64,000 nucleotides of DNA from Pseudomonas nitroreducens TX1 (lineage in GTDB: Bacteria > Pseudomonadota > Gammaproteobacteria > Pseudomonadales > Pseudomonadaceae): contig NZ_AMZB01000123.1 of the NCBI RefSeq assembly GCF_000313755.1, forward strand, positions 62,001 through 126,000. Reading direction: 5' to 3'. The position numbers and the translations under genes are program-made. Positions 1-64,000 of this stretch are shown one piece after another. The notes under the pieces are model-generated. The model saw nothing but the letters and a program-made list of their open reading frames with translations. It ran no database searches and was not told where the DNA came from. The stretch's first letter is position 1. Every line of letters begins with the position of its first letter.

Positions 1-35
1 CCCATCCTCCGGAAAGCGCGGCGGGAGATGTGTTC

Positions 36-479
36 ATGAACCGCCGCGCCGAACGCCTCGCCCCGGTGGTGGACATGGCACTCAAGGCCGAGCGCGAAAC
101 CGCGCGCCAACTCGGCCAGGTGCAGGGGCAGTTGCAGCAGGCGCAGCGCAAGCTCGCCGAGCTGGAGCGCTACCGCCACGACTACCAGCAGCAGTGGATC
201 CGCAACGGCCAGCAGGGCGTCAGCGGCCAGTGGCTGATCAACTACCAGCGCTTCCTTTCGCAGCTCGAAGGCGCGGTGGAACAGCAGAACCGCGCGGTGG
301 ACTGGCACCAGGGCATCGTCGACAAGGCCCGCGTCGCCTGGCAGGAGAAGTACGCCCGCCTGGAAGGCCTGCGCAAGCTGGTCGAGCGCTACCGCGAGGA
401 GGCACGCCTGGCTGCCGACAAGTACGAGCAGAAGCAGCTCGACGAATTCGCCCAGCGCCTGAAACCCTCGCCCGATTGA
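36..479 (+). CDS. fliJ: Flagellar export chaperone/stalk protein FliJ
   Basis: This 147-residue protein is mostly charged, Gln-rich helix, as expected of the FliJ coiled coil. FliJ sits in the FliI ATPase ring and links it to FlhA in the flagellar type III export apparatus. The QGVSGQWL and NYQRFLSQLE stretches are typical of Pseudomonas FliJ. I chose the ATG at 36 over an in-frame GTG at 30 because a GGGAG ribosome-binding site (23-27) lies 8 bases before it. The upstream gene (probably fliI) is outside the window; bases 1-35 contain nothing I can assign. FliJ is followed by non-flagellar genes, which is unusual for its operon. Confidence 0.93.
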   Translation: MNRRAERLAPVVDMALKAERETARQLGQVQGQLQQAQRKLAELERYRHDYQQQWIRNGQQGVSGQWLINYQRFLSQLEGAVEQQNRAVDWHQGIVDKARVAWQEKYARLEGLRKLVERYREEARLAADKYEQKQLDEFAQRLKPSPD

Positions 480-530
480 CAGCCGATGGCCGTGGTAGGC
501 TCCGGTGCGAACCCTGACCGGAAACCCTCC

Positions 531-1367
531 ATGTCACTGCCTCCTCCGCGCACCGCCGATTTCCAGTATCTGCTGAGCCTCTGGAAACTGGTCCCGGAAG
601 GCGAGCCCATCGTCACCCCCAGCAGTCACCTGCTGCCGGTCCGCTGGCAGGGCCGGGCGGCGATGATCAAGGTCGCCCTCGATGTGGACGAGCAGGGCGG
701 TGCGCACGTCATGCGCTGGTGGGACGGCGAGGGTGCAGCCCGGGTGTTCGCCCACGAAGGCGATGCGGTCCTGCTGGAACGTGCCGAGGGCAGGCGCTCG
801 CTGCTGCACATGGCGCTGCATGGCGAAGACGACCAGGCCAGCCGTATCGCCTGTGACGTAGTGCGGCACCTGCATCGACCACGCGGCAAGCCATTGCCGG
901 AGCTGATCGACCTGCGCCAGTGGTTCTGCGACCTCGCCCCGGCTGCCCGGCGCTATGGCGGCCTGTTCCCGCGTTGCCTGGAAACCGCCGAAGCGCTGCT
1001 GGCCAGTGAGCAGGATCGCAGCGTGCTGCATGGCGACGTACACCACGACAACATCCTCGACTTCGGCCCGCGCGGCTGGCTGGCCATCGACCCCAAGCGC
1101 CTGCATGGCGAACGGCTATTCGACTACGCCAACCTGTTGTGCAATCCGGACCTGCCGACCTCCCGCGAGCGCACGCGCTTTCTCCGCCAGCTGGACGTGA
1201 TAGTCGAGCACGCCGGCGTCGACCGGCGTCGTTTGCTGGAGTGGGTCCTGGCCTTCGCGGGTCTCTCCGCGGCCTGGTTCCTCGATGACGGCATGGCCGC
1301 CGACAGCGACCTGAGCGTGGCGCACCTGGCCGCCGCCGAGCTGGACCGCATGGCACGCTGCGCCTGA
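531..1367 (+). CDS. Aminoglycoside/hydroxyurea-type phosphotransferase (APH(6)-like kinase)
   Basis: This 278-residue protein has a protein-kinase-like fold. The catalytic loop HGDVHHDN is at about residues 167-174 (catalytic Asp about 169), and the metal-binding segment AIDPKR is near residue 187. These features match the streptomycin 6-kinase/hydroxyurea phosphotransferase family (APH_6_hur), whose members phosphorylate small molecules; the true substrate here is unknown. The start at 531 gives an N-terminus of the usual length. An in-frame ATG at 486 would add 15 residues that do not resemble the family and sits almost on the fliJ stop. Resistance is only one possibility, since many chromosomal members have no known resistance role. 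Confidence 0.82.
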   Translation: MSLPPPRTADFQYLLSLWKLVPEGEPIVTPSSHLLPVRWQGRAAMIKVALDVDEQGGAHVMRWWDGEGAARVFAHEGDAVLLERAEGRRSLLHMALHGEDDQASRIACDVVRHLHRPRGKPLPELIDLRQWFCDLAPAARRYGGLFPRCLETAEALLASEQDRSVLHGDVHHDNILDFGPRGWLAIDPKRLHGERLFDYANLLCNPDLPTSRERTRFLRQLDVIVEHAGVDRRRLLEWVLAFAGLSAAWFLDDGMAADSDLSVAHLAAAELDRMARCA

Positions 1368-1437
1368 ATCCTGGCCTGCTGCCACGTATCGATGGCTGAG
1401 CCTGGCGGCTCGTGCGGCTGATCGGCTGGCCGCGTGG

Positions 1438-2055
1438 TCAGGACTGCAGCGTTTCGACAGCCAGCCTTAGCGCCATCGCGACGAAAGCCAGGGTGAAAGT
1501 CCAGCGGATCAACGTCATCACCGCCGGGCGTCCGATCACATGCTGGCGCACCCAGGAAGCCAGCAGTCCGTAGCCGATGAACACGGTGAAGGTCATCAGG
1601 GCGAACACCAGGCCCAACACCAGAAACAGGGCGCGGGTATCCTCGCTGCCGGTCGGCACGAACTGCGGCAGGAAGGCCAGGAAGAACAGCCCGAGCTTGG
1701 GGTTGAGCAGGTTCAGCCACAGACCGGTGCCCAGCACCTGCGTGGTGCTGCGTGGGCTGCCGGCCGAATCCAGCGCCAGCGCGCCACTGCCGCGAAATAC
1801 CTGCCAGGCGATGAGCAGCAGATAGGCCGTGCCCATCAGCCGGATGACCTGCAAGCTGGCCGCGCTGGCCTGCAGGATCAGCGACAGGCCGAAGGTGGCG
1901 ACCAGCAGTTGCGGGACCATGCCCAGCGTGCAGCCCAGCGCCGCGACCATGGCTGCGCGGGCGCCGAGGCCGAGGCCGACGGCCAGGGTGTAGAGCACAC
2001 CGGTGCCGGGTAGCAGAACGACGACGAATGCCGTGAGCAGGAATTCTGCGCTCAT
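1438..2055 (-). CDS. LysE/RhtB-family amino acid exporter
   Basis: This 205-residue integral membrane protein has about six hydrophobic segments and the family hallmarks: an N-terminal PGTGVLYT stretch (the LysE/RhtB PGP region) and LWLNLLNPKLGLFFLAF around the middle. Family members export amino acids such as homoserine, threonine, lysine or leucine by proton antiport across the inner membrane. It lies 48 bp downstream of an AraC-type regulator on the same strand, which suggests the regulator controls it or is co-transcribed with it. Substrate cannot be read from sequence. Confidence 0.9.
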   Translation of the reverse strand: MSAEFLLTAFVVVLLPGTGVLYTLAVGLGLGARAAMVAALGCTLGMVPQLLVATFGLSLILQASAASLQVIRLMGTAYLLLIAWQVFRGSGALALDSAGSPRSTTQVLGTGLWLNLLNPKLGLFFLAFLPQFVPTGSEDTRALFLVLGLVFALMTFTVFIGYGLLASWVRQHVIGRPAVMTLIRWTFTLAFVAMALRLAVETLQS

Positions 2056-2103
2056 TCCCTTGGGTTCCTGTATGGAGTCAGTGGCGCCGCAAGGCTGGTG
2101 CGT

Positions 2104-2904
2104 TCAGGGTGCTGGCGGTTGCCGGAGTGAAGAGCGCCATTGGCCCGGCGTCAGTCCGAGCTGGCGGGCAAAGGCACGGGTCATGTGCGACTGGTCGGCG
2201 AAGCCGGCGAGCAGTGCGGCGTCGGCCAGTGTGCGGCCCTCGCCGATGGCCTTGTACGCTTGCCGTACGCGGTACTGCAGTAGGTAGGCGTGGGGAGTGG
2301 TGCCCAGTTCGCGTCGGAAGCGCCGCAGCGCCGCGTAAGGCGTCAGCCCGGCGATGCCGGCCAGCTCGGCCAGTGTGGGGGCGTTGCGCGGGGCGTCGTG
2401 GATCCGTTCGAGCATACGCGCCACGCTGCGGGACGGCAGGGATGCCACGCTTGTGTCGAGGCGCTGGTCGAGCAGTTCGCCGAACAGGTCGAGCACGCCT
2501 TCGCTGGCTTGATCTGCACAAACCTGCGGCAGGTGTTGCAGCACGCTGGCAATGCGCCGGGCGAGTTGCGGGTCGGCGAGGGCGGGTTGGGTGAACTCGC
2601 GACGGGCCATTTCCGCACCGGCCAGTTCCGCCAGCAGCACCGGTTCGACGTAGAGCATCCGCCAGCGCCGCGGCGCGCCGCGCAGGGCAATGCCGTCGTG
2701 CAGTTCATTGGGGCTCACGGTGATGATGTCGCAGGGATTCGCCTCGACCTGGCCGCGGCCGCTCCACGAGCGGTGCCCGCCCTCGAGCATCACGCCGAGG
2801 CCGTACTCGTCGTGGGCGTGGCGCGGGAAGCTGCGCTGCGTGAGTATCTCGACGATACGCAGGCCGGGCAGGGCGGCGGCGGAGCAGTTCACTCGGTGCA
2901 GCAT
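2104..2904 (-). CDS. AraC-family transcriptional regulator
   Basis: This 266-residue protein has an N-terminal cupin-like sensor, with a FPRHAHDEYGLGVML segment near residue 26, and a C-terminal double helix-turn-helix. In the latter, LAELAGIAGLTPYAALRRFR and DAALLAGFADQSHMTRAFAR are the two recognition units. This is the architecture of AraC proteins that sense small ligands and activate a neighbouring gene. Its first codon is taken as the ATG at 2904; the open frame continues upstream but without family similarity. The LysE-type exporter just downstream is the most likely target, an inference from position only. Confidence 0.9.
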   Translation of the reverse strand: MLHRVNCSAAALPGLRIVEILTQRSFPRHAHDEYGLGVMLEGGHRSWSGRGQVEANPCDIITVSPNELHDGIALRGAPRRWRMLYVEPVLLAELAGAEMARREFTQPALADPQLARRIASVLQHLPQVCADQASEGVLDLFGELLDQRLDTSVASLPSRSVARMLERIHDAPRNAPTLAELAGIAGLTPYAALRRFRRELGTTPHAYLLQYRVRQAYKAIGEGRTLADAALLAGFADQSHMTRAFARQLGLTPGQWRSSLRQPPAP

Positions 2905-3038
2905 CGCTGGGTCACCAGGGTTGTGGGGCGCCTTCAGGCGATGGGGTCGTGCCTGAAGTGGGAGGAGTGACTGCAACCTTAGCCCGCCGTGCAGCGGCGC
3001 TCTTGAATGAAATTGACTTTCTGCGGCAGCGAGGCCGC

Positions 3039-3755
3039 TCAGAAGAACGACCGCGAGGCCTTGAACATGAACGCCGAATCGCAATAGGCGTTGTGTCCGG
3101 AGTAGGCACTGCAGTCGCCGCCGGTGAGGCTGCTGCCGCTGTAGGAGAAGTTCAGGTCGATGCCTTTCCACGGGCGGCTGAAGTTCAACGACCAGTCGCC
3201 GAATTCGCTGACAGTGCCGCCGCTGCCCAGGCTCACCGGCGAGGCGAGGCTATAGGCGGAATACTTGAAGGTCACGTCGAAGCCCAGGTCTTGCTGCACA
3301 CCGAGGTCGGTGAACAGGGTGGCGGTGCTGCGCCCGGCCTGAGCACTGTAGGCTGCGCCAAGGCGGCTGCCGAATACCGAGAGGCCGCCGTACAGGGCCT
3401 GGCTGTCATAGTCGGGCTGCTCCGGGCGGCTGTAGCGCAGGGTGCCCACTTCGTAGCCCAGCTTGCCGTCGCCCAGCGGATGCTTGTAGCCGGCATAGCT
3501 GTCGATCTCCAGCGGCTTTTCCTGGTCCAGGTTCGACGTCCAGCTGCCGACGTACCAGCCACTGTCGTGGGTGATGTCGAGGCCGCCCTGGGCGCTGTTG
3601 GCCTGGCCCGGCTGGACCAGCCCCTGGGCCATGCTGCGCGTGGGCGAGTTGGCGAATTTGAGCTCGAAGTCGCCCAGCTCGCGTTGCATCACCTGGGCGT
3701 GTGCGTACGACGCCGCGCAGAACACGCAGGCCGCGATGAGTATGGACTTGGACAT
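3039..3755 (-). CDS. TorF-family putative outer-membrane porin
   Basis: This 238-residue protein begins with a signal peptide (MSKSILIAACVFCAASYAHA) and then shows alternating short aromatic-rich strands. Examples are GGLDITHDSGWYVGSW and EIDSYAGYKH, with a C-terminal Phe (KASRSFF) as is usual for outer-membrane beta-barrels. These features fit the TorF/Gcw_chp putative porin family. The ATG at 3755 places the signal peptide at the N-terminus; longer in-frame starts would bury it. Function is unknown beyond probable passage of small solutes. It is divergent from hsbA, with a 250-bp gap between them. Confidence 0.8.
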   Translation of the reverse strand: MSKSILIAACVFCAASYAHAQVMQRELGDFELKFANSPTRSMAQGLVQPGQANSAQGGLDITHDSGWYVGSWTSNLDQEKPLEIDSYAGYKHPLGDGKLGYEVGTLRYSRPEQPDYDSQALYGGLSVFGSRLGAAYSAQAGRSTATLFTDLGVQQDLGFDVTFKYSAYSLASPVSLGSGGTVSEFGDWSLNFSRPWKGIDLNFSYSGSSLTGGDCSAYSGHNAYCDSAFMFKASRSFF

Positions 3756-4005
3756 GCTCCCCCCGTCTTTGCCTGGTGCGACCCTTCCAAGGCCTCTGGT
3801 GAGCCTTCGCTCTGCGTCGCACGGGTAAAAGGGTAAAGGCATTCGCCGTGGCTGTGTCGACCGGCGGTCCATTAATCGAGCTGGCGGGTGCCGTTCGACC
3901 GGTCTGGCGGGGCGCTTTCCAATCGTTCGCCGAGGTTGCCCCTGTCATCGCTAACTGCTACATCTTCAAGCTCGTGCGCGACCATCGATCGATAAGGAGA
4001 ATCCC

Positions 4006-4311
4006 ATGGCCATCACTTCCGTACCCTCCGCTGACGGGCAGGAGCTCACCATTGTGGTCCAGGGGCGTTTCGATTTCGGCGCACACCAGGAATTCCGCAA
4101 CGCCTACGAGCGCGTCGAGACGACGCCCAAGCGCTACGTGGTGGACCTCAAGGGCGCCACCTACCTCGATAGCTCTGCGCTGGGCATGCTCCTGCTGTTG
4201 CGCGACCACGCCGGCGGGGAGAGCGCGCAGATCCGACTGGCGCACTGCAACCCGGACGTGCGCAAGGTGCTGTCCATCTCCAACTTCGAGCAGTTGTTCA
4301 AGATCAGCTGA
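4006..4311 (+). CDS. hsbA: STAS-domain anti-sigma factor antagonist HsbA
   Basis: This 101-residue STAS protein carries the DSSALGM loop, with Ser56 in the position phosphorylated in P. aeruginosa HsbA. HsbA is the switch of the HptB pathway: unphosphorylated it binds the anti-sigma factor FlgM, and phosphorylated it works with the diguanylate cyclase HsbD, so it decides between swimming and biofilm. An AAGGAG ribosome-binding site lies just before the ATG. It is followed directly by hsbR and hptB, as in P. putida, where the trio also precedes fliK. Assignment rests on high similarity and gene order. Confidence 0.9.
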   Translation: MAITSVPSADGQELTIVVQGRFDFGAHQEFRNAYERVETTPKRYVVDLKGATYLDSSALGMLLLLRDHAGGESAQIRLAHCNPDVRKVLSISNFEQLFKIS

Positions 4312-4339
4312 CGCGGCGCGGTCTGCAGTGGCAACGGCC

Positions 4340-6037
4340 ATGTCCGAACCTCTCACCGTCCTGATCGCCGACGACAACGCCGCCGATCGCCTGCTGCTGT
4401 CGACCATCGTCAGCCGCCAGGGCCATCGCGTGATCACCGCTGCCAACGGCCTGGAAGCCCTGGCGCTGTTCGCACAGGAGCGGCCGCAACTGGTGCTGAT
4501 GGATGCCCTGATGCCGGTGATGGACGGCTTCGAGGCGGCGCGGCGGATTCGCCGTCAGGCCGGCGAAGAGTTGGTGCCGATCATCTTCCTCACGTCGCTG
4601 AGCGAGCCCGAGGCTCTGGTGCAGAGCCTGGAGGCGGGCGGCGACGATTTCCTCTCCAAGCCCTACAACCGCGTCATCCTCGAAGCCAAGATCCGCGCCA
4701 TGGGGCGCCTGCATCACCTGCAGCGGATGGTGCTGGAGCAGCGCGACCTGATCGCCCGGCACAACGAGCACCTGCTCAACGAGCAACGGGTGGCCAAGGC
4801 AGTGTTCGACAAGGTGGCGCACTCGGGTTGCCTGAATGCGGCGAACATCCGCTACCTGCAATCGCCCTTCGCGCTGTTCAACGGCGACCTGCTGCTGGCC
4901 GCCTTCAAGCCCTCGGGCGGCATACATGTGCTGCTTGGCGACTTCACCGGCCACGGCTTGCCGGCGGCCATCGGCGCCATGCCGCTGGCGGAGGTTTTCT
5001 ACGGCATGACCGCCAAGGGCTACCCCATGGCGGACATCCTTCGCGAGATGAACGCCAAGCTCAAGCGCATCCTGCCGGTGGGCGTTTTCTGCTGCGCCGC
5101 GATGCTCAACCTGAGCTTCCAGCGCGGTCTGGTGGAGGTGTGGAACGGCGGCCTGCCCAACGGCTACCTCCACCGCCACGGTGGCGGTGAACTGCAGCCG
5201 CTGGTGTCGCGCCATCTGCCGTTGGGCATCCTCGATGCTGCCGCCTTCAGCGACCACTTCGAGGTTTACGCAATGGAGGAGGGCGACCGCGTGTTCCTCT
5301 TCTCCGATGGTGTGCTGGAGGCGCGCAATGCGTCCGGCGAGGCCTTCGGGGAGGATCGCCTGCGCCTGGTACTCAGCGAGGGCCATGTGCCGTCGCGCCT
5401 GTTCGACGACATCCAGGCGGCGGTTGGGCGCTTTCGCGGCGAGGCCCAGGACGATGTCAGCATGCTGGAAATCGCGCTGGTCCCCGAGGACTCGCTGCAG
5501 CGTCCGCCGCTGGCGTTCTCCGACAACGGCCTGAGCAGCCCGCTGGACTGGTCCGCCAGCTTCGAATTCCGTGCGCCGACCCTGCGCAACTTCAATCCGC
5601 TGCCCTTCCTGCTGCAGTTGCTGATGGAGGTGCACGACCTGCGCCCGCGCGGCGGGGCGCTCTACACCGTGCTCGCCGAACTCTACTCCAATGCGCTGGA
5701 GCACGGCGTGATGGGCCTGGACTCGACGCTCAAGTGCGACGCCGCCGGTTTCGCCCGCTATTATCAGGAGCGCAGCAAGCGCCTGGTCACGCTGCGCGAC
5801 GGCTTCGTGCGCTTCCACGTCGACCTTGCTCCCCACGGCGACGGCGGGCGTTTGCTGGTGCGGGTCGAGGACAGTGGCGACGGGTTCGACGTGGGCGCGG
5901 TGCTGGCTTCGCAGCAGGCCGCCGGCAGCCTTTGCGGGCGGGGCCTGACACTGGTCCGGCAGTTGGCCGACCGCTGCCAGTGGTCGGGCGATGGCAAGTC
6001 GGTGTCCGTGGAGTTCTTCTGGTCGGCTCAGGCATAA
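4340..6037 (+). CDS. hsbR: HsbR: response regulator with PP2C phosphatase and HATPase kinase domains
   Basis: This 565-residue protein has three domains. A receiver occupies residues 1-125, with the acidic pair DD at 11-12 and phospho-acceptor Asp55 in LMDALMPVMDG. A SpoIIE/PP2C-type phosphatase follows, with GDFTGHGLPAAIG and FSDGVLEARN metal-binding motifs. A C-terminal RsbW-like HATPase has an N-box ELYSNALEHG and a VRVEDSGDGFD G-box. In P. aeruginosa the protein is phosphorylated by HptB; it then dephosphorylates HsbA, or phosphorylates it through the HATPase domain. The ATG at 4340 starts immediately at the receiver. An in-frame GTG at 4328 would add only four residues. Confidence 0.92.
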   Translation: MSEPLTVLIADDNAADRLLLSTIVSRQGHRVITAANGLEALALFAQERPQLVLMDALMPVMDGFEAARRIRRQAGEELVPIIFLTSLSEPEALVQSLEAGGDDFLSKPYNRVILEAKIRAMGRLHHLQRMVLEQRDLIARHNEHLLNEQRVAKAVFDKVAHSGCLNAANIRYLQSPFALFNGDLLLAAFKPSGGIHVLLGDFTGHGLPAAIGAMPLAEVFYGMTAKGYPMADILREMNAKLKRILPVGVFCCAAMLNLSFQRGLVEVWNGGLPNGYLHRHGGGELQPLVSRHLPLGILDAAAFSDHFEVYAMEEGDRVFLFSDGVLEARNASGEAFGEDRLRLVLSEGHVPSRLFDDIQAAVGRFRGEAQDDVSMLEIALVPEDSLQRPPLAFSDNGLSSPLDWSASFEFRAPTLRNFNPLPFLLQLLMEVHDLRPRGGALYTVLAELYSNALEHGVMGLDSTLKCDAAGFARYYQERSKRLVTLRDGFVRFHVDLAPHGDGGRLLVRVEDSGDGFDVGAVLASQQAAGSLCGRGLTLVRQLADRCQWSGDGKSVSVEFFWSAQA

Positions 6038-6091
6038 TCGGTCCCTTCTTGTCCCCCCAAGGGTGGCGAGCCGTCCTTCAGGGAGTGCCCC

Positions 6092-6433
6092 ATGTCCGAG
6101 CCGCATCTCGATGGCGCCGTGCTGAGCAATTTGCTGTCGATCATGGAAGACGAATACCCGCTGCTGGTCGAGACCTTCCTCAGCGACTCCGAGGAGCGCC
6201 TGCGCAGCATCCGCGAGGCCTTCGCCGCCAGCGACGCACCGACCCTGCGCCATGCCGCGCACAGCTTCAAGGGCAGCTGTGGCAACATGGGCGCAGCGGT
6301 GCTGAGCAGCCTGTGCAAGCGTCTGGAGGAGGCCGCACGGCACAATGATCTGGACAGCGCCCAAGGTTTGATCGCCAAGGTCGAACATGAATTCAGCATC
6401 GTCCGCACCCTGCTGTTGCCCGGTCGCCCCTGA
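6092..6433 (+). CDS. hptB: Histidine phosphotransfer protein HptB
   Basis: This 113-residue four-helix Hpt protein carries the phosphorylatable His57 in HAAHSFKGSCGNMGA. HptB receives phosphate from the hybrid kinases RetS, PA1611, ErcS' and SagS in P. aeruginosa and passes it to HsbR, linking the Gac/Rsm network to motility. It is 54 bp downstream of hsbR and in the same orientation, so the phosphorelay trio is probably one transcript. The next gene, fliK, has its own sigma-54 promoter starting 12 bp after the hptB stop. Confidence 0.92.
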   Translation: MSEPHLDGAVLSNLLSIMEDEYPLLVETFLSDSEERLRSIREAFAASDAPTLRHAAHSFKGSCGNMGAAVLSSLCKRLEEAARHNDLDSAQGLIAKVEHEFSIVRTLLLPGRP

Positions 6434-6445
6434 CCTTTTCCGAGT

Positions 6446-6461
6446 TGGCCCGCGCCTTGCT
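6446..6461 (+). promoter_or_regulatory. Sigma-54 (RpoN) promoter of fliK
   Basis: The sequence TGGCCCGCGCCTTGCT matches the sigma-54 consensus TGGCAC-N5-TTGCW, with the invariant GG and GC 10 bp apart. It lies 39 bp before the fliK ATG. Class II/III flagellar genes of Pseudomonas depend on RpoN with FleQ or FleR. Confidence 0.8.
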
Positions 6462-6499
6462 ATCTCCGTGTTGGATATTCACATCAACGGAGAACTCCG

Positions 6500-7795
6500 A
6501 TGGCTGTCGCCCCGGATATTTTATTGACGCCCACGCCTGACTCCAGGCCCAAGGCGGCGCTCTCCAAGCCTGCGCAGAATTCGCCAAACTCCAGCAACGA
6601 CAAGGGCTCCAGCTTCGCCGACGTCTATGCGCAGGAGCAGCGTCCGGCGGCCAGCGAGCGCCCGGACAAAGCGCCCAAGGCCAAGACCGAAAAGCCCAGG
6701 GACGGCGCCGACAAGGACTCCAAGGTCAGCGACGCCAAGGACGCCGCTGCCGCCGACAAGCCAGCGGTTGCCGAAGACGGCAAGGCCTTGCCGGCCGATG
6801 ACGTCAGCCAGGCGGAGGCGGGCAAGGTGGCCGGGGGCGATGAGAAGCCCGAGGCGACCCTCGACCCGTTGCTGATGCTGGGCATGACCGGCCAACTGCC
6901 CGTCACCGAGGCGCCGCCGCTGGTGGTCAGCAGTGGTATTGGCCAGCAGACCGCGGCCAGCACCGACGGCGATCTGGAGAAGCTCAACGTGCTGCCGGGT
7001 GTCATCGCCGGGGCCCAGGACCAGGCGCAGCAGACGCAGGCCGTCGCTGACCTGGCGGCCACGGCCAAGACCAGCGATGCGCCGGTTGACGGCAAGGCCA
7101 AGCCGGACCTTTCCGCCGCCCTGGCCGCGCTGGACCCGGATGCCACCGCCAGGAACGCCGCAGGCAAGCTGACGGAAGGCGCCCTGCAGGCCAGTGTCGA
7201 CCTGAGCCAGCAACTGCCGGAGTTGCAGGTGGAGGCCAAGCCGGAAGCGCCGCGCAACGACACCTTCGCCGCGCGCCTGGATTCGCTGACCCAGGCGCTG
7301 AACACGCCGCAGGCCATGACCAACCGCCCGGTGAATCCGCTGGTGCCGGGGCAGCCGGTGTCGGTGCAGCAGAACGGCTGGACCGACCAGGTGGTGGACC
7401 GGGTGATGTGGATGTCTTCGCAGAACCTCAAGTCCGCCGAGATCCAGATGGACCCGGCTGACCTCGGTCGCCTGGAGGTGCGCATCCACATGAGCGCCGA
7501 CCAGACCCAGGTGAACTTCATCAGCGCCAACGCTGGGGTGCGCGAAGCGCTGGACAGCCAGCAGCATCGCCTGCGCGAGATGTTCAGCCAGCAGGGCATG
7601 GGCCAGCTGGACGTCAACGTGTCCGACCAGTCTGCCCGTGGCTGGCAGCAACAGCAGCAGGGGGATGAGCGTGGCAGCTCGCGGCGCGTGGCCGGCGCTG
7701 ACAGCGGTGATGACGAGCCGATGATCAGCGGCATGTCGGAGATCCGCCCGGCATCGACGGCGCAGGGCAGGGGATTGGTGGATTATTACGCGTGA
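6500..7795 (+). CDS. fliK: Flagellar hook-length control protein FliK
   Basis: This 431-residue protein is secreted during hook assembly and acts as a molecular ruler. When the hook is complete, its C-terminal domain makes FlhB switch export from hook to filament substrates. The N-terminal 250 residues are low-complexity, rich in Ala, Lys, Asp and Gln, as in other FliK rulers. The conserved C-terminal domain spans about residues 290-380, with ADLGRLEVRIHMSADQTQV and HRLREMFSQQGM. A Gln-rich tail follows. It is transcribed from a sigma-54 promoter and separated from fliL by 215 bp with a second such promoter. Confidence 0.93.
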   Translation: MAVAPDILLTPTPDSRPKAALSKPAQNSPNSSNDKGSSFADVYAQEQRPAASERPDKAPKAKTEKPRDGADKDSKVSDAKDAAAADKPAVAEDGKALPADDVSQAEAGKVAGGDEKPEATLDPLLMLGMTGQLPVTEAPPLVVSSGIGQQTAASTDGDLEKLNVLPGVIAGAQDQAQQTQAVADLAATAKTSDAPVDGKAKPDLSAALAALDPDATARNAAGKLTEGALQASVDLSQQLPELQVEAKPEAPRNDTFAARLDSLTQALNTPQAMTNRPVNPLVPGQPVSVQQNGWTDQVVDRVMWMSSQNLKSAEIQMDPADLGRLEVRIHMSADQTQVNFISANAGVREALDSQQHRLREMFSQQGMGQLDVNVSDQSARGWQQQQQGDERGSSRRVAGADSGDDEPMISGMSEIRPASTAQGRGLVDYYA

Positions 7796-7945
7796 TGGGG
7801 TGGGCGCGTTCCGGGGGGGCGCGGTGCTGCCTCAAAGCGCCCTCTCCCTGACCCTGGCTGCGCCAAGGAAAATTCTTACGCTCCCCGTGACATCCTCCGT
7901 CTAGCCTGTAATATCCGCGGCGGCGCCAGTCGTACAATTCCGAAC

Positions 7946-7961
7946 TGGCACAGCCCTTGCT
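7946..7961 (+). promoter_or_regulatory. Sigma-54 (RpoN) promoter of the fliL operon
   Basis: The sequence TGGCACAGCCCTTGCT is a perfect match to the sigma-54 consensus, including spacing. It lies 49 bp before the fliL ATG and should drive fliLMNOPQR-flhB. FleQ-dependent RpoN control of fliL is established for P. aeruginosa. Confidence 0.92.
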
Positions 7962-8010
7962 GCTACCCCGGTATCAGCGTATCGCGCCGCAAATGTGACG
8001 GATTATTGGC

Positions 8011-8532
8011 ATGGCCAAGAAAGAACAGACGCCTTCTCTCCCTGATGGCCAGTCGCCCGGCAAGGGCAAGCTGAAGCTCATCATCATCATCGCGCTGGCC
8101 TTCCTGCTGGCGGTGGGCGCGTCGGTGGGCGGCACCTGGTTCTTCCTGCACAAGAGCGCCAAGCCCGAAGCGGCTGAGGCCAAGGCCGCGGAACACGCCG
8201 AGCCGACGAAGAAGCAGGCGGTGTACGAGATTCTCGCACCGTCCTTCGTGGTCAACTTCAATCAGAACGGCCGTCAGCGCTATCTTCAGGTGGCCGTCGC
8301 CCTCATGGGCCGCGACCAGGCGCAGATGGATGCCCTGCGCGAGCAGATGCCGCTGGTGCGCAACCAGTTGGTGATGCTGTTCTCGAGCCAGAATTTCGAC
8401 AACCTGGTGACGCCGGTCGGCAAGGAGATGCTGCGCCAGCAGGCGACCAGCAGCCTTCAGGAACTGGCGAAGAAAGCCACCGGTCAGTTGACCGTGGAGC
8501 AAGTGCTTTTCACCAATTTCGTATTGCAGTAG
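8011..8532 (+). CDS. fliL: Flagellar basal-body stator-associated protein FliL
   Basis: This 173-residue single-pass inner-membrane protein has a transmembrane segment at about residues 21-46 after a short Lys-rich cytoplasmic tail. A periplasmic domain follows, with YLQVAVALMGRD and NQLVMLFSSQ typical of FliL. FliL surrounds the stator units and supports torque under load. It is the first gene of the fliL operon and is followed 9 bp later by fliM. Confidence 0.93.
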   Translation: MAKKEQTPSLPDGQSPGKGKLKLIIIIALAFLLAVGASVGGTWFFLHKSAKPEAAEAKAAEHAEPTKKQAVYEILAPSFVVNFNQNGRQRYLQVAVALMGRDQAQMDALREQMPLVRNQLVMLFSSQNFDNLVTPVGKEMLRQQATSSLQELAKKATGQLTVEQVLFTNFVLQ

Positions 8533-8541
8533 GTATCCGCC

Positions 8542-9513
8542 ATGGCCATGCAGGATCTACTTTCCCAGGACGAGATCGACGCGCTGTTGCACGGCGTCGA
8601 CGACGGCCTGGTGGAAACCGAGTCCGACGTCGAGCCGGGGGCGATCAAGTCCTACGACCTGACCAGTCAGGACCGCATCGTCCGGGGCCGCATGCCGACC
8701 CTGGAGATGATCAACGAGCGGTTCGCCCGCTACACCCGCATCAGCATGTTCAACCTGCTGCGTCGCTCGGCGGATGTCGCCGTGGGCGGCGTGCAGGTGA
8801 TGAAGTTCGGCGAATACGTGCACTCGCTGTACGTGCCCACCAGCCTCAACCTGGTGAAGATGAAGCCGCTGCGCGGAACCGCGCTGTTCATCCTTGACGC
8901 CAAGCTGGTGTTCAAGCTGGTGGACAATTTCTTCGGCGGGGACGGCCGCCACGCCAAGATCGAAGGCCGCGAATTCACCCCCACGGAATTGCGGGTGGTG
9001 CGCATGGTCATCGAGCAGGCCTTCGTCGACCTCGCCGAGGCCTGGCACGCGGTGATGCCGATTGCCTTCGAGTATGTGAACTCCGAGGTGAACCCGGCGA
9101 TGGCCAACATCGTCAGCCCCAGCGAAGTGGTGGTGGTCTCCACCTTCCATATCGAGCTGGACGGCGGCGGCGGCGACCTGCACATCACCCTGCCTTACGC
9201 GATGATCGAGCCGATCCGCGAGATGCTCGACGCCGGCTTCCAGTCCGACGTGGACGACCAGGACGAGCGCTGGATCAACGCCCTGCGCGAGGACATCCTC
9301 GACGTCAACGTGCCGGTGGGCGCCACCGTCGTGCGTCGCCAGCTCAAGCTGCGGGACATCCTGCACATGCAGCCGGGCGACGTGATCCCGGTGGAGCTGC
9401 CCGAGCACATGATCATGCGCGCCAACGGCGTGCCTTCCTTCAAGGTCAAGCTGGGTTCGCACAAGGGCAACCTGGCCTTGCAGATTCTCGATCCGCTCGT
9501 GCGTCCGCGCTGA
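8542..9513 (+). CDS. fliM: Flagellar motor switch protein FliM
   Basis: This 323-residue C-ring protein begins with the CheY-P binding peptide LLSQDEIDALL. A middle CheC-like domain (about residues 45-235) and a C-terminal SpoA domain follow. FliM binds phosphorylated CheY and reverses motor rotation. An in-frame second ATG two codons later is also possible; the first is 9 bp after the fliL stop. Length and sequence match the family fully. Confidence 0.97.
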   Translation: MAMQDLLSQDEIDALLHGVDDGLVETESDVEPGAIKSYDLTSQDRIVRGRMPTLEMINERFARYTRISMFNLLRRSADVAVGGVQVMKFGEYVHSLYVPTSLNLVKMKPLRGTALFILDAKLVFKLVDNFFGGDGRHAKIEGREFTPTELRVVRMVIEQAFVDLAEAWHAVMPIAFEYVNSEVNPAMANIVSPSEVVVVSTFHIELDGGGGDLHITLPYAMIEPIREMLDAGFQSDVDDQDERWINALREDILDVNVPVGATVVRRQLKLRDILHMQPGDVIPVELPEHMIMRANGVPSFKVKLGSHKGNLALQILDPLVRPR

Positions 9514-9535
9514 GCGAATCCCCAGAGGACCCACC

Positions 9536-10006
9536 ATGTCAGACGAAGAAAACGTAACTCCCGAAGAACAGGCGCTGGCCGACGAGTGGGCCGCGGCACT
9601 GTCCGAATCCGGTGACGCCAACCAGGACGACATCGACGCGCTGATGGCCCAGGGCGGCGCCACGCCGGTGGTCCCGGCCGCACCGCGTGCGCCGATGGAA
9701 GAGTTTGGCATGGCGCCCAAGGCGCCGACCATCGCCGGCCTCGAAGGCCCGAACCTGGACGTGATCCTGGATATCCCGGTGACCATTTCCATGGAGGTGG
9801 GCCACACCGACATCAGCATCCGCAACCTGCTGCAGCTCAACCAGGGCTCGGTGATCGAGCTCGACCGCCTGGCCGGCGAGCCGCTGGACGTGCTGGTCAA
9901 CGGCACCCTGATTGCCCACGGCGAAGTGGTGGTGGTGAACGAGAAGTTCGGCATCCGCCTCACCGACGTGATCAGCCCCAGCGAACGCATCAAGAAGCTG
10001 CGCTGA
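9536..10006 (+). CDS. fliN: Flagellar motor switch protein FliN
   Basis: This 156-residue protein has an acidic, variable N-terminus (about 75 residues) and a conserved C-terminal SpoA domain. That domain starts at LDVILDIPVTISMEVGHT and contains GSVIELDRLAGEPLDVLVNG. FliN forms the lower rim of the C ring with FliM and docks the FliH-FliI export complex. Spacing of 22 bp to fliM and 1 bp to fliO shows tight operon organisation. Confidence 0.96.
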   Translation: MSDEENVTPEEQALADEWAAALSESGDANQDDIDALMAQGGATPVVPAAPRAPMEEFGMAPKAPTIAGLEGPNLDVILDIPVTISMEVGHTDISIRNLLQLNQGSVIELDRLAGEPLDVLVNGTLIAHGEVVVVNEKFGIRLTDVISPSERIKKLR

Positions 10007-10007
10007 C

Positions 10008-10487
10008 ATGGCCGGCCTGCTCGCGAAACTTTCCGTCCTGCCGCTGGCAGGGCTGTCCCTCCTGGCTGTGGCCGAAGAGGCCGCCAAGGCGCCGGCATCC
10101 AACCCGGCCATCGTCCATGCCAGCTCCACGCCGAGCCTGATCACCGGCAGCGCCGGCGCGCAACTCATGCAGTTGCTGCTGGGCCTGGTGCTGGTGGTTG
10201 GCCTGATCTTTCTGCTGGCCTGGCTGGTGCGCCGCGTGCAACAGGTCAGCCCGCGCAGCAACCAGGCGATCCGCCTGATTTCCAGCCAGGCGCTGGGTCC
10301 GCGCGATCGGCTGGTGCTGGTGCAGGTCGGCGAGGAACAGGTGCTGCTCGGGCTGACCCCCGGCCGTATCACGCCGCTGCACGTCATGCGCCAGCCGGTG
10401 CATGCCGCCGAGTCGGAAGCGGCGCAGCCGGAATTCGCCCAGCGCCTGCTGGAATTGCTGAACAAGGACAAGGGCCGCCCACAGTGA
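10008..10487 (+). CDS. fliO: Flagellar biosynthetic protein FliO
   Basis: This 159-residue protein has an N-terminal hydrophobic segment and a strong membrane span at about residues 53-73 ([19 protein letters not shown]). A cytoplasmic domain with the [22 protein letters not shown] signature of FliO follows; the first 20 residues of this stretch are the diagnostic part. FliO assists assembly of the FliP ring of the export gate and is not in the final complex. Its stop overlaps the fliP GTG start. Confidence 0.94.
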
Positions 10488-11275
10488 CCCGTTCGCCGAA
10501 CCTCTCCGCTCTGATCGGTGCGCTCAAGGCCGTCGCGCCGCTGCTCCTGGCCCTGCTGGCGCTGTTGGCGCCGCAGGCCTTCGCCGCCGATCCGACGCAA
10601 CTGACGGCGATCACCGTGACCACCAACCCGCAGGGGCAGCAGGAGTACTCGGTCAGCCTGCAGATCCTGCTGATCATGACCGCGCTGAGCTTCATCCCGG
10701 CGTTCGTCATGCTGATGACCAGCTTCACGCGAATCATCATCGTCTTCTCCATCCTGCGCCAGGCGCTGGGCCTGCAGAGCACGCCGTCGAACCAGATCCT
10801 GGTGGGCCTGGCGCTGTTCCTGACGATGTTCGTGATGGCGCCGGTCTTCGACAAGATCAACAGCACCGCGCTGCAGCCCTACCTGAACGAGCAGATTCCC
10901 GCCCAGGAGGCGATCAGCCGCGCCGAGGGGCCGATCAAGGCCTTCATGCTGGCGCAGACCCGGCAGTCGGACCTGGAGCTGTTCGTGCGCCTGTCCAAGC
11001 GCACCGACATCCAGAACGCCGACGCCACGCCCCTGACCATCCTGGTGCCGGCGTTCGTCACCTCGGAGTTGAAGACCGCGTTCCAGATCGGTTTCATGAT
11101 CTTCATTCCGTTCCTGATCATCGACCTGGTGGTGTCCAGCGTACTGATGGCGATGGGCATGATGATGCTCTCGCCGCTGATCATTTCATTGCCGTTCAAG
11201 ATCATGCTGTTCGTCCTGGTGGACGGCTGGGCGTTGATCATCGGCACCCTCGCCGGCAGTTTCGGGACGGTCTAG
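10484..11275 (+). CDS. fliP: Flagellar type III export gate protein FliP
   Basis: This 263-residue membrane protein has a cleavable signal-like N-terminus followed by four hydrophobic segments. It also has the conserved [20 protein letters not shown] and [18 protein letters not shown] blocks. FliP forms the FliP5-FliQ4-FliR1 channel core. The start is a GTG at 10484 whose GTGA overlaps the fliO stop by 4 bp, consistent with translational coupling. Unlike its neighbours, the gene is followed by a 107-bp gap containing a REP hairpin. Confidence 0.96.
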
Positions 11276-11294
11276 CGATGGTTCATATTTCCTG

Positions 11295-11356
11295 TAGGAG
11301 CGAGCTTGCCCGCGAAGCTCTTGAGCAGCCGCGGTTCGCGAGCAAGCTCGCTCCTA
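11295..11356. repeat. REP-type inverted repeat between fliP and fliQ
   Basis: Two 22-bp arms (11295-11316 and 11335-11356) are reverse complements except for one base and flank an 18-bp loop. Each arm has the TAGGAGCGAGCTTG core common in Pseudomonas REP sequences. The same arms, with perfect complementarity, occur at 57821-57896. REPs are mobilised by RAYT transposases and can stall polymerase or protect upstream mRNA. Confidence 0.88.
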
Positions 11357-11382
11357 CCCGAGCCTGAAAGAACGGAGTCACC

Positions 11383-11652
11383 ATGACCCCCGAAGTCGCC
11401 GTCGACCTGTTTCGCGAAGCGCTCTGGCTGACCGCCATGATCGTCGCCATCCTGATCGTCCCCAGCCTGCTGGTGGGGCTGTTGGTGGCGATGTTCCAGG
11501 CCGCCACGCAGATCAACGAGCAGACCCTGAGCTTCCTGCCGCGCCTGATCGTGGTGCTGCTCACCCTCATCGTGCTGGGCCCCTGGCTGATCCGCCAGCT
11601 GATGGAGTACACCCAGACGCTGATTACCAGCATCCCCACGCTGATCGGCTGA
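11383..11652 (+). CDS. fliQ: Flagellar type III export gate protein FliQ
   Basis: This 89-residue protein has two transmembrane helices, with MTPEVAVDLFREALWLTAM at the N-terminus and FQAATQINEQTLSFLPR between the helices, as in all FliQ proteins. Four copies pack around FliP in the export gate. A good purine-rich ribosome-binding site (GAACGGAG) precedes the ATG. Its stop overlaps the fliR start by one base. Confidence 0.96.
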   Translation: MTPEVAVDLFREALWLTAMIVAILIVPSLLVGLLVAMFQAATQINEQTLSFLPRLIVVLLTLIVLGPWLIRQLMEYTQTLITSIPTLIG

Positions 11653-12428
11653 TGCTCGAGCTCAGCAACGCGCAGATCGGCAGTTGGATCGGGTCCTTCC
11701 TGTTCCCGCTGTTCCGCATCGCCAGCCTGCTGATGGTGATGCCGATCTTCGGCACCCAGCTGGTGCCCACCCGCGTGCGTCTCTACCTGTCCCTGGCGAT
11801 TGCCGTGGTGCTGGTGCCCAGCCTGCCACCGATGCCGCAGGTGGATGCGCTGAGCATGCAGGCCATGCTCCTGATCGGCGAGCAGATCCTCATCGGCGCC
11901 ATGCTCGGCTTCGCCCTGCAGCTGATGTTCCACGCCTACGTCATCGCCGGGCAGATCATCTCCATGCAGATGGGCCTGGGCTTCGCCTCGATGATCGATC
12001 CCACCAACGGCATTTCCGTTCCGGTGCTGGGTCAGTTCTTCACCATGCTGGTGACCCTGCTGTTCCTCTCCATGAACGGCCACCTGGTGGTATTCGAAGT
12101 GCTCGCCGAGAGCTTCGTGACCCTGCCGGTGGGCGAGGGCCTGTCGGGTAACCACCTGATCACCGTCGCCGGCAAGCTCGGCTGGGTGATCGGCGCCGGG
12201 TTGATCCTGGCGCTGCCGGCGGTCACCGCGTTGCTGGTGGTCAACCTCGCCTTTGGTGCCATGACCCGCGCCGCGCCGCAGCTGAACATCTTCTCCATCG
12301 GCTTTCCGCTGACCCTGATCATGGGCTTCATCATCGTCTGGATCGGCAGCGCCGACGTTCTCTCCCAGTACCAGTCGCTTGCCAGCGATGGGTTGCAACT
12401 GCTTCGCGAACTCGTGGGGGCCCGCTGA
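11652..12428 (+). CDS. fliR: Flagellar type III export gate protein FliR
   Basis: This 258-residue membrane protein has six or more hydrophobic segments, including the conserved block around GQIISMQMGLGFASMIDP. FliR completes the FliPQR core and contacts FlhB. Its TGATG overlap with fliQ and with flhB at the other end shows coupled translation. Confidence 0.96.
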   Translation: MLELSNAQIGSWIGSFLFPLFRIASLLMVMPIFGTQLVPTRVRLYLSLAIAVVLVPSLPPMPQVDALSMQAMLLIGEQILIGAMLGFALQLMFHAYVIAGQIISMQMGLGFASMIDPTNGISVPVLGQFFTMLVTLLFLSMNGHLVVFEVLAESFVTLPVGEGLSGNHLITVAGKLGWVIGAGLILALPAVTALLVVNLAFGAMTRAAPQLNIFSIGFPLTLIMGFIIVWIGSADVLSQYQSLASDGLQLLRELVGAR

Positions 12429-13564
12429 TGGCCGAGAACGACAGCAGCGAAGACAAGACAGAGGAACCCACAGAGAAACGGCGCCGGGAGGCGCGCGAGA
12501 AAGGGCAGCTGCCGCGATCCAAGGAGCTGAACACCCTGGCCGTGCTCGTGGGCGGCGCCGGGGCGCTGCTGATGTACGGTGCCAACCTGGCCGACGCGCT
12601 GATGCGCCTGATGCGCGGCAGCTTCGAGCTGGACCGCGCCACGGTGATGAACAGCGAGAGCATGCTCAACCTGCTGGTGGCGGCGGCGAAGATCGCCGGC
12701 GACGGCGTCTGGCCGATTCTTGCCGTGCTGCTGGCGGCGGCGCTGATCGGCCCGGTATCGCTGGGCGGCTGGCTGTTCTCGGCCGAGGCGCTGGCACCCA
12801 AGTTCAGCCGGATGAACCCGCTGGAAGGGCTCAAGCGCATGTTCTCGATACGCTCGGTGGTGGAGCTGTCCAAGGCGCTGGTGAAGTTCGCGGTGGTGCT
12901 GGCGGTGGCGATCCTGGTACTCAAGTCCGACCAGGACGACCTGCTCGCCATGGCCCACGAACCCAGGGAACAGGCGCTGATCCACTGCGCCAGGGTGGTG
13001 GGGTGGAGCGCGTTCTGGCTGGCCTGCAGCCTGATGCTCATCGCCGCCTTCGACGTGCCCTACCAGCTCTGGGACAACCGCCAGAAGCTGATGATGACCA
13101 AGCAGGAGGTCAAGGACGAGTACAAGGACTCCGAAGGCAAGCCGGAGGTCAAGGCCAAGGTCCGCCAGATGCAGCGCGAGATGGCCAACCGGCGGATGAT
13201 GCAGGCCGTGCCCCAGGCCGACGTGGTGATCACCAACCCGACCCACTTCGCCGTGGCCCTGCAGTATGACCCGGCCGCCACCGGCGCGCCCAAGCTGCTG
13301 GCCAAGGGCAACGATTTCATGGCGCTGAAGATTCGCGAGATCGCCCAGGAGCACAAGGTCACGGTGCTCGAGTCGCCGGCGCTGGCGCGAGCGGTGTACT
13401 ACTCCACCGAACTCGATCACGAGATTCCCGCCGGCCTCTACCTCGCTGTGGCCCAGGTGCTGGCCTACGTCTACCAGCTGAAGCAATACCGCGCCGGCAA
13501 GGGCAAGCGCCCGGGGCCGATGCCGGATCTGCCAATTCCGCCGGATTTACGCCGCGACGAGTGA
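12428..13564 (+). CDS. flhB: Flagellar export switch protein FlhB
   Basis: This 378-residue protein starts with the canonical charged leader (EDKTEEPTEKRRREAREKGQ). It has four transmembrane helices up to about residue 210 and a cytoplasmic domain with the autocleavage motif NPTH at residues 270-273. Cleavage between Asn270 and Pro271, together with FliK, switches substrate specificity from rod/hook to filament. The Pro-rich extreme C-terminus is also typical. It overlaps fliR by one base. Confidence 0.97.
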   Translation: MAENDSSEDKTEEPTEKRRREAREKGQLPRSKELNTLAVLVGGAGALLMYGANLADALMRLMRGSFELDRATVMNSESMLNLLVAAAKIAGDGVWPILAVLLAAALIGPVSLGGWLFSAEALAPKFSRMNPLEGLKRMFSIRSVVELSKALVKFAVVLAVAILVLKSDQDDLLAMAHEPREQALIHCARVVGWSAFWLACSLMLIAAFDVPYQLWDNRQKLMMTKQEVKDEYKDSEGKPEVKAKVRQMQREMANRRMMQAVPQADVVITNPTHFAVALQYDPAATGAPKLLAKGNDFMALKIREIAQEHKVTVLESPALARAVYYSTELDHEIPAGLYLAVAQVLAYVYQLKQYRAGKGKRPGPMPDLPIPPDLRRDE

Positions 13565-13669
13565 TTCCGGACCGCGTCTGCTATATCTCGCCCTTCCGAG
13601 CGCAGTAGCATGGGCGGTTCATGGCCGGGCAGCATGCTCCGGCTGCAAGGGTCGCGAAGGGACACTTCG

Positions 13670-14956
13670 ATGCTTCATGGATTCTCCGCCGGCTGGCGCT
13701 CGACGTTCTGGTTTGTGCTCTGCCTGTTCTGCTCCCAGCACGCCTGGGCGGCGGGTGCCGAAGGCGAAGTCCTGCTGCCGTTGGGCGAACGCGTGGTCGA
13801 TGTCACCGGTACTCTCGACGCCTCCGCCAAGACGCACCTGATCGGCAAGCTCAAGGCCCTGGAAGACCGGCGCGGCGCACAGATTGCCGTGGTGATGCTG
13901 CCCACGGTCGGCAAGATGGGCATCGAGGCCTTCGCCAACAAACTGTTCAACGTGTGGCAGCTCGGCCGCAAGGGCATCGACGATGGCGTGCTGATGGTCG
14001 TGGCCAAGGACGACCATCTGATGCGCATCGAGGTCGGCTATGGCCTGGAAGGCGCGATCCCCGACGTGCTGGCCGGGCGCATCATCCGCGAGCGCATGGC
14101 GCCGGCTTTCCGTGAAGGCGATTACGCGGGTGGTATCGACGCGGCAGTGAATGCGCTGATCGGGCTGATCGACGGCGATACGCTGCCTGAGCCAGCGTCC
14201 GAGCCGTTGCACATTCCGCTGGAAGCCTGGCTGCTGCTGGCGTCCTTCGTCGTGGGCGGCGTGGGCGGCGCGCTGCTGGCGGCGCGCCGTATCGGCTGGC
14301 GTGGCGCGCTGGTGATCTGTGCGGCAGTCGTTGCGCTAGTGACAGTGGTGGCGGGCGGCAATGACTGGCTGGCGACCGTGGCAACGACGCCGATCTGTCT
14401 GCTGGTCGGCGGTGCCACCTTCGGCGCGCTATGGACGGTGCGGGCGGCGTTCTACACCGTGCTCGGGCTGATCGCCTACTGCATCCTGCTCGGCTTCCTG
14501 ACGCCGCGTTTTGGCGGCGTCCTGTGGGTCTACGCACTCGCCGCTCCCATCATGGCGATGTTCGTATTGGGCCTCTGGTGGCTGCTGATCTCGATGATGC
14601 GCGATGCATGGCGCGGCGGGAGCAAGCTCCGTAAGGGCCGGAAGGGGCGCAAGGCGGCCAAGGGAGCGAACGGCCGCAAGGCCTTTTACTGGCGCCTGGC
14701 AGTCTTCATCGGCCTGTACCCGTTGCTCGGCCTGGCTATCGGTGCGCCGGCCGCTCCGCTGAACTGGCTGCTGCTGTTGCCCTTCATGTGCCTGCCAGGG
14801 CTGCTGGTATTCGGCGCAGGGCAGGGCGGTGCGGGAGGAGGGTCAGGCTCCGGTGGCAGTTCGTCCAGCGGATCGTCGGGCGGTAGCTCGGGCGGTGGCG
14901 GATTCTCCGGTGGCGGCGGCTCCAGCGGCGGGGGCGGCGCATCCGGAGGCTGGTGA
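13670..14956 (+). CDS. TPM-domain membrane protein with Gly/Ser-rich tail (YgcG-like)
   Basis: This 428-residue protein has a signal peptide ending near QHAWAAG, then a periplasmic TPM (YgcG/Psb32) domain at about residues 35-160. It contains VVDVTGTLDASAKTHLIGKL and MRIEVGYGLEGAIPD. Several membrane spans and a basic loop (KLRKGRKGRKAAKG) follow. The C-terminus is about 40 residues of Gly and Ser, a common ending in this family. Role unknown; some TPM proteins have phosphatase activity or act in membrane protein quality control. It lies between flhB and flhA, a position where P. aeruginosa also has small non-flagellar genes. The ATG at 13670 puts the signal peptide first. Confidence 0.85.
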   Translation: MLHGFSAGWRSTFWFVLCLFCSQHAWAAGAEGEVLLPLGERVVDVTGTLDASAKTHLIGKLKALEDRRGAQIAVVMLPTVGKMGIEAFANKLFNVWQLGRKGIDDGVLMVVAKDDHLMRIEVGYGLEGAIPDVLAGRIIRERMAPAFREGDYAGGIDAAVNALIGLIDGDTLPEPASEPLHIPLEAWLLLASFVVGGVGGALLAARRIGWRGALVICAAVVALVTVVAGGNDWLATVATTPICLLVGGATFGALWTVRAAFYTVLGLIAYCILLGFLTPRFGGVLWVYALAAPIMAMFVLGLWWLLISMMRDAWRGGSKLRKGRKGRKAAKGANGRKAFYWRLAVFIGLYPLLGLAIGAPAAPLNWLLLLPFMCLPGLLVFGAGQGGAGGGSGSGGSSSSGSSGGSSGGGGFSGGGGSSGGGGASGGW

Positions 14957-15000
14957 GAAGTCCCGCTCTGTTTCAGGCATTTCAAGGCTTTCAGAAAAGT

Positions 15001-15016
15001 TGGAACGCTTCCTGCA
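15001..15016 (+). promoter_or_regulatory. Sigma-54 (RpoN) promoter of flhA
   Basis: The sequence TGGAACGCTTCCTGCA fits the sigma-54 consensus, with GG and GC at the correct 10-bp separation. It is 83 bp before the flhA GTG start. RpoN/FleQ control of flhA is known in P. aeruginosa. Confidence 0.82.
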
Positions 15017-15098
15017 AAACCCTGTGCGGATGCCCGGTTGGGCGTCAAAAGTTTGATCTGGTGGCCGTCAGGGCCGCCAACGCGCAGGGGAAATTCGG

Positions 15099-17222
15099 GT
15101 GGATCGCACGCAACTGATCGGCACTGTTCGCAGCAATCTGGTAGGGCTCAGCCGGGGCAACCTCGGCGTGCCCCTGCTGTTGCTCGCCATGCTGGCGATG
15201 ATGACCCTGCCCATCCCGCCGTTCCTGCTGGATGTGCTGTTCACCTTCAACATCGCCCTGTCCATCGTGGTCCTGCTGGTCAGCGTGTACGCCCTGCGCC
15301 CGCTGGATTTCGCCGTGTTCCCGACCATCCTGCTGGTCGCCACCCTGCTGCGCCTGGCGTTGAACGTCGCGTCCACCCGCGTCGTGCTGCTCCACGGCCA
15401 CGACGGCCATGCGGCCGCGGGCAAGGTGATCCAGGCATTCGGTGAAGTGGTGATCGGCGGCAACTACGTCGTCGGTATCGTGGTCTTCGCGATCCTCATG
15501 ATCATCAACTTCGTGGTGGTCACCAAGGGCGCCGGGCGTATCTCCGAGGTAAGCGCGCGTTTTACCCTCGACGCCATGCCCGGCAAGCAGATGGCCATCG
15601 ACGCCGACCTCAACGCCGGCCTGATCGAGCAGGCGGAAGCCAAGAAGCGTCGCGCGGAAGTCGCCCAGGAAGCCGACTTCTACGGCTCCATGGACGGTGC
15701 CAGCAAGTTCGTCCGCGGTGACGCCGTCGCCGGCCTGCTGATCCTCTTCATCAACCTCATCGGTGGCGTGGCCATCGGTATGATCCAGCACGCGATGAGC
15801 TTCGGCGATGCCGGCAAGGTGTACGCCCTGCTGACCATCGGTGACGGTCTGGTGGCGCAGTTGCCCTCGTTGTTGCTGTCCACCGCTGCCGCGATCATGG
15901 TGACTCGCGTTTCCAGCGCCGAGGACATGGGTCAGCAGGTCAACCGCCAGATGTTCGCCTCGCCCAAGGCGCTGGCGATCTCTGCCGCCATCCTGATCGC
16001 CATGGGCCTGGTTCCGGGCATGCCGCACGTGTCCTTCGTCGGCCTGGGCGGCCTGGCCGCCGCCGGCGCGTACCTGATCTGGCATCGCCAGCGCCAGGCC
16101 AGCCAGAAGGCCGAGCAGGAAGCCCAGACCCAGCAGGAACTGCTGCCGGCGCAGCGCGCCGAGCAGACCAAGGAGCTGGGCTGGGACGACGTGACCCCGG
16201 TGGACATGGTCGGCCTGGAAGTGGGTTACCGGCTGATTCCGCTGGTGGACCGCAACCAGGGCGGCCAGTTGCTGGCGCGGATCAAGGGCGTGCGCAAGAA
16301 GCTCTCCCAGGACCTGGGCTTCCTCATGCCGTCGGTACACATCCGCGACAACCTCGACCTGCTACCCAACGCCTATCGTTTGACGCTCATGGGCGTCAGC
16401 GTGGCGGAAGCGGAGATCTACCCGGACCGCGACCTGGCAATCAACCCCGGCCAGGTGTTCGGCACCCTCAACGGCATCGCCGGCAAGGATCCGGCCTTCG
16501 GCCTGGAGGCCGTGTGGATCGAGGCCTCGCAGCGCGACCAGGCGCAGTCCCTGGGCTACACCGTGGTCGACGCCAGCACCGTGGTTGCCACCCACCTGAA
16601 CCAGGTGCTGCACAAGCATGCCCACGAGTTGCTCGGCCACGAGGAAGTCCAGCAACTGATGCAACTGCTGGCCAAGACCTCGCCCAAGCTCGCCGAGGAA
16701 CTGGTGCCGGGGATGATTTCCCTGTCGACCCTGCTCAAGGTGCTGCAGGCGCTGCTGCAGGAACAGGTGCCGGTGCGCGACATCCGTACCATCGCCGAGG
16801 CCATCGCCAACGTGGCGGTGAAGAGTCAAGATCCCGCCGCGATGGTGGCGGCGGTTCGTGTCGCGCTGTCCCGCGCCATCGTGCAAACCATTGTGGGACT
16901 AGAGCCGGAGCTGCCTGTGATCACTCTGGAGCCCAGGTTGGAACAGATATTGCTGAATAGTCTTCAAAAGGCCGGACAGGGCTCCGAAGACGGCATGTTG
17001 CTGGAGCCCGGAATGGCCGAGAAGCTGCAACGCTCGATGGTTGAAGCGGCGCAGCGCCAGGAGATGCTTGGCAAGCCTGCGATTCTGCTGGTGGCGGGTC
17101 CGGTCCGCGCGATGATGTCCCGATTCGCCCGGATGGCAGTCCCCACCATGCATGTGTTGGCGTACCAGGAAATCCCCGACAACAAACAAGTCACGATTGT
17201 CGCCACTGTTGGGCAGAACTGA
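15099..17222 (+). CDS. flhA: Flagellar export gate protein FlhA
   Basis: This 707-residue protein has an N-terminal half with eight predicted membrane spans and the conserved FHIPEP-type cytoplasmic loop (RISEVSARFTLDAMPGKQMA, residues about 145-165). The C-terminal half is a large cytoplasmic domain that forms a nonameric ring for docking export chaperones. Translation starts at GTG (15099); the preceding AGGGG acts as a ribosome-binding site. It leads an operon with flhF, fleN and fliA. Confidence 0.97.
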   Translation: MDRTQLIGTVRSNLVGLSRGNLGVPLLLLAMLAMMTLPIPPFLLDVLFTFNIALSIVVLLVSVYALRPLDFAVFPTILLVATLLRLALNVASTRVVLLHGHDGHAAAGKVIQAFGEVVIGGNYVVGIVVFAILMIINFVVVTKGAGRISEVSARFTLDAMPGKQMAIDADLNAGLIEQAEAKKRRAEVAQEADFYGSMDGASKFVRGDAVAGLLILFINLIGGVAIGMIQHAMSFGDAGKVYALLTIGDGLVAQLPSLLLSTAAAIMVTRVSSAEDMGQQVNRQMFASPKALAISAAILIAMGLVPGMPHVSFVGLGGLAAAGAYLIWHRQRQASQKAEQEAQTQQELLPAQRAEQTKELGWDDVTPVDMVGLEVGYRLIPLVDRNQGGQLLARIKGVRKKLSQDLGFLMPSVHIRDNLDLLPNAYRLTLMGVSVAEAEIYPDRDLAINPGQVFGTLNGIAGKDPAFGLEAVWIEASQRDQAQSLGYTVVDASTVVATHLNQVLHKHAHELLGHEEVQQLMQLLAKTSPKLAEELVPGMISLSTLLKVLQALLQEQVPVRDIRTIAEAIANVAVKSQDPAAMVAAVRVALSRAIVQTIVGLEPELPVITLEPRLEQILLNSLQKAGQGSEDGMLLEPGMAEKLQRSMVEAAQRQEMLGKPAILLVAGPVRAMMSRFARMAVPTMHVLAYQEIPDNKQVTIVATVGQN

Positions 17223-17237
17223 TTGAGGTCCAAGGCC

Positions 17238-18548
17238 ATGCAGGTAAAACGCTTCTTCGCCGCCGATATGCGTCAGGCCATGAAACTGGTCCGCGACGAA
17301 CTGGGCCCGGACGCCTCGATCATCGGCAATCGCCGTGTCGCCGGCGGCGTGGAGCTGACCGCGGCGCTGGATTACCAGGCCCCGGTGGCGGCCAGCAAGC
17401 CGAACCCGGCGCTGGAGGCCGAGCTGCGCAAGACCCAGGCGAAGATCGCCCAGGCGAAGGCGGACCTGTCGGCCCCCGCCCGTGCCGGCGATGGCGTGCG
17501 CAAGGACCGTCAAATGTACGGCACCGAGAAGCCGCGTCGCAGCGCTGCCGAAACCCTGGCCGAAGCCATGGACGCACCGGTCGCCCCGGCGCCGGCCGCT
17601 GCCGGTCAGCAGGCGCTGGAGGCCATGCGCTTCGAGCTCAATGGTCTGCGTGAACTGATCGAAGTCCAGTTGGGCTCCATCGCCTGGAACCAGCTGCAGA
17701 ACCAGCGTCCGAAACAGGCCAACCTGTGGCGCCGCCTTCAGCGCATGGGGCTGCCGGCCGACCTGTCGCGCAGCCTGCTGGAGCGCGTGGCTTCCATTGC
17801 CGATCCGAAGCAGGCCTGGCGCATGCTGCTGGCGCACCTGGCGCGCTCGATCAATACCCCGGAAACCGACCTGCTGGAGCAGGGCGGGGTAATCGCCCTG
17901 GTCGGCCCGGCCGGCATGGGCAAAACCACGACCCTGGCCAAGCTGGCCGCGCGCTACGTATTGAAATACGGCGCGCAGAGCATCGCCCTGGTGTCGATGG
18001 ACAGTTTCCGCATCGGCGCCCAGGAGCAGATCAAGACCCTGGGCCGCATCCTCAACGTGCCGGTGACCCTGGTCGATCCGGGCCAGTCGCTGATCCAGGC
18101 CATGGCCCCGCTGGCGCGCAAGCGCCTGGTGCTGATCGATACCGCGGGCCTGCCCGCCAACGATCCGGCGCTGCGCATGCAACTCGAAGCGCTGTCGTCG
18201 CTGAGCCTGAACGTGAAGAACTACCTCGTGCTGGCCGCGACCAGCCAGAGCCAGGTGCTCAAATCCGCCTGGCAGAACTATCGTTCCTGTGGGCTGGCCG
18301 GGTGCATCCTGACCAAGCTGGACGAAGCGGGAAGCCTCGGCGAAGCTCTGGCTCTGGCTATCAGCCAGCATCTACCGGTAGCCTATCTGGCTGACGGGCC
18401 GAAGATTCCCGACGACCTGCATGTGGCGCGCGCGCACCAGTTGGTCAGCCGCGCGGTGAGCCTGCAGTCGCCTGAAGAACCCAGCGAAGACGCCATGGCC
18501 GACATGTTCGCCGGCCTTTACCAGCAGCCGGTGCGTCGCGCCAGCTGA
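17238..18548 (+). CDS. flhF: SRP-type GTPase FlhF (flagellar polar placement)
   Basis: This 436-residue protein has a variable basic/Ala-rich N-terminal B domain, a helical N domain and an SRP-type GTPase G domain. The P-loop is GPAGMGKTTT near residue 221 and the LIDTAGL G3 motif is also present. FlhF recruits the first flagellar components to the cell pole. The ATG at 17238 (MQVKRFFAADMRQAM) is the family N-terminus; a TTG at 17223 is in frame but unlikely. It acts opposite FleN in setting flagellar number and place. Confidence 0.96.
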   Translation: MQVKRFFAADMRQAMKLVRDELGPDASIIGNRRVAGGVELTAALDYQAPVAASKPNPALEAELRKTQAKIAQAKADLSAPARAGDGVRKDRQMYGTEKPRRSAAETLAEAMDAPVAPAPAAAGQQALEAMRFELNGLRELIEVQLGSIAWNQLQNQRPKQANLWRRLQRMGLPADLSRSLLERVASIADPKQAWRMLLAHLARSINTPETDLLEQGGVIALVGPAGMGKTTTLAKLAARYVLKYGAQSIALVSMDSFRIGAQEQIKTLGRILNVPVTLVDPGQSLIQAMAPLARKRLVLIDTAGLPANDPALRMQLEALSSLSLNVKNYLVLAATSQSQVLKSAWQNYRSCGLAGCILTKLDEAGSLGEALALAISQHLPVAYLADGPKIPDDLHVARAHQLVSRAVSLQSPEEPSEDAMADMFAGLYQQPVRRAS

Positions 18549-18712
18549 AGATTGTGAGCCCCGGGTGGGGCGTGGGACGGCCGGTTGAGCCGTCCAAGCG
18601 ATGCGGATGCTCTGCAAGACGATCCGCGAGCACCGGCAGCAGTGGAGCACCGCCGCCGGATTAGCCGAAGCGTCAGAAACGCGACGGTCGAACGACGAGA
18701 CAAGGTATTGAT

Positions 18713-19540
18713 ATGGGTATGCATCCCGTTCAGGTAATCGCAGTCACCGGCGGCAAGGGTGGCGTGGGCAAGACCAACGTGTCGGTGAACCTGTCGCTGG
18801 CGCTGGCCGATCTCGGCCGCCGCGTCATGCTGCTGGACGCCGACCTGGGCCTGGCCAACGTCGACGTGCTGCTGGGCCTGTCGCCCAAGCGCACGCTGGC
18901 CGACGTCATCGAAGGCGAGTGCGACCTGCGCGACGTGATCCTCCAGGGACCCGGCGGCATCCGCATCGTCCCGGCGGCCTCGGGCACCCAGAGCATGGTG
19001 CATCTCACGCCGATGCAGCACGCCGGCCTGATCCAGGCTTTCAGCGACATCAGCGACAACATCGACGTGCTGGTAGTGGACACCGCCGCCGGCATCGGCG
19101 ACTCGGTGGTGAGTTTCGTCCGTGCAGCGCAGGAAGTGCTGCTGGTCGTTTGCGATGAACCCACGTCGATTACCGATGCCTACGCTTTGATCAAGCTGCT
19201 CAACCGTGACTACGGCATGACCCGCTTCCGCGTACTGGCGAACATGGCCCACAGCCCCCAGGAGGGCCGCAACCTGTTCGCCAAGCTGACCAAGGTGACC
19301 GACCGTTTCCTGGACGTGGCGCTGCAGTACGTCGGCGCCATTCCCTACGACGAGTCGGTGCGCAAGGCGGTGCAGAAGCAGCGTTCGGTGTATGAGGCGT
19401 TCCCGCGCAGCAAGGCTTCCCTGGCCTTTCGTGCGGTGGCGCAGAAGGTCGACAGCTGGCCGCTGCCGGCCAACCCACGAGGGCACCTGGAGTTCTTCGT
19501 CGAGCGCCTGGTGCAACATCCCACGGGTTCGGCCGTATGA
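18713..19540 (+). CDS. fleN: Flagellar number regulator FleN (FlhG), MinD-like ATPase
   Basis: This 275-residue protein has a deviant Walker A motif GGKGGVGKTN at residues 13-22 and LLDADLGLANVD as the switch region. FleN binds FleQ and represses flagellar gene transcription once one flagellum exists, keeping cells monotrichous. It is preceded by 164 bp without any recognisable feature and overlaps fliA by 4 bp (ATGA). Confidence 0.97.
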   Translation: MGMHPVQVIAVTGGKGGVGKTNVSVNLSLALADLGRRVMLLDADLGLANVDVLLGLSPKRTLADVIEGECDLRDVILQGPGGIRIVPAASGTQSMVHLTPMQHAGLIQAFSDISDNIDVLVVDTAAGIGDSVVSFVRAAQEVLLVVCDEPTSITDAYALIKLLNRDYGMTRFRVLANMAHSPQEGRNLFAKLTKVTDRFLDVALQYVGAIPYDESVRKAVQKQRSVYEAFPRSKASLAFRAVAQKVDSWPLPANPRGHLEFFVERLVQHPTGSAV

Positions 19541-20286
19541 CCGCGGCCTCCGGAGCGCGTATGTATAGCAAGGCACAGGCGCACAACTCCCAGGAACTGC
19601 TGATCCAGAAGCACGCGCCTCTGGTCAAGCGCATCGCCTACCACCTGCTCGGCCGTCTGCCGGCCAGCGTGCAGGTGGAGGACCTGATGCAAGCCGGCAT
19701 GATCGGCCTGCTGGAGGCCGCGAAGAAATACGATTCAGGCAAGGGTGCAAGCTTCGAGACCTACGCCGGCATCCGCATCCGCGGCGCCATGCTCGACGAG
19801 GTGCGCAAGGGCGACTGGGCTCCGCGTTCGGTGCACCGCAACACCCGCATGGTCAGTGACGCCATCCGCGCCGTCGAGGCGAGAACCGGACGCGACGCTA
19901 AAGATCAGGAGGTTGCTGCCGAACTCAATATGAGCCTCGAAGATTATTACGGCATCCTCAGCGACACCCAGGGCAGCCGTTTGTACAGCTTCGACGACAT
20001 GTTGCAGGACGGTGACCAGGGCAGTGGCTTTGCCGAGGACGCCTCGCACCACGACAACGAACCGTCCCACGGGCTGGAAGACGAACGCTTCCAGGCGGCG
20101 CTGGCCGATGCCATCACCAAGCTGCCCGAGCGCGAGCGACTGGTGCTGGCCCTCTATTACGACGAGGAACTCAACCTCAAGGAGATCGGCGAGGTGCTGG
20201 GCGTCAGCGAATCGCGGGTCAGCCAGTTGCACAGCCAGTGCGCCGCGCGCCTGCGTTCGCGTCTGGCGGAGTGGCGCGCTCGCTGA
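19537..20286 (+). CDS. fliA: Flagellar sigma factor FliA (sigma-28)
   Basis: This 249-residue sigma-70-family protein has regions 2 (HAPLVKRIAYHLLGRLPASV, QAGMIGLLEAAKKYD), 3 and 4 (LNLKEIGEVLGVSESRVSQL). It directs late flagellar and chemotaxis genes and is held inactive by FlgM until hook completion. The first ATG overlaps the fleN stop; a second ATG at 19561 is also possible, but the longer N-terminus is usual in Pseudomonas. FlgM itself is not in this window. Confidence 0.96.
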   Translation: MTAASGARMYSKAQAHNSQELLIQKHAPLVKRIAYHLLGRLPASVQVEDLMQAGMIGLLEAAKKYDSGKGASFETYAGIRIRGAMLDEVRKGDWAPRSVHRNTRMVSDAIRAVEARTGRDAKDQEVAAELNMSLEDYYGILSDTQGSRLYSFDDMLQDGDQGSGFAEDASHHDNEPSHGLEDERFQAALADAITKLPERERLVLALYYDEELNLKEIGEVLGVSESRVSQLHSQCAARLRSRLAEWRAR

Positions 20287-20483
20287 GCATCGGGTAGTTT
20301 CGCGCCTGCTTGTTCCTAGCGAAAAGGCTGAAGGGATTTTCCCTAGGCAAGTTAAAGGCTTACGAATTTCTGGGTGACGTTCCTTTGACGCCCCCACAGC
20401 AAAGAGCGCTCGGCGCTCAATGAATTGACGGCACGCCCGCCAGGGCGCGTTTGGTATCGATGGAGGCAGGTTTGGACAAGAAT

Positions 20484-20858
20484 ATGAAAATTCTCATCGT
20501 GGACGACTTTTCCACGATGAGGCGCATCATCAAGAACCTCCTGCGGGACCTGGGGTTCACCAACACCGCAGAGGCCGACGACGGCACCACTGCGCTGCCG
20601 ATGCTGCACAGCGGCAACTTCGACTTCCTCGTGACCGACTGGAACATGCCCGGCATGACCGGCATTGACCTGCTGCGTGCGGTCCGCGCCGACGAGCGCC
20701 TCAAGCACCTGCCGGTGCTGATGGTCACCGCCGAAGCCAAGCGCGACCAGATCATCGAAGCGGCCCAGGCCGGGGTCAACGGCTATGTGGTCAAGCCTTT
20801 CACCGCTCAGGTGCTGAAAGAAAAGATCGAGAAGATTTTCGAGCGGGTCGGCAGCTAA
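20484..20858 (+). CDS. cheY: Chemotaxis response regulator CheY
   Basis: This single-domain receiver of 124 residues has the acidic pair at residues 7-8, phospho-acceptor Asp52 in VTDWNMPG, Thr in MVTAEA and Lys in YVVKPF. CheY-P binds FliM and reverses the motor. The usual family start is the ATG at 20484. However, the only good ribosome-binding site (GGAGG, 20462-20466) is 17 bases before it and only 5 bases before an in-frame TTG at 20472, which would add Met-Asp-Lys-Asn. The true start may be that TTG. Confidence 0.95.
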
Positions 20859-20877
20859 GGCCGGCATAGAGGGCGTC

Positions 20878-21660
20878 ATGGATTTCAACGAATCCGCGGG
20901 TGACTTCGAGTCGACCCTGAAAAAACACGCGCGCGAATTGGTCGAATGCCTCGAGCAGGGCGACGTTCAGACCGCCGTGCAACTGATCTCCGAACTCAAC
21001 CAGGCGCGTGATCGCGGGCTCTACCAGGAAGTGGGCAAGCTCACCCGCGAGCTGCACAACGCCATCGTCAACTTCCAGATCGACCCCAGTTCCCCGCGCG
21101 CCCAGGAAGTCTCGCAGATCGCCGATGCGACCGATCGCCTGTCCTACGTGGTGACGATGACCGAGAAAGCGGCCAACCGCACCATGGACCTGGTGGAAGA
21201 GTGCACCCCGGTGGTCATGCACATCGAGACCCAGGCCAAGGAGTTGCAGGAAGACTGGTCGCGCTTCATGCGCCGCGAATTGGGCCCGGACGCCTTCCGC
21301 GACCTGGCCAAGCGCGTCGAGCAGTTCCTCTACATCAGCGCCCAGGACAGCCGCAAACTCTCCGCGCACCTGAACGACATCCTGCTCGCGCAGGACTTCC
21401 AGGACCTCACCGGACAGGTGATCAAGCGCGTCACCAAGCTGGTGACCGAAGTCGAGTCGAACCTCGTGAAGCTGGTCTGGATGGCGGGCCAGGTGGATCG
21501 CTACGCCGGCATCGAGCATGACCACGAGAGCATGCGCGACGCGGTGGAAAAAGAAAGATCATCCAAGGGTGAAGGTCCGCAGATTGCTGCCGATACAAGA
21601 AAGGACGTCGTGTCCGGTCAGGACGATGTCGACGATCTGTTGTCCAGCCTTGGTTTTTAA
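20878..21660 (+). CDS. cheZ: CheY-P phosphatase CheZ
   Basis: This 260-residue, nearly all-helical protein has the catalytic stretch LLAQDFQDLTGQVIKR (Asp and Gln residues act on CheY-P) and the CheY-tethering C-terminal helix DDVDDLLSSLGF. CheZ speeds dephosphorylation of CheY. It is 19 bp after cheY and 32 bp before cheA in one operon. Confidence 0.96.
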   Translation: MDFNESAGDFESTLKKHARELVECLEQGDVQTAVQLISELNQARDRGLYQEVGKLTRELHNAIVNFQIDPSSPRAQEVSQIADATDRLSYVVTMTEKAANRTMDLVEECTPVVMHIETQAKELQEDWSRFMRRELGPDAFRDLAKRVEQFLYISAQDSRKLSAHLNDILLAQDFQDLTGQVIKRVTKLVTEVESNLVKLVWMAGQVDRYAGIEHDHESMRDAVEKERSSKGEGPQIAADTRKDVVSGQDDVDDLLSSLGF

Positions 21661-21692
21661 GCGTCCGCTGACGCTGTAGAGGGAGCATCCGA

Positions 21693-23918
21693 ATGAGCTT
21701 CGACGCCGATGACGAAATCCTCCAGGACTTCCTGGTGGAGGCCGGCGAGATTCTCGAGCTACTGTCCGAGCAACTGGTCGAGCTGGAAAGCCGTCCGGAA
21801 GACATGGACCTGCTCAATGCCATCTTCCGTGGGTTCCACACCGTCAAGGGTGGGGCGGGCTTCCTCCAGCTGAATGCGCTGGTGGAGTGCTGCCACATCG
21901 CCGAGAACGTGTTCGACATGCTGCGCAAGGGCGAACGGCGCGTGGATGCCGAGCTGATGGACGTGATGCTGCAGGCGCTGGATACCGTCAACGTCATGTT
22001 CCAGCAGGTGCGTGATGCCGAGGAGCCCACGCCGGCCACTCCCGAGCTGCTCGCCGCGCTGTCGCGCCTGGCCGACCCGAACGCCGCCCCGGCCGAAGCG
22101 TCGGCTCCAGCGCCGGTGGTTGCCGAACCGGTGGTGGAACAGGCTCCCGTTGCCGATGCCGCCTATGGCGACATCACCGATGCCGAGTTCGAGCAACTGA
22201 TGGACGCTCTGGAACCCACCGCCGATGCGGCTGCTGCGCCGGTCGGCGCTGGTGGTGACGACATCACCGACGACGAATTCGAAGCGCTGCTCGACCAGTT
22301 GCACGGCAAGGGCCAGTTCAGCGCTGGGGCCAAGGAGCCCGCCAAGGCGGCTCCGGCAGCCGAGGCTCCGGCCGCCGCTGGGGGCGACGAAATCAGCGAC
22401 GACGAGTTCGAAGCGTTGCTTGATCAACTGCATGGCAAGGGCCAGTTCACCGGTGCGAAGGAAGAAGCGCCTGCCGCTCCCACCGAGCCGGTTGCCCAGA
22501 ACAATGCCGAGCAATCGCCGGCTGCCGGCGGTGACGACAACATCACCGACGATGAATTCGAGAAGCTGCTCGACGAACTGCACGGCAAGGGCCAGTTCAC
22601 CGGCGCGAAGGAAGAGCCCGTCGTTCCTGCCAAACCGGCCGCTGCGGCGCCCGCGCCCAAACTCGCTGCTGCCGCGCCGGCCCCGGCTGCTGCGGCCAAG
22701 CCTGCCGCTGCCAAGCCCGCTGCTGCGGCTGCGGAGAAGCCATCCAACGAAGCGGAAACCACCGTGCGCGTGGACACCGCCCGTCTGGACGAGATCATGA
22801 ACATGGTCGGCGAACTGGTGCTGGTGCGTAACCGCCTGGTGCGCCTGGGCCTGAACAGCGGCGACGAGGCGATGGCCAAGGCCGTCTCCAACCTCGATGT
22901 GGTCACCGCCGACCTGCAGTCGTCGGTGATGAAGACCCGCATGCAGCCGATCAAGAAGGTCTTCGGCCGCTTCCCGCGGCAGGTCCGCGACCTGGCGCGC
23001 AACCTGAAGAAAGAGATCAACCTCGAGCTGATCGGCGAAGAGACCGACCTGGACAAGAACCTGGTCGAGGCCCTGGCCGACCCGCTGGTGCACCTGGTGC
23101 GCAACGCGGTGGACCATGGCATCGAAGGCCCGGACGAGCGCGAGGCCGCCGGCAAGTCGCGTTCGGGCAAGGTGGTACTGTCCGCCGAGCAGGAAGGCGA
23201 TCATATCCTGCTGTCGATCTCCGACGACGGCAAAGGCATGGACCCGGACGTGCTGCGCGCCAAGGCCGTGGAGAAGGGCCTGCTGGACAAGGACGCGGCC
23301 GATCGCCTGTCCGAGTCCGACTGCTACAACCTGATCTTCGCCCCGGGCTTCTCTACCAAGACCGAGATTTCCGACGTCTCCGGCCGCGGTGTCGGCATGG
23401 ACGTGGTGAAGACCAAGATTTCCCAGCTCAACGGGATCATCAACATCTACTCGACCAAGGGCCAGGGCTCGAAGATCGTCATCAAGGTCCCGCTGACCCT
23501 GGCGATCATGCCGACCCTGATGGTGATGCTGGGCAACCAGGCCTTCGCCTTCCCGCTGGTCAACGTCAACGAGATCTTCCACCTCGACCTGTCGAACACC
23601 AACGTGGTCGACGGCCAGGAAGTGGTGATCGTCCGCGACAAGGCCCTGCCGTTGTTCTACCTCAAGCGCTGGCTGGTGCCGGGCGCGCAACATGACGAGC
23701 CGGGCGAGGGCCATGTGGTGATCCTCTCCGTGGGCACCCAGCGCATCGGCTTCGTGGTCGATCAACTGGTGGGCCAGGAAGAGGTGGTGATCAAGCCGCT
23801 GGGCAAGATGCTGCAGGGCACGCCGGGCATGGCCGGGGCGACCATCACCGGGGACGGGCGCATCGCGCTGATCCTCGACGTGCCGAGCATGCTCAAGCGC
23901 TACGCCCGTCGAATCTGA
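21693..23918 (+). CDS. cheA: Chemotaxis histidine kinase CheA
   Basis: This 741-residue kinase has an N-terminal Hpt domain (phosphorylated His49 in FHTVKGGAGFLQL) and a long Ala/Pro/Glu-rich linker, then dimerisation, HATPase (HLVRNAVDHGIEGPDE) and CheW-like domains. It phosphorylates CheY and CheB in polar receptor arrays. Instead of a standard P2 domain, the linker carries three near-identical copies of a DDEFEALLDQLHGKGQF motif plus one degenerate copy, listed separately. A gap of 323 bp containing a mobile element separates it from cheB. Confidence 0.96.
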   Translation: MSFDADDEILQDFLVEAGEILELLSEQLVELESRPEDMDLLNAIFRGFHTVKGGAGFLQLNALVECCHIAENVFDMLRKGERRVDAELMDVMLQALDTVNVMFQQVRDAEEPTPATPELLAALSRLADPNAAPAEASAPAPVVAEPVVEQAPVADAAYGDITDAEFEQLMDALEPTADAAAAPVGAGGDDITDDEFEALLDQLHGKGQFSAGAKEPAKAAPAAEAPAAAGGDEISDDEFEALLDQLHGKGQFTGAKEEAPAAPTEPVAQNNAEQSPAAGGDDNITDDEFEKLLDELHGKGQFTGAKEEPVVPAKPAAAAPAPKLAAAAPAPAAAAKPAAAKPAAAAAEKPSNEAETTVRVDTARLDEIMNMVGELVLVRNRLVRLGLNSGDEAMAKAVSNLDVVTADLQSSVMKTRMQPIKKVFGRFPRQVRDLARNLKKEINLELIGEETDLDKNLVEALADPLVHLVRNAVDHGIEGPDEREAAGKSRSGKVVLSAEQEGDHILLSISDDGKGMDPDVLRAKAVEKGLLDKDAADRLSESDCYNLIFAPGFSTKTEISDVSGRGVGMDVVKTKISQLNGIINIYSTKGQGSKIVIKVPLTLAIMPTLMVMLGNQAFAFPLVNVNEIFHLDLSNTNVVDGQEVVIVRDKALPLFYLKRWLVPGAQHDEPGEGHVVILSVGTQRIGFVVDQLVGQEEVVIKPLGKMLQGTPGMAGATITGDGRIALILDVPSMLKRYARRI
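22165..22605 (+). repeat. Tandem peptide repeats in the CheA linker
   Basis: This coding repeat contains a DEFEALLDQLHGKGQF-type unit at 22258-22320, 22383-22449 and 22541-22601, plus a shorter relative (ITDAEFEQLMDAL) near 22168. Spacers are Ala/Pro/Glu-rich. Each unit looks like a short amphipathic helix in a disordered linker, suggesting repeated docking sites. In-frame expansion is the likely origin. Confidence 0.85.
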
Positions 23919-23920
23919 CA

Positions 23921-24188
23921 ATAGGGTCAGTTGACGATTCGCCACGGCCGCGACGGAGCCACATTTTGCGCAGGCCAAGGCACGAGGAGATAGGTTTGGT
24001 TATTCCAAATGAGCCAGTAACGCAGCGCGGCGCAAAATGCGGCCCCGTCCCTTCGGGTTGCGCGGCAAATCACGCCATGCGTCGTTGCGGAACTCGACAA
24101 GGGAATGCCATTGCCGTCGTTCCGCGTCTAGCCTGGCGTGATTTGGCGCAGCAACGCGGCTCGCGCCGAATCGTCAACTGACCCTATG
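23921..24188. mobile_element. 268-bp MITE-like element between cheA and cheB
   Basis: Perfect 21-bp terminal inverted repeats (23921-23941 and 24168-24188) bound this element, which starts 3 bp after the cheA stop. Inside are two more stems. One is a 14-bp pair with one mismatch (23958-23971 with 24030-24043); the other is a perfect 12-bp pair, CAAATCACGCCA (24066-24077) with its complement (24135-24146). No convincing gene lies within. TA at both inner edges could be a target duplication, as in IS630/mariner elements, but this is only suggestive. The sequence fills most of the 323-bp gap; the remaining 53 bp carry the cheB ribosome-binding site (CAGGAG). Confidence 0.8.
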
Positions 24189-24241
24189 GGCGTGCCGCTT
24201 GGCGTGCCCGTGTGATGGAAGCAGTTTTTTCAGGAGTGTCT

Positions 24242-25360
24242 ATGGCTGTCAAAGTCCTGGTGGTGGACGATTCGGGGTTCTTCCGCCGCCGTGTCTCGGA
24301 GATTCTTTCGGCTGACCCGCAGATCCAGGTGGTCGGCACGGCGACCAACGGCCGCGAGGCGATTGATCAGGCGCTGGCGCTCAAGCCGGACGTGATCACC
24401 ATGGACTACGAAATGCCGCTGATGGACGGCATCACCGCCGTGCGGACCATCATGCAGCGCTGCCCGACGCCGGTCCTGATGTTCTCCTCGCTGACTCACG
24501 AAGGCGCGCGGGTGACCCTGGATGCGCTGGATGCCGGCGCGGTGGATTACCTGCCGAAGAATTTCGAGGACATCTCGCGCAACCCGGACAAGGTCCGCCA
24601 GCTGCTGTGCGAGAAGGTCCACACCATCGCCAGGAGCAACCGCCGCTTCGCCGCGTACTCTTCATACTCGTCGAGCCCGGCCGCATCGGCTTCGACTCCC
24701 GCTGCCGGCAGCGCGCGCCCGGCCGCTCCCGTTTCCTCGGGCGGCAGCCATGCGCCGGCCGCTCCGGCTCCGGCGACCTCTGCCGCCCCAAAGCGTAAGC
24801 CCTACCGGCTGGTAGCCATCGGCACTTCGACCGGTGGGCCGGTGGCGCTGCAGCGGGTCCTGACCCAGCTGCCTGCCAACTTCCCGGCGCCCCTGGTGCT
24901 GATCCAGCACATGCCGGCGGCCTTTACCAAGGCCTTCGCCGAGCGCCTGGACAAGCTGTGCAAGATCACCGTCAAGGAAGCCGAGGACGGCGACATCCTG
25001 CGTCCCGGCGTGGCCCTGCTGGCTCCAGGCGGCAAGCAGATGATGGTCGACGCGCGTGGCGCCGTGCGTATCCTGCCCGGCGATGAGCGGCTGAACTACA
25101 AGCCCTGCGTCGACGTGACCTTCGGTTCCGCGTCCAAGGCCTATGGCGACAAGGTCCTGGCGGTGGTGCTCACCGGCATGGGCGCCGATGGCCGCGAAGG
25201 CGCGCGGATGCTCAAGCAGGGCGGCGCCCAGGTCTGGGCCCAGGATGAAGCCAGCTGCGTGATCTACGGCATGCCCATGGCGATCGCCAAGGCAGGCCTG
25301 GCCGACGCGGTTTACAGCCTCGACGACATCGGCCGGCACCTGACCGAGGCCTGCGGCTGA
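24242..25360 (+). CDS. cheB: Chemotaxis methylesterase/glutamine deamidase CheB
   Basis: This 372-residue protein has a receiver domain (acidic pair near residues 9-10, phospho-Asp in [12 protein letters not shown]), an Ala/Ser/Pro-rich linker, and a methylesterase domain. The latter has the catalytic Ser in [11 protein letters not shown], His in IQHMPAAF and Asp in GMGADGREG. It removes methyl groups from receptors for adaptation. The ATG at 24242 follows CAGGAG; an earlier in-frame ATG at 24212 would add non-family residues. Its stop overlaps the motC start (TGATG). Confidence 0.96.
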
Positions 25361-26100
25361 TGGATGTCCTCAGCCTGGTCGGCCTGATTCTCGCGCTGGT
25401 CGCCATCATCGGTGGCAACTTTCTCGAGGGCGGGCACGTCGGTGCCCTGGCCAATGGCCCGGCGGCACTGATCGTGGTCGGCGGCACCCTCGCCGCCGCG
25501 CTGCTACAGACCCCCGTGGCGGTGCTCAAACGCGCCGTGACCATGCTGCGCTGGATGATCCTGCCGCCCAAGGTGGACCTGGTCGGCGGCATCAACCACG
25601 TCGTCGGCTGGAGCATGACGGCGCGCAAGGAAGGCCTGCTGGGCCTGGAAACCGTCGCCGATGCCGAGCGCGACCCATACGCACGCAAGGGGCTGCAACT
25701 GCTGGTGGACGGTACCGAACCCGAAGCCATCCGCAGCATCCTCGAAGTCGACCTGTACAACCAGGAAAGCCGCGACCTGGCCGCCGCCAAGGTGTTCGAG
25801 GCCATGGGCGGCTATTCGCCGACGATCGGCATCATCGGTGCGGTCATGGGCCTGATTCATGTGATGGGCAACCTCGCCGACCCCAGCCAGCTCGGCAACG
25901 GCATTGCCGTGGCCTTCGTCGCCACCATCTACGGCGTCGGCCTGGCCAACCTCCTGCTGCTGCCCATCGGCAACAAGCTCAAAAGTATCGTGCTGCGCCA
26001 GTCCTGCTACCGCGAAATGCTCATGGAGGGCCTACTGTCCATCGCTGAGGGTGAGAATCCGCGCTCCATCGAGCTGAAGCTGCAAGGCTTCGTCGGCTGA
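25360..26100 (+). CDS. motC: Flagellar stator protein MotC (MotA family)
   Basis: This 246-residue MotA/TolQ-type protein has four transmembrane helices and the conserved GYSPTIGIIGAVMGLIHVMGNL block. Pseudomonas has two stators, MotAB and MotCD; MotCD powers swimming in viscous media and swarming and is regulated by c-di-GMP through YcgR/FlgZ. The gene is translationally coupled to cheB and followed by motD 9 bp later. Confidence 0.95.
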   Translation: MDVLSLVGLILALVAIIGGNFLEGGHVGALANGPAALIVVGGTLAAALLQTPVAVLKRAVTMLRWMILPPKVDLVGGINHVVGWSMTARKEGLLGLETVADAERDPYARKGLQLLVDGTEPEAIRSILEVDLYNQESRDLAAAKVFEAMGGYSPTIGIIGAVMGLIHVMGNLADPSQLGNGIAVAFVATIYGVGLANLLLLPIGNKLKSIVLRQSCYREMLMEGLLSIAEGENPRSIELKLQGFVG

Positions 26101-26109
26101 GGGGGAGGG

Positions 26110-27000
26110 ATGCGCATGCCTCGCCGCAGACGTCATGAGGAACACGAGAATCACGAACGCTGGCTGGTGTCCTACGCAGACTTCATCACCCTGCTGTTCG
26201 CCTTCTTCGTGGTGATGTATTCGATCTCCTCGATCAACGAGGGCAAGTACAAGATCCTCTCGGAGACGCTGACCGGCGTGTTCAACCAGCCGGACCGCTC
26301 GATCCGCCCGATCCCGGTCGGCGAGGAGCGCCCGCGCACCCAGCAGCCGGACGAATCGCTCAACGAGCCGCAGGACGAGGGCCAGGCCCAGGGCAACCCG
26401 GACACCCTGCAGCAGATCACCGACAGCGTGCGCCAGGCCTTCGGCGACCTGATCGCCACCGATCAGCTGTCGGTGCGCGGCAACGAGTTCTGGATCGAGA
26501 TCACCCTCAATTCCAGCCTGCTGTTCCCCAGTGGCGACGCGATCCCCAACGACGCCGCCTTCGCAATCATCGAGAAGGTCGCCAGGATTCTGGCGCCTTA
26601 CCGCAACCCGGTGCATGTCGAAGGCTTCACCGACAACGTACCAATCCATAATTCGCAGTACCCGACCAACTGGGAGCTGTCCGCGGCCCGCGCCGCCAGC
26701 ATCGTTCGCATGCTCGCCCAGGACGGTCTCGACGCCGGTCGGCTGGCGGCGGTGGGCTATGGTGAATTCCAGCCGGTGGCGGACAATGCCACGGCGGATG
26801 GCCGCGCACGCAACCGCCGGGTGGTGCTGGTGATCTCCCGCAACCTGGAGGTGCGCCGCAGCATCAGCGGCGTGGGCAGCGGCAAGGCGCAGCCGGACCC
26901 GGCGTTGCGGCATGCTGGCACGCAAACTGCACCAGTGGTTGCCAGCGAGGCGCCCGGCAGCGGCGCCGTCAATTCTTCGTCATCGGCAGGGACTGAATGA
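26110..27000 (+). CDS. motD: Flagellar stator protein MotD (MotB family)
   Basis: This 296-residue protein has one N-terminal membrane helix containing the proton-carrying Asp24 in YADFITLLFAFFVVMYS. It also has a periplasmic OmpA-like peptidoglycan-binding domain (VEGFTDNVPIHNSQYPTNWE, LSAARAASIVRML) and a variable C-terminal tail. It pairs with MotC to form the stator. A second ATG two codons in is an alternative start. Confidence 0.95.
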   Translation: MRMPRRRRHEEHENHERWLVSYADFITLLFAFFVVMYSISSINEGKYKILSETLTGVFNQPDRSIRPIPVGEERPRTQQPDESLNEPQDEGQAQGNPDTLQQITDSVRQAFGDLIATDQLSVRGNEFWIEITLNSSLLFPSGDAIPNDAAFAIIEKVARILAPYRNPVHVEGFTDNVPIHNSQYPTNWELSAARAASIVRMLAQDGLDAGRLAAVGYGEFQPVADNATADGRARNRRVVLVISRNLEVRRSISGVGSGKAQPDPALRHAGTQTAPVVASEAPGSGAVNSSSSAGTE

Positions 27001-27045
27001 TATGAACACCCTGAACCGAAACACGGCCTGCGGGGAGCCAGCACT

Positions 27046-27834
27046 ATGAAAGTCTGGGCGGTAGCCAACCAGAAAGGCGGGGTCGGCAAGACCACGTCCT
27101 CCATCGCATTGGCGGGCCTGCTGGCGGACGCCGGCAAGCGCGTGCTGATCGTCGACCTGGACCCCCACGGCTCCATGACCAGCTACTTCGGCCACGACCC
27201 GGACACGCTTGAACACAGCGTGTTCGACCTGTTCCTGCACCAGGGCAACGTGCCCGAGGGCCTGCCCGAGTCGCTGCTGCTGCCCACCAGCCACGAGAAC
27301 ATCCGCCTGCTGCCCTCGAGCACTGCACTGGCCACCCTGGAGCGCCAGTCGCCAGGGCAGAACGGCCTGGGCCTGGTGATCGCCAAGAGCCTGGCGCAGC
27401 TGTGGAACCAATTCGACTACGCGATCATCGACAGCCCGCCGCTGCTGGGTGTGCTGATGGTCAACGCGATGGCGGCCAGCCAGCACCTGGTGATCCCGGT
27501 GCAGACCGAGTTCCTTGCCCTCAAGGGCCTGGAGCGCATGGTCAACACCCTGAAGATGGTCAACCGCTCGCGCAAGCAGGCGCTGCCCTTCACCATCGTG
27601 CCGACCCTGTTCGACCGCCGTACCCAGGCCTCGCTGGGCACCCTGCGGGTGCTGCGCGACACCTATCCGGACACCCTCTGGCAGGCGTTCATTCCGGTGG
27701 ACACCAAGCTGCGCGATGCCAGCCGCCTGGGCACCGTGCCTTCGCGCAACGACAGCAACAGCCGTGGCGTGATCGCCTACCGCGCGCTGCTCAAGCATCT
27801 GCTGGCCCATGTGCCGGCGAGCCAGGTAGCCTGA
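27046..27834 (+). CDS. ParA-like ATPase for polar chemotaxis arrays (ParC type)
   Basis: This 262-residue protein has a deviant Walker A motif NQKGGVGKTT near residue 7 and LIVDLDPHGSMTSYFG, as in Soj/ParA. In Vibrio the homologue between mot and cheW genes, ParC, places chemotaxis arrays at the cell pole; the P. aeruginosa orthologue has the same position. Not a plasmid partition protein: no parB or parS is seen and the neighbours are all chemotaxis genes. The symbol parC is avoided here because it also names a topoisomerase subunit. Confidence 0.88.
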   Translation: MKVWAVANQKGGVGKTTSSIALAGLLADAGKRVLIVDLDPHGSMTSYFGHDPDTLEHSVFDLFLHQGNVPEGLPESLLLPTSHENIRLLPSSTALATLERQSPGQNGLGLVIAKSLAQLWNQFDYAIIDSPPLLGVLMVNAMAASQHLVIPVQTEFLALKGLERMVNTLKMVNRSRKQALPFTIVPTLFDRRTQASLGTLRVLRDTYPDTLWQAFIPVDTKLRDASRLGTVPSRNDSNSRGVIAYRALLKHLLAHVPASQVA

Positions 27835-27931
27835 AGATGGCTGGCACGATTAAAAGAATCCGACGGATGCGCTCAAGAGCGGCGCGTCCGCTGCCGATAG
27901 GCTGGTCAGTCACCCTGCGCGGTTATCCATC

Positions 27932-28867
27932 ATGAGTCGTTCCGCTACCGCCACACGGCCCCAGCTCGCGTTGCAGTCCTACCTGGACGCGCTGCTGCAG
28001 GAGGCCACTTTCGAAGACTTCGCCGCGGAACCGGTGGCGCTGCCTGTCGCCGCGCCTGTTGCTCCGGCTCCGGTGGCGCTGGTGGTCAGCGAGCCGGTCG
28101 CGCCACTTTCCGCCGAGCCTCAGGCTGCGGTGCTGCAGACCCCGCAAGCCAGCGTCAGCCTCGACGAATTCGAAGCGGCCGTGCTCGAAGAGCAGGTCCG
28201 CGATGCACGCCTGAACGTGGCGGTCCGCATGCCCGCTGTCCAGGCGCCGGTGGCCGAACTGCGCGTGCCAGAGCCGGTGGCTCCGGTCATGGAAACGCCT
28301 GTTGCCGATGAACCGTTGGCGCAACCAGGTCAGGTCATCGACCTGCACCAGCCCGGCAGTGCCGAGCTGCCCGCCGCGCCGCTGAAACTGCTCGACGACG
28401 GTCGCCCGGTGTGGGCGGCCGAACCCTTCGAGTGCCTGCTGTTCGACGTCGCCGGGCTGACCCTGGCCGTGCCGCTGGTGTGCCTGGGCTCGATCTACCC
28501 CCTGGGGGGGCACGACCTGACCCCGCTGTTCGGCCAGCCGGACTGGTTCCTCGGCATCCTGCCGGGCCAGAACGGTAACCTTAAGGTGCTCGATACCGCG
28601 CGCTGGGTAATGCCCGAGCGCTACCGCGACGACTACCGCGAGGGGCTGCAGTACGTGATTTCCGTGCAGGGCTACGAGTGGGGGCTGGCCGTGCACCAGG
28701 TCAGCCGCTCGGTGCGCCTGGCCCCGTCCGAAGTGAAGTGGCGCAGCCAGCGCCAGCAACGCCCGTGGCTGGCCGGCACGGTGATCGACCAGATGTGCGC
28801 ACTGCTCGACGTCTCGGCCCTGGCCGAACTGATCGCCAGCGGTGCGGCCAAGCGCCTGCAGCCCTGA
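27932..28867 (+). CDS. CheW-domain protein ParP (array positioning)
   Basis: This 311-residue protein has a long Ala/Pro/Val-rich acidic N-terminal half and a C-terminal CheW-like domain (FECLLFDVAGLTLAVPLVCLGSIYPL onward). By position and architecture it is ParP, which couples ParC to CheA and stabilises polar arrays in Vibrio; in Pseudomonas its role is inferred. The fully functional cheW follows 74 bp later. Confidence 0.85.
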   Translation: MSRSATATRPQLALQSYLDALLQEATFEDFAAEPVALPVAAPVAPAPVALVVSEPVAPLSAEPQAAVLQTPQASVSLDEFEAAVLEEQVRDARLNVAVRMPAVQAPVAELRVPEPVAPVMETPVADEPLAQPGQVIDLHQPGSAELPAAPLKLLDDGRPVWAAEPFECLLFDVAGLTLAVPLVCLGSIYPLGGHDLTPLFGQPDWFLGILPGQNGNLKVLDTARWVMPERYRDDYREGLQYVISVQGYEWGLAVHQVSRSVRLAPSEVKWRSQRQQRPWLAGTVIDQMCALLDVSALAELIASGAAKRLQP

Positions 28868-28941
28868 GGCCGGGTGCAATCCTGATTTGACAGACAACCT
28901 CCGCGCCGCAGGCGGCGCGGAACCAGAAGAGGCGAGGGGAT

Positions 28942-29421
28942 ATGAAGAAAACGTCAGCGCAAGGTGCCGAAGATCCGATTCTGCAGTGGGTCACCTTCCG
29001 CCTGGACAACGAGACCTACGGCATCAACGTGATGCAGGTCCAGGAAGTGCTGCGCTACACCGAGATCGCGCCGGTGCCGGGAGCCCCGAGCTATGTGCTG
29101 GGCATCATCAACCTGCGCGGCAACGTGGTCACCGTGATCGACACCCGCCAGCGCTTCGGCCTGGACCCGGCGCCGGTCTCGGACAACACCCGCATCGTCA
29201 TCATCGAAGCTGACAAGCAAGTCGTCGGCATCCTGGTCGACAGCGTTGCCGAGGTCGTCTACCTGCGCCAGTCCGAGATCGAGACCGCGCCGAACGTCGG
29301 TAACGAGGAATCGGCCAAGTTCATCCAGGGCGTCTGCAACAAGAACGGCGAGCTGCTGATCCTGGTCGAGCTGGACAAGATGATGACCGAGGAAGAGTGG
29401 TCGGAGCTGGAGAGCATCTGA
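28942..29421 (+). CDS. cheW: Chemotaxis coupling protein CheW
   Basis: This 159-residue CheW protein has a WVTFRLDNETYGINVMQVQE N-terminus and the conserved GIINLRGNVVTVIDTRQRFG loop that contacts receptors and the CheA regulatory domain. It connects methyl-accepting proteins to CheA. A strong AGGCGAGGGG ribosome-binding site precedes the ATG. The stop is one base before the GTG of the following DUF2802 gene. Confidence 0.96.
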   Translation: MKKTSAQGAEDPILQWVTFRLDNETYGINVMQVQEVLRYTEIAPVPGAPSYVLGIINLRGNVVTVIDTRQRFGLDPAPVSDNTRIVIIEADKQVVGILVDSVAEVVYLRQSEIETAPNVGNEESAKFIQGVCNKNGELLILVELDKMMTEEEWSELESI

Positions 29422-29422
29422 G

Positions 29423-29830
29423 GTGCTGATCGCTCTGGTGGTGCTCGGTATCGCCTGCGTGGGCCTCGCGTTGGCCTGCGTCTGGCTGTCCGGCCGGCAG
29501 CGCGCCCAGGAAGCCCGGGCGGCGCAGCTGGAGAAGCAGCTCGCGGTATTCGAGCAGCGTCTGAAGGAGCAGGGCAAGCGCATCGAGTCCTACCAGCAGA
29601 TCAACGTCCGCATGGGCGAGGAGCTGCGCGAGCTGAACAAGCAGGTCGCGCCGCTGCCCGAGCGTCTGGCGCGCATCGAGCAGCGCGATCCCACCAGCCT
29701 GTCCTTCAGCCAGGCCGCGCGCCTGGTCGGCATGGGAGCAAGCCCCGAAGACCTGACCCAAAGCTGCGGCCTGTCCCAGGCCGAAGCCGAACTGGTCGCC
29801 CGCCTGCATCAGGGCAAGGCGCGGGACTGA
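29423..29830 (+). CDS. DUF2802 membrane-anchored coiled-coil protein
   Basis: This 135-residue protein has an N-terminal transmembrane segment (LIALVVLGIACVGLALACVW), a coiled coil at about residues 30-80 and a C-terminal DUF2802 motif (SFSQAARLVGMGASPEDL, CGLSQAEAELV). The family nearly always follows cheW in Pseudomonas. Function unknown; location suggests a role at the chemotaxis array or pole. GTG start one base after cheW. A GC-rich 8-bp hairpin (29818-29839) spans its stop codon but lacks a T run. Confidence 0.85.
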   Translation: MLIALVVLGIACVGLALACVWLSGRQRAQEARAAQLEKQLAVFEQRLKEQGKRIESYQQINVRMGEELRELNKQVAPLPERLARIEQRDPTSLSFSQAARLVGMGASPEDLTQSCGLSQAEAELVARLHQGKARD

Positions 29831-29888
29831 GCCCGCGCCTGCGTCGTGCTCGCAACCCGCTGCCGCCATCTGTCGGGATTCCTGAGTT

Positions 29889-29904
29889 GTAGGAATTTCA
29901 CTAC
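29889..29904. promoter_or_regulatory. Palindromic GTAG-N8-CTAC site upstream of receiver-like gene
   Basis: An inverted repeat lies 82 bp before the ATG at 29987, inside a 156-bp gap. Sites of this shape are bound by LuxR/NarL-type response regulators; which one, if any, is unknown. The following GATTAGGACTCGTCTGATAAG stretch also looks structured; its first 20 bases hold two related half-sites. Confidence 0.35.
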
Positions 29905-29986
29905 GGGTGATTAGGACTCGTCTGATAAGAAAGGCGGCAAATCGTCGCTAAATTGGCCTCGTCAAACATTTTTCGAGGCCATCGAT

Positions 29987-30484
29987 ATGGCGACCATCTC
30001 ACGACGCGCCATGGTGCTGTGTTCGCACCCGGGCCGGCTGCTGAACTACAGCGTGCTGCTCAATCGCCTGGAGTTCTACCACCTGAGCCTGTGCTTGAAC
30101 CTGGACGAAGTGCGCAAGGCGCTGGCAACCCGGCAGCGCTACGGTCTGTTCATCCATGACGACTTCCGCCCGGGCCCGAGCGAATTGCTCAGCCTCAAGG
30201 CGCTTAGCCGCAGCAACACCTTCCGCCAGTTCCTGCTGGTCGGAAACTACAGCGCCGAGGAGCGACGCGGCCTGATGCAGTGGGCCTGGGCCAACCGCGT
30301 GCCGCTGCTGGACGTGCTGGACAAGCCGATATCCCTGGCGCAGTTGCGCGAGGCGACCAGCAGCATGGTCCTCTACCACAGCGAAGACGAGCAGCCGATC
30401 CGTCGATCGGTGCGCGAGTTCCACGACTACGCACCTGCCAACGATCGCCCGTCGTACCAGACAGGTACCGAGCGCTTGCGCTGA
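29987..30484 (+). CDS. Orphan receiver-like (degenerate response regulator) protein
   Basis: This 165-residue protein has a receiver-like layout. Strand one is AMVLCSHPGRLL, strand three is GLFIHDDFRPG (Asp aligned with the usual phospho-acceptor, then Pro-Gly), strand four is FLLVGNYSAEE, and strand five is DVLDKPIS with the conserved Lys-Pro. The N-terminal acidic pair needed for Mg binding is replaced by Ser-His, so normal phosphorylation is doubtful. A 40-residue charged tail follows with no DNA-binding domain. I do not recognise a named family. It lies between the chemotaxis operon and the convergent fliK-like/flhB-C pair. Confidence 0.7.
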   Translation: MATISRRAMVLCSHPGRLLNYSVLLNRLEFYHLSLCLNLDEVRKALATRQRYGLFIHDDFRPGPSELLSLKALSRSNTFRQFLLVGNYSAEERRGLMQWAWANRVPLLDVLDKPISLAQLREATSSMVLYHSEDEQPIRRSVREFHDYAPANDRPSYQTGTERLR

Positions 30485-30490
30485 TTCCTC

Positions 30491-30832
30491 TCAGTCGGGA
30501 CGGGAAGCCGGTCCTTCGAGCAACAGCGGCGCATCGCCTTCCTGGGCGCTGGAGCGGTTGTTCAGCGGGCTCTTGCCCTTGAGGTACCAGGCGAAGGCGA
30601 TGATTTCCGCGATGGTGCGATAGAGCGCCTCGGGTATCGCTTCGCCCAGTTCCAGCCGCGCCAGCAGACGCACCAGCTCGGCGTTCTCGTAGATCGGCAC
30701 CTCATGGTGACGGGCAATGGCCAGAATGGTCTCCGCCAGCTCGTCGTCACCCTTGGCGGTCAGGGTCGGAGCGCTCTGGCCGTCATAGTTCAGGGCGATG
30801 GCCTGGCGCGGCGGCGATTTCATCTTCTTCAT
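30491..30832 (-). CDS. Stand-alone FlhB C-terminal-domain protein (FhlB-type)
   Basis: This 113-residue protein starts with AIALNYDGQSAPTLTAKGDD and continues through IYENAELVRLL and IPEALYRTIAEIIAFAWYLK. It aligns along its length with the post-cleavage part of FlhB in this window (AVALQYDPAAT...). It has no membrane domain and no NPTH motif; it corresponds only to the CC fragment. Such proteins can replace the cleaved FlhB fragment in some bacteria. It overlaps the upstream fliK-like gene by 4 bp (ATGA), so they form one operon. Possible role: partner of that second FliK-like protein. Confidence 0.85.
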   Translation of the reverse strand: MKKMKSPPRQAIALNYDGQSAPTLTAKGDDELAETILAIARHHEVPIYENAELVRLLARLELGEAIPEALYRTIAEIIAFAWYLKGKSPLNNRSSAQEGDAPLLLEGPASRPD

Positions 30833-32430
30833 GCGGTCTCATCCACCCAGCGTTGCTCCACCGCCGTGCGGGGGCCCTGTGGCGGCTTGCCCTGACTGCA
30901 GGACAGCTCGCCGACGGTCAGGCCGGCATCGTTCAGGCGCTGGCGCAGGGTGCCCAGTTCGCGGTCCACCAGGCTTGCGGTACTGGCGTTTTCGGCCCAC
31001 ATCTGGCTGGCAATGCTGCCGTGGGCGAGGGTGGCCTGCACCTGCATCGGGCCCAGCGGTTCGAGATCGAAAGCCAGCTCCACCCGCCACAGCGTGTCCT
31101 GCTGTTGCGGGTCGCGCTCGCTGGCGGGTTTTTCTTCCTGCTGGATACGCACCTGCAATGGCACCCAGTGGTGCTGGTGGCGCATGGGGATTTCCATCTG
31201 CCAGGTGTTGAGCAGGGTGCCGTCGGGCAAGACATCGCTTTGCGCAAGGCTGCTGAGCTGGTGCGTCTGCAGGCGCGAGACGGCAGCGGCGGCCAGCTTG
31301 AGCAGGGATTCGAGGTCGCCTTCTTCCTCCAATTGGTGGGCCAGCCGGCTGGGCAGCGGGAAGCTGGTCGGCGCCGCTGTGCGTCCGCCGGTCTGGCCCA
31401 GCACGCCGAGCGCGTTGCGGACGAAGGCCGGCAGCGACTGCGCCAGGTTGCTGGCGCCCGCCAGGGCGTTGCCGGACAGGTTGCCCAGGACCCCGGCGGC
31501 GGTGCTGTTCGGCGCGGCCGGCAGCAATTGGGCGATCAGTCGCAGCAGGTTGGCCTTGAGGTCCTGCGGCAGGGGCTCGGCTCCGCGCAGCAGCTGCGCC
31601 TCCAGAAATGCCCCGCTGTGCTGCAGCGCCTGGGCGACTCCCTTGGCATCGCTCAGTTGGCGGATGTCGGGGAGGGCGGCGAGCAGCTTGTCCACAGCCT
31701 GGTGCATTTCCGGCGACATCGCCGGGCTGCGCCCGGCGCCCTGCAAAGCACTGAACAGACTTTCCAGCGGGCCCTGGCGGCCCTGCTGTGCGGAGAGTTG
31801 GCGGGTGAGTTCGAGCTGGTCGAGGCGACTGTCCAGCGGCAGGAACTGCAGGGCATTCTGGTCCTGTACGCGAGCGCTGAGCAGGCTGTTCAGAGGCAGC
31901 GGATTCGGGGACTCGATGCTCAACTGGCGCCCCGCCAGGGGGGTATTGAGCAGCGTCACCAGTACCTTGTAGATGGCCTGTTCCGCCTTGTTCTGGGCGA
32001 CCAGTTGGCTGGAGTCGACCTTGCCCTGCAGCAGCGTGCCCACCGGCAGGAGATCGAGGTCCAGACTGCCCAGCGGCGGCTGGCGGCCGCCCAGGCCCAG
32101 CTGGCTGATGCTCGGCTGGTTGATCAGCGTGGCGGCGAGGTTGGTCTGGGTCAGCGTGGCGAGCTCCAGCGTGCTGCCCTTGGGCAGGGCCTGCGGGCTG
32201 TCCGCGACAACCAGGGCCTGCTGGCCGCTGGCCATGGTCAGGCGCAACAGCAGTTGGAAGTTTACCGGCGTTTCGCGTACCGCCAGGACTTCGGCATTGG
32301 CCTTTTCCCCTGGCGGCAGCAGGTCACCCAGGCTCTGCGCGAGCTTGAGCGTCAGTTCCGCCGAGCTTTGCGCGCTGCGCGGGGTAGGCATGGGCGGTAG
32401 CGGGCGGGAAGCGCCAATTTCGCTCGGCAT
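30829..32430 (-). CDS. FliK-like hook-length control domain protein
   Basis: This 533-residue protein has a long Leu/Gln/Ala-rich region and a C-terminal FliK-type domain (about residues 400-510). The domain contains WRVELAFDLEPLGPMQVQAT and LGTLRQRLNDAGLTVGEL, compared with LGRLEVRIHMSADQTQV in the bona fide fliK at 6500-7795. No secretion signal is obvious. The ATG at 32430 was chosen because in-frame sequence upstream looks non-coding. Translationally coupled to the FlhB-C protein; a second specificity-switch pair or a regulatory decoy are both possible. Confidence 0.82.
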   Translation of the reverse strand: MPSEIGASRPLPPMPTPRSAQSSAELTLKLAQSLGDLLPPGEKANAEVLAVRETPVNFQLLLRLTMASGQQALVVADSPQALPKGSTLELATLTQTNLAATLINQPSISQLGLGGRQPPLGSLDLDLLPVGTLLQGKVDSSQLVAQNKAEQAIYKVLVTLLNTPLAGRQLSIESPNPLPLNSLLSARVQDQNALQFLPLDSRLDQLELTRQLSAQQGRQGPLESLFSALQGAGRSPAMSPEMHQAVDKLLAALPDIRQLSDAKGVAQALQHSGAFLEAQLLRGAEPLPQDLKANLLRLIAQLLPAAPNSTAAGVLGNLSGNALAGASNLAQSLPAFVRNALGVLGQTGGRTAAPTSFPLPSRLAHQLEEEGDLESLLKLAAAAVSRLQTHQLSSLAQSDVLPDGTLLNTWQMEIPMRHQHHWVPLQVRIQQEEKPASERDPQQQDTLWRVELAFDLEPLGPMQVQATLAHGSIASQMWAENASTASLVDRELGTLRQRLNDAGLTVGELSCSQGKPPQGPRTAVEQRWVDETA

Positions 32431-32613
32431 CGAGGACCTGTCCGGAAGACAAAACGGGTTTGCGCCCAGTGTATCGGCGGCGGTTGCCCGCACTTTAGAC
32501 CGCCCGGCGGTGAGTGCGCAGCGTAATCGGTCAGGATAGACGCAATGCAAGGTGCGCTGATCTGACGTTACACCCTGTCGAAAAACCTGACGTCGGGCGT
32601 AGGAACGGCTGTG

Positions 32614-32619
32614 TATAAT
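32614..32619 (+). promoter_or_regulatory. Candidate -10 element for the ccm operon
   Basis: A perfect TATAAT lies 85 bp upstream of the ccmA ATG, in the 273-bp gap between the divergent fliK-like gene and ccmA. No good -35 hexamer is seen at standard spacing, so this could be an activator-dependent sigma-70 promoter or coincidence. GC-rich potential hairpins follow it (32625-32665). The rest of the gap contains nothing else I can name. Confidence 0.4.
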
Positions 32620-32703
32620 GCGCCGCCCGAGGCCGCGCTTGGCGGCCCGCGCGGTATGGCCGCGTTTTTGCACCCCTGACTGTTTTCTGCCCGACGGTTG
32701 CCG

Positions 32704-33360
32704 ATGCCCTTGAACCATCCCCTCCTCGAAACCGTGGCGCTCGCCTGCGAGCGGGACTGGCGCATGCTGTTCGAGCGTCTCGATTTGCGACTGGGCGCGG
32801 GCGAGATGCTACAGATCGTCGGCCCCAACGGCAGCGGCAAGACCAGCCTGCTGCGCCTGCTCAGCGGGCTGATGCAGCCCACCGCCGGCGAGGTGCTGCT
32901 CAATGGCAAGCCGCTGACCGAACAGCGACATGAACTGGCTCGCCTGCTGCTTTGGATCGGCCACGCCGCGGGCATCAAGGGCCTGCTCACCGCCGAAGAG
33001 AACCTTGCCTGGCTCTGCGCCCTGCACCAGCCGGCCAACCGCGACGCCATCTGGCAAGCGTTGGAAGCCGTCGGCCTGCGCGGCTTCGAGGACGTTCCCT
33101 GTCATACCCTGTCCGCCGGCCAGCAGCGCCGCGTGGCCCTGGCGCGCCTGTACCTGGACGCGCCGCCGCTGTGGATCCTCGACGAACCCTTCACCGCCCT
33201 GGACAAGCAGGGCGTCGCGCAGTTGGAAGAGCACCTGGCCGGCCATTGCGAACGCGGCGGCCTGGTCGTGCTGACCACCCACCACACCCTCGAACGCATG
33301 CCGCAAGGCTACCGCGCCCTCGACCTCGGCCAGCATGCACGGGAGGTAGCGGCGCGATGA
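32704..33360 (+). CDS. ccmA: Heme export ABC transporter ATP-binding protein CcmA
   Basis: This 218-residue ATPase has Walker A (GPNGSGKTS), signature (LSAGQQRR) and Walker B ([12 protein letters not shown]) motifs. With CcmB and CcmC it forms the complex that releases holo-CcmE during System I cytochrome c maturation. Several starts are possible (TTG 32698, ATG 32704, TTG 32713) and none has a clear ribosome-binding site; the ATG was chosen. It overlaps ccmB by 4 bp. Confidence 0.95.
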
Positions 33361-34028
33361 GCAACGTCTTCACCCTGCTGCTGGCCCGCGAAGCGCGCCT
33401 GCTGTTCCGCCGTCCGGCGGAGCTGGCTAATCCTTTGGTGTTCTTCGCCATCGTCATCGCGCTGTTCCCGCTGGCGGTCGGCCCTGAATCGGAAATGCTC
33501 AAGAATCTCTCGCCGGGGCTGGTCTGGGTTGCGGCTTTGCTGGCGGTGCTGCTGTCGCTGGACGGCCTGTTCCGCAGCGATTTCGAGGATGGTTCCTTGG
33601 AACAGTGGGTCCTTTCGCCGCACCCCCTGCCACTACTGGTCCTGGCCAAAGTGCTGGCACACTGGCTGGTTTCAGGGCTGGCCCTGGTGCTGCTGTCGCC
33701 GCTGTTCGCCCTGATGCTGGGCCTGCCGGCGCGCTGCCTGCCGGATCTGCTGCTGTCGCTGCTGCTGGGGACACCCATCCTGAGCCTGCTGGGCGCCGTG
33801 GGCGCGGCGCTCACCGTGGGCCTGAAGCGCGGCGGCCTGCTGCTGGCCCTGCTGATCCTGCCGCTCTACATTCCGGTGCTGATCCTGGGCAGCGGAGCGC
33901 TGCAGGCGTCGCTGCAGGGGCTGCCCACCGCCGGGCACCTGTTGTGGTTGGCCAGCCTGACGGCGTTAGCATTGACGCTGACGCCCTTTGCCATCGCCGC
34001 CGGGCTGAAGATCAGCGTCGGCGAGTGA
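33357..34028 (+). CDS. ccmB: Heme exporter subunit CcmB
   Basis: This 223-residue inner-membrane protein has six hydrophobic segments and the typical [19 protein letters not shown] start and [17 protein letters not shown] loop. It is the membrane partner of CcmA. The ATG overlaps the ccmA stop (ATGA). The length is exactly that usual for the family. Followed 66 bp later by ccmC. Confidence 0.96.
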
Positions 34029-34094
34029 ACGAACGATCGCCGGGCTTTCGAAGCGGCACCGGCGGCAGACTAGAGCTTTGAATTACAGAGCCTG

Positions 34095-34841
34095 ATGATG
34101 AACTGGACTTGGTTTCACAAGCTTGGCTCGCCCAAGTGGTTCTACGAGATCAGCGGACGCTGGATGCCCTGGTTCGCGGTCGCCGCGATCCTGCTGATGG
34201 TTGCCGGCACCGTCTGGGGCCTGGCCTTCGCGCCGCCGGATTACCAGCAGGGCAACAGCTTCCGCATCATCTATATCCACGTGCCGGCGGCGTTCCTGGC
34301 CCAGTCCTGCTACGTGATGCTGGCGGTGGCCGGCGCGGTCGGGCTGATCTGGAAGATGAAGATCGCCGACGTCGCGGTGCAGTGCGCCGCGCCTATTGGC
34401 GCCTGGATGACCTTCGTCGCGCTGGTCACCGGCGCCATCTGGGGCAAGCCGACCTGGGGCGCCTGGTGGGTCTGGGACGCGCGCCTGACCTCGATGCTGA
34501 TCCTGCTGTTCCTCTATTTCGGCATCATCGCCCTCGGCCAGGCCATCACCAACCGCGACAGCGCAGCCAAGGCCTGCGCGGTGCTGGCCATCGTCGGCGT
34601 GGTGAACATCCCGATCATCAAGTACTCGGTGGACTGGTGGAACACCCTGCACCAGCCGGCCACCTTCACCCTTACCGAGAAGCCGCCGATGCCGCCGGAG
34701 ATGTGGATTCCGCTGCTGATGATGGTCGCCGGTTTCTATTGCTTCTTCGCCGTGGTGCTGATGATGCGCATGCGCCTGGAAGTGCTCAAGCGCGAAGCCC
34801 GCGCGAGCTGGGTCAAGGCCGTGGTGGAGCGCGCGCTATGA
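34095..34841 (+). CDS. ccmC: Heme handling protein CcmC
   Basis: This 248-residue protein has six membrane spans and the WWD tryptophan-rich loop ([18 protein letters not shown]) that presents heme. Flanking His residues (for example in [13 protein letters not shown]) are its axial ligands. CcmC loads heme onto CcmE. The first of two adjacent ATG codons is listed. It overlaps ccmD by 4 bp. Confidence 0.96.
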
Positions 34842-35014
34842 GTTTCGAGTCCTTCTCCGATTTCCTCGCCATGGGCCACCATGGCCCTTACGTGTGGTCC
34901 GCCTACGCCATCTGCCTGGCGGTCCTGGCGATCAACGTCGTCTCGCCGATCGTGGCGCGCCGGCGTTACCTGCAAGAAGAGGCGCGTCGTCTGCGCCGGG
35001 AGGCCAGCAAGTGA
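34838..35014 (+). CDS. ccmD: Heme exporter small subunit CcmD
   Basis: This 58-residue protein has one transmembrane helix ([20 protein letters not shown]) followed by a basic tail ([16 protein letters not shown]). CcmD stabilises CcmABC-CcmE for holo-CcmE release. Overlaps of 4 bp with both ccmC and ccmE show translational coupling. Recognised mainly by position and topology, both fully typical. Confidence 0.94.
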
Positions 35015-35496
35015 ATCCGGTCCGCAAGAAGCGTCTGTACATCGTCCTCGCCATCGTCGCCGGCGTGGGCGTCGCCGTCAGCCTGGCGCTGTCGGCCCTG
35101 CAGGAAAACATCAACCTGTTCTATACCCCGACCCAGATCGCCAATGGCGAGGCGCCGCACGACACGCGCATCCGCGCCGGCGGCATGGTGGAGAAGGGCT
35201 CGCTCAAGCGTTCGGCGGACTCGCTGGACGTGGAATTCGTGGTCACCGACTTCGCCAAGGAGGTCACGGTGAAGTACCGCGGCATCCTGCCGGACCTGTT
35301 CCGCGAAGGGCAGGGTATCGTCGCCCTGGGCAAGATCGACGAGAGCGGCGTGCTGACCGCCGACGAAGTGCTGGCCAAGCACGACGAGAAGTACATGCCG
35401 CCGGAAGTCACCAAGGCGCTCAAGGACAGCGGCAAGCTGGAACACTACGAAGCCAGCCAGAGCGGCAATGCCGCGCCACAGCAGGGGAGCAACTGA
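35011..35496 (+). CDS. ccmE: Heme chaperone CcmE
   Basis: This 161-residue protein has an N-terminal membrane anchor (residues about 8-30) and a periplasmic OB-fold domain. The heme-binding His124 and Tyr128 lie in [13 protein letters not shown]. Heme is bound covalently to the His and passed to apocytochrome via CcmF. GTG start overlapping the ccmD stop. Confidence 0.96.
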
Positions 35497-35497
35497 C

Positions 35498-37471
35498 ATG
35501 GTTCCCGAACTCGGCCACCTCTCGCTGATCCTTGCGCTGTGCATGGCGCTGGTGATGTCGTTCTTCCCGCTGGTCGGCGCCTGGCGCGGCGATCGCCAGT
35601 GGATGAGCCTGGCGCGCCCGGCAGCCTGGGGGCAGTTCGCCTTCCTGCTGTTCTCTTTCGGCTGCCTGACCTGGGCCTTCCTCCACGATGACTTCTCGGT
35701 GGCCTACGTCGCCAGCAACTCCAACAGCGCGCTGCCGTGGTTCTACAAGTTCAGCGCGGTGTGGGGCGCCCACGAAGGCTCGCTGCTGCTCTGGGCGCTG
35801 ATTCTTGGCGGCTGGACTTTCGCCGTCTCGGTGTTCTCCCGGCAGTTGCCGGAAGCGATGCTGGCCCGCGTGCTGGCCGTGATGGGCATGATCAGCACCG
35901 GTTTCCTGCTGTTCCTGATCATCACCTCCAACCCCTTCAGCCGCCTGCTGCCGCAGGTGCCGGCGGACGGCAACGACCTGAACCCTCTGTTGCAGGACCC
36001 GGGCCTGATCTTCCACCCGCCGATGCTCTACATGGGCTACGTGGGCTTCTCGGTGGCCTTCGCCTTTGCCATCGCCGCGCTGCTCGGTGGCCGCCTCGAC
36101 GCGGCCTGGGCGCGTTGGTCGCGCCCGTGGACGCTGGTGGCCTGGACCTTCCTCGGAGTCGGCATCGTGCTCGGCTCCTGGTGGGCCTACTACGAACTGG
36201 GCTGGGGCGGGTGGTGGTTCTGGGACCCGGTGGAAAACGCTTCCTTCATGCCCTGGCTGGTGGGCACGGCCCTGATTCACTCGCTGGCGGTGACCGAAAA
36301 GCGCGGCGTGTTCAAGAGCTGGACCGTGCTGCTGGCCATTGCGGCCTTCTCGCTGAGCCTGCTGGGTACCTTCCTGGTTCGTTCCGGCGTGCTGACCTCG
36401 GTGCACGCCTTCGCCTCGGACCCCGAGCGCGGCGTGTTCATCCTCGCCTTCCTGCTGGTGGTGGTCGGTGGCTCATTGACGCTGTTCGCCCTGCGCGCGC
36501 CGGTGGTCAAGAGCCAGGTCGGCTTCGCCCTGTGGTCCCGCGAGACCCTGCTGTTGCTGAACAACCTGATCCTGGTGGTCACCGCTTCGATGATCCTGCT
36601 GGGCACGCTCTACCCGCTGGTGCTCGATGCCATCAGCGGCGCCAAGCTGTCGGTCGGCCCGCCGTACTTCAACGCGCTGTTCGTGCCGTTGATCGCCATC
36701 CTCATGCTGGCCCTGGCTGTCGGTGTGCTGGTGCGCTGGAAGGACACCCCGACGCGCTGGCTGCGCAACATGCTCACCCCGGTGCTGATCGGCACCGTGG
36801 TGCTGGGCGGCCTCGGCAGCTTCCTGTATGGCGAGCTGCACTGGGAAGTGCTGACCGTGTTCATGCTGGCCGCCTGGGTGGTGCTCGCCGGTGTGCGTGA
36901 CTTCTTCGACAAGGTCCGCCACAAGGGCGTGATCGCCGGTGCCGCGGGTCTCAACCGCAGCTACTGGGGCATGCAGCTGGCGCACTTCGGTATCGCCATC
37001 TGCGCCATCGGCGTGGTGCTTACCAGCCAGTTCAGCGCCCAGCGCGACCTGCGCATGGCGCCGGGCGAGTCGGTGGAGCTGGCCGGTTACCAGTTCCGCT
37101 TCGAGGGTACCCATCACTTCGAAGGGCCGAACTTCACCTCCGACAAGGGTACTGTCCTCGTGACCCGCAACGGTTCCGAAGTCGCCACGCTGCACCCGGA
37201 GAAGCGTCTGTACAGCGTGCAGAACTCAATGATGACCGAGGCCGGCATCCACGGCAGCCTGACCCGCGACCTCTACGTCGCCCTGGGTGAGCCGCTGGAC
37301 AACGGCGCCTGGGCCGTGCGCGTGCACATCAAGCCCTTTGTGCGCTTCATCTGGCTCGGCGGCCTGCTGATGGCCCTGGGCGGCGTGCTGGCGGCACTCG
37401 ACCGTCGCTACCGGCTGAAAGTGAAAACGCGTGTACGCGAGGCCCTCGGCCTCGCCGGACAGGGAGCCTGA
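35498..37471 (+). CDS. ccmF: Cytochrome c heme lyase subunit CcmF
   Basis: This 657-residue protein has about 15 membrane segments, the WWD domain (WGGWWFWDPVENASFMPW, near residue 236) and conserved His residues for heme b and transferred heme. CcmF with CcmH/I attaches heme to CXXCH motifs of apocytochromes c in the periplasm. One base separates it from ccmE. Confidence 0.97.
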   Translation: MVPELGHLSLILALCMALVMSFFPLVGAWRGDRQWMSLARPAAWGQFAFLLFSFGCLTWAFLHDDFSVAYVASNSNSALPWFYKFSAVWGAHEGSLLLWALILGGWTFAVSVFSRQLPEAMLARVLAVMGMISTGFLLFLIITSNPFSRLLPQVPADGNDLNPLLQDPGLIFHPPMLYMGYVGFSVAFAFAIAALLGGRLDAAWARWSRPWTLVAWTFLGVGIVLGSWWAYYELGWGGWWFWDPVENASFMPWLVGTALIHSLAVTEKRGVFKSWTVLLAIAAFSLSLLGTFLVRSGVLTSVHAFASDPERGVFILAFLLVVVGGSLTLFALRAPVVKSQVGFALWSRETLLLLNNLILVVTASMILLGTLYPLVLDAISGAKLSVGPPYFNALFVPLIAILMLALAVGVLVRWKDTPTRWLRNMLTPVLIGTVVLGGLGSFLYGELHWEVLTVFMLAAWVVLAGVRDFFDKVRHKGVIAGAAGLNRSYWGMQLAHFGIAICAIGVVLTSQFSAQRDLRMAPGESVELAGYQFRFEGTHHFEGPNFTSDKGTVLVTRNGSEVATLHPEKRLYSVQNSMMTEAGIHGSLTRDLYVALGEPLDNGAWAVRVHIKPFVRFIWLGGLLMALGGVLAALDRRYRLKVKTRVREALGLAGQGA

Positions 37472-37473
37472 GT

Positions 37474-38016
37474 GTGAAGCGTGCGATCCTGCTGTTGCCC
37501 CTGGCGATCTTCCTGGTCGTCGCGGTATTCCTCTTCCGTGGCCTCTGGCTGGACCCCAGCGAGCTGCCCTCGGCGCTGATCGGCAAGCCGTTCCCGGCGT
37601 TCTCCCTGCCCAGCGTCACCGAACCGGGCAAGACCTACACCGAGGCCGATATCAAGGGCAAGCCGGCGCTGGTCAACGTCTGGGGTACCTGGTGCCCGAC
37701 CTGCCGCTTCGAGCACCCGGTGCTCACCGACCTCGCCGCCAAGGGCGTGGTGATCTACGGCATCAACTACAAGGACGATGGCGCCGCCGCGCAGAAGTGG
37801 CTCAAGGAGCTGCACAACCCCTACCTGCTGAACATCGCCGATGCGCAGGGCACCCTGGGCCTGGACCTGGGGGTCTATGGCGCGCCGGAGACCTACATCA
37901 TCGACAAGGACGGCATCATTCGGCACAAGCTGGTCGGGGCCGTCGACGAGAAGGTCTGGCGCGAACAACTGGCGCCGATCTACCAGGGCCTGGTCGACGA
38001 AGCGGAGGGCAAATGA
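37474..38016 (+). CDS. ccmG: Thiol:disulfide oxidoreductase CcmG (DsbE)
   Basis: This 180-residue membrane-anchored thioredoxin-fold protein has the active site WCPTC (Cys74, Cys77) and the GVYGAPETYIID cis-Pro loop. It keeps apocytochrome cysteines reduced for heme attachment. GTG start two bases after the ccmF stop; overlap of 4 bp with ccmH. Confidence 0.96.
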   Translation: MKRAILLLPLAIFLVVAVFLFRGLWLDPSELPSALIGKPFPAFSLPSVTEPGKTYTEADIKGKPALVNVWGTWCPTCRFEHPVLTDLAAKGVVIYGINYKDDGAAAQKWLKELHNPYLLNIADAQGTLGLDLGVYGAPETYIIDKDGIIRHKLVGAVDEKVWREQLAPIYQGLVDEAEGK

Positions 38017-38483
38017 AGCGCCTGCTTGCCGCCGCCGCGCTCGGGCTGTGCCTGACCGGCATCGCCCACGCCGCCATCGACACCTACGAGTTCGCCAATG
38101 AAGCCGAGCGTGAGCGCTTCCGCGACCTGACCACCGAGCTGCGTTGCCCCAAGTGCCAGAACCAGGACATCGCCGACTCCAACGCGCCGATCGCCGCCGA
38201 CCTGCGCAAGCAGATCTACACCCAGATGGCGGCCGGCAAGAGCAACCAGCAGATCGTCGACTACATGGTCGACCGCTATGGCGAGTTCGTGCGCTACAAG
38301 CCCGAAGTCAGCGAGCGCACCTGGCTGCTCTGGTTCGGCCCCGCCGCGTTGCTGGGCCTGGGCGTGATCGTCATTGGCACCATCGTTGTGCGCCGCCGTC
38401 GCCCGGCAGCCGCCACTTCCACCACGCTGTCCGCCGAGGAGCAGGCGCGTCTCGACCAATTGCTGGATAACCAAGACAAATGA
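38013..38483 (+). CDS. ccmH: Cytochrome c maturation protein CcmH (CycL)
   Basis: This 156-residue protein has a signal peptide ending at AHAA, the redox motif LRCPKCQNQ (Cys45, Cys48), and a C-terminal membrane anchor ([20 protein letters not shown]). It takes part in the thioredox pathway and forms the heme lyase with CcmF and CcmI. As in most Pseudomonas, CcmH and CcmI are separate proteins, unlike the fused E. coli CcmH. Confidence 0.96.
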
Positions 38484-39691
38484 TCGATTTCTGGCTCGCT
38501 GCCGGCCTGCTGTTGCTGGTGGCCCTGGCATTCCTCCTCGTCCCTCTGCTGCGCGGCCGCAAGGCCCAGGCCGAGGAAGACCGCACCGCCCTCAACGTCG
38601 CCCTGTACCAGGAGCGCCTGGCCGAGCTGGCCACCCAGCGTGACGCCGGCACCCTGGACGCGGCTCAGTTCGAAGCCGGCCGCGCCGAAGCGGCCCGCGA
38701 GCTGCTGTCCGATACCGAGGGTGCCAGCGAAGACCGCCGGTCCCGTCTCGGCCGTGCGGCGCCGATGATCGTGGCGCTGGTCCTGCCGTTCCTCGCCCTG
38801 GGCCTGTACCTGCACTGGGGCGCCAGCGACAAGGTCGCCCTGGCGCGCGAGTTCGCCACCGCGCCGCACTCCATGGAAGAAATGACCACGCGCCTGGAGC
38901 GTGCCGTGCAGGCGCAGCCGGATTCCGCCGAAGGCTGGTATTTCCTCGGCCGCACCTACATGACCCAGAACCGCGCCGCCGATGCCGCCAAGGCCTTCGA
39001 GCAGGCCGCGCGCCTGTCCGGCCGCCAGCCGGAAGTGCTCGGCCAGTGGGCCCAGGCGTTGTATTTCGCCGGTGACAAGGCGCTGACTCCGGAAGTGCTC
39101 GGGCTGGCCGATGAAGCGCTGAAGAAGGACCCGCAAGAAGTCACCACGCTGGGCCTGCTCGGCATCGCCGCTTTCGAGGACGAGAAGTACGCCGACGCCA
39201 TCGACTACTGGGGCCGCCTGGTCGCCGTGCTGCCGCAGGACGACCCGTCCCGCGAAGCCATTGCCGGTGGCATCGAGCGCGCCCGCCAGAAAATGGTCGA
39301 GAAAGGCCAGACTCCGCCGCAAGCACCCGCCGTCGCGCAGGCGGCTGGCGTGACCCTGAAGGTGAAGGTCGACCTGACTGCCGCCGTGAAGGGCCAGGTC
39401 AAGCCGGATGACAGCGTGTTCGTCTTCGCCCGCGCCGTCAGCGGTCCGCCGATGCCGCTGGCAGTGAAGCGCCTGAAGGTCTCCGACTTGCCCAGCGAGG
39501 TTTCGCTCAGCGATGCCGACGCGATGATGCCGCAGCTCAAGCTGTCGCAGCATCCGCAGGTGCAACTCGTCGCCCGGATCTCCCGTGCCGGCAATGCCAT
39601 CACCGGCGAATGGATCGGACGCAGCGAAGCGTTGTCTACTGCCAACGCGGGCGAACAGAGCGTGACCATCGACAGCCCGGACCAGAAGTAA
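38480..39691 (+). CDS. ccmI: Apocytochrome c chaperone CcmI (CycH)
   Basis: This 403-residue protein has two N-terminal membrane spans separated by a cytoplasmic leucine-zipper-like loop ([15 protein letters not shown]). A periplasmic TPR region ([21 protein letters not shown] onward) and a C-terminal beta-rich domain follow. It binds the C-terminus of apocytochromes and delivers them to CcmF-CcmH. Last gene of the ccm set; overlap of 4 bp with ccmH. Confidence 0.95.
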
Positions 39692-39715
39692 GACGAACAA
39701 GAGAGGGTTGAGCGA

Positions 39716-40120
39716 ATGAAGGGCAGAGTATTGGCGCTGGGCGCCATGCTGGTTTTGGGTGGTTGCGTGGTGCAGCCGCAGCAGCCGGAGCAACCGCCCG
39801 AGCATACGCCACCGCCTTCGCAGCCGAGCAAGCCGATCCCGCCGGCCAAGACCTCAAGTTCGCCGATCACCCCGCAGCCCGGCGCTGCGCCGGCGGCCAA
39901 GCGCCCGACCCAGTTCGCCCCGCCGCCCGGCGGCAAGGGCCGCTGGGATGCCAGCCTGGGCGTCTATGTGATCCAGGGCCAGAAGAACCTCTTCTACCGC
40001 CAGCGCACCTACTACCACTGGGACAACGGCTGGTACTGGGGCGTCGGCCCGCAGGGTCCCTGGACCGAGACCGACAGCAGCGGCGTGCCGCCGGGGCTGA
40101 CGCGTAAATACGCGCAGTAA
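39716..40120 (+). CDS. Small Pro-rich lipoprotein of unknown function
   Basis: This 134-residue protein has a lipoprotein signal peptide (lipobox LGGC, Cys17), then about 60 residues rich in Pro, Gln and Ser. A compact aromatic C-terminal part (KNLFYRQRTYYHWDNGWYW) follows. Probably anchored to the outer membrane. It is 24 bp after ccmI and in the same direction, so it may be co-transcribed, but I know of no role in cytochrome c assembly. Confidence 0.78.
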   Translation: MKGRVLALGAMLVLGGCVVQPQQPEQPPEHTPPPSQPSKPIPPAKTSSSPITPQPGAAPAAKRPTQFAPPPGGKGRWDASLGVYVIQGQKNLFYRQRTYYHWDNGWYWGVGPQGPWTETDSSGVPPGLTRKYAQ

Positions 40121-40632
40121 CGCGCTTTCGTAGGAGCGGACCTTGTCCGCGATGACTTGGCGCCGGTCCGGCCAATCAGGAAGCGCGGGCCGGCCCATCG
40201 CGGACGGAGTTCTCGACGACGCCTCCTGCTAGCGTCGATTCCGCTCCATTCTCATGCTGGGCCCGCCTCCCTCTCCCTGAAGGGAGAGGGGACTGATCGG
40301 CGCGAACTGACATCTCCGCGCCGGTCGGCTAACTCTTTAACCACCGAAGTATGCCGAACGGTCCCTTCCCCCTTCAGGGAGAGGGCGGGGGAGAGGGGCC
40401 TCCTGAGCACAGAGATTCCATATAGCGCGTAGGGCGCATACCCCGGAGCGGGTGATCCGCCGATTACCTCGTGGCGGATAACGCTGGCGCGTTATGCGCC
40501 CTACGACTCGCAGGTCCGCGCAGTAATGAGCTTTTCGTAAAAGCGGATTCATCCGCGATGACCTGGCGCCGCTCCGTCCAACCGCGGACGGAACCCGCCC
40601 CTGCGCACCGGGATGGCAGCCCGCCTGGACGC
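40121..40632. repeat. Repeat-rich 512-bp intergenic region (several REP-like inverted repeats)
   Basis: No gene is supported here. Visible elements are a degenerate REP pair (TAGGAGCGGACC core at about 40131, partner near 40194-40210) and a perfect CCCTCTCCCT/AGGGAGAGGG hairpin at 40269-40290. A related one lies at about 40362-40400. A composite stem at 40428-40505 has perfect 13-bp outer arms (CGTAGGGCGCATA and complement) and inner 7-bp arms ATCCGCC/GGCGGAT. Another REP-like pair is at about 40530-40595. It separates convergent transcripts (lipoprotein and diguanylate cyclase), where the hairpins may also stop transcription. Confidence 0.75.
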
Positions 40633-41835
40633 TCAGTCAAACGTCCCCATCTCCATTCCCAGTTCAATCACTTCCACGCGGTTACGTCCGCTGGCCTTAG
40701 CCTTGTACAGCGCCTTGTCCGCCGCCGCGTACAGCCCTTCATAGGTGCCCGGAACGCCGGCTTCCAGGCAGGCGATGCCAAAGCTCGCGGTGAGGTAGAG
40801 CAGGCCGTCCTTCATCGGCAGCGGGGTTTCTTCCAGCAGGCGACGTACCTTCTCGGCGATCACCCGCGCCTGGGGCTGTGAAGTATCGGGCAACAGCAGC
40901 AGGAATTCCTCGCCGCCCAGGCGCGCCACGCTGTCGCCGGTGCGGGTGTAATTCCTCAGCAGGCTGGCGGTGTGGCGGATGACTTCATCGCCCAGTGGGT
41001 GGCCGTAGCGGTCGTTGATGAACTTGAAGTGATCCAGGTCCACCATGAGCAGGCTGATCGGCGCCGGCTGGCGGGCGGCCCGCGAGAGCTCCATGTCCAC
41101 CAGCTGGTCGAACTGGCGGCGGTTGAACAGCCCGGTCAGGGGGTCATGGCCGGCCAGGTATTCCAGTTGGCGGTTCTTCTCCTCCAATTCCAGCCGTTGC
41201 TGGCGGAGGTACTCGCGCTGGCGCAGGTTGCGCACATGGCCGTGCCAGAGGATGAACGACAGCACCAGGCCGATGCCGCAGATGGTCAGCCCACCCATCT
41301 GGTTCGACAGGCGCAGCTGTGGGCTGGCCTGTGTCAGCGCCATGGTCAGCTCGAAGCTGGCCAGGGCGAGGATGTAGAGGGCGATGGCCAGGCTCGGGCG
41401 CAACAGGATGAGCAGGGCGGTCGCCACCGAGGCCATGAGGAAGGGTGTGATGCTGCTGGTAACCTGCTGGTCGGCGCCGGTGATGGCGATGCCGAACCCC
41501 AGCACCAGGGCGCTGCCCAGAACGGTGAGCAGTTGCATGTACCACAGCGGTGCGCTTCGACGCGGTGTAGAGGCCAGCCAGGCCAGCAGGCCGAGGAGGG
41601 AAAAAAGTATGGCGACCACGGCGTGGACTCGGATGATATCCAGCCGCCAGCCGTCATATTCGGGGCTTGAGCCCTGGAGGTTGAGGCGAAATACCAATAT
41701 GTGGATAAGGTCGAAAGGCACCGCCAGCAGGGCGGCGAAGTACAGGCGCCGCAGGTTTTCCCGGGCAATGGGCAGCGCCAGCGCGTCGTTGACCGCGATG
41801 GCATGGTGCATTCGCTGGAGCAAGGTCCTGGCCAC
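40633..41835 (-). CDS. Membrane-bound diguanylate cyclase (GGDEF)
   Basis: This 400-residue protein has an N-terminal membrane region with about six hydrophobic segments (residues 30-205), a short coiled coil (REYLRQQRLELEEKNRQLEY) and a GGDEF domain. The active motif is GGEEF, and an RxxD inhibitory site (RTGD) lies five residues before it, so it should make c-di-GMP and be product-inhibited. A GTG start at 41835 is supported by GGAGG nine bases upstream; an ATG at 41811 is the alternative. Signal sensed is unknown. Confidence 0.92.
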   Translation of the reverse strand: MARTLLQRMHHAIAVNDALALPIARENLRRLYFAALLAVPFDLIHILVFRLNLQGSSPEYDGWRLDIIRVHAVVAILFSLLGLLAWLASTPRRSAPLWYMQLLTVLGSALVLGFGIAITGADQQVTSSITPFLMASVATALLILLRPSLAIALYILALASFELTMALTQASPQLRLSNQMGGLTICGIGLVLSFILWHGHVRNLRQREYLRQQRLELEEKNRQLEYLAGHDPLTGLFNRRQFDQLVDMELSRAARQPAPISLLMVDLDHFKFINDRYGHPLGDEVIRHTASLLRNYTRTGDSVARLGGEEFLLLLPDTSQPQARVIAEKVRRLLEETPLPMKDGLLYLTASFGIACLEAGVPGTYEGLYAAADKALYKAKASGRNRVEVIELGMEMGTFD

Positions 41836-42054
41836 GGGCTCTGGCCTCCTGCGCTAGTGCCGGCCAATAGCAGGATAGACGCAGCGCCGCTGCGCTGCGG
41901 TGCCGATTGAAATCGACGTGACTCCGCACGACATCGCAGCAGTCACAGGTCGCCACGCTGAGAACTCCGATCCAGGCGACAAATTGGCCTGGAACATTGT
42001 CGGATAAGCCCTCGACGGGCATAGTCCGCACCCGGTTAATTCAAGGACGCTGTC

Positions 42055-42768
42055 ATGAACAGAGTGAAACGACTGTCGGCGCAGCAAGGGCTCGATGCCG
42101 AACGTACGCTGCTCGATGCCACCTTCGCCGGTGAGCGCGACAGCGGCCTGCTGTTCTGGAGCCCACTGGAACAGTCCCTGGTGATGCCGCGTCGGCTGAG
42201 CCGCCTGGAGGGCTTTGTCGCCGCCGAGGCCGCCTGTGCCGGGCTAGGTTGGCCTATCGCCCTGCGTGACACTGGTGGCGAGCCGGTGCCGCAGTCCGCC
42301 GGGGTGCTCAACGTTGCACTGGTCTACGCGATCCCGCCGGGCGACAACGAGCAGACGCGCATCGAAACCGCCTACCTGCGCCTGTGCCAGCCGCTGTGCG
42401 ACTGGCTGGCTGCCCTCGACCTCGATCCGGGCCTGGGGGAAGTGGAGGGCGCTTTCTGCGATGGTCGGTACAACGTCACCCTGGACGGTCGCAAACTGGT
42501 GGGTACCGCCCAGCGCTGGCGCCGCCGGCCCAGCGACGGGCGCTACGTGGTATTGGCCCACGGCGCCATGCTGATGGAAAACCAGCGCGAGCCGATGGTC
42601 GCGGCGGTGAATGCCTTCTACGAAAACTGCAGGCTCGAAGCCCGCGTGCGCGCCAGCAGCCATGTGGCGCTGGACGAGCGCTACGAACAGCCCTGGGACC
42701 AGGTGGACGCGCTGGCCGGGCAGTTCCAGCGTCACTTGCTGGCCGAGGGCGTGGCGCTGGATGTGTGA
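42055..42768 (+). CDS. Lipoate-protein ligase-like protein (BPL/LPL family)
   Basis: This 237-residue protein has BPL/LPL catalytic features: RDTGGEPVPQSAGVLNVAL (the RRxTGGG-xxxH-like loop, but without the usual His) and DGRYNVTLDGRKLVGTAQRW, containing the Lys that contacts the acyl-adenylate. It may ligate lipoate or octanoate to E2/GcvH domains, or act in a related transfer. It lacks the LplA accessory domain. Divergent from the diguanylate cyclase with a 219-bp gap. Confidence 0.8.
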   Translation: MNRVKRLSAQQGLDAERTLLDATFAGERDSGLLFWSPLEQSLVMPRRLSRLEGFVAAEAACAGLGWPIALRDTGGEPVPQSAGVLNVALVYAIPPGDNEQTRIETAYLRLCQPLCDWLAALDLDPGLGEVEGAFCDGRYNVTLDGRKLVGTAQRWRRRPSDGRYVVLAHGAMLMENQREPMVAAVNAFYENCRLEARVRASSHVALDERYEQPWDQVDALAGQFQRHLLAEGVALDV

Positions 42769-42826
42769 GAAGAACGACGTGGGTGGATCTTCGCTTCGCC
42801 CCAAACCTTCCAAGGAGTCTTGAACG

Positions 42827-44641
42827 ATGGAACATGGGACGAATTACCTGCAGTCGGCAGCGGTCTTCCTGCTCGCGGCGGTGTTCATGGTGCCGCTGGC
42901 CAAGCGCCTGCAACTGGGCGCGGTGCTCGGCTACCTGCTCGCCGGGGTGTTCATCGGCCCTTCGCTGCTGGGGCTGATCGACAACCCCGAGAGCGTCGCC
43001 AGCCTGTCCGAGCTGGGCGTGGTGCTGCTGCTGTTCATCATTGGTCTTGAGCTATCGCCCAAGCGCCTGTGGGTAATGCGCAAGCAGGTGTTCGGCGTTG
43101 GTCTGGCGCAGGTGCTGCTCACTGGGCTTGCCATCGGCAGCGTCGCGGTCCTGGTCTTCGACATGCCGGTGAATACTTCCGTGGTGCTGGGCGGCGGACT
43201 GGCGCTGTCGTCCACCGCCTTCGGCCTGCAGATCCTCGCCGAGCGCAAGGAGCTGAACAGCCCTTACGGTCGCCTTGGCTTCGCCATCCTGCTGTTCCAG
43301 GACATTGCCGCCATCCCGCTGATCGCCATGATCCCGCTGCTGGGCGCGCGCGCCGATTCGGCAGCGCCGGGCGGTGACCTGGGACATGTCCTGGAAGTGG
43401 TCGGCAGCATTGCCGTGGTGGTGATCGGCGGGCGCTTCCTGCTGCGACCGGTATTCCGCTCGGTGGCCCGTACCGGCCAGGCTGACCTGTCCACCGCCAC
43501 CGCGCTGCTGGTGGTGGTCGGCACCGCCTGGCTGATGGAGTGGGCAGGCGTGTCGATGGGGCTGGGCGCCTTCCTCGCCGGCCTGCTGCTGGCGGACTCG
43601 GAATACCGCCACGAACTGGAAGCGCAGATCGAACCCTTCAAGGGCCTGCTGCTCGGCCTGTTCTTCATCAGCGTGGGCATGAGCGCCGACCTCGGCCTGC
43701 TCAAGAGCGAGCCGCTGGTCGTGCTTGGCCTGACCCTGCTGCTGGTGGGTATCAAGTTGCCGCTGCTGTTCCTCATCGGCCGCCTGGCCGGCGGGCTGGA
43801 CAAGGTCTCGGCGATTCGCCTGGGCGTGCTGCTGGGCGCCGGCGGCGAGTTCGCCTTCGTGGTGTTCAAGCTGGCCCTGGCGCAGGGGCTGATGGACGGC
43901 AAGCTGCATGCGCTGCTGGTGCTGTGCATCACCCTGTCCATGGCGATGACGCCGCTGCTGGTGCTGGCCCTGGCGCGCAGCATCAAGCCCAAGCCCGCTG
44001 TGCTGCGCGAGCCGCCGCCGGAATACCGCCAGTTACCGGACGACGCACCGCGCGTGGTAATCGCCGGTATGGGCCGGATGGGCCAGGTGGTCGCCCGTAT
44101 CATGCGCGCCCAGGGCGTGCCTTTCGTCGCGCTGGACACCTCGGTGGACACCATCGAACTGACCCGCAGCTACGGCAATATACCGATCTTCTATGGCGAC
44201 CCGCTGCGCCCGGAGATCCTGCGCGCCGCCCAGGTGGAGAAGGCCGAGTTCTTCGTGGTCGCCACCGACGACCCGCAGACCAACATCGAAACCGCGCGGC
44301 TGGTACGCAAGCTCTATCCGCACCTGAAGGTCATCGGCCGGGCGCGTAACCGCCAGCACGTCTACCACCTGCTGGATGCCGATGCGACGCCGGTGCGCGA
44401 GACCTTCCACTCGAGCCTGGAGATGAGCCGCCTGCTGCTGACCGGCCTCGGCCTGAACGAAGAGCAGGTCGCCGCGCGCATCCGCCGCTTCAAGCGCCAT
44501 GACGAAGCGGTGCTGATGGCCCAGTACCGCGTCTACGACGACGAGACCGCGGTGATCCAGACTGCCCGCGAGGCGCGCAAGGAACTGGAAACCCTGTTCG
44601 AGGCGGACCACCTGGAAGACCAGGGCATCGGCCACCACTGA
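42827..44641 (+). CDS. CPA2-family cation:proton antiporter with RCK domain (KefB/KefC type)
   Basis: This 604-residue protein has about 12 membrane spans (residues 1-385) with a conserved SSTAFGLQIL core. A cytoplasmic RCK/TrkA-N Rossmann domain follows, with IAGMGRMGQVVARIMRAQ and nearby acidic residues for nucleotide binding. Family members exchange K+ (or Na+) for H+ and several are gated by glutathione adducts. No ancillary kefF/kefG is next to it, so glutathione gating is uncertain. Confidence 0.9.
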   Translation: MEHGTNYLQSAAVFLLAAVFMVPLAKRLQLGAVLGYLLAGVFIGPSLLGLIDNPESVASLSELGVVLLLFIIGLELSPKRLWVMRKQVFGVGLAQVLLTGLAIGSVAVLVFDMPVNTSVVLGGGLALSSTAFGLQILAERKELNSPYGRLGFAILLFQDIAAIPLIAMIPLLGARADSAAPGGDLGHVLEVVGSIAVVVIGGRFLLRPVFRSVARTGQADLSTATALLVVVGTAWLMEWAGVSMGLGAFLAGLLLADSEYRHELEAQIEPFKGLLLGLFFISVGMSADLGLLKSEPLVVLGLTLLLVGIKLPLLFLIGRLAGGLDKVSAIRLGVLLGAGGEFAFVVFKLALAQGLMDGKLHALLVLCITLSMAMTPLLVLALARSIKPKPAVLREPPPEYRQLPDDAPRVVIAGMGRMGQVVARIMRAQGVPFVALDTSVDTIELTRSYGNIPIFYGDPLRPEILRAAQVEKAEFFVVATDDPQTNIETARLVRKLYPHLKVIGRARNRQHVYHLLDADATPVRETFHSSLEMSRLLLTGLGLNEEQVAARIRRFKRHDEAVLMAQYRVYDDETAVIQTAREARKELETLFEADHLEDQGIGHH

Positions 44642-44739
44642 CGGGTGGCGTTGTTTCGGCAGGTGAGCAGGCATGCGAGCGCGGCAGGGACGGCGCGCTC
44701 GGTGTCGGCAACCGGATCGGATCGTAATCGAGGTGGGTA

Positions 44740-45006
44740 TCAGGCCGTTTTGGCGAGAATCGCTTCGTTCGCCGCGCCCACCAGTACCGGCCGGGCCATC
44801 TGATGCTTCACCGCCGGCCGCGGCTGGCGGCTGACCGATGGACGACGGTCGGGGATGACCACGGCCGACCCCGGCGAGCGCAGGGTCAGCACCGCGATGA
44901 CGCTGACCACCACCACGGTGGCGAGCACGATGCTGGCCAGGGCGACGTACAACAGCAGCTCTACCAGGGAGCCGACGAGCAGCAGGAAATCGAGAATGAC
45001 TTGCAT
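44740..45006 (-). CDS. Small single-pass membrane protein, unknown function
   Basis: This 88-residue protein is dominated by a long hydrophobic segment (residues 3-45, LDFLLLVGSLVELLLYVALA onward) followed by a basic tail (RRPSVSRQPRPAVKHQ). The ATG at 45006 has an AGAGG ribosome-binding site. I recognise no family. Codon bias resembles its neighbours, supporting it as a real gene. The 247-bp gap upstream holds no other clear feature. Confidence 0.55.
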   Translation of the reverse strand: MQVILDFLLLVGSLVELLLYVALASIVLATVVVVSVIAVLTLRSPGSAVVIPDRRPSVSRQPRPAVKHQMARPVLVGAANEAILAKTA

Positions 45007-45253
45007 GGTGGTGTCCTCTTGACGATCCGTTGGGGCGTCTCGCGAGTAGCGTGTTCGCCCCTGCGGCCCGACTGCGGGGCCGGCGAATCTCCTGCCAGCG
45101 AGTTGATGGGGCAAAGATGCCGCGCGCGGACCATCAAGAGAACTGAATGCGTCGACTGTTGACTATCGACGTTATCGATAGCGGCCGGAAGCCGCGGACT
45201 GGAAGGGCGCCCCGGTTATTCGAGGGCACCTGCGACCTTCGTCTGGCAGACGC

Positions 45254-45976
45254 TCAGAACTTCTCGCCCGGCTGCAGGAAGCGCCATTGGCCGACGGGCA
45301 GCTTGCCCATGGCCACGCCACCCAGGCGCAGGCGGCGGATCGACAGGACGTGCAAGCCGACCGCGCGGCACATGGCGGCGATCTGGCCGGGGCGGAACTG
45401 CTTGCCGGCGAAGCGCAGGCGGTTCTCGCTCTGCCAGCTGACTTTCAGCGGCGGCAGTTCGCGGCCGTCGATCACCAGGCCACGGCACAGGCGCTTGAGG
45501 CCGTTATCGGCGATCTGTCCGCTGACCTCGACCACGTACTCGTGCTCGATATTGTCCGCTTCGTCCACCAGCCGGCGTTGCACGCCGCGGCTCTGGGTGT
45601 AGACCAGCAGGCCGCTGGCGTCGGTCTCCAGCACGGTGGTGTTGAACTGGTGGCCGAAGTGCTTGCGCAGCAGCCGCTGCTGCAGGTTGTTCTCGGCCCA
45701 GCGCTTGTCCGGCGTCAGCAGTTGCTGGGCGGAGTTGGCGCCGTTGCCGCTACCCAGGCCGACCGGCTTGTGTACCAGGATGGTTACCGGCGGAATCGGG
45801 TCGGCGGACGCGCCGGGCAGCAGTTCGATGCGCTGGGTGTCGACCTTGAACTGCGGTTCCTCCACGCGCTGGCCGTCCACCGTCACCCAGCCGCCCTCGA
45901 TGTACAACTCGGCTTCGCGGCGCGAACAGGGCAGCAGCTCGGCGAGGCGCTTGGACAGGCGGATGGCTTCGGACAT
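45254..45976 (-). CDS. S4-domain RNA pseudouridine synthase (RsuA/RluB/E/F-like)
   Basis: This 240-residue protein has an N-terminal S4 RNA-binding domain (IRLSKRLAELLPCSRREAEL) and a pseudouridine synthase domain with ILVHKPVGLGSGN (KP loop) and EYVVEVSGQI. The motif that normally reads RLDxxTxGLL is VLETDASGLL here, so the catalytic Asp position appears to be Glu, with an Asp two residues later. Either activity is altered or the alignment shifts. Likely target, if active, is 23S or 16S rRNA. Confidence 0.82.
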   Translation of the reverse strand: MSEAIRLSKRLAELLPCSRREAELYIEGGWVTVDGQRVEEPQFKVDTQRIELLPGASADPIPPVTILVHKPVGLGSGNGANSAQQLLTPDKRWAENNLQQRLLRKHFGHQFNTTVLETDASGLLVYTQSRGVQRRLVDEADNIEHEYVVEVSGQIADNGLKRLCRGLVIDGRELPPLKVSWQSENRLRFAGKQFRPGQIAAMCRAVGLHVLSIRRLRLGGVAMGKLPVGQWRFLQPGEKF

Positions 45977-46081
45977 TTCGGGTAACCAGGCAAGGGGAGG
46001 GCTCCCATTGTAACCGCAAGCCGGCGGAATGATCCGCGCCTTGGCCGGTCACAACCTCTGAGCGAGCAACGAGGAAGCACG

Positions 46082-46705
46082 ATGCGGATCACCCTGATCG
46101 ACGGCTTGGGTTGGGACCTGGACGAACACGGCAGCGGTGGCCTGATCAACCGGCGCGGCGAAAAGGTGCACCTGCGCCAGGGCGACATGGACGGCGCCTG
46201 CGGGCCCTACTGCCTGGTGATGGCCATGCTCGCCCGCAACCAACTGGGACGCCGCCAGGCCAAGGGGCTGGCGCCGGTGGATTCGCGCACTCGTTACGGT
46301 CGGCTGATGGAGGCGCTGAACCAGCACGAGACGCTGGTGCGCGTCGGGACCACCGGCGCCGACCTGCTGGAGCTGCTCAAGGTCATCAGCGACAAGGAAT
46401 ACCGTGTCGAACGCGGCAACGGTACGCGGATGGTCGAGCTGACCCGCCGGCACCTAGAGGAGAACATCCCCGTGGTGCTTGGCTTCCATGGCCGCAAGGA
46501 CAGCGACATTCGCCACTGGTGCCTGGCGGTGGGGATGAGCGAGGACGCCTTCTTCCTCCTCGACCCGGCCCATGACCTGCAGCGCGGGCTCGCCTGGAAC
46601 GCGGTGCTCACCACCCAGGCCAACGGCTCGCGCTTCGGCTATCGCTACCTCAACGCGAAGGGCACCTGGGCGGTGACGCTCAAGGAAATGGTCGCGCTTT
46701 TCTAG
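46082..46705 (+). CDS. C39-like papain-fold cysteine peptidase, orphan
   Basis: This 207-residue protein has the C39/papain-like catalytic pattern: Gln33 and Cys40 in RQGDMDGACGPYCLVMAM, His145 in DIRHWCLAVG and Asp161 in FFLLDPAHD. No signal peptide or membrane span is present, so it should act in the cytoplasm. True C39 domains cleave double-glycine leaders of bacteriocin precursors next to ABC exporters; none is beside it. Substrate unknown; a C39-like family is the best description. Confidence 0.72.
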   Translation: MRITLIDGLGWDLDEHGSGGLINRRGEKVHLRQGDMDGACGPYCLVMAMLARNQLGRRQAKGLAPVDSRTRYGRLMEALNQHETLVRVGTTGADLLELLKVISDKEYRVERGNGTRMVELTRRHLEENIPVVLGFHGRKDSDIRHWCLAVGMSEDAFFLLDPAHDLQRGLAWNAVLTTQANGSRFGYRYLNAKGTWAVTLKEMVALF

Positions 46706-46725
46706 CCGTCGTCGCGCCGCGGGGT

Positions 46726-47334
46726 TCAGCGGGTGAAGCGGAACAGGTTGTAGCCGCCCAGTTGTTCGGGCACCAGCAGCACGAAGCCGTCGTACGAATG
46801 GCGCACCACTCCGACCACATCGGATTCCCGCGCGGCGGCGTGTTCCAGGCCGCTGTAGCCGACCTGCGGTTCGTCATTGACCGAGGCGCCGCCGACGAAC
46901 ACCAACTGCTTGTCGTCCAGGCGTTGCAGGTAGCCGCTGATGCGCTGCGAGCCGCTGGTTTTCTCCAGGAACAGGCCTTGGGGTGTCTGTCGCACCGAGC
47001 ACTTGAAGTTCGGGTAGCCATACAGCGCGTCGCCATCGAGCTGGACCGAGCGGCACTTCCAGTTGCCGGTCAGGGCCGCGTCGGCCAGCGGATCCGGGGC
47101 CTCCAGCACGATGCGGTAGAGATTCAGCGCCTCGTTGCGAGTGGTTTCGTCCTCGCTCTGCTGGAGCTGGTCGAGCCGTTGCTTGACCTGACCGTCAAGG
47201 CTGGTCAGGCGCTGCTGGTCGGTGGCATTGACCACGGCCGGCCAGACAACGGCAGCCTCTTCGGCGAAGGCCAGCGGGGAGAGCAGCAGACCGGCGGCGA
47301 GCAGGGCAGCGGTGAGGGAGCAGTGTTTGGACAT
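46726..47334 (-). CDS. DUF4893 secreted protein
   Basis: This 202-residue protein has a signal peptide ending LAFAEEA, a short helical region, and a beta-rich domain with GNWKCRSVQLDG, YPNFKCSVRQ and FLEKTSGSQRISGYL. This pattern is characteristic of DUF4893. Two Cys (in WKCR and FKCS) may form a disulfide in the periplasm. Function unknown. An upstream in-frame ATG at 47343 is possible. Confidence 0.8.
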   Translation of the reverse strand: MSKHCSLTAALLAAGLLLSPLAFAEEAAVVWPAVVNATDQQRLTSLDGQVKQRLDQLQQSEDETTRNEALNLYRIVLEAPDPLADAALTGNWKCRSVQLDGDALYGYPNFKCSVRQTPQGLFLEKTSGSQRISGYLQRLDDKQLVFVGGASVNDEPQVGYSGLEHAAARESDVVGVVRHSYDGFVLLVPEQLGGYNLFRFTR

Positions 47335-47385
47335 CGTGTGCATTCCATTGCGGGTGGGGCCCGCGGTCGCGCCGCGGGCGGGAGG

Positions 47386-48495
47386 TCAGGGAGTGGTTTG
47401 TTCGGGCGTCTCGACGGGCGGCGCGACCGGTGCCTCGCGCTCGTGCACCCAGGACATGAACAGCTCGTAGCCCAGGGCCAGCACCACCGGGCCGACGAAC
47501 AGACCGATGATGCCGTTACTGAGCATGCCGCCCAGGGCGCCGATCAGGATCACGGCCATCGGCACCTTGCTGCCGCGGCCGAACATCAGCGGCTTGAGCA
47601 CGTTGTCCGCGAGGCCGCCAGCGACCGTCCAGACGGTGAACAGGATGGACACCAGCAGCGAGTCGCTGGTCATGAACACGTAGGCCACCGCCGGCAGGGT
47701 GATCAGCACCACCGGCAACTGTGTGATGCCCAGCAGCAACACGCCCAGGGCCAGCAGGCCGGCGCCGGGAATGCCCATGACGATGAAGCCGAGCCCGAGG
47801 ATCAGCGTCTGGATGAAGGCCACGCCGACCACGCCCTGGGCCACCGCGCGAATGGTGCCGGTGCACAGCTCGGCCAGGCCGGGGCCACGGTCCGGCCCGG
47901 AGATTCGGATGGCGATGTCGCAGGCGGTGCGGCTGCCGAGCTTGCCATAGGCCATGATCACCCCGGCGATGACGAACGCGGCGAGGAACTGCATCAAGCC
48001 CATGCCGACACCGGCCGCCTGCCCGGCGACCTTCTTCGCCACGCCCTGCAGGTGCGGCGCCAGTTGATGCGCCACGCCCATGAAGTCGGTGGCCACGCGG
48101 TGCCAGAAGGGATAGACGTACTGCCCGATCACCGGCCAGTTCTGTACCGACTCGGGCGGCAGCGGGATCTGCAGGGTGCGGTTCTGGATGGCATGCACCA
48201 GGTCGCGCACGGAATCGGCCATGGACATGCCGATCACCACTACCGGTACCAGCAGGATCACCAGGCCGAGCACCACGATCAGGGTCGCCGCGCTGTTGGG
48301 CCGCTCGCCGAGCCAGCCGCTGAGCAACTGGTGCAGCGGGTAGAGGGTGATGGCGAGGATCACCGACCAGAGCATCAGGTCGAGGAAGGGGTGGAAGATG
48401 CGGAAGCAGAAGACGGCCAGCAACAGGATCAGGCCGGCGCGGATCAGCACATCGAGCAGGTTGCGCGACAGCAGCTTTTCCGGAGAGGGCAGCAT
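47386..48495 (-). CDS. AI-2E-family membrane transporter
   Basis: This 369-residue protein has about seven to eight membrane spans and typical AI-2E/UPF0118 blocks (RIFHPFLDLMLWSVILAITLYPLHQ, where the first 20 residues are diagnostic, and FGRGSKVPMAVILIGALGG). The family includes possible AI-2 exporters and Na+/H+ antiporters, so substrate cannot be assigned. It lies 51 bp upstream of the DUF4893 gene on the same strand. Confidence 0.9.
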   Translation of the reverse strand: MLPSPEKLLSRNLLDVLIRAGLILLLAVFCFRIFHPFLDLMLWSVILAITLYPLHQLLSGWLGERPNSAATLIVVLGLVILLVPVVVIGMSMADSVRDLVHAIQNRTLQIPLPPESVQNWPVIGQYVYPFWHRVATDFMGVAHQLAPHLQGVAKKVAGQAAGVGMGLMQFLAAFVIAGVIMAYGKLGSRTACDIAIRISGPDRGPGLAELCTGTIRAVAQGVVGVAFIQTLILGLGFIVMGIPGAGLLALGVLLLGITQLPVVLITLPAVAYVFMTSDSLLVSILFTVWTVAGGLADNVLKPLMFGRGSKVPMAVILIGALGGMLSNGIIGLFVGPVVLALGYELFMSWVHEREAPVAPPVETPEQTTP

Positions 48496-48693
48496 GGAAT
48501 GCTCCTTGCGAGTGGCCGGGAATTGGCCAAGTCCTGACTATGGATGGACTCTGCCCGAGTGCAAGGCGTGCAGGCAACACAGGAACAACGGAATTGCGGA
48601 GGTTTTGGTGTAAAGCGAGCGGGGTGACGCGCAGGATGGTGAAGCGGAGAGGGCGGGCAGCCTGCCGGGAGCCGGCAGGCCTGCCTGCGAATA

Positions 48694-48894
48694 TTACTTC
48701 TTGCCGAGGCTGATATGGCGGCTCGGTGCGCCGTAGTTCTGACCAGTCACGCCCTTGGCGATCTGCTGGATCTCACCGCCGGAGTTCAGGAAGGCGGCGA
48801 TCTGAGCTTCCAGAGCTTCGCTGGTCGCGGTAGCGGCGGGAGCCTTGGGGGCTGCTTTCTGGCGGGTGGAGGGCTTGGTAGTCATATCTGCCAT
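48694..48894 (-). CDS. Small conserved hypothetical protein
   Basis: This 66-residue basic protein has a Lys/Ala/Pro-rich N-terminus and a conserved-looking core (LEAQIAAFLNSGGEIQQIAKG) ending in SRHISLGKK. The core resembles an amphipathic helix. Two starts are possible (48894 and 48885). I recognise no named domain. It lies alone between the AI-2E permease and the divergently oriented ABC exporter. Confidence 0.65.
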   Translation of the reverse strand: MADMTTKPSTRQKAAPKAPAATATSEALEAQIAAFLNSGGEIQQIAKGVTGQNYGAPSRHISLGKK

Positions 48895-49051
48895 ACCTGT
48901 CTGCGCAAATTGGCCGCCCATTGTACATCAAACGAGCAGCTTTCGGGGCGGTTATGGCACGAACGGTCCCATTCGCTTGCCTGAAACGTCCTTCGCGCTT
49001 GGCGTGCCGGCGGTGCTACCCTCTGCCCACTCCGGCCGTTCAGAGCCCGCC

Positions 49052-50818
49052 ATGTCCCTGTTGTCGTCCCGCCAGCGCAACGCCGTGCGCCTGGCTCGCT
49101 CGTTTCTCGCCCCGTACCGGTGGCGCGCTCTCGGCGCCTTGCTGGCGCTGCTGTTCACAGCCGCCATTACCTTGTCCCTGGGGCAGGGCATCCGCCTGCT
49201 GGTGGACCAGGGGTTCATCACCCAGTCCGAACAACTGCTGACCCGCGCCATCGGCATTTTCTTCGCCCTGGTGCTGTGCCTGGCGGTGGGCACTTTCGTG
49301 CGCTTCTATCTGGTGTCCTGGATCGGCGAGCGCTTCGTCGCGGACATCCGCCAGCGCGTGTTCGACCACCTGATCGAGTTGCACCCCGGCTTCTACGAGA
49401 ACAACCGCGCCTCGGAGATCCAGTCGCGCCTGACCGCCGACACTACGCTGCTGCAATCGGTGATCGGCTCCTCGCTGTCCATGGCGCTGCGCAACGTGCT
49501 GATGCTGCTGGGCGGGGTGATCCTGATGTTCTTCACCAACGCCAAGCTGACCAGCATCGTGGTCGCCTCGCTGCCGCTGGTGATCGCACCGATCCTGCTG
49601 TTCGGCCGCCGCGTGCGCAGCCTGTCGCGTCTCAGCCAGGACCGCGTGGCGGACGTCGGCAGCTACGTGGGGGAGTCCCTCGGCCAGATCAAGACCGTGC
49701 AGGCCTACAACCACCAGGCGCAGGACCGCGCACGCTTCGGGCACACGGTGGAAGGCGCCTTCGACACCGCACGCAAGCGCATTCTGCAGCGCTCCTGGCT
49801 GGTCAGCGTGGTGATCCTGCTGGTGCTGGGCGCGGTCGGCGTGATGCTCTGGGTCGGCGGCATGGACGTGATCGCCGGGCGCATCAGCCCCGGCGACCTG
49901 GCGGCCTTCGTGTTCTACAGTCTGATCGTCGGCATGGCCTTTGGCACGCTGAGCGAAGTGATCGGGGAATTGCAGCGCGCGGCCGGCGCTGCCGAGCGTA
50001 TCGCCGAACTGCTGCGGGCACGCAGTGAAATCCATGCGCCGGTCACCGACCTGCTGCGCCTGCCCGAGCGAATCGTCGGCAGCATTGACCTGCAAGGCGT
50101 GCGCTTCGCCTACCCATCGCGCCCGGAGCAGTGGGCCATCGACGGCATCGATCTGCGCGTGGCGCCGGGCGAGACCCTGGCGCTGGTCGGCCCCTCGGGT
50201 GCCGGCAAGTCCACCCTGTTCGACCTGCTGTTGCGCTTCTATGACCCGCAGCAGGGGCGCATCCTGATCGACGGCCAGCCCATTGCCCAGCTCGACCCGA
50301 CGGACCTGCGCCGCAGCTTCGCGCTGGTGTCGCAGAACCCGGCGCTGTTCTTCGGCACGGTGGAAGAGAACATCCGCTACGGCCGCCCCGGTGCCAGCGA
50401 CGCGGAGGTCGAGGCCGCCGCCCGCGCCGCCCACGCCCACGAATTCATCCTGCGCCTGCCGCAAGGCTACCGCACGCACCTGGGCGAGAGTGGCCTGGGC
50501 CTGTCCGGCGGCCAGCGCCAGCGCTTGGCGATTGCCCGCGCGTTGCTGGTGGACGCGCCTATCCTTCTGCTCGACGAAGCCACCAGCGCGCTGGATGCCG
50601 AGAGCGAACACCTGATCCAGCAGGCATTGCCGGGGCTGATGCGCGACCGCACCACCCTGGTGATCGCCCACCGCCTGGCCACGGTGCTCAATGCCGACCG
50701 CATCGCGGTGATCGAGCACGGCCGGCTGGTGGCGCTGGGGCGGCATGCCGAGCTGGTGGTCAGCAGTCCGCTCTATGCACGCCTGGCGGAGCTGCAGTTC
50801 GGCCAGGCGGAACATTGA
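49052..50818 (+). CDS. MsbA-like ABC exporter (fused permease and ATPase)
   Basis: This 588-residue half-transporter has six membrane spans (residues about 20-310) and an ATPase domain with Walker A GPSGAGKST, signature LSGGQRQR and Walker B ILLLDEATSALD. It forms homodimers exporting lipids or drugs. The ATG at 49052 starts at the usual distance before the first span. Substrate not predictable. Confidence 0.88.
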   Translation: MSLLSSRQRNAVRLARSFLAPYRWRALGALLALLFTAAITLSLGQGIRLLVDQGFITQSEQLLTRAIGIFFALVLCLAVGTFVRFYLVSWIGERFVADIRQRVFDHLIELHPGFYENNRASEIQSRLTADTTLLQSVIGSSLSMALRNVLMLLGGVILMFFTNAKLTSIVVASLPLVIAPILLFGRRVRSLSRLSQDRVADVGSYVGESLGQIKTVQAYNHQAQDRARFGHTVEGAFDTARKRILQRSWLVSVVILLVLGAVGVMLWVGGMDVIAGRISPGDLAAFVFYSLIVGMAFGTLSEVIGELQRAAGAAERIAELLRARSEIHAPVTDLLRLPERIVGSIDLQGVRFAYPSRPEQWAIDGIDLRVAPGETLALVGPSGAGKSTLFDLLLRFYDPQQGRILIDGQPIAQLDPTDLRRSFALVSQNPALFFGTVEENIRYGRPGASDAEVEAAARAAHAHEFILRLPQGYRTHLGESGLGLSGGQRQRLAIARALLVDAPILLLDEATSALDAESEHLIQQALPGLMRDRTTLVIAHRLATVLNADRIAVIEHGRLVALGRHAELVVSSPLYARLAELQFGQAEH

Positions 50819-50841
50819 TCCCCCGCTTCGCACGGACGGCC

Positions 50842-51016
50842 CCCTCTCCCTTCAGGGAGAGGGCTGGGGAGAGGGGCTGTGTTTCGCTACGGTCTTCGGC
50901 TGGGCCTCTCTCCCCCTCCCTAACCCTCCCCCACAAGCGGTAGAGGGGACCGTTGGGCAGAGCGATCCAGACCGGAGCTCGCCGAGCACCTCGTTCGGGA
51001 GCAGGTTCGCTCCTAC
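50842..51016. repeat. Intergenic repeat cluster upstream of the cvfB-like gene
   Basis: A perfect CCCTCTCCCT-TC-AGGGAGAGGG hairpin occupies 50842-50863, the same unit as at 40269-40290. A longer imperfect stem follows, pairing CTGGGGAGAGGGGC with GCCTCTCTCCCCCTCC. A single REP-like half (ending GGTTCGCTCCTA) lies at about 50991-51014. Between two forward genes; may act as a terminator for the ABC exporter. Confidence 0.75.
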
Positions 51017-51079
51017 ACTTGTCCGGCATTCCGGGTTCAATGCGCGTAGAATGCCCGCCCCGTTCACGAGGTAAGCGTC

Positions 51080-51916
51080 ATGGCAGTCATAGGTCGGTTC
51101 AATTCGTTGCAGGTGGCCAAGCACACCGATTTCGGTCTCTACCTGGATGGCGAGAGCCACGGCGAAATCCTGCTGCCCAAGCGCTACGTGCCGAAGAACG
51201 AACCGACCGAAGTGGGCGACTGGCTCAACGTGTTCATCTACCTGGACAGCGAAGACCGCCTGATCGCCACCACCCAGAAGCCCAGGGTGCAGGTGGGCGG
51301 CTTCGCCAGCCTGAAAGTGGTGGAGGTCAACCGCGTCGGCCTGTTCCTCGACTGGGGCCTGCCCAAGGACCTGCTCCTGCCGCACTCGGAAGAAAAGCGC
51401 CCGCTGCAGGTCGGCGATTACTGCGTGGTCTATGTCTACCTGGACGAACGCACCCGCCGCATCACCGCCACCGCGCGTCTGGACCGCTACCTGGACAACG
51501 TCCCGGCCAACTACAAGCCGGGCCAGCAGGTGGACCTGCTCGTCGTCGAGCGCACCGACCTGGGCTACAAGGCCATCATCGATGGCAAGCACTGGGGCCT
51601 GATCCACAAGAACGAAGTGTTCAAGTTCATGCGCAACGGTCTGCGCGAGACCGGCTACATCAAGGAAATCCGCGCCGACGGCAAGATCAGCCTGAGCCTG
51701 CAACCGGCAGGTGCCGGGCTCTCCGATGCGTTGAGCGAGCAGATACTTCAGGCCGTGCGTGACGCTGGCGGCTCGCTGGCGCTCAGCGACAAGAGTCCGC
51801 CGGAGCTGATCGCGCAGCAATTCGGTGTCAGCAAGGGCAACTTCAAGAAGGCCATCGGCGGGCTGTTCAAACAGGGCCTGATCGTCATCCACGACGACCG
51901 TATCGAACTCGCCTGA
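51080..51916 (+). CDS. S1 RNA-binding protein, CvfB/YitL family
   Basis: This 278-residue protein has three S1-type OB domains and a C-terminal winged helix (LIAQQFGVSKGNFKKAIGGLFKQGLI), the CvfB architecture. Characteristic segments are NRVGLFLDWGLPKDLLLPHSE and ITATARLDRYLDN. In Staphylococcus CvfB affects virulence gene expression through RNA; in Pseudomonas the role is not known. Confidence 0.9.
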   Translation: MAVIGRFNSLQVAKHTDFGLYLDGESHGEILLPKRYVPKNEPTEVGDWLNVFIYLDSEDRLIATTQKPRVQVGGFASLKVVEVNRVGLFLDWGLPKDLLLPHSEEKRPLQVGDYCVVYVYLDERTRRITATARLDRYLDNVPANYKPGQQVDLLVVERTDLGYKAIIDGKHWGLIHKNEVFKFMRNGLRETGYIKEIRADGKISLSLQPAGAGLSDALSEQILQAVRDAGGSLALSDKSPPELIAQQFGVSKGNFKKAIGGLFKQGLIVIHDDRIELA

Positions 51917-51920
51917 CGGC

Positions 51921-52334
51921 TCAGCCGCGCCCGCGCACGATGGATTCGGCCACCGCGCAACGCGGCTCGGCCGGGGCCAGCGAGCCCATGCGCTGCAGGT
52001 CAACCGGTGTGCCCGGCTCGGCCCTCAGCTGGCGACGCAGGTCATCGAATACCCGGTCATGTTCCTTGCGAAAGCGCAGCACCGGCCCGCGGCAGACCCG
52101 CAGCCCGTGGCGGCGCAGGATGCGCGTGGCGCTGCCGGCGAAATTGAAGGCGAGGTTGCCGGGCAGCTTGAAGCCATCCGTGAAAGGCTGGCCGTCGATC
52201 TCCCCGTCCAGTTCGAACCTCACCTGGGCGTCGCGGCTGGCGGGGTTCTCCACGGTATAGCTGAGGCGAATGCGGTACTGCTGGCGGTCCAGGCCGGTGC
52301 TGGAGTGGATGGTGACCTCGGTGGGCGTGGTCAT
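51921..52334 (-). CDS. Hypothetical protein (about 137 residues)
   Basis: This 137-residue protein is beta-rich in its first half (EVTIHSSTGLDRQQYRIRLS, PASRDAQVRFELDGEIDGQP) with a basic, Arg-rich second half. The start at 52334 has CAGGAGGA just upstream. It converges on the cvfB-like gene with a 4-bp gap. I cannot assign it to a family with certainty. Confidence 0.6.
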   Translation of the reverse strand: MTTPTEVTIHSSTGLDRQQYRIRLSYTVENPASRDAQVRFELDGEIDGQPFTDGFKLPGNLAFNFAGSATRILRRHGLRVCRGPVLRFRKEHDRVFDDLRRQLRAEPGTPVDLQRMGSLAPAEPRCAVAESIVRGRG

Positions 52335-52520
52335 GCGGTCCTCCTGACGAACATTGCGATGGCGGGCCGGCGAGCGGCAGTGACAGTCTCGAACCCGCCG
52401 ATGCAGAGCCGCCTGACATGCGTCAAGAGTAGGACTTTTCCGAAGGAAGCAGGCGTAGCGTGACCCCTTCCGCGCCAACCACGATGGCGCGGAGCCGATC
52501 TCTGGCCGCAACCGGTGCCG

Positions 52521-53075
52521 TTACATCATGTGCCGGAAGCGATTCCAGGCCTGCTCGACGGACAGCCACCAACTCGGCATGGCGTTGCCGAAGCCCGCGA
52601 TTTCCAGGCGCGGGTGGTGGCGCACCACCATGTCCAGTACCGGTTCCTGTTCGGGCTTCACGTCCACGAAGAACACGTGGCGGCCTTCATGCAGGTTGTC
52701 CTGGAAGCGGCGGACGTCGCCGCTGGGGCGCTGCAGGCCGAAGAAGCTGCTTTCCCACAGGCTGAAGCCCAGCAGCACTGCGGCCAGGAAGACCACCGGA
52801 ATCCAGCCGGCCGCCGTCTGCGTCCAGCCGCTCAGGTAGCCGACCACCAGTACCAGCACGGCCAGCGCGGCGCCGATCATCAGGCCGATCTTGCCCCAGT
52901 GCACCACGTCCTTCTTCATCATCGAGGGCACTTCGTGGAGGCGGTGTTCTTCCAGCTCCGCGTCGCTGTCGCTGAGCACGTGCATCTGCTCGATGCCGAT
53001 ACCGCTTTGGGAGAGTTCCTGCTCGACCTGCTCCAGATCGTCCAGGTTGTCGCTGATGTAGTAATGCCTGTTCAT
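52521..53075 (-). CDS. Membrane protein with stress-protein-like N-terminus
   Basis: This 184-residue protein has a soluble N-terminal part (MNRHYYISDNLDDLEQVEQE, with FGIEQMHVLSD-like strand), two membrane helices at about residues 62-110 and a C-terminal soluble part. That part ends in WWLSVEQAWNRFRHMM. The halves resemble a split ferredoxin-like fold around a helical hairpin. Function unknown. Databases often carry doubtful names for it. Confidence 0.72.
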   Translation of the reverse strand: MNRHYYISDNLDDLEQVEQELSQSGIGIEQMHVLSDSDAELEEHRLHEVPSMMKKDVVHWGKIGLMIGAALAVLVLVVGYLSGWTQTAAGWIPVVFLAAVLLGFSLWESSFFGLQRPSGDVRRFQDNLHEGRHVFFVDVKPEQEPVLDMVVRHHPRLEIAGFGNAMPSWWLSVEQAWNRFRHMM

Positions 53076-53314
53076 GACGGACCTCACGCCCCTCGGAATG
53101 AAAGTTCCCCCCAGGCTTCGACCGCCATCTGCCGTGAAAATCGGCAAATATCCGTCGTTGGATGGTTGTCGTCGAAGTCCAGTCTAGCACCGTGGTCCTG
53201 TGGGCCCCGCGGCGCTGCCCGGCGGTCGCGGGCTTGCCAGACCGGTCGCAGGGACCGAGGATGCAGCTCTCATGGGAAGCATGCCGCTTTCACTCAACGG
53301 CGAACGAGGCACAG

Positions 53315-53854
53315 ATGATCCGCGACATTCTCAAGATGGGCGACGAGCGCCTGCTGCGCATCGCCCCGCCGGTGCCCGAATCGATGATCGGCAGCAACGA
53401 GTTGCAGGAACTGATCGACGACATGTTCGAGACCATGCACCACGTTGGCGGCGTCGGCCTGGCTGCGCCGCAGATCGGCGTCGACCTGCAACTGGTGATA
53501 TTCGGCTTCGAGCGCAGCGAGCGCTACCCGGATGCGCCGGCGGTTCCGCCGACCATCCTGCTCAACCCGGTGATTACGCCCATCGGCAATGAGCTGGAGG
53601 AGGGCTGGGAAGGCTGCCTGTCGGTGCCGGGCCTGCGCGGCGCGGTGAATCGCTACCAGCGTATCCGCTACCAGGGTGTCGGCCCGCAGGGCCAGCCTAT
53701 CGACCGTACCGTGGAAGGCTTCCATGCGCGGGTGGTGCAGCACGAGTGCGATCACCTGATCGGCCGCCTGTACCCGTCGCGCATTACCGACTTCAGCAAG
53801 TTCGGTTTCACCGAGGTGCTATTCCCGGGGCTCGACCCGCAGGCGGACGACTAA
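53315..53854 (+). CDS. def: Peptide deformylase
   Basis: This 179-residue metalloenzyme has all three motifs: [16 protein letters not shown] (metal-binding Cys) and QHECDHL (metal-binding His pair and catalytic Glu). It removes the N-formyl group from new proteins. It lies alone here, not beside fmt, and probably is a second deformylase as in P. aeruginosa. The ATG at 53315 gives the usual N-terminus. Convergent with hexR, gap 17 bp. Confidence 0.92.
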
Positions 53855-53871
53855 CAACCGCCGCTCCGCCC

Positions 53872-54729
53872 TTAATCTTCCTCGTCGAGCTGGTAGCGCG
53901 TCGGCACCAGGCTCTCCTTGATCCTGCGCAGGTGCGGCTGGAAGTCCACGCCACGGCGCAGGGTCACGCCGGTGGCGAGTACGTCGAGTACGGTCAGCTG
54001 GATGATCCGCGAAGTCATCGGCATGTAGATGTCGGTGTCCTCGGGCAGCGGAATGTCCAGGCTCAGGGTGCTGGCGCGGGCCAGCGGCGAGTCGGCGGCG
54101 GTCAGGCCCAGCACCGAGGCGCCGTTCTGCCGCGCCAGGTGCGCCACGTCCACCAGCTCGCGGGTGCGGCCGGTGTAGGAAATCACCACGAAGAGGTCGC
54201 CGGTGTGCGCCACCGAGGCGATCATCCGCTGCATCAGCACATCGCTGTGGGCCGACACGGCCAGGTTGAAGCGGAAGAACTTGTGCTGCGCATCGAGCGC
54301 CACGGAGCTGGATGCGCCGAGGCCGAAGAAGTGGATCTGCCGGGCCTGGATCAACAGGTCCACGGCGCGGTCGATCAGCTTCGGATCGAGCAGCTTGTAG
54401 GCGCTGTCGAGCGAGGCGATGGTGCTGCTGAAGATCTTGCGCGTGTAAGCCTCGGGGCCATCATCGGCGGCCACCGCCTGGGTCACGAAGGCCGCGCCGC
54501 TGGCCAGGCTCTGGGCCAGCTGGATCTTCAGCTCGGGATAGCCGCTCATGCCGAAGGAGCGGCAGAAGCGATTCACCGTCGGCTCGCTGACGCTGGACGC
54601 CTGGGCCAGCGCGGCGATGCTGAAGCGCGTGGCCTGCTGCGGGTCGCGCAGGATCACCTCGGCGACCTTGCGCTCGGCCTTGTTCAGCTCTTCCAGACGG
54701 CTCTGGATGTGCTCCAGCAGGTTTTTCAT
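53872..54729 (-). CDS. hexR: RpiR-family repressor HexR
   Basis: This 285-residue protein has an N-terminal helix-turn-helix ([21 protein letters not shown]) and a C-terminal SIS sugar-phosphate domain ([37 protein letters not shown]). HexR represses zwf-pgl-eda and other Entner-Doudoroff genes and is released by KDPG. The ATG at 54729, 5 bases after AAGGAG, is preferred to a GTG at 54735. It is divergent from zwf with the operator between them. Confidence 0.95.
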
Positions 54730-54837
54730 CCGCACTCCTTGGGCAATCGACGGTTGACCGGTCGGGGGCGGTCAGCGGCGCTATCCTAACGTCAGGCCGG
54801 CGAGCGACCAACAATGGCGCGAAACGGCAAAAATATG

Positions 54838-54853
54838 TTGTTTAATTACTACA
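54838..54853. promoter_or_regulatory. HexR operator upstream of zwf
   Basis: The AT-rich near-palindrome TTGTTTAATTACTACA matches the known HexR site (TGTARTWWWAYTACA-like) in an otherwise GC-rich gap. It lies 62 bp before zwf and 109 bp before hexR, so it may control both. Confidence 0.78.
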
Positions 54854-54915
54854 TATTTGTCTTAATGCCGGCGTGGAAGGCTAACTATCGTTCAAAATTT
54901 GGTTGGTAACAACAA

Positions 54916-56371
<1,456 letters not shown>

Positions 56372-56385
<14 letters not shown>

Positions 56386-57088
56386 ACCGAAACTGGCTGA
56401 GGGTATGGCCTGGAAAACCTGGAACAACGCCGCCGAGCAGGCGCGCGGACTGGCCGACGCGGTGGCCGATGCACTGCGCGAGGCGTTGGTCGAACGTGGC
56501 CGTGCACTGCTGGTGGTGTCTGGCGGGCGCAGCCCGGTGGCGTTCCTCGAGGCTTTGAGCGGCGCGGTACTGGATTGGTCGAAAGTGGCCGTCAGCCTTG
56601 CCGACGAGCGCTGGGTGCCCGAGTCTCACCCGGACAGCAATGCCGGCCTCCTGCGTCGCCACCTGTTCAAGGGGGCAGCGGCCAAGGCGCAGTTCATTGG
56701 CATCTACCAACCGGCAGCCAGCCTGGAAGAGGCGGCCGACAAGGCCGACCGCTACCTGCACGAGCTGATGCTGCCAATCGACGTACTGGTGCTGGGCATG
56801 GGCGATGACGGCCACACGGCCTCTCTGTTCCCCGGCAGCACCAACTTGGTGGAGGCGCTCGACCCTGACGGCACGCGCCGTTGCCTGCCGATGTGGGCGC
56901 CGACCGTGCCGCACCAGCGCCTGACCCTGACCCGCGCCGTGCTGCAGGGCGCGCGGGTGCAGATCCTGGCCATCCAGGGCGAGTCCAAGCTGGCCACCCT
57001 GAGCGAGGCGCTCAGCGACAACGACGACCAGCGCATGCCGGTCAATGCGTTCCTGCGTTCACCTCTTTCGATCCACTGGTGCCCCTGA
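56372..57088 (+). CDS. pgl: 6-Phosphogluconolactonase
   Basis: This 238-residue enzyme has [13 protein letters not shown], the [14 protein letters not shown] segment and [14 protein letters not shown], all signatures of the SOL/DevB family. It hydrolyses 6-phosphogluconolactone to 6-phosphogluconate. The start overlaps the end of zwf by 14 bp, implying translational coupling. Eda follows 17 bp later. Confidence 0.95.
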
Positions 57089-57105
57089 GGCACGGAGTTA
57101 CCGTA

Positions 57106-57753
57106 ATGTCTGAACAACACATCCAGCAGATCGATGCCCTCGCGCAGCGTGCTCGCATCCTGCCGGTGATCACCATCGACCGCGAGGCCGACATCCTGCC
57201 CATGGCGGATGCCCTCGCGGCCGGCGGCATCAGCGTCCTGGAAGTGACCTTGCGGACCGCGCTGGGCCTCACTGCGATTCGCCGGTTGAGCGAGCAGCGC
57301 CCGGAGTTGATCGTCGGCGCCGGCACCGTGCTCGATCCGCAGACCTTCCGCCAGGCGGAAGAGGCGGGGGCGAAGTTCATCGTCACGCCCGGATGCACCG
57401 ATGAGTTGCTGGCGTACGCGGTGACCCGTCCGGTGCCGCTGCTGCCCGGCGTGGCCACCGCGTCGGAAATCATGGCCGCGTACCGCCACGGCCTGCGTCG
57501 CTTCAAGCTGTTCCCGGCCAAGGTGGCCGGCGGCGTGGAGGCGCTGAAGGCCTTCGGCGGGCCCTTCCCGGAGGTGCGTTTCTGCCCCACCGGAGGTGTC
57601 GGCCCGGACAACCTCAACGATTACTACCGGCTGGCCAACGTGATGTGCGTGGGCGGCAGCTGGATGCTGCCCAAGGCCGCCGTCGACAGCGGCGACTGGG
57701 CCACGGTCGAGCGCCTGAGCCGCGAGGCGCTGGCGCTGTTGGAGACACACTGA
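57106..57753 (+). CDS. eda: KDPG aldolase (2-keto-3-deoxy-6-phosphogluconate aldolase)
   Basis: This 215-residue class I aldolase has VLEVTLRT (catalytic Glu), IVGAGTVLDP, and the Schiff-base Lys in RRFKLFPAKVAGG. It splits KDPG to pyruvate and glyceraldehyde 3-phosphate, ending the Entner-Doudoroff pathway, the main glucose route in Pseudomonas. The edd gene is not in the window. A good terminator lies 20 bp after the stop. Confidence 0.96.
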   Translation: MSEQHIQQIDALAQRARILPVITIDREADILPMADALAAGGISVLEVTLRTALGLTAIRRLSEQRPELIVGAGTVLDPQTFRQAEEAGAKFIVTPGCTDELLAYAVTRPVPLLPGVATASEIMAAYRHGLRRFKLFPAKVAGGVEALKAFGGPFPEVRFCPTGGVGPDNLNDYYRLANVMCVGGSWMLPKAAVDSGDWATVERLSREALALLETH

Positions 57754-57772
57754 GCTGTCCTGATCTGGACAT

Positions 57773-57797
57773 GCCCGGCCTTGTGCCGGGCTTTTTT
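57773..57797 (+). terminator. Rho-independent terminator after eda
   Basis: Perfect 7-bp stem GCCCGGC/GCCGGGC (57773-57779 and 57785-57791) with a 5-base loop, followed directly by six T. Ends the zwf-pgl-eda transcript. Confidence 0.92.
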
Positions 57798-57820
57798 ATG
57801 GGCGCCTGAGGGGCTCTTCG

Positions 57821-57896
57821 TAGGAGCGAGCTTGCTCGCGAACAGCCCCGGCATCCGAGCTGCCGGGAAATTCGTTCGCGAGCAAGCTCGCTCCTA
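57821..57896. repeat. REP element after eda terminator
   Basis: Two perfect 22-bp inverted arms (57821-57842 and 57875-57896) surround a 32-bp loop that can fold further. Same arm sequence as the element between fliP and fliQ at 11295-11356 except one base there. It lies between the convergent eda and ABC exporter genes. Confidence 0.9.
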
Positions 57897-57920
57897 CCGG
57901 TAATGCGAACGCCGCGGGGC

Positions 57921-59753
<1,833 letters not shown>

Positions 59754-59830
59754 GATGCCTCTCGGGTTGTGTCGGCGAGCCCGTCCTGGGCTCGCCTTGA
59801 ATGGCCTCCGTCAGCCGTGGTTCCGCAGAA

Positions 59831-60397
59831 TCACAGACGCTTGGCGGAGAGGATGACCACCGGGGTGGTCGGTACGTCCTGGAACATGCCGCGGTTGCCG
59901 GTCTTCACGCCGGCGATCTGATCGACCACGCCCATGCCGCGCACGACCTTGCCGAACACCGCGTAGCCGAAATCGCGGGCGCCGTGGTTGAGGAAGTCGT
60001 TGCCGGTCAGGTTGATGAAGAACTGGCTGGTGGCGGAATTCACATCGCTGGTGCGTGCCATGGCCAGGGTGCCGCGCTCGTTGAGCAGGCCGTTGTCGGC
60101 CTCGTTCTTGATGGGCGCCTGGGTGTCCTTTTCCTTCATGGCTTCGGTGAAACCGCCGCCCTGGATCATGAAGTTGGGAATCACGCGGTGGAAGATGGTT
60201 CCGTTGTAGAAGCCGCTGTCGACGTAGGACAGGTAGTTCTTCACAGAAATCGGTGCCTTGTCGGCGTACAGCTCGATTTCGATTTCACCCGAGGTGGTGG
60301 ACAGCAGCACGTGCGGCTTGTTGGCATCGGCGGCGAATGCGGAGCCGGCCAGGACCAGGGAGCAGGCAGCGAGCAGGAAGCGTTTGAGCAGGGTCAT
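59831..60397 (-). CDS. ppiA: Periplasmic cyclophilin peptidyl-prolyl isomerase PpiA
   Basis: This 188-residue protein has a signal peptide (ending AGSAFA) and a cyclophilin domain with catalytic [14 protein letters not shown] and SQFFINL. It catalyses prolyl cis-trans isomerisation in the periplasm. Same strand and order as the ABC exporter and hydrolase around it, 23 bp from the hydrolase stop. Confidence 0.94.
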
Positions 60398-60420
60398 TTG
60401 GCGGATGTTTCCTGAAGGTT

Positions 60421-61212
60421 CTAGGGATGGTCGACCTGATCGAGGAAGTCGAGCAGGGTGGTATTGAATCTTTCCGGCTGGTCCAGCGGCGTGGCGTGGC
60501 GCGAGTCCTCGATCACGACCAGGCGCGCGTTGGGCATGCGCCCGACATAGGCCTGCTTGAGCGAGACCGGGGTGTAATCGCGGTCGGCGCTGATCACCAG
60601 GGTTGGACAGGTTATGCGCGCGAGGCGTTCCTGCACACCCCAGCCGATGATGGCGTGCAGGCTGGAGAGGTAGGCGCGCTTGTCATTCTGCGGCCAGCGC
60701 TGCTGGATCTTGCGGCGCAGGTCGCTCTGTTCTGGCTTGGGGAAGAGCAGCTTGCCCAGTGCCTTGCCGACGGTATCCAGGCCCAGCACGTGGGCCAGGA
60801 ACAACCGTCGCGCCACTTCCAGGTATTCGCGTGGTGTGCGCGGTTTCACTTCCGGCGCGCTGTTGACGATGGTCAGGCTGTTCAGCCGCTCCGGCCAGCG
60901 CGTGGCCAGTTCGAAACCGATCATGCCGCCCATGCTGATGCCCACCAGGTGCACGCGGCCGAGGTTCAGGTGATCGAGCAGGGCGATCACGTCCTCGGCG
61001 AAGGCGGCGATGCTGTAGCGCTGGCGCGGTTTGTCCGACTGGCCATGGCCGCGTACGTCGAGGGCGATCACCCGGTGGCGTTTTTCCAGTTCCGGTACCT
61101 GGAACTCCCAGTCGCGGGTGCTGGAGCCAAGCCCATGCACCAGCAGGACCGGCGTGCCCAATCCACTTTCCTCGTAGTGCAGACGGTGACCGGCGTGGTC
61201 GAAGAACGGCAT
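60421..61212 (-). CDS. Alpha/beta-fold hydrolase
   Basis: This 263-residue enzyme has the oxyanion region [11 protein letters not shown], nucleophile elbow GISMGG (catalytic Ser about 99) and a C-terminal His in [12 protein letters not shown]. An Asp in [11 protein letters not shown] completes the triad. Substrate not predictable; similar proteins include esterases and 3-oxoadipate enol-lactonase relatives. The ATG at 61212 has AAAGGAG upstream. Confidence 0.88.
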
Positions 61213-61243
61213 GACGGGCTCCTTTGTCGTGCGACCTGTCCGA

Positions 61244-62170
61244 TCAGGCCGGGCTCTCGGGCGCGGCGAAGTGGGCATCCAGCGGCACGTTGGCGTAGGC
61301 GGTCAGCAACTCGACGAGAATCTGCGTGGCCGGGCCCAGCGGTTTTTCCTTGTTCGGGTAAAGATAGAAGCGGCTTTCGCGCACGCCGCCCTGTTTCATC
61401 GGCAGCGGCTTGAGCTGGCCGTCGCGCAGTTCGCGCTCGATCATGTGGCGCGGCAGCCAGGCGAAGCCCAGGCCGTTGCTGACGAAGGTGGCGGCGGTGG
61501 CCAGGCTGCCGACCGTCCAGCGCTGTTCGGCGCCGAGCCAGCCGACGTCGCGCGGTTGCAGGCGGCCGGAGTCGCGGATCACCACCTGCATCTGGGTTTC
61601 CAGGTCCTGGTGGGTGACCTCGCGCTGCAGGCGATGCAGCGGGTGATCCGGGTGAGCCACGGCGACGAAGTCGACGACGGAGAGGTCAGCACCCAGGTGG
61701 CCGGGAATGTTAAGGCCGCTGATGGCGAGGTCTGCATGCCCCTGCACCAGGGCTTCCTCGACGCCTGACAGCACTTCCTCGCGCAACAGGACGCGGCAAC
61801 CGCGGCTCTGCGGCATGAAGGCTGACAACGAACGCACCAGGCGCACGGTGGGGTAGGCGGCGTCGACCACCAGGCGCACTTCCGGCTCCCAGCCTTGCTC
61901 CATATGGTGGGCCAGTTCTTCCAGTTGGCCGGCGGATTTCACCAGTTGCCGTGAGCGGCGCAGCAGCACCTCGCCGGCTTCGGTGAGCACGGCCTTGCGC
62001 CCGTCGATGCGCAACAGCGGCACGCCGAGCTGCTCCTGCATGCGCGCCACGGTGTAGCTGATCGACGACTGCGAACGGTGCAGGGCTTCCGCCGCCTGGG
62101 CGAAGCCGCCATGGTCGACCACGGCCTGCAGGGTTCTCCACTGATCCAGGGTAACGCGGGGCGCTTTCAT
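61244..62170 (-). CDS. LysR-family transcriptional regulator
   Basis: This 308-residue protein has an N-terminal winged helix-turn-helix (FAQAAEALHRSQSSISYTVARM) and a C-terminal periplasmic-binding-protein-like effector domain. The start at 62170 has GAGGA upstream. It is divergent from the small secreted-protein gene, with 55 bp between them. Probably controls that gene and/or the azoreductase beyond it. Effector unknown. Confidence 0.9.
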   Translation of the reverse strand: MKAPRVTLDQWRTLQAVVDHGGFAQAAEALHRSQSSISYTVARMQEQLGVPLLRIDGRKAVLTEAGEVLLRRSRQLVKSAGQLEELAHHMEQGWEPEVRLVVDAAYPTVRLVRSLSAFMPQSRGCRVLLREEVLSGVEEALVQGHADLAISGLNIPGHLGADLSVVDFVAVAHPDHPLHRLQREVTHQDLETQMQVVIRDSGRLQPRDVGWLGAEQRWTVGSLATAATFVSNGLGFAWLPRHMIERELRDGQLKPLPMKQGGVRESRFYLYPNKEKPLGPATQILVELLTAYANVPLDAHFAAPESPA

Positions 62171-62225
62171 CCTCGCTTCCTCTTGTCTACTCTGGCGGTC
62201 CGCAGAAGACCAACAAGAGACCGCC

Positions 62226-62540
62226 ATGAAAAAATTCTGTTGTGCCGTTCTGGCCACGTTGCCGCTGACCGCCCTGGCCTATCCCATCGAGGTGCAAAAG
62301 AGCCTCAATGGCACCGAAATGGATATCGAGACCCAGGATATCGGTGACCAGATGGGGGCCATCCTCCTGCGCAACGGCGGCCAGCAGCCGGTGACCTGCA
62401 CGGCGGTCTTCGTCAACGGTCCCGAGACGCCGCACGTACGCAAGGCCACTATTGCGCCAGGCAAGGAGGCCAACCTGACTTCCAGCTTCAGCCGCGCGGT
62501 GATCAAGCTGCGTATCAAACTGACCTGCAATCCTTCCTGA
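62226..62540 (+). CDS. Small periplasmic protein of unknown function
   Basis: This 104-residue protein has a signal peptide ending TALAYP, then a beta-rich domain with two later Cys (CTAVFVNGPE and LTCNPS) that may pair. Divergent from the LysR gene, and it occupies the same place in P. aeruginosa PAO1 (PA3224 region). No enzymatic motif seen. Confidence 0.75.
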   Translation: MKKFCCAVLATLPLTALAYPIEVQKSLNGTEMDIETQDIGDQMGAILLRNGGQQPVTCTAVFVNGPETPHVRKATIAPGKEANLTSSFSRAVIKLRIKLTCNPS

Positions 62541-62576
62541 TCTCCCGACAAGAGTAGAAGCAGTCAGGCGATAAAT

Positions 62577-62595
62577 CAAATTATTCGATAATTTG
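62577..62595. promoter_or_regulatory. Palindrome upstream of azoreductase gene
   Basis: Perfect palindromic arms CAAATTAT/ATAATTTG flank a 3-bp centre in the 142-bp gap before azoR, 88 bp before its ATG. AT-rich dyads of this size are often operators; the neighbouring LysR regulator is the obvious candidate, though the site lacks the standard T-N11-A spacing exactly. Confidence 0.5.
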
Positions 62596-62682
62596 AAGCG
62601 ATTTTTTAAGCTTTTTTATCGATTTGATCGTCTTTAGGATGGCCTCCATCGACACATTCAACGACCGATGGAGGTCCAGTCC

Positions 62683-63282
62683 ATGTCCCGTGTTCTGGTT
62701 ATCGAAAGCAGTGCCCGTCAGGAAGGGTCCGTTTCCCGTCAGTTGACCCGCGACTTCATCGCCCGGTGGCAGGCCGCTCATCCGGCCGACGAGATCAAGG
62801 TCCGCGATCTGGCCGTTGAGCAGGTGCCGCATCTGGACGCCAATCTGCTGGGCGGCTGGATGAAGCCCGCGCAGGAGCACAGCGAGATCGAACGCGCCGC
62901 ACTGGAACGCTCCAACCAGCTGACCGCCGAACTGCAGGCTGCCGACGTGCTGGTTCTGGCTGCACCGATGTACAACTTCGCCATCCCCAGCACCCTGAAG
63001 TCCTGGCTGGACCACGTGCTGCGCGCCGGTGTCACCTTCAGGTACACCGAGACCGGCCCGCAGGGCCTGCTCACCGGCAAGCGCGCCTTCGTCCTGACCA
63101 GCCGCGGCGGCGTCTACGCCGGCGGCGCGCTGGATCATCAGGAGCCCTACCTGCGCCAGGCGCTGGGCTTCGTCGGCATCCACGACGTGACCTTCATCCA
63201 CGCTGAAGGCCTGAACATGGGGGGTGAATTCGCCGAGAAGGGCTTGGCCAGGGCAAAGGCGCAACTCGCCGCCATCGCCTGA
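62683..63282 (+). CDS. azoR: FMN-dependent NADH-azoreductase
   Basis: This 199-residue flavodoxin-fold enzyme has the phosphate-binding loop SSARQEGSVSRQL, the APMYNFAIPSTLKSWLDHVL motif and TSRGGVYAGG. AzoR reduces azo compounds and quinones with NAD(P)H; it likely serves quinone detoxification. A longer frame starts at 62668 but MSRVLVI at 62683 is the family N-terminus. Followed by a terminator. Confidence 0.93.
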   Translation: MSRVLVIESSARQEGSVSRQLTRDFIARWQAAHPADEIKVRDLAVEQVPHLDANLLGGWMKPAQEHSEIERAALERSNQLTAELQAADVLVLAAPMYNFAIPSTLKSWLDHVLRAGVTFRYTETGPQGLLTGKRAFVLTSRGGVYAGGALDHQEPYLRQALGFVGIHDVTFIHAEGLNMGGEFAEKGLARAKAQLAAIA

Positions 63283-63326
63283 TCCGTTTCCTGTTTGCGC
63301 GTCCTTCCGCTCCTGGGCGTGACCGT

Positions 63327-63360
63327 GGCCGATCTCTTCCCTGGGGATCGGCCATTTTTT
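63327..63360 (+). terminator. Rho-independent terminator after azoR
   Basis: Perfect 8-bp stem GGCCGATC/GATCGGCC (63327-63334 and 63346-63353) followed by a T run (63355-63360). It separates azoR from ihfB. Confidence 0.92.
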
Positions 63361-63479
63361 ATTGGCCAACGACTTGACCGGCTGAAAACACATCCTTCCC
63401 GTTCGGGCTGTTCAAAGCATGACCAGCATGCTAAAAGAACCTGGAGCTGATCTAGCCGCTTGAAAAAGAAGGGAAAACC

Positions 63480-63764
63480 ATGACCAAGTCGGAGTTGATC
63501 GAGAGAATCGTCACCCATCAGGGGCAGCTTTCCGCAAAGGATGTGGAGCTGGCGATCAAGACCATGCTTGAGCAAATGTCCCAGGCTCTGGCCACTGGGG
63601 ATCGCATCGAAATCCGGGGTTTCGGTAGCTTCTCGCTGCATTACCGTGCGCCGCGCACCGGCCGTAATCCGAAAACTGGCGAGTCCGTGCGCCTGGATGG
63701 CAAGTTCGTCCCGCACTTCAAGCCTGGCAAGGAACTGCGCGACCGCGTCAACGAGCCCGAGTGA
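63480..63764 (+). CDS. ihfB: Integration host factor beta subunit
   Basis: This 94-residue HU/IHF protein has the DNA-inserting beta-arm ([23 protein letters not shown]) and near-identity to other Pseudomonas IhfB. With IhfA it bends DNA, including at sigma-54 promoters such as those above. Ribosome-binding site GAAGGGAAA lies before the ATG. Unlike other Pseudomonas, the gene upstream is not rpsA. lapA follows 33 bp later. Confidence 0.97.
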
Positions 63765-63797
63765 TCCCGGGATATCCGTCTTCAAGAAGGAGTGTCC

Positions 63798-64000
63798 ATG
63801 CTTCGGGCAAAACGTTTCCTGCTGATTCTGGCGCTGGCCATCCTGGCCGTCGCCGTTGTGGTTTTCGTCCTGGAAAACCTGCAATCCGTACAGCTGACCT
63901 TCCTCGGCTGGCAGTCGCCGCAGTGGCCGCTGGTCGTCTTCATTTCCCTTGCCTTTATCCTCGGCGGCGTGATCGGCCTGCTGCTGAGCATTCCTTTCCG
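63798..64000 (+). CDS. lapA: LapA-domain inner-membrane protein (DUF1049), partial
   Basis: This is the N-terminal 67 residues of a gene running off the window. The sequence has two hydrophobic segments (residues about 7-26 and 45-64) and the LQSVQLTFLGW loop of the LapA/YciS family. LapA pairs with LapB in control of lipopolysaccharide synthesis. Strong AAGGAG ribosome-binding site. Gene order ihfB-lapA is normal. Confidence 0.88.
   Translation, partial: MLRAKRFLLILALAILAVAVVVFVLENLQSVQLTFLGWQSPQWPLVVFISLAFILGGVIGLLLSIPF

Follow-up and report, generated by a model that had tools for sequence, protein, structure and literature searches.

A two-hairpin MITE between cheA and cheB of Pseudomonas nitroreducens TX1, from a family that shares its ends with IS5 elements

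Introduction

The small mobile elements of bacteria known as MITEs are usually viewed as decayed insertion sequences (IS) whose interiors are passive. The Correia elements of Neisseria are small, TA-flanked mobile elements that fold; they are shorter than the element described here and have other ends. Tn3-derived TIMEs carry 38-bp ends and a 5-bp duplication. ISPa67 and its relatives, members of the IS5 family with DUF4096 and DDE_Tnp_1 domains, resemble the present element in their end sequence (TAGGGTCTGTTG...) and in the TA beside both ends, but they encode a transposase, and by eye the sequence they share with it is limited to some 20 bp at the ends.

Among the described miniature elements, QMITE1 of Coxiella burnetii (PMC5896051) is described as a palindromic MITE of 300–400 bp with terminal repeats of 21–28 nt and a very stable predicted fold, features that recall the element reported here, but it has short direct repeats of variable sequence and internal sigma-70 promoters; its authors report that they found no orthologues in other genomes. 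TIMEs are likewise miniature inverted-repeat elements of Pseudomonas but are given a Tn3-family origin (PMC4133298). MITEPsy3 of P. syringae pv. actinidiae is also a dispersed Pseudomonas MITE, which its authors think is moved by a resident IS; it differs in being 102 bp long and linked to ISPsy25 (PMC6053426). No description of the family treated below was found in the open-access literature, subscription papers being outside the scope of that search.

The window analysed is a stretch of 64,000 nt from Pseudomonas nitroreducens TX1 (contig NZ_AMZB01000123.1, positions 62,001 to 126,000). Across the family of the MITE that it carries, the interior has stayed paired although many changes have altered both sides of its stems. 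The ends vary from copy to copy, and twice they were found to agree with those of an IS5 element, either resident or related. The fold as a functional part of a MITE, and the simultaneous exchange of both ends, thereby become testable questions, and the family to which this recurrent repeat in Pseudomonas and relatives probably belongs is corrected.

Results and Discussion

The element and its neighbouring features are listed in Table 1. The flanking genes had been taken for cheA and cheB, with which the Pfam domains agree, and the 323-nt gap between the cheA stop and the cheB ATG was found as described. The original prediction placed a 268-bp element at 23921–24188; its start, 3 nt past the cheA stop, stands, while the end lies one base earlier, at 24187, giving a length of 267 bp. 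The perfect 21-bp terminal inverted repeats and the TA at both inner ends are present (extended to 26 bp, the ends agree at 92%). Two internal stems had also been proposed, and they correspond to inverted repeats of 20 bp (90%) and 19 bp (89%) within an RNA fold of −150.7 kcal/mol on the + strand (z = −9.75) and −161.1 kcal/mol on the − strand (z = −12.53), which none of 200 shuffles equalled on either strand. The gene caller predicts no gene inside, so the element has the short length, terminal inverted repeats and lack of a transposase gene of a MITE. An Rfam scan of 23500–24500 returned seven matches at E ≤ 10, none reaching the threshold of its family. Two identifications were tried and rejected: in the window copy, hairpin A aligned with the inverted hairpin B scores 9.5, which is not significant when shuffles reach up to 11.0, and the 21-bp ends and TA flanks do not fit the Tn3-type ends and duplication of a TIME.

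Table 1. Features of the cheA–cheB junction and of the MITE within it (window coordinates).
Feature	Position	Strand	Remarks
cheA, upstream neighbour	21693..23918	+	ORF; Pfam Hpt, H-kinase_dim, HATPase_c, CheW
cheA stop TGA	23916-23918
Whole MITE including TA flanks	23921..24187	+	267 bp; body GGG...CCC at 23924-24184
Left terminal inverted repeat	23921..23941	+	ATAGGGTCAGTTGACGATTCG; 21 bp, perfect against the right one
Left TA of presumed TA target-site duplication	23922..23923	.	sequence and family pattern
Hairpin A	23952..24049	+	arms 23952-23971 / 24030-24049; inverted repeat, RNA fold, covariation
Hairpin A apex motif	23998-24006		GGTTATTCC
Central mini-hairpin	24049..24057	+	CCCTTCGGG; pattern CCCNNN(N)GGG
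Hairpin B	24062..24149	+	arms 24062-24080 / 24131-24149; inverted repeat, RNA fold, covariation
Right terminal inverted repeat	24167..24187	-	CGAATCGTCAACTGACCCTAT
Right TA of presumed TA target-site duplication	24185..24186	.	sequence and family pattern
GC-rich intercistronic inverted repeat, 3' of the element	24188..24209	+
cheB ribosome-binding site, downstream of the element	24232..24236	+	AGGAG
cheB, downstream neighbour	24242..25360	+	Pfam Response_reg, CheB_methylest; ATG at 24242

The proposal that this is a MITE-like mobile element was borne out by its copies and empty sites. Five copies occur in the genome of the window, three of them near full-length and two partial matches. The cheA–cheB gap was measured in 25 genomes of the genus: it is 323 nt long in two and 45–77 nt in the other 23, all of which are empty; the two filled gaps (G000 and G002) have the same flanks and so probably represent a single insertion. 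At a second polymorphic site (L016), G017 carries the element and several relatives, G037 and G009 among them, do not; the empty sequence continues from the same TA, and its left flank differs by a few bases. The element is therefore neither single-copy nor conserved at one place in all relatives, and dispersed copies are accompanied by empty sites both here and at L016. On the plasmids, PA83 and p2014S05-249 were compared as a possible exact empty site and rejected because their flanks are too different.

Matches at E ≤ 0.001 were obtained in 19 of the 25 genus genomes (own genome included, a few matches being short). A wider sample of 37 genomes included 18 with a match, every one of them a member of this genus; the 13 genomes that represent other families of the order gave no match. 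A draw across the family, with at most seven candidates scored per genome, gave matches at E ≤ 1e-20 in 26 of 99 genomes and 10 of 19 genera. Four plasmid records carry the element (two from Azotobacter, one each from Pseudomonas aeruginosa and Halomonas), and phage records gave no match. An 18-bp end string was found in at least 120 stretches of named genomes, the matches listed including Stutzerimonas, Pseudomonas, Azotobacter, Halomonas, Salinisphaera, Endozoicomonas, Acinetobacter, Vogesella and others, as well as one Vibrio match with one end only. At the first 80 loci the paired ends are mostly spaced near 48–58, 175–180, 262–268 or 278–280 bp, with some other distances up to 380 bp. The exact 21-mer of the window element's end had no match in the genome collection.

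Shorter forms also occur, consisting either of the ends only (52–62 bp; L113:3188-3249, L138:2045-2096) or of the ends and one hairpin (167–184 bp; L183:4556-4722, L128:1555-1738), and they look as if hairpins drop out as whole units. In eight genus genomes (L005, L082-L087, L090) a single copy lies at the same place behind a 290-aa gene, with an altered hairpin A and, by eye, with changes that restore pairs; this copy has possibly been put to use by the host.

TA flanks both ends of 87 of 132 full copies, one end of 30 and neither end of 15. A stop codon falls within −3..+3 of the element edge in over a third of the neighbouring genes examined: 32 of the 87 that lie upstream in sense orientation and 16 of the 44 that lie downstream in antisense orientation. 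These and the motif counts below (132 or 136 full copies) include all second-set matches, so that a few sites may count twice. Gene calls, here and for the orientation counts below, relied on a codon model that had been trained on the window and was applied also to lower-GC loci. The coincidence of gene ends with element edges is what insertion at the TA of stop codons would lead one to expect; the TA of a stop codon would be an obvious harmless target, and the resulting TAGGG would preserve a TAG stop. This suggests a simple rule, that the TA in stop codons lets such elements settle between the genes of an operon. As regards target-site duplication, TA at both ends is also seen in all seven recent copies of genome G089 (see below), and no base-exact ancestral site was found for the window copy. 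Several empty cheA–cheB sites have CA, not the expected TA, before TGGGCG, and duplication of TA is thus not proven at the window site.

Partners for the ends came to light in two other genomes. An end-pattern search of G089 gave two classes of end pair, seven of each, at spacings of 271 bp and 831 bp. The 271-bp miniature copies, five of which are identical and two of which have one difference, each read TA-GGG...CCC-TA; the 831-bp IS copies differ from the first of them at 0–2 positions, and all seven have TA at both ends. A 19-bp sequence, TAGGGCCTGTTAACACTAC, TA included, is common to the left end of the 831-bp IS and both 271-bp ends. The transposase frames of this IS carry Pfam DUF4096 and DDE_Tnp_1 and score 123.2 bits (one frame) and 107.6 bits (the other) against NCBIfam transpos_IS5_3, for which the cut-off is 110. 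The second pairing (L168, Stutzerimonas kirkiae) involves an 860-bp IS whose ends enclose transposase reading frames, the left end being the 18-bp search string itself and the right end having two differences. This IS matches two plasmid records at 83.4% over its full length, one of them annotated as ISPa67, an IS5-like element, and both L168 and ISPa67 are of the IS4/5 type by Pfam. Among 120 listed loci, only L168 has ends that lack a nearer partner and pair at IS distance with few mismatches. The family thus shares its ends with autonomous IS5 elements, over 19 bp in G089 and 18 bp at L168. End sequences vary among copies, and in both partner cases the miniature ends equal one IS end, the left one, which stands on both sides of the miniature element; the end variants are therefore taken to follow the IS partners.

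For the window copy's own end variant no matching IS was found. Among the 25 genus genomes, a 123-aa ISPa67-like piece gave no match at E ≤ 1e-8, a search that had no positive control and so shows little, and the whole ISPa67-like protein gave one weak match (31%) at E ≤ 1e-5; neither protein search thus yielded a convincing IS5 partner within these genomes. Six genus loci with short or end-only matches showed no IS-sized pair of ends (exact inverted repeats), except between two separate copies at L069. The window copy may therefore be an orphan, its mover either absent from the genus genomes or missed by the searches.

Conservation of the fold was assessed in 68 independent copies (from 109 sites, full length only). 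Across 62 pairs common to the folds of both strands, 4027 of 4208 cells are Watson-Crick, and 38 pairs occur as two or more Watson-Crick types. Because an exchange of ends could account for pairing in the basal stem, the hairpins were tested separately: their pairs alone are 96.2% Watson-Crick, and 21 of 38 show at least two types, against at most 15 in 200 shuffles, which ignore the relatedness of copies. Sliding the pairings by 1–3 columns reduced the Watson-Crick fraction to 28–40%, with at most four pairs of two or more types. In a second set of 51 copies (from 52 new sites) the same hairpin pairs are 97.1% Watson-Crick, with at least two types in 19 of 38 (shuffles of the same kind: at most 12); as the pairs were derived from first-set copies, only this second set is independent of the structure. 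Direct pair-to-pair changes counted on trees number 181 and 103 in the two sets. Ten distant full-length copies, from Vogesella, Salinisphaera, Acinetobacter, Halopseudomonas, P. abyssi and Endozoicomonas, all have minimum-energy folds with a basal stem, hairpin A and hairpin B, eight of them also with the mini-hairpin, and by eye their stem letters are largely different. The mini-hairpin pattern CCCNNN(N)GGG is present in 133 and the hairpin A apex motif in 76 of 136 full copies (4.25 and 0.5 in shuffles of the 136), and each is found in 9 of 12 distant copies; the hairpin B apex motif appears in just 42 of the 136 and 2 of the 12. Template-switch repair of imperfect palindromes could also make two-sided changes, and for this reason maintenance of the core fold by selection is likely but not proven.

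We consider it very probable that the element is a non-autonomous MITE that is served in trans by an IS5-family transposase and inserts at TA, and that one copy landed behind cheA. The transposase would recognise the terminal repeats, insertion would take place at a TA dinucleotide with duplication of the TA, and an enzyme of this kind would have moved the family and the window copy alike. The gene-free core would be a fixed fold made of an end-formed basal stem, hairpin A, the mini-hairpin and hairpin B, maintained either by selection or through the way in which the element is copied. In the lineage of the window, the copy would have come to lie between the cheA stop and the intercistronic hairpin, so that a gap once about 60 nt long now measures 323 nt, with the cheB ribosome site still in place. 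Behind this account stand the dispersed copies, the empty sites, the TA flanks of most full copies, the conserved fold and, in two other genomes, the identity of the family's ends with those of IS5 elements resident there.

An alternative is that the element acts as an RNA regulator of its operon (a leader, attenuator or processing site) and was placed between cheA and cheB for that function. The strong conserved fold would suit such a role, as would the copy kept in place with, by eye, pair-restoring changes in eight genomes and the fact that two separate operons have a copy where a CheA-type gene is followed by a CheB-type one, but the element is missing from 23 of 25 cheA–cheB gaps and 22 of 25 wspE–wspF junctions, and neither a promoter nor a terminator pattern nor an above-threshold Rfam family was found at the cheA–cheB junction of the window. 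Orientation bears on the same question. In the first set the + strand is sense with both neighbours at 47 sites and antisense at 13, a count that excludes matches of fewer than 100 model positions or with a strand difference below 15 bits, duplicate loci and L039-L068, and leaves 20 of 109 sites unclassed at contig edges; the second set gave 19 against 12, which is not significant alone (p = 0.28), and the pooled figure is 66 against 25. There is thus a moderate tendency for the element to be oriented sense to its neighbours, but G.U pairs are not favoured on the + strand, and overall we regard a regulatory origin as improbable.

The strand-specific mismatches might instead speak for a REPIN-like or single-strand element that owes its movement to an enzyme of the REP type (RAYT/IS200-like), a reading for which the hairpins with paired changes could also be cited. 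On the + strand of the first set, A.C mismatches outnumber G.U by 82 to 34 origins, which differs from unpaired sites (p = 5e-5), but the asymmetry was not repeated in the second set (40 to 29, against 126 to 115 at unpaired sites, p = 0.42). The pooled value is p = 3e-4; given its absence from the second set the asymmetry is treated as unconfirmed and not built on, and a strand-specific RNA function was set aside on the same grounds. Nor is there a significant bias with respect to the direction of replication (19 against 11, p = 0.20, shared sites being counted more than once), and the long TA-flanked inverted ends are shared with DDE elements; this reading appears highly unlikely. The IS630/Tc1-mariner origin hinted at in the original prediction fares no better. 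It accords with a TA target and TA at the inner ends, and an annotated IS630 gene adjoins one Azotobacter copy, but the family shares its end sequence with IS5-family elements (transpos_IS5_3) in two cases and the Azotobacter gene lies outside the element and by eye looks inserted at the CTAG of its edge; we give this origin very little credence. The Azotobacter plasmids show this IS630-type element at the MITE-edge CTAG at L265:2744-3930, and around 2490-2510 of L262 an IS630-like end abuts an element copy.

At the cheA–cheB junction itself, an exact inverted repeat of at least 6 bp, variable in sequence, is present in 21 of the 23 empty gaps, and AGGAGTGT stands at the position of the cheB ribosome site in both filled and 18 of the 23 empty sites. 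No promoter-like or terminator-like sites were found in 23850–24260, a weak test given that shuffles yield just 0.2 and 0.4. As such patterns were not detected and cheB keeps its own ribosome site, our best guess from the sequence is that the effect of the insertion on cheB is probably mild; a change in cheA:cheB stoichiometry through the element, as proposed at the outset, would not be favoured.

In 3 of the 25 genomes (G012, G008 and G020, in the last of which it is found on two contig ends) a copy also separates a CheA-type kinase gene from a gene of the CheB type. In G012 the domain search placed a GGDEF response-regulator region after the CheB-type gene, and we take the three genes to be wspE, wspF and wspR. 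In most of the 22 genomes without a copy at this junction the two genes, judged by eye, overlap, and GGAGG or a similar sequence lies immediately 5' of the start. Where the junction is filled, the TAG of the element terminates the first gene, the next ATG follows 2 nt past CCCTA, and GGAGG (GGAGC in G020) precedes the element; at L105:3160-3445, and also in L106 and L107, the copy leaves about 270 nt between GGAGG and the start codon. In the predicted fold the basal stem could bring the wspF ribosome-binding site and start codon together, although some bases of the GGAGG and of the start region are themselves paired in it. Translation might alternatively begin at a GTG that lies in frame within the element. 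That two insertions fall in CheA–CheB junctions may be chance.

Beyond the IS5-moved MITE, a broader reading is conceivable, on which we lean slightly towards doubt: the family would be a modular parasite whose two-hairpin core, selected for shape, lasts across Gammaproteobacteria and Vogesella, while the end arms are swapped together to follow whichever host IS5 is active. The fold would aid propagation, for example by joining the ends or evading host control, and might bridge ribosome site and start at junctions such as wspE–wspF.

The ends may reach further still. Locus names of the lpg type, as in lpg2920-21, we take to be those of Legionella pneumophila. A primer for lpg2920-21, as given in the primer data of a toxin–antitoxin paper (PMC12457610), contains TTTAGGGTCTGTTGAC, the same end sequence, and on that stretch of primer the element family or its IS may occur where the primer derives.
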